Source of the DNA: a virus
Strand: one strand, 5' to 3'
IMG/VR virus record: IMGVR_UViG_3300048759_000052
Span: 1-23,422 of that record
Length of the DNA: 23,422 bases
A program made the position numbers and the translations under genes. The stretch's first letter is position 1. Every line of letters begins with the position of its first letter. Of this stretch, positions 1-23,422 are shown piece by piece. Below the pieces are notes generated by a model, which made no database searches, had not been told where the DNA came from, and saw only the letters and a list, made by a program, of their open reading frames with translations.

Positions 1-306
1 CCTCACAGCAAGATGAGTGGAGACTGCAGCAGACTGATTGGAGACTGCAGCGCACTGAGTGGAAACTGCAGTAGACTGAGTGGAGACTGCACCGGACTGT
101 ACGGAAACTGCAGCAAGATGAGTGGAAACTGCAGTGGACTGACTGGAAACTGCAGCGGACTGAATGGAAACTGCAGTGGACTGCGTGGAGACTGCAGCGG
201 ACTGTACGGAAACTGCACCGGACTGCGTGGAGACCTGGATAAGTGCTTACTGCAAGACGAAGACAGGACACGGAGAGTCGACATCAGTGATTTGATCAAA
301 AACTGA
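1..306 (+). CDS. Heptad-repeat protein A, 5'-truncated by window edge
   Basis: The frame is open from base 1, so the start lies outside the window; an internal ATG at 13 corresponds to an internal Met of the full-length paralogue at 1726-2100. The visible 101 residues hold ten 7-residue repeats of the form (S/I/Y/T)-G-(D/N)-C-S-x-L, giving a Cys every seven residues, then a conserved 27-residue cap starting RGDLDKC and ending in LIKN. Bases 1-99 are identical to 1795-1893 in the paralogue. I recall similar repeats (often with Val in place of Cys) in unannotated proteins of other tailed phages; a solenoid-like fold is plausible but is inference. Function unknown. The stop codon lies inside the first linker element. 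Confidence 0.75.
   Translation, partial: PHSKMSGDCSRLIGDCSALSGNCSRLSGDCTGLYGNCSKMSGNCSGLTGNCSGLNGNCSGLRGDCSGLYGNCTGLRGDLDKCLLQDEDRTRRVDISDLIKN
16..225 (+). repeat. 21-bp tandem repeat array (10 units), heptad gene A
   Basis: Ten 21-bp units resembling AGTGGAGACTGCAGYRGACTG encode the heptads. Most units carry a CTGCAG hexamer. The units are imperfect copies of each other and of the arrays at 527-862 and 1810-2019. Confidence 0.9.
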
Positions 307-379
307 CCCTGATGGAAACTCCTTAGCACTAAGGAGTTTCTACCTGTGCCAGTTCCTGCCAGGAAACATGAGGGAGAAC
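303..379 (+). repeat. Double-hairpin linker element, copy 1
   Basis: First of four near-identical 77-nt elements. It begins at the stop codon of the upstream gene (CTGA), has a perfect 11-bp inverted repeat at 316-339 (AAACTCCTTAG, CA, CTAAGGAGTTT), then a second hairpin with CCTG/CCAGG-type arms around 343-363, and ends in the AGGGAG ribosome binding site (371-376) of the next gene, whose ATG is 83 nt from the element start. Copy 1 differs in the second hairpin (CCTGTGCC instead of CCTGGAGC) and has CATGAG where the others have CATAAG. Confidence 0.9.
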
Positions 380-385
380 ATAGAT

Positions 386-499
386 ATGATAAAATCACTT
401 ACTCGTGGAGCAGCAAAACTGTTTCACTTTGTTGAATTATCTATGATAAAAGCACTTACTCGTAAAGCAATAAAACTGTTTCACTTTGTTGGGACGGTT
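386..499 (+). repeat. Tandem duplication of the 57-bp leader segment
   Basis: Bases 386-442 and 443-499 are diverged direct copies, each starting ATGATAAAA and containing AAACTGTTTCACTTTGTTG. Each encodes a 19-residue leader; paralogue C has only one copy. The second copy could act as an internal start, but has no obvious ribosome binding site. Confidence 0.85.
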
Positions 500-943
500 C
501 GAGTTGAAGGACCTCACGGCAAGATGAGTGGAAACTGCAGCGGACTGAGTGGAAACTGCAGTAAACTGAGTGGAAACTGCAGCGGACTGTACGGAGACTG
601 CAGCTGGTTGATTGGAGACTGCAGTGGGTTGAGTGGAGACTGCAGCAGACTGTACGGAAACTGCATCGGACTGAGTGGAGACTGCAGCGGGTTGATTGGT
701 TACTGCAGTATGTTGAGTGGGGACTGCAGCAGACTGAGTGGAAACTGCAGCATCCTGAGTGGAGACTGCAGTGGACTGAGTGGGGACTGCAGTGGACTGA
801 GTGGAGACTGCAGTGGACTGAGTGGGGACTGCAGTGGACTGAGTGGAAACTGCACTGGACTGAGTGGAGACCTGGATAAGTACTTACTGCAAGACGAAGA
901 CAGAGCACGAAAAGTCGACATCAATGCGTTGATCAAAGACTGA
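386..943 (+). CDS. Heptad-repeat protein B
   Basis: 185 residues. The start at 386 is chosen because AGGGAG lies 9 nt upstream, as in the paralogue at 1726; an in-frame ATG at 368 exists only through a change in the linker and lies upstream of that site. The N-terminal leader (MIKSLTRGAAKLFHFVE) is followed by a second copy (MIKALTRKAIKLFHFVG), then RVEGPHGKM, sixteen Cys-containing heptads and the conserved C-terminal cap SGDLDKY...ALIKD, in which the cap Cys of the paralogues is Tyr. The array is six units longer than in the two paralogues. No enzyme motif or membrane segment is evident. Function unknown. Flanked by linker copies 1 and 2. Confidence 0.8.
   Translation: MIKSLTRGAAKLFHFVELSMIKALTRKAIKLFHFVGTVRVEGPHGKMSGNCSGLSGNCSKLSGNCSGLYGDCSWLIGDCSGLSGDCSRLYGNCIGLSGDCSGLIGYCSMLSGDCSRLSGNCSILSGDCSGLSGDCSGLSGDCSGLSGDCSGLSGNCTGLSGDLDKYLLQDEDRARKVDINALIKD
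527..862 (+). repeat. 21-bp tandem repeat array (16 units), heptad gene B
   Basis: Sixteen in-frame 21-bp units. Within it, 758-799 and 800-841 are identical 42-bp blocks, each made of one AGTGGAGAC and one AGTGGGGAC unit, which shows a recent two-unit duplication. Confidence 0.9.
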
Positions 944-1016
944 CCCTGATGGAAACTCCTTAGCACTAAGGAGTTTCTACCTGGAGCAGTTCCTGCCAGG
1001 AAACATAAGGGAGAGC
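940..1016 (+). repeat. Double-hairpin linker element, copy 2
   Basis: Same element as at 303-379, starting at the stop codon of heptad gene B. The perfect inverted repeat is at 953-976 and the second hairpin (CCTGG ... CCAGG) at about 980-1000. The AAGGGAG at 1007-1013 is followed by an ATG at 1022 (82 nt from the element start), which opens a 15-codon ORF instead of a recognisable protein. Confidence 0.9.
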
Positions 1017-1021
1017 TTCTA

Positions 1022-1069
1022 ATGGCATACCGTGATATGACTTTGCCAATACAGGAGACGACATCATGA
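1022..1069 (+). CDS. 15-codon ORF, possible leader peptide
   Basis: Encodes MAYRDMTLPIQETTS. It has the same AAGGGAG site and nearly the same distance to the linker (82 versus 83 nt) as the real genes that follow the other linkers, and its TGA overlaps the ATG of the next gene (ATGA at 1066-1069), which would allow translational coupling. It may be a leader peptide, the remnant of a deleted gene, or chance; nothing in the peptide suggests a function. Confidence 0.4.
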   Translation: MAYRDMTLPIQETTS

Positions 1070-1281
1070 AACTACCAAGAGTCACAGCCGGCGATGCTAA
1101 TGAGATCATGCGACAACGCCCTGACATCATCAATTTGCCAAACAAGCAGGCTCTACGACTGATCGACCTGCTTGACAACGAGGAGTGGTCTGTCGATCTG
1201 GCACGTAACATAGTACAAGCAGTAAACGAAAGCACTGATGGGCAGCCTCGCTACGTCGTGATTCGTATCAGCAATACATAA
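1066..1281 (+). CDS. Hypothetical protein, 71 residues
   Basis: A small soluble, mostly helical-looking protein with no family I recognise; the centre (LPNKQALRLIDLLDNEEW) looks like an amphipathic helix. The start is supported by CAGGAG at 1052-1057, 8 nt upstream, and by the ATGA overlap with the 15-codon ORF. Followed after 17 nt by the DUF3846-like gene, so the two are probably co-transcribed between linkers 2 and 3. Confidence 0.65.
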   Translation: MKLPRVTAGDANEIMRQRPDIINLPNKQALRLIDLLDNEEWSVDLARNIVQAVNESTDGQPRYVVIRISNT

Positions 1282-1298
1282 CCACAAGGAGCATGATC

Positions 1299-1646
1299 AT
1301 GGCGGAAAAACAAGCCTTACTGATCAACAGCACGAACAAAACAGTCAGCGTCGTAAAGTATAATGACTCGGAAGATTTGCGCAATTTGGTTGGCGGCAGT
1401 ATCGAGTTTGCATACACATGGCGAGACACTGGAGATGTGATGTACGTTGATGGAGAAGGACTGCATAAGCAGCCCAAATTCGGCTTCCTGTTTACAGGAC
1501 GTCCTGATCAGTACTTGGCAGGAAATGCTGTTGTGGTCGGTCGTGAGCGTGAAGATAAAAGTGAACCCAATGGATTCACTACTAATCCGCCGACCATCAA
1601 CGTCAGATCACTACGCAGTGAAGTGATATTCGTTGACTTTAACTGA
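1299..1646 (+). CDS. DUF3846-like protein
   Basis: 115 residues. Residues 30-81 (LVGGSIEFAYT ... MYVDGEGL ... GNAVVVGRE) match what I remember of DUF3846, a family of small phage and plasmid proteins without known function: an LVGG-x-IE strand, an acidic YVDxEG turn and a G-x-AVVVG strand. The ATG at 1299 is preferred over the in-frame ATG at 1293 because AAGGAG at 1286-1291 is 7 nt from the former and 1 nt from the latter. Its stop codon lies in linker copy 3, exactly where the unrelated heptad genes end. Confidence 0.75.
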   Translation: MAEKQALLINSTNKTVSVVKYNDSEDLRNLVGGSIEFAYTWRDTGDVMYVDGEGLHKQPKFGFLFTGRPDQYLAGNAVVVGREREDKSEPNGFTTNPPTINVRSLRSEVIFVDFN

Positions 1647-1719
1647 TCCTGATGGAAACTCCTTAGTGCTAAGGAGTTTCTACCTGGAGCAGTTGTTGCC
1701 AGGAAACATAAGGGAGAAC
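1643..1719 (+). repeat. Double-hairpin linker element, copy 3
   Basis: Third copy, following a gene unrelated to the heptad family. The perfect inverted repeat is at 1656-1679, with the two central bases TG instead of CA. In the second hairpin TTCCTG is TTGTTG, which replaces one G-C pair by G-U in my fold. AAGGGAG at 1710-1716 serves the ATG at 1726, 83 nt from the element start. Confidence 0.9.
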
Positions 1720-1725
1720 TTAGTT

Positions 1726-2100
1726 ATGATAAAAGCACTTACTCGTGGAACAGTAAAACTGTTTCACTTTGTTGAGACGGGTCGAGTTGAAGGACCTCAC
1801 AGCAAGATGAGTGGAGACTGCAGCAGACTGATTGGAGACTGCAGCGCACTGAGTGGAAACTGCAGTAGACTGAGTGGAGACTGCACCGGACTGATTGGAA
1901 ACTGCAGCAAGATGAGTGGAAACTGCAGTGGACTGACTGGAAACTGCAGCGAACTGACTGGAAACTGCAGCGGGTTGATTGGAGACTGCAGTGGGCTGTA
2001 CGGAGACTGCAGTAGACTGCGTGGAGACCTGGATAAGTGCTTACTGCAAGACGAAGACAGAGCACAAAGAGTCGACATCAGTGAGCTGATCAAAGACTGA
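1726..2100 (+). CDS. Heptad-repeat protein C
   Basis: 124 residues: one leader (MIKALTRGTVKLFHFVE), TGRVEGPHSKM, ten Cys heptads (residues about 29-98) and the cap RGDLDKC...ISELIKD. The ATG at 1726 is chosen over upstream in-frame TTG codons because it follows AAGGGAG by 9 nt and matches the leader of paralogue B; the longer frame would read through the linker. Its first units are identical in DNA to partial gene A, whereas the later units differ in scattered blocks, which suggests recombination between paralogues. Function unknown; leader plus array plus cap resembles other phage heptad-repeat proteins I recall, all uncharacterised. Confidence 0.8.
   Translation: MIKALTRGTVKLFHFVETGRVEGPHSKMSGDCSRLIGDCSALSGNCSRLSGDCTGLIGNCSKMSGNCSGLTGNCSELTGNCSGLIGDCSGLYGDCSRLRGDLDKCLLQDEDRAQRVDISELIKD
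1810..2019 (+). repeat. 21-bp tandem repeat array (10 units), heptad gene C
   Basis: Ten 21-bp in-frame units, most with CTGCAG. It has the same unit number as array A; the first four units are identical to those of array A. Confidence 0.9.
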
Positions 2101-2173
2101 TCCTGATGGAAACTCCTTAGCACTAAGGAGTTTCTACCTGGAGCAGTTCCTGCCAGGAAACATAAGGGAGAAC
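2097..2173 (+). repeat. Double-hairpin linker element, copy 4
   Basis: Fourth copy, from the stop codon of heptad gene C; inverted repeat at 2110-2133, second hairpin around 2137-2157. AAGGGAG at 2164-2170 precedes the ATG at 2180, again 83 nt from the element start. No further copy follows in the window. Confidence 0.9.
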
Positions 2174-2179
2174 ACAGCT

Positions 2180-2446
2180 ATGCGATGCGCCAAGGGTATG
2201 TGCCCTCGATCCGCCAAATTCAATGACTACTGCCCAGATCACGCCAGCCCGACCGACTTTGCTGGTGCGTCAGATCAGGTGTTCCGAACTCGCGACGGAT
2301 TCCATATCTTGGTCGATGGTAAAGTGATCAATTCGACATGGGAAAAATATAAGGCTGCTCAGTCTAGCCTTAAAACTGAGCAGACCCGATCCCGCCGCCG
2401 GGAAGCAGACCGCGCCAGACGCGAGAAGGCTAAAAATACTGCGTGA
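2180..2446 (+). CDS. Small Cys/His zinc-finger-like protein
   Basis: 88 residues. The N-terminus has C3-x4-C8-x9-C18-x2-H21 (MRCAKGMCPRS ... YCPDH), which resembles the short zinc-binding C-x-GC...C-x-x-H motif common in small phage proteins. The C-terminal third is very basic and Arg-rich (RSRRREADRARREKAK), so nucleic-acid binding is plausible but inferred. The start is fixed by the linker ribosome binding site. It is followed after 25 nt by another Cys-rich protein. Confidence 0.7.
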   Translation: MRCAKGMCPRSAKFNDYCPDHASPTDFAGASDQVFRTRDGFHILVDGKVINSTWEKYKAAQSSLKTEQTRSRRREADRARREKAKNTA

Positions 2447-2471
2447 TACATCCTTAATAAGGAACACAACT

Positions 2472-3071
2472 ATGTCAGACCCACAACGCCTTAGTGTCGA
2501 GATTCCAAAGACCATGCGGACGCTTGAACGTGATAAGCGTGGATATCCTATCCCGTTTATCGTCTTTCGTGACAAAACGGGCGTCCCACAGTTTACTATC
2601 AACGACACAAATGCAGTATCGACATGCGTACAAAAGCGTATCTGTGCTATCTGCGGTAAGAAGCTTACCCATCAACAATACTGGTTGGTCGGTGGGTCGC
2701 GTTGCTTCATGCATGAGCATGGTGCTTTCCTTGACCCGCCTTTGCACCAGGAGTGTGCTGAGTATGCCTTACAAGTTTGCCCGTTTCTGGCAGCGCCGTC
2801 TTACGCAAAGCGGATTGATGACAAGAAGCTGAAGCCAGAGAACCGGCCAGATGGCATGATATTGGTCAAGCACGGTAACATGCTGCCAGATCAGCCCGAG
2901 CGGTTTGGTCTTGGTATGACATCCAGCATGGAAATCATCAGCGAGCGTGCTGGATACCTCTTCATTCCTAAAAAATGGGAGTACGTCGAGTTCTGGAAGA
3001 GCGGCAAACCGTGCAACTCACCTGACGAAATGCCGTCCGATCAACCTATCTCACTCGGAGTTATACTGTGA
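2472..3071 (+). CDS. Cys-rich phage protein, probable zinc binding
   Basis: 199 residues. Candidate metal ligands are C58-x2-C61 (CAICGKKL), C78, H92-x2-C95 and C103 within PPLHQECAEYALQVCPFL. I recall this arrangement (CxxCG, then a PPxHxxCAxxAxxxCPFL block) from an unannotated family in phages and plasmids of several bacterial groups; no function is known to me. AAGGAA lies about 8 nt before the ATG. The stop overlaps the start of the next gene by one base (TGATG), suggesting coupled translation. Confidence 0.75.
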   Translation: MSDPQRLSVEIPKTMRTLERDKRGYPIPFIVFRDKTGVPQFTINDTNAVSTCVQKRICAICGKKLTHQQYWLVGGSRCFMHEHGAFLDPPLHQECAEYALQVCPFLAAPSYAKRIDDKKLKPENRPDGMILVKHGNMLPDQPERFGLGMTSSMEIISERAGYLFIPKKWEYVEFWKSGKPCNSPDEMPSDQPISLGVIL

Positions 3072-3283
3072 TGTCCGAAACAACTAAGCAAGACCCAAAC
3101 AGTCTTGTGGGCAGACAACTTGTTGCGTTATGTGATGATGGTGCTTTTCGTAAGTGCACCATCATTAACCCTGATGAAGGTAATAACCCAACAGGCGCAA
3201 ACGCAGTGGCAACATACTCTGGCAAATATGTATACGGAGTGTTCGATTGGAATGGTACCTTCCGTACATTCCGACGGCTGTAA
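3071..3283 (+). CDS. Hypothetical protein, 70 residues
   Basis: A small, probably beta-rich protein (VGRQLVALCDDGAFRKCTII ... YGVFDWNGTFRTF). I do not recognise a family. The ATG at 3071 is taken; a GTG one codon earlier (3068) is equally reachable from CGGAG at 3056-3060. Overlaps the stop codon of the upstream Cys-rich gene, so it probably depends on its translation. Confidence 0.6.
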   Translation: MSETTKQDPNSLVGRQLVALCDDGAFRKCTIINPDEGNNPTGANAVATYSGKYVYGVFDWNGTFRTFRRL

Positions 3284-3318
3284 TACAAGAAGAACTCACC
3301 CATAACAGGAGATATACC

Positions 3319-3537
3319 ATGAGGGCCAAACAAATGTACTGTACTAGCTGCAATAAGTCAGTACTTGCGCAGCAGCAGCGGCCTAACTTTATTCTGCACC
3401 TGCTTTTGATCGTACTGACTTGCGGCTTATGGCTGCCGTTCTTCGTATTGATCGAGGTGTTCAGCGACCACAGCTGGAGATGTCCTAACTGTGGCAGCAA
3501 GTGTGTCTCAGTAATATGGAGGCGGCTCTATAAGTAA
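3319..3537 (+). CDS. Small membrane zinc-ribbon protein (LITAF-like layout)
   Basis: 72 residues. A CxxC pair (YCTSC, about residues 8-11) and a second CPNCGSKC set near the C-terminus flank a 25-residue hydrophobic stretch (FILHLLLIVLTCGLWLPFFV). Two zinc half-sites joined by a membrane-inserted segment is the layout of LITAF-like domains and of a bacterial/phage family with an HLLLTxxTxGLWxxxW core that I recall. It probably sits at the inner face of the membrane. The start at 3319 is preferred because AGGAG (3307-3311) is 7 nt upstream; an earlier in-frame ATG (3247) lies within the preceding gene. Confidence 0.75.
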   Translation: MRAKQMYCTSCNKSVLAQQQRPNFILHLLLIVLTCGLWLPFFVLIEVFSDHSWRCPNCGSKCVSVIWRRLYK

Positions 3538-3552
3538 CAAAGGAGAAGGCTC

Positions 3553-3744
3553 ATGAATACTGATGCACAAATCTACGACCGGTACGTCGAGATTTTGAAA
3601 GCTGGTAAGGGCCGAACACTTCCAAGCGAAGCAGCAGCTCAAGTCCGCGACGAGTACGCTTTATCCAGCAGCGTAAATGTGCTTATAGTGTTCGTACGCG
3701 AATCACGCAGACGGAAAGCAGAGTCTAAGGAGTATACACCATGA
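3553..3744 (+). CDS. Hypothetical protein, 63 residues
   Basis: A small charged protein with a basic tail (RESRRRKAESKEY). It has AAGGAG about 8 nt before the ATG. Its stop overlaps the next start (ATGA at 3741-3744). The middle (LPSEAAAQVRDEYALSS) might be a helix-turn-helix, but this is weak; no family recognised. Confidence 0.65.
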   Translation: MNTDAQIYDRYVEILKAGKGRTLPSEAAAQVRDEYALSSSVNVLIVFVRESRRRKAESKEYTP

Positions 3745-4121
3745 ACATCGAGATCATGCAGCTGGCTATCAGCATTCTGCGGGACGTTGAAGCCAATCAG
3801 TTACCATTCCGTACGGAAGCATGGTTTATTGATGGTAACAACGCAAGCGACTGTACCACTGCCGCGTGTGCAGCAGGGTGGTTGTGCCGCGACCCACGCA
3901 TGCAGAAGCTTGGACTTAAGATAGCCCAAAACGGCGATATCAGTTATCCTGAGTTCGACACGAGTGTTGGGTTTTCTGCTATGGCTAAACTGCTGAAAAT
4001 TCAGTCCTCGGATTCCGAGTATCTGTTCTACAGAAGTAGTTACTCAGCAGCCCAGGTTACCGCTGGGATGATCGCGGATCGGATGGAGCAGATGATTAAC
4101 AACTACAATAAGGAGGCTTAG
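3741..4121 (+). CDS. Conserved phage hypothetical protein with ACAAGW motif
   Basis: 126 residues. The block DCTTAACAAGWLCRDP (residues 37-52, Cys 38, 43, 49) matches a motif (C-x-T-x-ACAAGW) I recall from uncharacterised phage proteins that continue with a YP...G-x-x-A segment, here YPEF...GFSAMAKLL. Function unknown. AAGGAG at 3727-3732 supports the start, and translation is probably coupled to the upstream gene through ATGA. Confidence 0.7.
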   Translation: MNIEIMQLAISILRDVEANQLPFRTEAWFIDGNNASDCTTAACAAGWLCRDPRMQKLGLKIAQNGDISYPEFDTSVGFSAMAKLLKIQSSDSEYLFYRSSYSAAQVTAGMIADRMEQMINNYNKEA

Positions 4122-4181
4122 TAATGAATGAAATGCGTTGATCCAGACCTGAACCACGTACGAAAAAACAAGAGGTAAGTC

Positions 4182-4469
4182 ATGAGTACAGAAGCACGGA
4201 TCAACTATGAGCTGGCTAGCATCGAACGCGACCGGCTTTATATCGCACTTCCTGATAAGTGGACGCTTAAATCGATCTGTCCACTTAAGCTGCGCAATGG
4301 TAACTATATGAGTGATGGTGGGTTAGGCTTCCTGATTGCATCTGATGGATTCAGCAATGGATTCACAGTGCATATCGATGATATGTTCATGGTAAGTGGA
4401 GGCAAAAACCACCAGACCGAGCACTTCGATACACTGGACGCTTTGCTGGCTAAGTGGACAGTCGATTGA
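4182..4469 (+). CDS. Hypothetical protein, 95 residues
   Basis: Last gene of the plus-strand block. A soluble alpha/beta-looking protein without a recognisable family. AGAGG lies about 8 nt before the ATG. It is followed by 75 bp without a gene and then the terminator, so it probably ends the operon. Confidence 0.65.
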   Translation: MSTEARINYELASIERDRLYIALPDKWTLKSICPLKLRNGNYMSDGGLGFLIASDGFSNGFTVHIDDMFMVSGGKNHQTEHFDTLDALLAKWTVD

Positions 4470-4544
4470 TATCAGCTAGTCAGCCTAAGTCCTAATCTGT
4501 GAGGCGGTATTCGATACCACAACGCACTAAATACAAGCACAGAA

Positions 4545-4592
4545 AAACCGAGCTGCCTTAGCGAGTTTACTAAGGCAGCTCGGTTTGTTTTG
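4545..4592. terminator. Bidirectional intrinsic terminator
   Basis: A perfect 17-bp stem (arms 4545-4561 and 4570-4586, AAACCGAGCTGCCTTAG) with an 8-nt loop. The plus strand continues GTTTTG, and on the minus strand the stem is followed by TTCT, so it can stop transcription from both sides. It lies between the convergent last genes of the two blocks. Confidence 0.9.
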
Positions 4593-4610
4593 TCTGGTAT
4601 CAGAGATAAC

Positions 4611-5030
4611 TCACTGAGTATGTGGCGTCAGCTCCATAGGAGTAAGTACAGTCGATGATGAACTTGACGACACAGCCAAATTGGTTTCAATCTTTGCGCT
4701 GCCGATTCTGGCGTTGATCTTGGATGCAATCACTTCAGGAGTGATGCCAGTAAATCGCGCCAGCTCTGGTGTAGCGTTGTCAAGTACATACTGCACTCCA
4801 GCTGCCATTGATGGGCTAATATCAGGCATACTAATTTGCAGCGGGTGGCTTTTTATCCCTGCATCAGTAGCTTGTCTGACTGCCCCGAGGGCATTGGTAA
4901 CCGCGACAGCGATCACCGCAGCCGATGCTTGGTCCATCATGTGCGATCGAAGCCATGCCAGAAATACAGACCCGACAACTGACAGCACAAAAACAGCCAA
5001 TTGTGACACTAAACTCGAATAGTCGATCAT
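4611..5030 (-). CDS. Holin-like membrane protein
   Basis: 139 residues. One transmembrane segment (residues 8-27, VSQLAVFVLSVVGSVFLAWL), then a soluble part with AVTNALGAV and YVLDNATPELARFTGITPEVI, reminiscent of small phage holins whose soluble tails share an AV-x-NA and a P-x-x-x-x-x-xG-xTP pattern. The start at 5030 is chosen because AGGAGG lies 10 nt upstream; an earlier in-frame start would overlap the endolysin gene. It sits 34 nt downstream of the endolysin, the usual lysis-pair arrangement. Holin is inferred from topology and context; an accessory membrane protein is possible. Confidence 0.6.
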   Translation of the reverse strand: MIDYSSLVSQLAVFVLSVVGSVFLAWLRSHMMDQASAAVIAVAVTNALGAVRQATDAGIKSHPLQISMPDISPSMAAGVQYVLDNATPELARFTGITPEVIASKINARIGSAKIETNLAVSSSSSSTVLTPMELTPHTQ

Positions 5031-5064
5031 TTTGTTGTTACCTCCTGTTTTATCTGTAAGTAGA

Positions 5065-5523
5065 TCAAAACGCTTTGTATTCAGAGTCAGGGTACCAAGA
5101 ACCGTTAAAAAGCCGCTCCTCATCCACAGCTTTGATCCGTTGCACGTAAGTCACCTTTGTAGTGTTAAGATTGTTTTCACCTGGACCACCCCACACCATA
5201 CCATGCTTATTAGCCAGAGCACCTAGGAATGTATAGTCACCACTCCAGTTTAATTTACCGTCGATCTCCTGAACCAAATCAGCTGCCAGTCCGTAGTGGT
5301 GAGCATCCACTTTACTGTTGCCCGGCGGCATCATTCTTGCCTGCCTTGCGGCGCTTCGATAAGTCTCATTCAGCCTAAGCGTAATCCCAGCTTCTTTAGC
5401 ATCAGCCATAATAGCCTCAACCATCTCTCGGGTTGTTGGCTCCAGCATTTCAGGGTAAGCAATCCGACTCACCAACTTGAAGTAAGGTGATGGAAGGATA
5501 ACGTCGTTGTAGAACGTTGACAT
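5065..5523 (-). CDS. Endolysin, M15-type (L-Ala-D-Glu / VanY-like) peptidase
   Basis: 152 residues. ETYRSAARQ (53-61) and HHYGLAAD (75-82) are the standard N-terminal motifs of M15 peptidases that cut peptidoglycan peptides; H75 and D82 would be two zinc ligands. YTFLGALANKHGMVWGG (97-113) matches the core helix and WGG turn. The third ligand, a His normally found in a D-x-x-H motif after WGG, is not present: the likely equivalent position (VTYVQRI) has Tyr126. No His occurs after H107. The C-terminus (NGSWYPDSEY) resembles some phage endolysins I recall. No signal peptide, so export would depend on the adjacent holin-like protein. Confidence 0.8.
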   Translation of the reverse strand: MSTFYNDVILPSPYFKLVSRIAYPEMLEPTTREMVEAIMADAKEAGITLRLNETYRSAARQARMMPPGNSKVDAHHYGLAADLVQEIDGKLNWSGDYTFLGALANKHGMVWGGPGENNLNTTKVTYVQRIKAVDEERLFNGSWYPDSEYKAF

Positions 5524-5527
5524 TTAC

Positions 5528-6430
5528 TTAGTCTCCCGCTGACAAGATAATTGATCTGTTAGGCACGATAAGAGATGTGGTTTCTCTAGGCACGATAAGA
5601 GGTGTGGTTTCTCGCGGTGAAGGTGGAGGCAATCTATTAGCATCAGAACTTAATACAGCACCTCCTGCAATCAAGGCGACTGATTCAGCAGTGATCACCG
5701 TACTTACATTAACCGACCCAACAACTGGTAATGCTGCAGCACCAACAGCATTAAGCAATGTGAACACTTCGATTGATCCAGTCGCTGCAATATTAGTGCT
5801 TATAGGTTGTGCGTATACTATTTGAATCTGGCCTCCACCGCCTAATCCAACTGCACCTCCTAACGCACCACCAGCGCCGCCGCCACCACCAGGTACTCCG
5901 CCATTGCCTCCATTGTTAAAAGATACTTCTAAAGCGCCTCCACCTCCGCCACCACCTAAGGTATTAGACGTGCCGTTAGCGCCAATACTGCCACCAGCAC
6001 CTCCTAAGCCGTTATCCCCTGTACCTCCGCTATTATTAAGGTTACCTGGCTGCCCGTTTCCATCAGGACCTCCACTACCACCACCAGCGCCGCCTTGTCC
6101 TACTAAAGTACCATGGCCGCCCGAATAAGCACCAGTAGAAGGTGTACATGCAAAAGTCGTGGCTCCACCTGTAACCAAGTACGATGCACTAGCTGCTATC
6201 AGCTGCCCGGAGTTCCAGTTTGTGTTTACTCTTCCAGACCCTATAACATAAGGGATACCGATCCCCTGATTTACAGATACAGACTTTATGACAGTCCACG
6301 CACCACCACCACATCCGTTAGGGTCTAATGTAATTCCGTCTCCACCTCCCCCGCCCCAACCAGAAACACTACTAAGTGAACTGGACAACGCAGTCCAAGA
6401 AGTTCCTGAGGCTAACACAACAGTAGTCAT
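5528..6430 (-). CDS. Glycine-rich tail adhesin / receptor-binding candidate
   Basis: 300 residues. The central region (about residues 106-205) is packed with Gly-rich runs such as GGAGGGSGGPDGNGQPG and GGGGGGG, the pattern expected for polyglycine-II sandwich tips such as the Gp38 adhesins of T-even-like phages. The N-terminus (SGTSWTALSSSLSS ... GWGGGGG) matches phage structural proteins with a Gly-rich core. After it come a hydrophobic repeat-like part (GSVNVSTVITAESVALIAGG) and a C-terminal tandem PRETTPLIVPRETTSLIVP. Encoded between tail genes and the lysis genes. Role in adsorption is inferred from composition and position; homology to Gp38 is not claimed. Confidence 0.65.
   Translation of the reverse strand: MTTVVLASGTSWTALSSSLSSVSGWGGGGGDGITLDPNGCGGGAWTVIKSVSVNQGIGIPYVIGSGRVNTNWNSGQLIAASASYLVTGGATTFACTPSTGAYSGGHGTLVGQGGAGGGSGGPDGNGQPGNLNNSGGTGDNGLGGAGGSIGANGTSNTLGGGGGGGALEVSFNNGGNGGVPGGGGGAGGALGGAVGLGGGGQIQIVYAQPISTNIAATGSIEVFTLLNAVGAAALPVVGSVNVSTVITAESVALIAGGAVLSSDANRLPPPSPRETTPLIVPRETTSLIVPNRSIILSAGD
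5561..5614. repeat. 27-bp direct tandem repeat
   Basis: Two adjacent 27-bp copies (5561-5587, 5588-5614) beginning AGGCACGATAAGAG and differing at two positions. They encode the repeated ETTxLIVPR motif at the end of the glycine-rich protein. Confidence 0.85.
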
Positions 6431-6705
6431 GGTGTCACCTTAGGAACCTCAGATAATCCAACAGAGTGGTGGATTATATCATAATCACGAAACGGTATAT
6501 CCTCTGGTTTGATGTTGTGATGTTGCGCGATATAAGTCAGCACGTCGTTATGGTGCATATTAAGCGGATCGGCCACATCAACAATAATCCAGGATTCACC
6601 CGGCTGATAGTGTCTATGGTCGTTTAGCTCATGCTCACTGTCAGGAATAACCCAGCGAATCGGTATCTTGGTTTGTGGCGCATAGACAATAAGCACCTTG
6701 CTCAT
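6427..6705 (-). CDS. Hypothetical protein in tail-fibre region, 92 residues
   Basis: A small soluble protein rich in His and acidic residues (DVADPLNMHHNDVLTYIAQHHNI). Its stop overlaps the start of the glycine-rich gene (ATGA), so it may be translated with it and act as its partner or assembly factor; that is inference. AAGG about 9 nt before the ATG. No family recognised. Confidence 0.65.
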   Translation of the reverse strand: MSKVLIVYAPQTKIPIRWVIPDSEHELNDHRHYQPGESWIIVDVADPLNMHHNDVLTYIAQHHNIKPEDIPFRDYDIIHHSVGLSEVPKVTP

Positions 6706-6715
6706 AGTATATGCC

Positions 6716-7111
6716 TTATGACAAAGTTATCACCAACGCACCGATCGGCAGCACCAGCGAGTCGCCCACACCTAACGTGCGAGGCGTTGCCAATGTTCCA
6801 TAGTAAAGCATATTGCCTGCTGTCGGCGCCATGGTATCCCAAATCTGCAACCCGCTAAAAGTTGCGGCAGTCAGTCCGGTGCCGAAGGTCATTGCTGCTG
6901 AGTTGGAACAACTGCCGATAGGCGATGCTGCTGCGGGGAAAGGGCAAGTCTGCCGAGTCCAGCCTGACCCCGTGCCGACTTCTGATCCGGAAATAGATGA
7001 AGGCGCTCCTTGAGACAACCCAACAGCCCAGTTTGTCGGTCGCGTGACCGAACCAGTGTTCAGCGAATAATTAAGCAATACGCCTTCGAGATAAGCACCA
7101 ACTCCTGGCAT
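6716..7111 (-). CDS. Gp80-like tail protein
   Basis: 131 residues. The order of motifs, a start with LEGVLLNYSL, then WAVGLSQGAP, SEVGTGSGWTRQ, SNSAAMTFG, a DTMAPTAGNMLYYGTL block and a final GDSLVLPIGALVITL, matches a common small phage tail (Gp80-like) family that I recall. It is probably a beta-sandwich virion component linked to fibres. AGGAG in CTTAGGAGT precedes the ATG. Lies between the glycosyltransferase and the glycine-rich protein. Confidence 0.65.
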   Translation of the reverse strand: MPGVGAYLEGVLLNYSLNTGSVTRPTNWAVGLSQGAPSSISGSEVGTGSGWTRQTCPFPAAASPIGSCSNSAAMTFGTGLTAATFSGLQIWDTMAPTAGNMLYYGTLATPRTLGVGDSLVLPIGALVITLS

Positions 7112-7139
7112 AGCTACATACTCCTAAGTTCAAGGTTCA

Positions 7140-8246
7140 TTACAGAAGGTCTTTTGCAGCCTGCACAATCAACTCTACAGATATGTCGCTTATACATGCT
7201 GCGCCAGTCTTGTCTTTATTCGATCTGCAAGTCAGCATAGTATCGTGTAGTCTATGACAAGGCCAGCAAGAAACACGTACCGGATCAGCATGCAGCGTTA
7301 CTGTATTTTTCCAGTGTACGGTAATGTTCTTTGGAGAAGCATGAGACAGCAACATGATCTTACGCATTTCCTCAAACGCTACAGACCACAAAGGACCAGT
7401 ATCCGGACCGATCACTAGATCGCATGTCTGTAATTGTGATAAAGTGCGCCGGATAGGCCAGAGCGGAGATTGAGCAGGCGTAATCCGGACTGGATCACCG
7501 GAAGCGCCAGCCGACCAACTTGTCGCGGCAGCATCAGGTGCTGGACCACCATCCTCGTCGATTTCAGGCGATACCGCCTGGTGTAACCCAGTAGTACTCC
7601 CGTTGTGACGCTCCACTTGATCCATTATTAACTTAGACTGCTGAAAGTTGAATGCGCCAGCCCCGAACATAATAACTGGAAAACCAGTTTCACGGATCAG
7701 ACGCGCGATCACTGTACCGGCGCTAGGATAAGCTTTGTCAGCGCGCGTGCCGGACAAACACCATCCAATTACTGATACCCCAACCTTAGACTTAGTTTGT
7801 ATTGCCTTAGTGTGCTCAGATTCAGTCGGAAAGAACAACCTGCCGTATTTATACGGCACACCGACTATATCATGTACTGTATCTATGTAGCTACGATCAC
7901 ACCACTGGCGACGCCAATCGTCGGGCCAATAAAACTGTGACTGCGCAGGAAAGAACACTAGCAAGCTTTCGCAGGAGTGTGATAAGTTCACGAACAGATC
8001 GTATTCCTTAGCTCGGTCAGAAAACCACTTATACCATTCGCTATTATCAGACGGCAGCTCATTAGGCTGCTTAACAATCAGCCGGCTGATATAAGGATTA
8101 TTCTCGAATACACAGCTCTGTGGCGACTGCGTAATTACCTCCACATTGTACTTTTCTGCTAGCAACGGCAGTACCGACGCAGCAATTAAGTTGTCGCCGA
8201 TACCACCTAACCGTATAATCCCACACCAGGGCTTTGCCTGTTCCAT
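7140..8246 (-). CDS. GT9-family glycosyltransferase (heptosyltransferase-like)
   Basis: 368 residues. RLGGIGDNLIAASVLPLL (12-29) is the N-terminal motif of the ADP-heptose:LPS heptosyltransferase (GT9) superfamily, and DLVIGPDTGPLWSVA (276-290) its sugar-nucleotide-binding C-terminal motif. A low-complexity insert (about 217-262, Pro/Ala/Ser/Asp-rich) separates the two GT-B lobes. The C-terminus has four Cys (327, 330, 340, 351), which could form a metal site or disulfides. Lacking a signal peptide, it should act in the cytoplasm. In a tail-fibre context it may alter host LPS or glycosylate virion proteins; both are inference. The sugar donor cannot be read from sequence. Confidence 0.85.
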   Translation of the reverse strand: MEQAKPWCGIIRLGGIGDNLIAASVLPLLAEKYNVEVITQSPQSCVFENNPYISRLIVKQPNELPSDNSEWYKWFSDRAKEYDLFVNLSHSCESLLVFFPAQSQFYWPDDWRRQWCDRSYIDTVHDIVGVPYKYGRLFFPTESEHTKAIQTKSKVGVSVIGWCLSGTRADKAYPSAGTVIARLIRETGFPVIMFGAGAFNFQQSKLIMDQVERHNGSTTGLHQAVSPEIDEDGGPAPDAAATSWSAGASGDPVRITPAQSPLWPIRRTLSQLQTCDLVIGPDTGPLWSVAFEEMRKIMLLSHASPKNITVHWKNTVTLHADPVRVSCWPCHRLHDTMLTCRSNKDKTGAACISDISVELIVQAAKDLL

Positions 8247-8292
8247 TTGTTGAGTCTTCCCACTTACTTATTGATTTGTATTATCATCACTC

Positions 8293-8319
8293 CGTCGTCG
8301 TACTATAAGTACGACGACG
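8293..8319. other. Perfect 12-bp hairpin between lipoprotein and GT9 genes
   Basis: Arms CGTCGTCGTACT and AGTACGACGACG with a 3-nt loop, 13 nt after the lipoprotein stop codon on the minus strand. No T-run follows on either strand, so a classical intrinsic terminator is unlikely; RNA processing, stabilisation of the upstream message, or a protein site are options. Confidence 0.75.
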
Positions 8320-8331
8320 ATTTATGATGCG

Positions 8332-8817
8332 TTACAGTGCTGCGGCTGGCGCCAGCTTGAGAACTGCCGCCAGTGCAGCCATCGGGCTACCGAGCGATGC
8401 GATTTGGCCTTGCACGTCGATCAGCTCGTTTGCGCACCCGGTATTGATCGTCTTCAATGCCCAGTTGTATTGATCAGACCCAGGAACGAACGCAAGCGTC
8501 AGAGCCGCAACAGTCACCGGACCAGGAGGCGCCCCTGACTTGGTTTGTGCTGCAGTCATCACTTTGACGATAGCGGTCTGTACTGTAACCGCCGATGCCG
8601 CACATGAGTATAGATCATTGTTGACTGGAAATTCCGCCAAAGCGACTGCTTGCACACCAGCAAGATCAGTTGTCGCTGTGTTGTTCAGCTGCGTGAGGAA
8701 TGTGTTGAGTGCAGTCTGGTCGGATATTGCCGCCGGGCTTGTACACGCTGTCAATAATACCAGCGCGGTAGCCCAAACAAGCACCATAGTACTAAGCGTA
8801 AACAAAGATCGTTTCAT
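8332..8817 (-). CDS. Phage-encoded lipoprotein
   Basis: 161 residues from the ATG at 8817, chosen because AAGGAG lies 9 nt upstream (an in-frame start 11 codons earlier lacks this). The signal sequence MKRSLFTLSTMVLVWATALV is followed by the lipobox L22-T23-A24-C25, so the protein should be acylated on Cys25 and anchored facing the periplasm. Residue +2 is Thr, not Asp, which favours outer-membrane sorting. The mature part is Ala/Thr-rich, with two Cys that could pair. It is larger than Rz1 spanins and lacks their proline-rich make-up. Superinfection exclusion or a lysis role are both possible; no family recognised. Confidence 0.8.
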   Translation of the reverse strand: MKRSLFTLSTMVLVWATALVLLTACTSPAAISDQTALNTFLTQLNNTATTDLAGVQAVALAEFPVNNDLYSCAASAVTVQTAIVKVMTAAQTKSGAPPGPVTVAALTLAFVPGSDQYNWALKTINTGCANELIDVQGQIASLGSPMAALAAVLKLAPAAAL

Positions 8818-8837
8818 CGTGTTGTCTCCTTCACTAA

Positions 8838-9251
8838 TTAAGCATCCCAAACTACCGGAGTTGATAATCCAGAGTTAGGAGGTTCGGGCACTGGCGACAT
8901 CGCCAGCGAGCCGCTTATAGGCACTATCACATCAAACCCATACACCCTCCCTACACTTGTGTTGATTATCAAGTACAGCAAGTAGCTGCCTCGTCCTGGC
9001 ACCCCACCTTGCAACCAAACGGTTAAGGTATTGTTAACCAGAAATAAGCTCTGCCCAGCAGGTCCACCTGCAACAGCCAGCTCCCCTGCGCCGCTCGGTT
9101 TGACCTGTGCCGACACTGATACAATAGTGTCAACTACATTGCCGTTTCCATCAAGCACAATACCTGATACGTCAAACAGATAATCCAGTGTAGCAGCTGG
9201 ATCAGCGACGGGGGCTTTGACAGGCCAGCCATTACTAAGTGACATGCTCAT
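8838..9251 (-). CDS. Fibre-tail accessory protein (phage fibre family-like)
   Basis: 137 residues. The layout DPAATLDYLFDVSG ... DTIVSVSAQV ... TLTVWLQGGVPGRGSYLLYLIINTSVGR matches a widespread small phage family (often called fibre-tail adaptor or head-tail fibre protein) with a conserved WLxGGxxGxxY segment and a final GR. Probably an immunoglobulin-like beta-sandwich virion component. The start has CTTAGGAAT upstream. Lies directly after the DUF4376-like gene in the same operon. Confidence 0.6.
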   Translation of the reverse strand: MSMSLSNGWPVKAPVADPAATLDYLFDVSGIVLDGNGNVVDTIVSVSAQVKPSGAGELAVAGGPAGQSLFLVNNTLTVWLQGGVPGRGSYLLYLIINTSVGRVYGFDVIVPISGSLAMSPVPEPPNSGLSTPVVWDA

Positions 9252-9260
9252 ATTGTATTC

Positions 9261-9755
9261 CTAAGCGATAGTCACTGCCGTACTCGGCAGTGACCCGGTA
9301 TCAGCAGCAACCACCATATCCATATTATATACCAAATCCATCACGGCTTTGGCAAACTCAACGAATGTAGTTGCAGTCCACGGATGCATAGTACCACTGA
9401 TATCAGGGTAATTGAAGGTACTGCCACCGCCCGGCAGACCAATACCTGCATTGATCGCTGCAGCGACTGCAGTGATCTTAACTTGTGAAAGCGAATCTAT
9501 AGCATAGGTCCCTGACAGCACCGAATTGCTTGCGCAGGTAATAACAATACCAGCACCAGAGCCTGAAGTTGCTAATATTACATTCTCCTGTTGCGCTAAA
9601 GTCAGTGGTGGAGGAGTTACTGCAACAATTACGCCGCCCGAGACGGTCCACAGTGCGGCATTCTGGTACTGAGTCAACGTGCAGACAACCGCGCCGGGCG
9701 GTAGCGTGCCGTCAGGAGAATTGCCATTACCAGTGGCAGTCAGATAATATATCAT
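9261..9755 (-). CDS. DUF4376-like tail fibre-associated protein
   Basis: 164 residues. The C-terminal part (INAGIGLPGGGSTFNYPDISGTMHPWTATTFVEFAKAV, about residues 100-140, read in pieces) resembles the DUF4376 region found in tail-fibre assembly proteins and fibre neighbours. The N-terminus is short and beta-rich, with a PPGAVVCTL segment. It follows the fibre gene by 9 nt, the common place for a fibre chaperone or accessory protein; chaperone function is inferred. AAGG precedes the ATG. Confidence 0.55.
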   Translation of the reverse strand: MIYYLTATGNGNSPDGTLPPGAVVCTLTQYQNAALWTVSGGVIVAVTPPPLTLAQQENVILATSGSGAGIVITCASNSVLSGTYAIDSLSQVKITAVAAAINAGIGLPGGGSTFNYPDISGTMHPWTATTFVEFAKAVMDLVYNMDMVVAADTGSLPSTAVTIA

Positions 9756-9764
9756 GTGCGCGCC

Positions 9765-10517
9765 TTATGATGTTGGGATCAAGAAATACATGACGTTGAC
9801 GTTCCCGGATGTCCCCGTGCTTGAGCCACCCCCAGCCGTTACGGTTACGGCGTCGCCCGCCGTTACGCTCGAAATGCTAAAGTTCAAGGCAATACCAGAG
9901 CCTCCCGCACTAATGCCGTTCCCGGCGCTTTGCAGATTGGCGACGCCGGTGCCCGTGACGGTAAATACGATGCCGGTTTCAGTTCCGTTGCAGGCAAACG
10001 ACATCGTGGAGATAAGGATGCCGTTGAATGAGGGCGTAAATGTCGATGAGGTGAAGACGCCGGGACCACCGATATTCGATGACCCGCCGTTAATGCCCAT
10101 ATGTGCAAGCGGCACCTTGGTTACCTCAGCTGCTTCAGCTCTGGTAACTTCATTTGCCAGATTCGTTGTCAGTGCGGTGTCGGCCGCCGCCCGTGTAGCT
10201 GCTTCGGACGACAGCGCCGATGTAGTCGCGTAACCAGCTGATCCTAACAAAGCATTTATCGAAGCTGTAAAGTTGGTCAGCAAAGTTGCTGTAGTGCCAT
10301 CATCGATTGCTGGCTGACCACTATTCGCGACAATGAATTGCGCAATCACCGACGCAATTACCGACGTCTGTCGCCATGTCTTATTTGCTTGCAGCGGATC
10401 AGCGATCCCTGGCGCAACACCAGGACCAAGCGTAGGTAAAGCCGCGTACTGCGATTGTGTATAAATCTGCGATGTCCCACCAGCAGCCCAAACCAGAAAG
10501 TCATTTTCGACCGGCAT
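9765..10517 (-). CDS. Tail fibre protein
   Basis: 250 residues. The N-terminus (FLVWAAGGTSQIYTQSQYAAL ... NKTWRQTSVIASVIAQFI ... DDGT, about residues 7-75) is the baseplate-attachment type of many tail fibres. Residues about 95-135 look helical or coiled (TRAAADTALTTNLANEVTRAEAAE). The C-terminal ~100 residues are a Gly/Thr/Ser-rich beta domain, probably the receptor-contact tip. AGGAGG is 8 nt upstream of the ATG. By my count bases 9781-10080 (tip) are 56% G+C against 51% for 10201-10500 (anchor), a mild sign of a swapped tip. It is short for a tail fibre. Confidence 0.75.
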   Translation of the reverse strand: MPVENDFLVWAAGGTSQIYTQSQYAALPTLGPGVAPGIADPLQANKTWRQTSVIASVIAQFIVANSGQPAIDDGTTATLLTNFTASINALLGSAGYATTSALSSEAATRAAADTALTTNLANEVTRAEAAEVTKVPLAHMGINGGSSNIGGPGVFTSSTFTPSFNGILISTMSFACNGTETGIVFTVTGTGVANLQSAGNGISAGGSGIALNFSISSVTAGDAVTVTAGGGSSTGTSGNVNVMYFLIPTS

Positions 10518-10542
10518 CTAAATCCTCCTAAGTTGGTATTAG

Positions 10543-10926
10543 TTATCCAACTGTGATTACTGGAAGCTGACCACCTCCACCAGTGATCTGCGCTGGCACC
10601 GACCCATAAGATGTATTAACAGTCATACTGACACTAAACGCGCGCGGAGCAGGCAAACTCGATGAATACTTCACAATGCCTGTCACGTTTTTTGTCTGAC
10701 TGACCCGACTCTTGACCTCTAAATCACGAGTGCTCTGAGTGCGTGGGCCAAGGATGTTCTGGTACCACTTTGTACCATCTGATACATCCATGTACCATTC
10801 ACCGTAGAACAGCAATAGACGCGTCATCGCAGCCTGTGCAGGCGCAGCTGGGACATTGATATAGAAGTCATTTTGCTGATGCCCAAACGAATAGTCGCCG
10901 TTAGCATCCAGCTTACGAACTCGCAT
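10543..10926 (-). CDS. Baseplate wedge protein, Mu gp46 / P2 gpW / T4 gp25-like
   Basis: 127 residues. The N-terminus (VRKLDANGDYSFG), then AMTRLLLFYGEWYMDVSDGTKWYQNILG and a final TYGS segment follow the gp46/gpW-type wedge pattern: flexible start, helix, GEW-x-x-D-x-x-x-G-x-x-W turn, beta ending. In T4-like baseplates this protein helps couple the baseplate to the sheath. It is placed after the J-like, DUF2612 and lipase genes rather than directly before the J-like gene as in P2 and Mu. Confidence 0.75.
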   Translation of the reverse strand: MRVRKLDANGDYSFGHQQNDFYINVPAAPAQAAMTRLLLFYGEWYMDVSDGTKWYQNILGPRTQSTRDLEVKSRVSQTKNVTGIVKYSSSLPAPRAFSVSMTVNTSYGSVPAQITGGGGQLPVITVG

Positions 10927-10937
10927 ATCAATATACC

Positions 10938-11582
10938 TTAATGCATCAACTGCAACGCGTCAAGCACATGCGGCATGATATGCTTCTCCATGAGTCCGTA
11001 ATTATCAGGTACAACAAGCATCATCTCAGTTCCTTGATGTCCCCACTCCGGCCAGTCTGGCACTTGAGTAATAATATCCGCGCCTGTTGAGTTCCTGGTC
11101 TTAGTCCACCCAATAACCACTTTGTTCGATTCCATGTAAGCGGTCAGCAGATTAGTTCCGACACACGGCGGTTCAAAGGCTATAGTCGTTATAGGAGCGT
11201 GACCTCTTACTGTTAGCTCAAGACAAGTTAAGACAGCCTCACCCGCGCCCTTGGAATGACCAGTGACGAAAAAACTGGGCCAGCTGGCCGCAGCCAGATC
11301 AGCAGCAATCGCATCAACTGCGCTGGCAATATTCAACCAGAACCCGAGATGCACTGGGCCAGCTTGGGGATGCTGGACAAAAGGCACCTCCAGCGCTGTG
11401 AAATCGATCAACCACTCTCGAAGTGATTGTGTTCCCTCAAAAGCATAACACGGCATACCTTCGATATATGACTTAAAGACATGACAAGTCTTCCCAGGGT
11501 TTTCGTACCAAGGAATAGCACCAGTCACATAACAATCGTTCGCAGCGTTCGCGAGAGGCATCACCCACTGATCGTTAATCAT
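10938..11582 (-). CDS. Class 3 lipase-like alpha/beta hydrolase
   Basis: 214 residues. It has the class 3 lipase signatures in order: AFEGTQSLREWLIDF (the usual AFRGT..DW..D block), VHLGFW, the nucleophile elbow GHSKGAGEA with Ser110, GADIITQVP with candidate Asp169, and EKHIMPH with candidate His201 (or 205). So a complete Ser-Asp-His triad can be proposed. No signal peptide. The ATG at 11582 is chosen because AAGGA lies 7 nt upstream; an in-frame ATG at 11597 lacks one. Its position between baseplate wedge genes suggests a virion-associated enzyme acting on envelope lipid or acylated polysaccharide, but the substrate is unknown. Confidence 0.85.
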   Translation of the reverse strand: MINDQWVMPLANAANDCYVTGAIPWYENPGKTCHVFKSYIEGMPCYAFEGTQSLREWLIDFTALEVPFVQHPQAGPVHLGFWLNIASAVDAIAADLAAASWPSFFVTGHSKGAGEAVLTCLELTVRGHAPITTIAFEPPCVGTNLLTAYMESNKVVIGWTKTRNSTGADIITQVPDWPEWGHQGTEMMLVVPDNYGLMEKHIMPHVLDALQLMH

Positions 11583-11614
11583 GATTACGTCCTTCATACA
11601 TTAGCAACAGATCA

Positions 11615-12664
11615 TTAAACAGCAGAGTGTATTGTGCCCATGGCATTGATAGTCGCGCTTGCTACCAGTATTGATACAGGACTGACTGATACATTGGTAG
11701 ATTCAGATATAGCAGAGTCTGTCTGTAGTGCTACTACAGAAATAACTGCTACATTAGCAGTTCCTGATACCAATGCAGAAACTCGCCAAGGTCCTACAGC
11801 AGATACACTGATATTAGCCGCCGCAGCAATAAATGATGCAGTCTGATCATCGATAGTAATCCGGGTTGCGACAGCAGAAACATTAGCCTGCGCGTTTATA
11901 GTTGCCCCAGTATATAATATAGGAATTTGTGGCTGGATAATATCGCCGATATCGGAAGGCGATAGCCCCCAAGCACCAGTCCCCCATCCGGCCATCGCTG
12001 AAGTATTCACTCCCCAGGCAAACAGTGGCGCGGTATCTACCGATGTAATATAGAAATTAAGCCCGACAGTTGCTGGAGTAATAGGAACATAACCACCATC
12101 CAGCAAAGCCAGCTGAATTTGACTGGGCAAAAGTCCCGATACCCCAACAGTCATAGTATAATCATTATTATCCAACACTACAACATAAGTACCGATAGTA
12201 GCTGGAAACATGATCGACAGGATATCAGGCAATGATCCGTTAGTACCATCCCAACTGTTCGCAGCTATCTTAGCACGAATCAGTATTCGGAAGCTATCAT
12301 CGTCCAATACCTGCAGCCCAGTATTAGGATCAAAAGCACCTTTCCAGCTACCCTGACCCCAACCAAGTCCTGGAGTCCCCCACGAGAAGTAAATCCCTGT
12401 AAGCGGAACTTGAACATTACGCGATGCGCCAACCCTGACGCCTACCTGATCCAGCTGCACCCCAATCGCACTATCCAAATCGAAAGCAGTAACCATCGAG
12501 TTTAGGAAAGATGCGATACCTTGCGCTGGAGCAACCAAAGCTTCAACCATCGCCATAAACTTAGGCTTAGATGCGTTGAATGACGGTATCAGTCCTAAGT
12601 AAAAACTTAGTGGCTGAACAACAGGAGGAGACGACTTAGACGACCCTACAACAGAACCTGACAT
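11615..12664 (-). CDS. DUF2612 baseplate wedge protein with beta-repeat C-terminal extension
   Basis: 349 residues. Residues 18-240 match DUF2612, the gpI-like baseplate family of such phages: LIPSFNASKPKF, FDLDSAIGVQLDQVGVRVG, GLGWGQGSWKG, LLRAKIAANSWDGT-like (LIRAKIAANSWDGT) and GGYVPITPATVGLNFY. A C-terminal part of about 100 residues is Ala/Val/Ser-rich with recurring strands (ATINAQANVSAVA, AAAANISVSAV, STNVSVSPV, ASATINAMG). A similar segment occurs in the glycine-rich protein (GSVNVSTVITAESVALIAGG). The extension may be the fibre docking site; that is inference. GAGGAG precedes the ATG. Confidence 0.85.
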   Translation of the reverse strand: MSGSVVGSSKSSPPVVQPLSFYLGLIPSFNASKPKFMAMVEALVAPAQGIASFLNSMVTAFDLDSAIGVQLDQVGVRVGASRNVQVPLTGIYFSWGTPGLGWGQGSWKGAFDPNTGLQVLDDDSFRILIRAKIAANSWDGTNGSLPDILSIMFPATIGTYVVVLDNNDYTMTVGVSGLLPSQIQLALLDGGYVPITPATVGLNFYITSVDTAPLFAWGVNTSAMAGWGTGAWGLSPSDIGDIIQPQIPILYTGATINAQANVSAVATRITIDDQTASFIAAAANISVSAVGPWRVSALVSGTANVAVISVVALQTDSAISESTNVSVSPVSILVASATINAMGTIHSAV

Positions 12665-12676
12665 ATCAGCTCCTCA

Positions 12677-13888
12677 CTATACCACATTCAAACTAACAAT
12701 TGCCAGACTGCATGTAGCCTGTTCGTAGAAATTGATAGCAACATCTGAAGCAGTCGGAATTGCGGGAGCACGAGACATCAATATAGATACCAGTTCAAAC
12801 GTATTCGGGTCTCTTGTTGTGTTCACTACCGCACTTGGCCCCACCAACTGCGCCGGAACACCCACTCTAGGCAGCAGCACACTCTGGCCACTTGGCAGCG
12901 CATTGATATAGTTCACCACCGATTGCATGATCTGTGCCCCGATTGCCGTACTGTATCCGGGCAAGTTGTGGATGTTGATCACGACTGAAATCGGGATCAT
13001 AACCGTGCTAAACCAATTCATTTGGTGTGGTACACCATAGCTATCATACACTATCGAGTTTGTAGTTCCGTATGTAATATCCCCAGGCCCCTTCAACAAG
13101 AATAAGGTGCTTGCAATCTGCGATATTACACCACCTGTGATAACTAACGACAAAGCAGAGGCCGGTATACCCAGCGAGTTAGTTGTCGATGTATCATTAT
13201 CGTAAGGCGTACATGCCACCACCTCAGGTAGACTTAATATAGCTCCAACAATCCCGTCTGTCAGGGTTTTACTAGATATCATAGTAGATTGGTATTGCCG
13301 AGCACGAAGCTGCGGATCAGTCTCTACCGGTAATCCAGGGACCGCTGCTGCAGGATTAGTTACTGATTGCCAACCTGCTGTTGGGGTTGCTATAATATCG
13401 ATCGCACCAGGAGCAGCGTTGATTGCCCCAATGGTCGTGCATGTTGCTGTCACCAGCAACTCGCCCGCGCTTGGGATTAAGGTACCATTCGGAATACTCC
13501 AGGTATAGATTCCATCACTTGCGGAGCAGTTATTAAGTGGCAGACCGACTTGCGCAACCACTAATAGCCCGACGGTACTGTAACTTGCCACATCACGAGT
13601 GATGCCGTTGGTCTTAACTACAGATGATAGCCCGACCCCCTGTGCCGTAGTAGGAGAATACGAGTTGTAAACAGCGATTACTCCAGATGCTTGATCAGAC
13701 AGCACAGTCGCGAACACATTTATCAGCTGTGCGTCCTGACTATCGTTCCCTAAGTAAATATCAGCGCCGTATATGATTTGCATGCAGCTTATCAAGTACG
13801 CCAAGTAATCAGTGAACATAGGCGCGTGTACACCAAAAGCATCGACGTACGGTGCTGGCGGCGTCGGTAAAGAAATCGACTGGCTCAT
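12677..13888 (-). CDS. Baseplate J-like wedge protein
   Basis: 403 residues. The order YGADIYLGNDSQDAQLINVFATVLSD near the start, a central barrel domain with IPNGTLIPSAGELLVTA and GWQSVTNPAAAVPGLPVETDPQLRARQ, and a C-terminal part with IMQSVVNYINALPSGQSVLLPRV is typical of baseplate J (P2 gpJ, Mu gp47, T4 gp6). These proteins form the wedge ring around the hub. GGAG 7-8 nt before the ATG. Followed after 12 nt by its usual partner, the DUF2612 protein. Confidence 0.9.
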   Translation of the reverse strand: MSQSISLPTPPAPYVDAFGVHAPMFTDYLAYLISCMQIIYGADIYLGNDSQDAQLINVFATVLSDQASGVIAVYNSYSPTTAQGVGLSSVVKTNGITRDVASYSTVGLLVVAQVGLPLNNCSASDGIYTWSIPNGTLIPSAGELLVTATCTTIGAINAAPGAIDIIATPTAGWQSVTNPAAAVPGLPVETDPQLRARQYQSTMISSKTLTDGIVGAILSLPEVVACTPYDNDTSTTNSLGIPASALSLVITGGVISQIASTLFLLKGPGDITYGTTNSIVYDSYGVPHQMNWFSTVMIPISVVINIHNLPGYSTAIGAQIMQSVVNYINALPSGQSVLLPRVGVPAQLVGPSAVVNTTRDPNTFELVSILMSRAPAIPTASDVAINFYEQATCSLAIVSLNVV

Positions 13889-13920
13889 ATCAGCTCCATT
13901 ATGTCTCGCGCCGTAATCAC

Positions 13921-14535
13921 TTAGCTAGTGTGATATACTGTAGCAGTGACAGGCCCTGTAACAACCAACCCTTCAGGGGAGTTTAGCACAACACCACCTG
14001 GTGCATTCAGTGTAATACTAATAGGTACTGTCAAAGTTATAGTACCGGCCCTCTGGTTAATGTCGATGATCACCGTACCATCGTTACTTCTCAGCTGCAC
14101 GCTGGTACTGCTGATATTACTTATCACATTTGGCTTTGACTTAGGACCAAAGTGAGCGGTCACATCACTAACGTCATGCATGCGCGCATGCGCAGGCATC
14201 CCAGTACCGCCAGACTCAAACCAGTTATCAAACGATCGCGAATGAGAGTGTAAATCGCACTCATCACCAACAGCGATCGGAAAGGTCAAAACGTACCCAC
14301 CTCCCGATGGGAACACGATAGGCACATCTGGAATAACCGGCATCAGCACGTGACTAAGAGTGCCGTCAGGCGCTACATGTTTACCCATTACAGCTGGTTG
14401 CACCTCAACTGTCATAGATGACATATTGACCTTAGTAACAATACCAATCATCCCAGTCCATATCTGCGCCTGTCTGCTATCCAATACGCACATATGAGCT
14501 GCTAAAAGATCATTAAAGCGTTCGCGATAGTCCAT
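13921..14535 (-). CDS. Membrane-puncturing spike, Gp138 N-terminal domain type
   Basis: 204 residues. The OB-fold-like N-terminal domain shows VEVQPAV, LMPVIPDVPIVFPSGGGYVLTFPIAVGDE and SFDNWFESGG, then HDVSDV, the sequence pattern of the Gp138 family (phi92 spike). A short beta-helix region follows (TITLTVPISITLNAPGGVVL, then VTGPVTATV). The metal-binding HxH tip found in some spikes is not obvious; the end is VYHTS. AGGAGG precedes the ATG. It should form the trimer at the tip of the tail tube below the hub. Confidence 0.85.
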   Translation of the reverse strand: MDYRERFNDLLAAHMCVLDSRQAQIWTGMIGIVTKVNMSSMTVEVQPAVMGKHVAPDGTLSHVLMPVIPDVPIVFPSGGGYVLTFPIAVGDECDLHSHSRSFDNWFESGGTGMPAHARMHDVSDVTAHFGPKSKPNVISNISSTSVQLRSNDGTVIIDINQRAGTITLTVPISITLNAPGGVVLNSPEGLVVTGPVTATVYHTS

Positions 14536-14542
14536 GACTGTA

Positions 14543-15562
14543 TCATCCTCCTGTAGATGTTATTGGAGGAACCGGCAGTGGTGGAGGTTGCGCACCGCTA
14601 GGATCATTCCACTCGGCCGGTAGATCGAGATCGACAACACCAAGCGGAAACTGACCTTTTAATGCAGCACACCACATATCAGTGTACCATGGGTTCCCTC
14701 TGGTGTCTCCTGTATGATCGACCGCCAACACACGGTAGTAGCCATCCGCTGCAATCGATGGCAGCTGCTGAAAGTTGGTGAAAGCGTCGGGCCCGACATT
14801 AGTGCCGATTATAGCTGTCTGCACACTTTTGTTATTGATATGCACCACTCGGTTATGCATAATACTAGGACGCAGCAGACACCGCACAGTAACTCCGTCC
14901 TGAGTTTGTTGAGGCATGCCTATCAACCCACTAAGACTATTCAACTCAACTGGAGTTGATGGCGCGTATCCAGTGTTCGATACTATCTCCAGCATACCTG
15001 TCGCCCCGTTGATATAAGCACTTAGTCCATAAGTCTTACAAAAATCATCGAGATGATCACGCGCCATCCCATAGAAACTGCGACCTCGTGATGATTCAGT
15101 ATCAGGTAGATTATTTACGACAGACCCTACCTTCAATCCTTGTGCCGCGAACGCATTAACAATCACTTTCTGTTCATCGGTCGGCTTATATCCAGCAGCT
15201 AAGGTCTGTCGCATAACAGCCCAGTTGCGCGGAATGTCACCAGCCGCAGCATACACATCTAAGTATATATCAGTCGGGTTCTCGCGTCCTATTCTCCATT
15301 GCACTACGCTGCCAGTGAAGATAGTCCCGAAAATTACCCCTGTTGAGTTTTCGTACCCCGCCATTAGAGTCACATTAGTAAACTCGTCCTGAATTGTCTT
15401 AGCCGTCTTATCCGACAAGTTGTATATGCGAGCCTCAAGCGTGGACGCTGTACTGGTAGTCCGATGCCGAACAGTAAACTTAACATGAAGTTGGTGCAAC
15501 TCTATCGCATTAGACGAGTCGCTGACTACCAAGCTAAGTTTGCGCATATACTGTGCAGTCAT
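14543..15562 (-). CDS. Baseplate hub protein (gp27 / Pam3 gp19-like)
   Basis: 339 residues. RKLSLVVSDSSNAIELHQLHVKFTVRH and EARIYNLSDKTA at the start, the central TGSVVQWRIGRENPTDIYLDVYAAAGD, and the later YGLSAYINGATGMLEIV are characteristic of phage hub proteins that form the trimer between tail tube and spike. The C-terminus is Pro-rich. It sits between plug and spike genes, as in other phages with this type of baseplate. A second in-frame ATG (residue 6) is also possible; AGGGGA lies upstream of the first. Confidence 0.85.
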   Translation of the reverse strand: MTAQYMRKLSLVVSDSSNAIELHQLHVKFTVRHRTTSTASTLEARIYNLSDKTAKTIQDEFTNVTLMAGYENSTGVIFGTIFTGSVVQWRIGRENPTDIYLDVYAAAGDIPRNWAVMRQTLAAGYKPTDEQKVIVNAFAAQGLKVGSVVNNLPDTESSRGRSFYGMARDHLDDFCKTYGLSAYINGATGMLEIVSNTGYAPSTPVELNSLSGLIGMPQQTQDGVTVRCLLRPSIMHNRVVHINNKSVQTAIIGTNVGPDAFTNFQQLPSIAADGYYRVLAVDHTGDTRGNPWYTDMWCAALKGQFPLGVVDLDLPAEWNDPSGAQPPPLPVPPITSTGG

Positions 15563-15570
15563 GGTATCCC

Positions 15571-15912
15571 CTAAGGTTGAGTGACAAAATATAAAGACGC
15601 AGTATCGCCTAACTCATAGTACAGTGGCATATCAGCGTCGTTATACCCACCAACAGATAACACTACTAATGCACCGCCGAAATTCAGATAGCTGTACTGT
15701 AATAGCAAGTTGGTACTTACCACCAGTGGAACCCCACAAAGAATAGGGTTATTGTTCACATCAGCAATGTCCAGGAACCAACCACCTTGGTTTGTATCAC
15801 GGTACACCAATGTAAAGTTGTAAGAGACTCCAGCTAAGGACAAACTAAATATCTGTGGTATAGCGCTAGTCGGGACTAGTGATACTGTGATTGATGACGT
15901 TGTGCTACTCAT
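15571..15912 (-). CDS. Baseplate plug protein (Pam3 gp18-like)
   Basis: 113 residues. FSLSLAGVSYNFTLVYRDTNQGGWFLDIADVNNNPILCGVPLV, LLLQYSYLNFGGALVV and YYELGDTASLYFV correspond to the small baseplate plug family (cyanophage Pam3 gp18), which closes the end of the tail tube before infection. The start overlaps the stop of the preceding Dit-like gene (ATGA), consistent with coupled expression. Confidence 0.8.
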   Translation of the reverse strand: MSSTTSSITVSLVPTSAIPQIFSLSLAGVSYNFTLVYRDTNQGGWFLDIADVNNNPILCGVPLVVSTNLLLQYSYLNFGGALVVLSVGGYNDADMPLYYELGDTASLYFVTQP

Positions 15913-16577
15913 TCTTGAAAATTCCCCTCATTGATCACAGTGTATTGTGGTGGTAAGCCTGATACACCATCATAATTAGTTTGCTCAGAGAACTGTGGAG
16001 GTGGAGTAGCCACAGGCGATGCCTGTTTTTGACCCTGTTTTTGTACTGGTGCTGTTTTCTGCGGAGCAGCTTGGTTGTCTGGACTTGATGATGGAGCGGG
16101 TGCATCCTCGGTCTGTACAATGATAATTTGCCTAATCACCATTGTAGTTGTTAAATTATATTCGCTGCTAGTATCTGTCGTAACAGTCAGCTCAGCAATC
16201 AGCATGTCATTATACACCCGCTTACCAGTCATTACTGTGAATGGCTCGCACGATGATTGTAAAGCCAACAGCTGATAGTACATGTCCTGATCATAAGTCT
16301 CAGAAAAACCATCATTGCCTGGACTACTATTCGACCAGCTGTAATTCACAGTGATCTCAGCCGGCCGCTTATAAGCATGATCGGTTATAGCAGCTCCTTG
16401 CTCAACCGGATGCTCAGTAATAACTAGTGTATCCCGGTGAGTCTCCTGGATCGCGCAATCAGGCATGATAATGTCGTTGATTAGCCGTATCCGACGAATT
16501 AGCACTGGTGATACATAAGCACCATCAATAGATATATCAACACCATCAGTAGATATATCAACAGAGAAACCGCTCAT
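15909..16577 (-). CDS. Baseplate protein with Dit-like N-terminal domain
   Basis: 222 residues. Residues about 30-150 (ITEHPVEQGAAITDHAYKRPAEITVNYSW ... YYQLLALQSSCEPFTVMTGKRVYNDMLI, then TTMVIRQIIIV) match the Dit-like N-terminal domain of phage baseplate proteins, with the conserved HPVE-x-GxxITDH block. A Pro/Gln/Lys-rich low-complexity linker (APAPSSSPDNQAAPQKTAPV onwards) leads to a short C-terminal tail. It is placed between the tape measure and plug, where such a protein links tube end and hub. Confidence 0.8.
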   Translation of the reverse strand: MSGFSVDISTDGVDISIDGAYVSPVLIRRIRLINDIIMPDCAIQETHRDTLVITEHPVEQGAAITDHAYKRPAEITVNYSWSNSSPGNDGFSETYDQDMYYQLLALQSSCEPFTVMTGKRVYNDMLIAELTVTTDTSSEYNLTTTMVIRQIIIVQTEDAPAPSSSPDNQAAPQKTAPVQKQGQKQASPVATPPPQFSEQTNYDGVSGLPPQYTVINEGNFQE

Positions 16578-16590
16578 GATCCGGGCACTT

Positions 16591-18678
16591 TCACACTAAT
16601 GCAGATCGAGTCTGGCGGACTAAGTCCGCATTCGCTCTACTACTCGTACGATCTAATGCTGCTTCAGCCCCAGACACATCATTGGTATGAATAGTATTAT
16701 TGATAGTCTGGTTATTAGTAATGTTCGGTGCAGCAGTTGCCGCAGCGCCAACTCCAGAATTTCCACTAATTTGTGACGTTACAGGAGGAGGAGGTGTTGC
16801 GTTATACTGATTTAGTGCATCCATTGTTAAGCCTCTACGTTTAGCCGCCTCATCAGGATGATTACCGTATATTTCAACCTCACTTCCGAATACATCAGAT
16901 GCAGCCGCAGGACCAAAGCTTTTAGCCGCTTCAGTCATATGCTTCCCAGCTTGCGCATGTGTAGTAGCTAGCTCATGCAAAATGAACTCGGCTTGTTCCT
17001 GCATCAACTGCTGACGAGGTACGCGAGGATCGTTAACAGCATGCTCGTATATCGCCTCAAAGCTAGCTCGTCTGGTTGTATCCCACTGCCCGAGCCCAGC
17101 ATGCCCGCTCTTATTGGTCGCGTACGGATCAAGGCTGCTTTCGCCCGTAAAGTTGCCAACAATTGCTGCCGCCTCTTCACGTGACTTGCCGTGATCGATA
17201 AAGTACTGCATCAACCAGTTGGAGGTGCTTTGCTGTTCGTCTGTACTAGCGTGCCCATGCCCACTTGATGCAATCCTACCACGGCCGCCAGCACTAGGAT
17301 GTATACCGGGTCTAACTTCACCAGCATGACCACCAGTCACAATATTAGGTACAACATAAGCAAGAGCGCCTATGGCAGCCACACCAGCACCAATCCCTAA
17401 AGCAGTTCCTCCGCTAATACCAATTGCACCAAGAATAGCTGAAGTCACTCCTGAAGCCACTCCACTGCCAGGAATCAAACTAAGCGCTTCAAGCACTTTA
17501 CCAATAGGAAGTATCATTCCTAGCAGCCATTTACCCCCCATAAATATAGCCAAGCCTTCTAGCACGCCCTGCCATTTGACTGTGCCATTAACTAAGGTAT
17601 CAAGCCAGGTAGCAAAGTGATCAAATTCATCCAGCACATGTTTAATCTCAGGTGCCCACACATCCCAGTTGATGAAGTGATCAGCCCCCTTCTTCCAATT
17701 CTCGAAGTCTTCAATAAGTGCGACGATGCCGCCGATAATCAACATAAATGGATTGCGGTTTAGTAGTATAAGCACCGCACTAATTCCTATAATCCACTTA
17801 GTCAATCGACGTGATGGCTCGTCCAGCTCACCAAACCACCTAATAAAATCCCGCGCAAATTCGGTAACATCTTCAGCAGCGGTGATTATCTGCTCACCTA
17901 TCCATAAAATACCATGCACCACCTGCTCAACTACCTGCTGAATAGCACCACTGTTATCCAGTAATAATTCTCTGAGCTTATCCATATCTATAGTCAGACC
18001 CGGCATCAAAGATGTAGCTATATTCTCGATCAAGGGCTCAAGCCCAGCTGACCATACTCCACGCAGGGCGTCCATGAATTTTAGAGAAGTTTTAGCCCCA
18101 GCATCAGCGTCATATCCTATTCTCTTATAAGCGTCATGTACTAAATCCTCGTAGCGCTGTGCCTCGTCTCCTTCATTACGAAGTTGCGTAACCATACGCT
18201 CGCTTAAACCTAATCGAGTGCCGTAAGCAATCGCCAGCTGCGGCGTCATAGTAGCAAATGCTTTACCTAGGTCAAGCAGAGTTTGTGCTGTATCCTTGAA
18301 CTCATAACCGGACCCTAAGATAGAGCGCAGAAACCCCTCTGATCCTAAGTGAGTACGCTGAAAGCTAGCAAGCGCCTCAAGCGCGCCATGCGCCTCACCC
18401 GCCGTCACTCCTAAGTTAGACATTGCGAATGTGAACGCGCGGATATTCTCGACACTAGTATGAGTCCGCTGCGATTCCCAATAAAGATTCTCCAGCCCTT
18501 TAGCAATCTCAGTAGTGAAACCAAGGATCAATAAAACGGCCGCCTCTACGGCAAGTCCAAGCTTATTGACTTCTGCAGTAGCTGCACCAATAGTCCCGAT
18601 GAACTTATGATGGCTCTGCTGATCAACATCAAAACCTAAGCTAACTAGGAACTCCCGAATGGTGTTTTCATTAGCCAT
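16591..18678 (-). CDS. Tape measure protein with C-terminal lysozyme-like domain
   Basis: 695 residues. The N-terminal half is helical (about 1-290), followed by hydrophobic segments at about 296-323 and 376-445 that may help form the DNA channel through the inner membrane. Residues about 484-625 resemble the phage tail lysozyme domain: WLMQYFIDHGKSREEAAAIVGNFTGESSLDP, then GLGQWD; Glu513 in GNFTGES is the candidate catalytic acid. A Gly/Ser/His-rich linker (about 447-480) precedes it. Length of a tape measure sets tail length. The ATG directly follows the stop of the frameshifted chaperone. Confidence 0.9.
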   Translation of the reverse strand: MANENTIREFLVSLGFDVDQQSHHKFIGTIGAATAEVNKLGLAVEAAVLLILGFTTEIAKGLENLYWESQRTHTSVENIRAFTFAMSNLGVTAGEAHGALEALASFQRTHLGSEGFLRSILGSGYEFKDTAQTLLDLGKAFATMTPQLAIAYGTRLGLSERMVTQLRNEGDEAQRYEDLVHDAYKRIGYDADAGAKTSLKFMDALRGVWSAGLEPLIENIATSLMPGLTIDMDKLRELLLDNSGAIQQVVEQVVHGILWIGEQIITAAEDVTEFARDFIRWFGELDEPSRRLTKWIIGISAVLILLNRNPFMLIIGGIVALIEDFENWKKGADHFINWDVWAPEIKHVLDEFDHFATWLDTLVNGTVKWQGVLEGLAIFMGGKWLLGMILPIGKVLEALSLIPGSGVASGVTSAILGAIGISGGTALGIGAGVAAIGALAYVVPNIVTGGHAGEVRPGIHPSAGGRGRIASSGHGHASTDEQQSTSNWLMQYFIDHGKSREEAAAIVGNFTGESSLDPYATNKSGHAGLGQWDTTRRASFEAIYEHAVNDPRVPRQQLMQEQAEFILHELATTHAQAGKHMTEAAKSFGPAAASDVFGSEVEIYGNHPDEAAKRRGLTMDALNQYNATPPPPVTSQISGNSGVGAAATAAPNITNNQTINNTIHTNDVSGAEAALDRTSSRANADLVRQTRSALV

Positions 18679-19352
18679 TTAATGCGCCCTTGTCCTAGCG
18701 GCATTGATCCGACGCTGGTTTTCATCTTGCACATCGATTGCATCATTAAGATCAGCAACGTACGCTAGATCGACAGAACCATCGATCAAACTCTCAGCTC
18801 TTAACAACCCACGAAGCACAGGACGCATGATGAATCCTTCATCTTTTGGTATTGGTACCCAGTCAACAGAAGGCTCATCATCTAGGGTGCTGACAAACCC
18901 GTCGGCTGGTTCCCGCCGAAAAAACTTCCTAGGTTCTCCTGTAGTACACGGACAGTCAACTCAAGCATCACCTCCAGATCGATATCTTGATACATCAGTT
19001 GACCGATTGATGCATTAAATATCGGCGCCCATGGTGCGTTATCAGATATCTTACGATGACAAAGCACCAGACAGCTATCAACCACAAAGTTGCAGTCCGT
19101 ATCACTCAACATCCCTAGCGACTTCAAGCTAAGAGCTGGAAGTAGTTTAGGTAATGTGAGCTTGATATCATCAGCATCGAACCCTGAATCTCTCGCCTTT
19201 GCTATAACTGCATCGGACATCGCACCATCTGTTGATGCCCCAATGATAAGGCTAATCGGCAGCGATGATAAGCGACGTGCGACATGCAACTGCGTCCGCG
19301 CACTCATGACACCAATACGATACGTATGGCCTCTGATCTCAATATCAGACAT
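18679..19352 (-). CDS. Frameshifted long tail assembly chaperone (-1 fusion)
   Basis: Predicted 224-residue product made by -1 slippage at 18918-18924: 145 residues from the zero frame, then 79 from the -1 frame (RREPADGFVSTLDDEPSVDW ... NAARTRAH). The -1 frame stays open from the slip site to a TAA (18679-18681) that directly abuts the tape-measure ATG, with no other start needed. This is the arrangement of the lambda gpG/gpGT chaperones, which bind the tape measure during assembly. As an alternative, an ATG inside the -1 frame preceded by AAGGA could give a separate C-terminal protein of 47 residues. Confidence 0.75.
18882..19352 (-). CDS. Tail assembly chaperone, short form
   Basis: 156 residues. 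MSDIEIRGHTYRIGVMSARTQLHVARRLSSL at the start and the helical remainder match tail assembly chaperones located between tube and tape-measure genes in DUF3383-type phages. The zero-frame ending (GGNQPTGLSAP) is only 11 residues past the slip site. AGGAAA lies about 7 nt before the ATG. Expected to act in the cytoplasm during tail assembly and not to remain in the virion. Confidence 0.8.
   Translation of the reverse strand: MSDIEIRGHTYRIGVMSARTQLHVARRLSSLPISLIIGASTDGAMSDAVIAKARDSGFDADDIKLTLPKLLPALSLKSLGMLSDTDCNFVVDSCLVLCHRKISDNAPWAPIFNASIGQLMYQDIDLEVMLELTVRVLQENLGSFFGGNQPTGLSAP
18918..18924 (-). promoter_or_regulatory. Ribosomal -1 slippery heptamer T TTT TTC
   Basis: The minus strand reads AGT TTT TTC GGC in the chaperone frame, a canonical X-XXY-YYZ slip site at codons 144-145. 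A short inverted repeat (TCGGC ... GCCGA) overlaps and follows it; it starts too close to the site to be a typical stimulator. Confidence 0.75.
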
Positions 19353-19400
19353 GTTGTTTCCTACTCATGTTTTGTTTACTTAGTTAACAAAGCTGATATA

Positions 19401-19862
19401 TCACCCCAACTGAGGGACGCCAGCTCCAAGCAACGGCACCAAAATACCAGACGGGAATCGCCACTCCATGACGTTGCCCGCTTTAGCGAAGGTGTTATTC
19501 GGCTGGCGCGCAAAGGCAACAAAGGTACCTGTGATCATATCACCGCGAGTCGGATCACGAATCACCACCACGTTCTGTCCCCAAAACGCACTACTGCTGC
19601 GCTGGAAATCATACATAGCACTCAGCAGCCCATTAGTTGGTGATGTTTTCAACAGCCGAATCGTGAAGACTCCACCTTGTGCGGCATTAAGTGACATCAT
19701 AGGAGTACCATCAGCGCCGATTACCATAGTACCTTTGTCCTCCGACATCTCATACGAGATGCCCTCCTCAGCCACTGCAGCACCATTAGCAAGGTTGATA
19801 TTGCCACCAGGCCCTGATATCGCAGCCTGAATGTCAAGGAATGAGTATGCGTTTCCGGCCAT
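19401..19862 (-). CDS. Tail tube protein (DUF3277)
   Basis: 153 residues. MAGNAYSFLDIQAAISGPGG, then SEDKGTMVIGADG, LLKTSPTNGLLSAMYDFQ, VVVIRDPTRGD and NVMEWRFPSGIL fit the DUF3277 family of structural proteins next to DUF3383 sheaths, generally taken as the inner tube. AGGAGG (within CTTAGGAGG) lies about 10 nt before the ATG. It should polymerise into the tube around the tape measure. Confidence 0.85.
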   Translation of the reverse strand: MAGNAYSFLDIQAAISGPGGNINLANGAAVAEEGISYEMSEDKGTMVIGADGTPMMSLNAAQGGVFTIRLLKTSPTNGLLSAMYDFQRSSSAFWGQNVVVIRDPTRGDMITGTFVAFARQPNNTFAKAGNVMEWRFPSGILVPLLGAGVPQLG

Positions 19863-19922
19863 GTCGAAATAACCTCCTAAGTAGTAAGTAACTGATGCAT
19901 TAACTCATGCAAGTAGCATAAG

Positions 19923-21464
19923 TTACGGGTTCACGTTTATGATCACGTTCGCGCTATGCATAGCACCTGCGAGTTTCACTGCACATTGCATAACAGGCGC
20001 CTGCCGTGCAGCACGATTGGCTTGAGGCTGTGATGCTAAAGGCGGCGTGTAGATATAATACCCCAGCGGCAGGTTCTGGCCAGTCAGCAGTTGCCCGAAC
20101 GAAGGACCATTCCAAATACCAGGCGCGCACCATCCGTTATTCACAGCAGCAGCAAGCGATGATGTGACAGTCGCATGGTATTGATTAACACCTGACTCAG
20201 TCTGCGGAATCTTGGTCGGGGTCTGGTAGAACAGATTGAATATGTTGTACTGGACATTGTTCTGTAGCCAGTCCGCTCCCCATACTGTATCAGCAAACTG
20301 ACCAGACACCATTACACCTTGCTGCAGGATCGCAGTCACAGAGTTAATGTTGCTTTGTGGTGTTGCATAGTTAACAAATACATTGCAGTTCTTCGCTGTC
20401 AATGCTGCCGCCTGCGACTCAGTCAAAGTCTCAGCAATGATCCCTGTTTCAGTCTTAAACTTCAAGGTGATCATGCTGTTACTCGCGGTCGGATCGATAA
20501 CCGAGAACTTAGCAAATGCCGCAATAGCAGCATAAGGACTGCTGGACGAGTACTGTAGGTATGTGTGATTATACCCCAAGCTCTGCAGCACGGACGCCAG
20601 ATCAGTTGTCGATGTTGAACTGATAATACCAGCCTCATTGCTGGTAGCCCAGTACGAATGACTTGGACTAAGCGCCTCTATGTACCCAGCAACTGCTTCA
20701 TGATCCGAATCAGCCAACTGAGAAAAGCTAATCGGCGCGAAAGCGAAAGCATACGACCCGAACAACTGCGTAGGCCCAGTCAAAACAGTTGCGCAGGTTA
20801 AAGCCGACTCAGCAGCAATTCCGTTGACAGGTGTTGATGCTCCAGTTACTGCTGTTGTTTGCAGCAAAGCAGATACATCCACACCAGTCCCTTGAGTAGT
20901 GCCGTAAGTAATAGTCGACCCGGTCCCGGTAGTACCAGAATAGAAATTAAAGCAAGAGATGCTGTCCGGCATAAAGTTAACTTTAGCACCTGCTTTGATT
21001 CCAGACAACGCTGTCTGGAGGATCGCTGCAGCACCGTTCAGCGTTGTGATGCTGGAAAAGTTTAGTGCAGTCAAAGCACATACCGTGCCATCAACTGTAA
21101 TACTCATAGTACCAGTACTGATCGCCTGCAACGCAGTGAGCAAAGTTGCCTGCGCTGCGATACTGAATTGCCCGGTATGCAGTACAGCACTTGTTGCTGC
21201 TTGTGCCCACCGCCCAATTTCAACCTGAGTAGGTTGCGGGGTTTGGCTAAATAGAACAGCAGATGCCAAATATTCAGGTGATGTATTACTGAAGTCGGCG
21301 AGTACCCCTGATATGTTAGTATACACCCTGATCCGCTGAGATACATCGATGACGTTAGATGGTCCAGCGATACAGATCACACCAAAGTTGCGGAACTGAA
21401 GCCCAATCGGCGTCAACATCACCGAAACGGTGATATTGTCACTCATTGATAAACCTGCCGGCAT
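19923..21464 (-). CDS. Contractile tail sheath protein (DUF3383)
   Basis: 513 residues. The start (ITVSVMLTPIGLQFRNFGVICIAGPSNVID), VYTNISGVLADFSNTSPEYLASAVLFSQTPQPTQVEIGRW and ITVDGTVCALTALNFSSITTLNG correspond to DUF3383, the sheath family of several Burkholderia, Acinetobacter and Pseudomonas phages. Its length is typical. Together with the tube gene downstream it shows a contractile tail. AGAGGAG lies 11 nt before the ATG. Confidence 0.9.
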   Translation of the reverse strand: MPAGLSMSDNITVSVMLTPIGLQFRNFGVICIAGPSNVIDVSQRIRVYTNISGVLADFSNTSPEYLASAVLFSQTPQPTQVEIGRWAQAATSAVLHTGQFSIAAQATLLTALQAISTGTMSITVDGTVCALTALNFSSITTLNGAAAILQTALSGIKAGAKVNFMPDSISCFNFYSGTTGTGSTITYGTTQGTGVDVSALLQTTAVTGASTPVNGIAAESALTCATVLTGPTQLFGSYAFAFAPISFSQLADSDHEAVAGYIEALSPSHSYWATSNEAGIISSTSTTDLASVLQSLGYNHTYLQYSSSSPYAAIAAFAKFSVIDPTASNSMITLKFKTETGIIAETLTESQAAALTAKNCNVFVNYATPQSNINSVTAILQQGVMVSGQFADTVWGADWLQNNVQYNIFNLFYQTPTKIPQTESGVNQYHATVTSSLAAAVNNGWCAPGIWNGPSFGQLLTGQNLPLGYYIYTPPLASQPQANRAARQAPVMQCAVKLAGAMHSANVIINVNP

Positions 21465-21499
21465 AGTAACACGTACTCCTCTAAACTAGGGTTCAGCTT

Positions 21500-21676
21500 T
21501 CACTCAGGCTGGCCAGCACCACGAACACCAGATGCGTCGATTGCGACCTGATAACGCAACTCTTTCAGGATGTGCATGGTAGTGACTTTCCTTGTTGGAT
21601 TAGTCGTTCGGATTGGATCAAACTCCAGACACAGCGTTGTCCCAACCCCGCCCCCGGTTCGCATGTAAGTAATCAT
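21500..21676 (-). CDS. Small ORF between right-edge protein and sheath, 58 residues
   Basis: Encodes MITYMRTGGGVGTTLCLEFD and ends GVRGAGQPE. The start overlaps the stop of the upstream gene by ATGA, and the ORF fills what would otherwise be a 208-bp gap before the sheath in a tightly packed operon. No ribosome binding site of its own is visible, so coupling is assumed. No family recognised. Confidence 0.5.
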   Translation of the reverse strand: MITYMRTGGGVGTTLCLEFDPIRTTNPTRKVTTMHILKELRYQVAIDASGVRGAGQPE

Positions 21677-23421
21677 GACAGACAGAAGTCTTGAGCACCG
21701 ATCACAGCATCGATCACCATGGCGCCCATCTTGGTTGACGGGTGATTATCGCCGGAGCCGGCCCAAGGCGCTACACCGACGCCGGAGTCACCCCACTCGA
21801 TCGGATAACCCTGAGCGTCGTCATCTAGGAAGGACGGCCATGTCAATATCGTGTCATCCACTGTGAAAGCGGCAAGTTGGGTTCCCGACGTGATATTGAA
21901 CTGAAACGCGCCATTTCCGCCCGTTGTGTTGATGTGTGGCTGGAATGGACCGCCGAAGCGAGCGACTGGCCCGAGATAGACAAGCTGCTCTACCTGTTGC
22001 CACCAGCAGATCAAGTGGTCGCCCGACACCTCAAAGCCTAAGAACATGATGCCACTTACGTCGTCCGCTACATCCCATTGCGTAATGACCCGCTGTGTGC
22101 CGAAGAACACGTTTTGAAGGCTGGCGGTCAGGGTCGTTACCGCGTTGTCATGCAGCACGACATGCTGGCTGTCTGTGACGGTCGCGATGTAGGTTTGTAG
22201 CGGGGCGCCTCCAGTACCTGCGCCCGGCACAACTATCATGTCCCCCGCCGCAGAGTTCGCGAAGGCTGCTACGTCGGCTGACAGCGTATTTGCGCTGGCT
22301 GTGATCGAAAAGTGCCCGAGCAGCGAACCAGTCGGGCAACCCTGATAGCCCCACGTTATCGTTTCCGTGGCGCTAGTCAGCGCGGTCGGCGTAGCGGGAA
22401 ACACCGTAACATGCTCGTTGTCTGTGTATCCAGTAATCATTCCAACGTAGGTCCGGCCGCTGGTGCCAGCCCCCGGTACAAGGATCGCCTTACCAACGTC
22501 ACCGCTGGCGAAGGTCGCGGTTCCGAGAGCAACGCTTGTGCCTGATGCTGTCGTTGTCACTACGACCGACGCCGCTCTCATCGGTGATCCGGCGATCTTC
22601 ATCCAAGCCGGAGCCGCCATCGAACCGGTGCCAGGCCATGCGGCACTAAGATCAACTTGGTAATAAAGGTTACCGGTGCCGCCATAAGCCGTGCCGGACG
22701 CATCGTAGCCGAGGCGGAAGATGTTCCCCGTTGATGCGCCAATCTGAAACTGTAGTTCTCCGATGCTTGCGAAGACCGTCGATGGGCTGTTCCCCTGAGA
22801 TATTTCGAAACCGTACCCCGTCGTCATAACAGGAATTGTATAAGGCATTAAGATCAGTGGGTTTGAGCCGGCAGAACTGTGGCATACGACAGACGGGAAA
22901 ATCTTGAGAGCCTTGCCGCACGGGTCGATGCCGTCTCGACGTTTTGACAATTCACGCCAGAAGTCCAACAGACCAAACCCACGTGTCAAACCAAATGTCC
23001 GCATGAACATCGATGCGTATTCATACGACCAATGTGAGGCCAGCGGCTGAGCGATTACTCGGTCCCACGAATCAGCAAATACGATGTCGGGAACCTTTGA
23101 CCATGTTTTGATGGTCGCGAAGGCGTCAAACACGTTCGGTAACGATATCGCAATACCGTCGTTGTCTGCAAAGTTGATAACCATACCGTCCGGGGAAAGA
23201 TTGTAGATGTAGCCTGGATTACCAGACGAACCGAGCCATGGCGTGTTAGGATTGGTGTACCAGTACGGCGGAACACCTCCAAACCCGGAACCTGACCCAA
23301 GGTTGGTGTCGAACATGATCCAGTTCGTAGCCCCAACTGCTCGCTCTGTACAACGCACCGGCTTCAAAGGGTTAGATGCGACAAAACGTCGGTAACCAAC
23401 ACCCGGTTCCGTGTGACCGAT
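21673..23421 (-). CDS. Unrecognised GC-rich structural-type protein, open at right edge
   Basis: The frame is open to the last bases of the window (583 residues visible), so the true start may lie outside; a TTG at 23367 is the first alternative start I noticed. The visible part is rich in Gly, aromatic and beta-forming residues (NLGSGSGFGGVPPYWYTNP). About residues 290-440 contain two related units with GD-x-x-x-x-VPGAGT ... (V/I)T ... D-(N/S)-(E/Q)-HV, a type of repeat seen at the heads of phage spike and fibre proteins. By my count 22201-22500 is 62% G+C, against 46% for 20341-20640 in the sheath. It is presumably a virion protein by position upstream of the sheath, but I cannot assign a function. 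Confidence 0.6.
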   Translation of the reverse strand: MGHTEPGVGYRRFVASNPLKPVRCTERAVGATNWIMFDTNLGSGSGFGGVPPYWYTNPNTPWLGSSGNPGYIYNLSPDGMVINFADNDGIAISLPNVFDAFATIKTWSKVPDIVFADSWDRVIAQPLASHWSYEYASMFMRTFGLTRGFGLLDFWRELSKRRDGIDPCGKALKIFPSVVCHSSAGSNPLILMPYTIPVMTTGYGFEISQGNSPSTVFASIGELQFQIGASTGNIFRLGYDASGTAYGGTGNLYYQVDLSAAWPGTGSMAAPAWMKIAGSPMRAASVVVTTTASGTSVALGTATFASGDVGKAILVPGAGTSGRTYVGMITGYTDNEHVTVFPATPTALTSATETITWGYQGCPTGSLLGHFSITASANTLSADVAAFANSAAGDMIVVPGAGTGGAPLQTYIATVTDSQHVVLHDNAVTTLTASLQNVFFGTQRVITQWDVADDVSGIMFLGFEVSGDHLICWWQQVEQLVYLGPVARFGGPFQPHINTTGGNGAFQFNITSGTQLAAFTVDDTILTWPSFLDDDAQGYPIEWGDSGVGVAPWAGSGDNHPSTKMGAMVIDAVIGAQDFCLS

Positions 23422-23422
23422 G

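Follow-up and report, generated by a model that had tools for sequence, protein, structure and literature searches.

The tail assembly chaperone gene of a phage with a contractile tail very probably yields a G/GT-type pair by -1 ribosomal frameshifting

Background

Does the region between the tail tube and tape measure genes of an uncultivated virus encode a single tail assembly chaperone, or a G/GT-type pair in which the second product is extended by a -1 ribosomal frameshift? The G/GT frameshift is called a classic of tailed phages in a passage of a review (PMC5009743), and part of the GeneTack study reports 7% frameshifting for a cluster of phage tail assembly chaperones similar to an HK97 protein (PMC3711429). 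We analyzed a 23.4-kb virus record (the window) and traced the chaperone locus through its relatives. The locus very probably belongs to a contractile-tailed phage and gives rise to a G/GT-type chaperone pair by -1 ribosomal frameshifting; the evidence for the frameshift from the single genome is moderate and the comparative evidence is strong.

Results and discussion

Organization of the locus

The chaperone locus and the run of tail genes around it lie entirely on the minus strand of the window: the sheath comes first, then the tube-type protein, the chaperone, the -1 ORF and the tape measure, and after these a Dit-like protein and the baseplate proteins. The sheath gene (19923..21464) encodes a DUF3383 protein (PF11863, phrog_205) and the next gene (19401..19862) a tail tube-type protein of the KPP10_Orf10 family (PF11681), homologues of which are annotated as DUF3277 or putative tail tube. 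The zero-frame chaperone (18882..19352), the short 'G'-like product of 156 aa, runs from its ATG to a TAG at 18884-18882 and matches PF21822 Phage_TAC_15 (E 3e-15) and the tail assembly chaperone family phrog_1688 (E 1.4e-23). It is separated by the -1 ORF from the gene for the 695-aa tape measure protein (16591..18678; phrog_2276, PF18013), and the chaperone and the -1 ORF together are thus located between the tail tube and tape measure genes. The structural model of the chaperone had a mean pLDDT of 82.8 and its viral fold matches included an uncharacterized phage protein (E 3.9e-9) and a protein named tail assembly chaperone (E 2.8e-7), while a PDB fold search with the same model returned no match at E 0.001 or better.

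The 3' end of the chaperone gene reads AGT TTT TTC, then 11 codons, then the TAG, so that the slippery heptamer T TTT TTC (18918..18924) stands in the X XXY YYZ phase of the chaperone frame. Starting at 18960, 14 codons upstream of the slip, the -1 frame has no stop until a TAA at 18681..18679 that directly abuts the tape measure ATG at 18678. The -1 extension, the 'T'-like domain, has 79 codons plus the TAA (18679..18918), and with base 18918 read twice the predicted fusion would measure 224 aa. The sequence-only reading had placed the heptamer in the correct frame 11 codons before the zero-frame stop, without stating the strand, and had let the -1 frame run to the tape measure start codon; both statements are exact, with the heptamer at 18924-18918 on the minus strand. 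The window taken alone is a modest witness: in synonymous re-draws the -1 frame still reaches the zero-frame stop with a probability of 0.605, and 34 heptamers occur in any frame on its minus strand. A second in-frame heptamer, G GGT TTG (18894..18900), is probably unused as a slip site, because it lies off the position that is conserved in the relatives.

Conservation of the slip site and the -1 frame

Similarity searches with either the chaperone or the extension recovered the relatives; with tblastn, 22 phage records matched the chaperone and 31 the extension. The 134 sequences with an extension (133 loci and the window) were reduced to 88 non-redundant ones, 42 near-duplicates being removed from 130 remaining rows, and finally to 86 usable loci, the window included. 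Left out were: the window's own place (L001), in which the extension was not found; four loci with too little upstream DNA (L063, L107, L010 and L119); a second, partial copy without a chaperone (L052); and a locus with broken frames (L033). One of the searches contributed the best 80 of 568 confirmed matches, with a pattern from which the slip site was absent, and the set as a whole leans to intact, window-like extensions; loci that lost the extension are under-sampled, because the relatives were found through it.

A canonical in-frame heptamer was present 84-108 nt upstream of the conserved core of the extension in 79 of the 86 loci, and the remaining seven had the non-canonical sites GGATTTT (five), GTCTTTT (one) and GTTTTTT (one), where a one-codon slip or a different site is needed. 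Heptamer density reached 9% and 5% of codon positions in the two 30-nt bins around the slip site; in the other bins of these genes it was 0 to about 1%. The -1 frame was open from the slip to the core in all 86 loci, and 59.1 is the number in which synonymous re-drawing predicts a -1 frame that reaches the zero-frame stop. The check that had been proposed on the sequence, whether heptamer or frame is lost in relatives, therefore came out in favor of the frameshift, the exceptions to the open frame being two apparently decayed copies (L147 and L033).

The codon choice at the slip site is equally distinctive. At the aligned Phe column (window residue 144), which was read without consulting the heptamer, 83 loci have TTT, two TTC and one ACT; from local codon usage, 33.1 TTT would be expected at the 85 Phe codons. 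TTT was found at this column in all 31 loci in which it makes up under 25% of Phe codons, and in these same loci it accounts for 103 of 749 Phe codons elsewhere. Positions picked by the slip site itself gave a concordant result (TTT in 83 of 85, 33.0 expected); this choice by heptamer or TTTT favors TTT, and it was for that reason that the test was repeated at the alignment column. Since TTT is far above its usage at this Phe, the nucleotides are kept and not Phe or the peptide alone.

Coding constraint in the -1 frame is evident from third-position-rich changes between relatives, with counts at codon positions 1, 2 and 3 (from pairs that are not independent) of 1420, 1121 and 2836 before the core and, likewise from non-independent pairs, 5305, 2715 and 10943 within it. 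Four loci in which the -1 frame is very long (L058, L130, L065 and L131) were inspected for a natural in-frame fusion of the chaperone with DUF6889, and none was found; these are chance-open frames beside an ordinary zero-frame chaperone.

The DUF6889 extension

The 49 aa that follow an in-frame ATG at 18828 of the -1 ORF match DUF6889 (PF21829, E 2.4e-16) and phrog_4364. In an alignment of 30 extensions, LPDGEDWL(M/L)RPV forms a conserved block whose first part lies upstream of the Met. The model of the 79-aa extension (mean pLDDT 73) places a helix at residues 28-35 and a long one at 51-78, after a start of low confidence; a search of solved structures by sequence, with profiles of chaperone and extension, yielded nothing at E up to 1. 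DUF6889 is best read as the frameshift-made C-terminal ('T') domain of a tail chaperone. A literature search by the name DUF6889 found no paper, and for that reason the assignment may be new as an annotation. A Pfam family of unknown function would so gain a role, that of a frameshift-made tail-chaperone C-terminal domain in phages with a DUF3383 sheath, and this role would explain the records that list DUF6889 as a separate gene, omit it or misname it.

Two peculiarities were met among the records. In three Klebsiella phages (MK448230, MK422455 and MK416019) the DUF6889 reading is annotated as 'NTP pyrophosphohydrolase', which is probably a misnaming. Yersinia phage YP3 (PV092592, record positions 33593-33727; L052) has, apart from its tail chaperone gene, another and partial copy of the extension.

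Copies in bacterial genomes

Twenty rows derive from bacteria (prophages): 14 loci from genome contigs and six from the family of Acinetobacter rathckeae, in which DUF6889 was present in 6 of 149 genomes. These rows hold one repeat (L151, the same place as L143) and near-identical pairs. Fifteen of them have a canonical heptamer and 19 a -1 frame that is open through the slip region; the five without a canonical heptamer likewise call for a one-codon slip or a different site, and one of them (L140) has no recognizable site, not even T TTT. The locus of Candidatus Glomeribacter gigasporarum (L147) has kept its slip site but has a break in the -1 frame some 30 nt upstream of the core, and it is probably a decaying prophage copy; L033, with its broken -1 frame, looks decayed as well. 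In the order of Dyella, DUF6889 occurred in 4 of 299 genomes. The slip-site reading covered two of these four loci (L157, the same place as L138, and L158; L155 and L156 fell outside it), and both have T TTT TT sites.

Candidate stimulatory signals

Stimulated bacterial -1 frameshift signals of the IS-element/dnaX kind have a stem-loop 5-8 nt past the site and an SD-like element upstream of it. Neither of the candidate stimulators of the window stands out. The Shine-Dalgarno-like AGGAG (18936..18940), 11 nt upstream of the heptamer, is equalled in its pairing with the anti-SD by 37% of synonymous shuffles, and the candidate stem-loop (18871..18900), which begins 17 nt past the slip, is not better than chance (z -1.25 for a 48-nt stretch). 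Scans with Rfam and for tRNAs and promoters/terminators gave nothing bearing on the slip site. Over the 86 loci an SD-like element at 9-10 nt exceeded its synonymous shuffles by a little (paired z about -3), and it was rejected as a specific signal in view of an equally large one at 18-22 nt; by class, z was -1.93 for U6+ sites and -1.62 for short sites.

RNA just past the slip (+4) was more stable in loci with short sites (mean z -1.23, s.e. 0.27, n=28) than in those with U6+ sites (mean z -0.50, s.e. 0.16, n=68). At the +5 offset the arms of the short-site loci paired with their own partners at 16.54 versus 13.1 under partner permutation (sd 0.58, 0/1000), a signal that may reflect common ancestry of the group, function or both. 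Pairing at the eight other offsets was less clear or absent (z at most 2.4). The U6+ sites had a weaker signal at +5 (z 3.6; other offsets at most 1.9). Six rows stood outside these class tests: L144, L151, L154 and L148, which duplicate loci of the set or are closely related to them, the decayed L147, and L140, which lacks a site. The arms of the stem-loop co-vary (GGGCTG/CAGCCC, GGACTG/CAGTCC, GGGTTGC/GCAACCC), and the structure is located some 6 nt after the short slip site in L047, L050, L041, L043, L037, L120, L122, L149, L150, L152 and L153.

Passages of a study with E. coli assays (PMC4066793) report that, with no stimulator present, frameshifting occurred at 39 of 64 heptamers and barely at tetramers such as U_UU.N, and that UUN and AAN codons were on average more shift-prone. 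The more stable RNA downstream of short sites fits this result. Slip-site strength and a downstream stem-loop may trade off across the chaperone family, with the stem-loop retained beside short sites (AAATTTT, CCCTTTT, GGGTTTT, GGATTTT) and little or none of it beside U6-U7 sites, a suggestion that we put forward tentatively and with somewhat more doubt than confidence; the stem-loop 6 nt downstream of short sites, weak in the U6-U7 class to which the window belongs, is possibly a new observation. If the trade-off is true, the slip rate, and through it the ratio of the chaperones, would be kept constant by two exchangeable parts. The family offers slip sites that vary naturally, some with a stem-loop and some without, in which to study how a frameshift rate is stabilized.

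Beyond the synonymous expectation, RNA structure peaks a second time over the GEDWL(M/L)RPV codons (mean z -0.38 to -0.60), in a stretch that reaches about 24 nt to each side of the conserved MRPV codons. Loci that lack the Met have the stronger peak (-0.92, against -0.27 in those with it), and in the window it is absent (z 0.03 to 1.75).

Alternative explanations

The arrangement could also arise if DUF6889 were a separate small protein, initiated at the in-frame ATG (18826..18828) with a Shine-Dalgarno sequence of its own, the overlap with the chaperone being mere gene packing. An AAGGA (18839-18835) does lie 6 nt upstream of this ATG, a PHROGs family of 54 positions exists for the short reading, and 6 of the 16 annotated relatives that were opened list it as a gene. 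The start itself, however, is poorly kept: a Met occupies the position in 45 of the 86 loci, against Leu in 36 and other residues in five, and its frequency depends on how the loci were found, with 26/26 where the search pattern included the Met and only 18/59 where it did not (14/44 from the best 80 of 568 and 4/15 from the phage collection). Seven of the 41 loci without the Met have no ATG, GTG or TTG at all from the slip to 24 nt past the position. The conserved LPDGEDWL is upstream of the Met, the -1 frame stays open back to the slip in every one of the 86 loci, and in the predicted model Met31 is located inside the helix at 28-35 (mean pLDDT 73). The Shine-Dalgarno before the Met is no stronger than in synonymous re-draws (-4.86 vs -5.18), which also counts against the Met as a real start; at the same place in the loci without Met it is stronger (-6.90 vs -5.82 in re-draws; Mann-Whitney p 0.003), and that of the window itself is ordinary, 71% of re-draws being as strong. 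We consider a separate protein very unlikely as the explanation of the locus; initiation at this ATG may nevertheless occur as a minor extra beside the frameshift.

The frame might instead be changed by RNA polymerase slipping on the run of T's, of which there are six in the window and seven or more in some relatives. Six T's are short for polymerase slippage, and AAATTTT, CCCTTTT, CCCTTTC, GGGTTTT, GGATTTT and GGGAAAT stand in for a long T run at about the same place in other loci; because the T runs of some relatives are only three to five long, transcriptional slippage is unlikely, and in the short sites as a group the co-varying stem-loop stands 6 nt past the slip, a feature also of ribosomal sites. 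Polymerase slippage is still less probable than a separate protein. The least credible explanation is that a sequencing or assembly error, or gene decay, split one reading frame in two, to which the origin of the window from an uncultivated virus contig and the apparently decayed copies (L147, L033) might give occasion: the same split was found in 86 of 86 usable relatives, and another IMG/VR contig, which may come from the same sample, matches 6498 of 6500 bases over the locus. A G/GT-type pair made by -1 frameshifting, as the sequence-only reading had suggested, has the support of gene order, of the family matches, and of the conserved slip-site nucleotides and open -1 frame.

Proposed mechanism

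According to the ribosomal frameshift reading, the majority of ribosomes would end at the TAG and release the 156-aa chaperone, whereas a minority would slip back one base at U UUU UUC, most simply by tandem re-pairing in which both Phe tRNAs pair again on UUU. The slipped ribosomes would read on in the -1 frame to produce the 224-aa fusion with DUF6889 as extra C-terminal domain, and the slip rate would set the ratio of the two products. By analogy with gpG/gpGT of lambda, the tail of which is non-contractile, the N-terminal part that both products have in common may coat the tape measure protein, and recruitment of tail tube subunits may fall to the rare C-terminal domain. In the account of lambda given in part of PMC5009743, the common part binds the tape measure and the extension binds the tube protein.

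Relation to known systems and annotation

The review passages on lambda gpG/gpGT (PMC5009743) describe the features that the window has in likeness: two overlapping frames, a -1 slip near the end of the first, and a product that acts on the tape measure. The likeness is one of organization. For contractile tails, parts of a 2025 paper on the chaperone locus of Pakpunavirus Adele and of the Vandenendeviridae and Andersonviridae (PMC12846349) argue for the same mechanism in these two families: a conserved -1 frameshift is reported with GTTTTT near the 3' end of TAC-N, and the -1 frame was open in all Vandenendeviridae alleles examined there. The likeness to the window lies in the contractile tail and the conserved -1 frameshift; the fold match of the window's chaperone to that of phage Moogle is weak (E 0.074).

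We opened 19 regions of 18 phages, 16 of which were annotated. Among these 16, two have a joined frameshift product (Mulock and Magia), six a separate hypothetical gene and eight no feature at all. The expectation that the second frame would be missed by gene calling was thus borne out in the eight records without a feature and contradicted in the six that list a separate gene; the 49-aa ORF from ATG 18828 is one that a gene caller may report as such. Klebsiella phage Mulock (MN098327) and Burkholderia phage Magia (MT701587) share the gene order of the window and have a homologous chaperone with a -1 extension. Identity of the chaperone to that of the window is 28.9% over 92% for Mulock and 37.3% over 48% for Magia, and their slip sites, G GGA AAT TTT TTG (overlapping heptamers) and C CCT TTT, respectively, differ from T TTT TTC. 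A passage of the Magia genome paper (PMC7883833) states a frameshift for its chaperone, and a term search within the Mulock paper (PMC6856289) found no mention of frameshift. The mechanism is already known, and Mulock and Magia were already annotated with it; the present locus is the case of another phage, followed through its relatives.

Two further observations concern the neighboring genes of the window. The tape measure protein has a C-terminal tail-lysozyme domain (PF18013, residues 489-615), and directly downstream of the baseplate genes, at 10938-11597 on the minus strand, lies a gene for a class 3 lipase-like protein (PF01764, E 2.4e-13).
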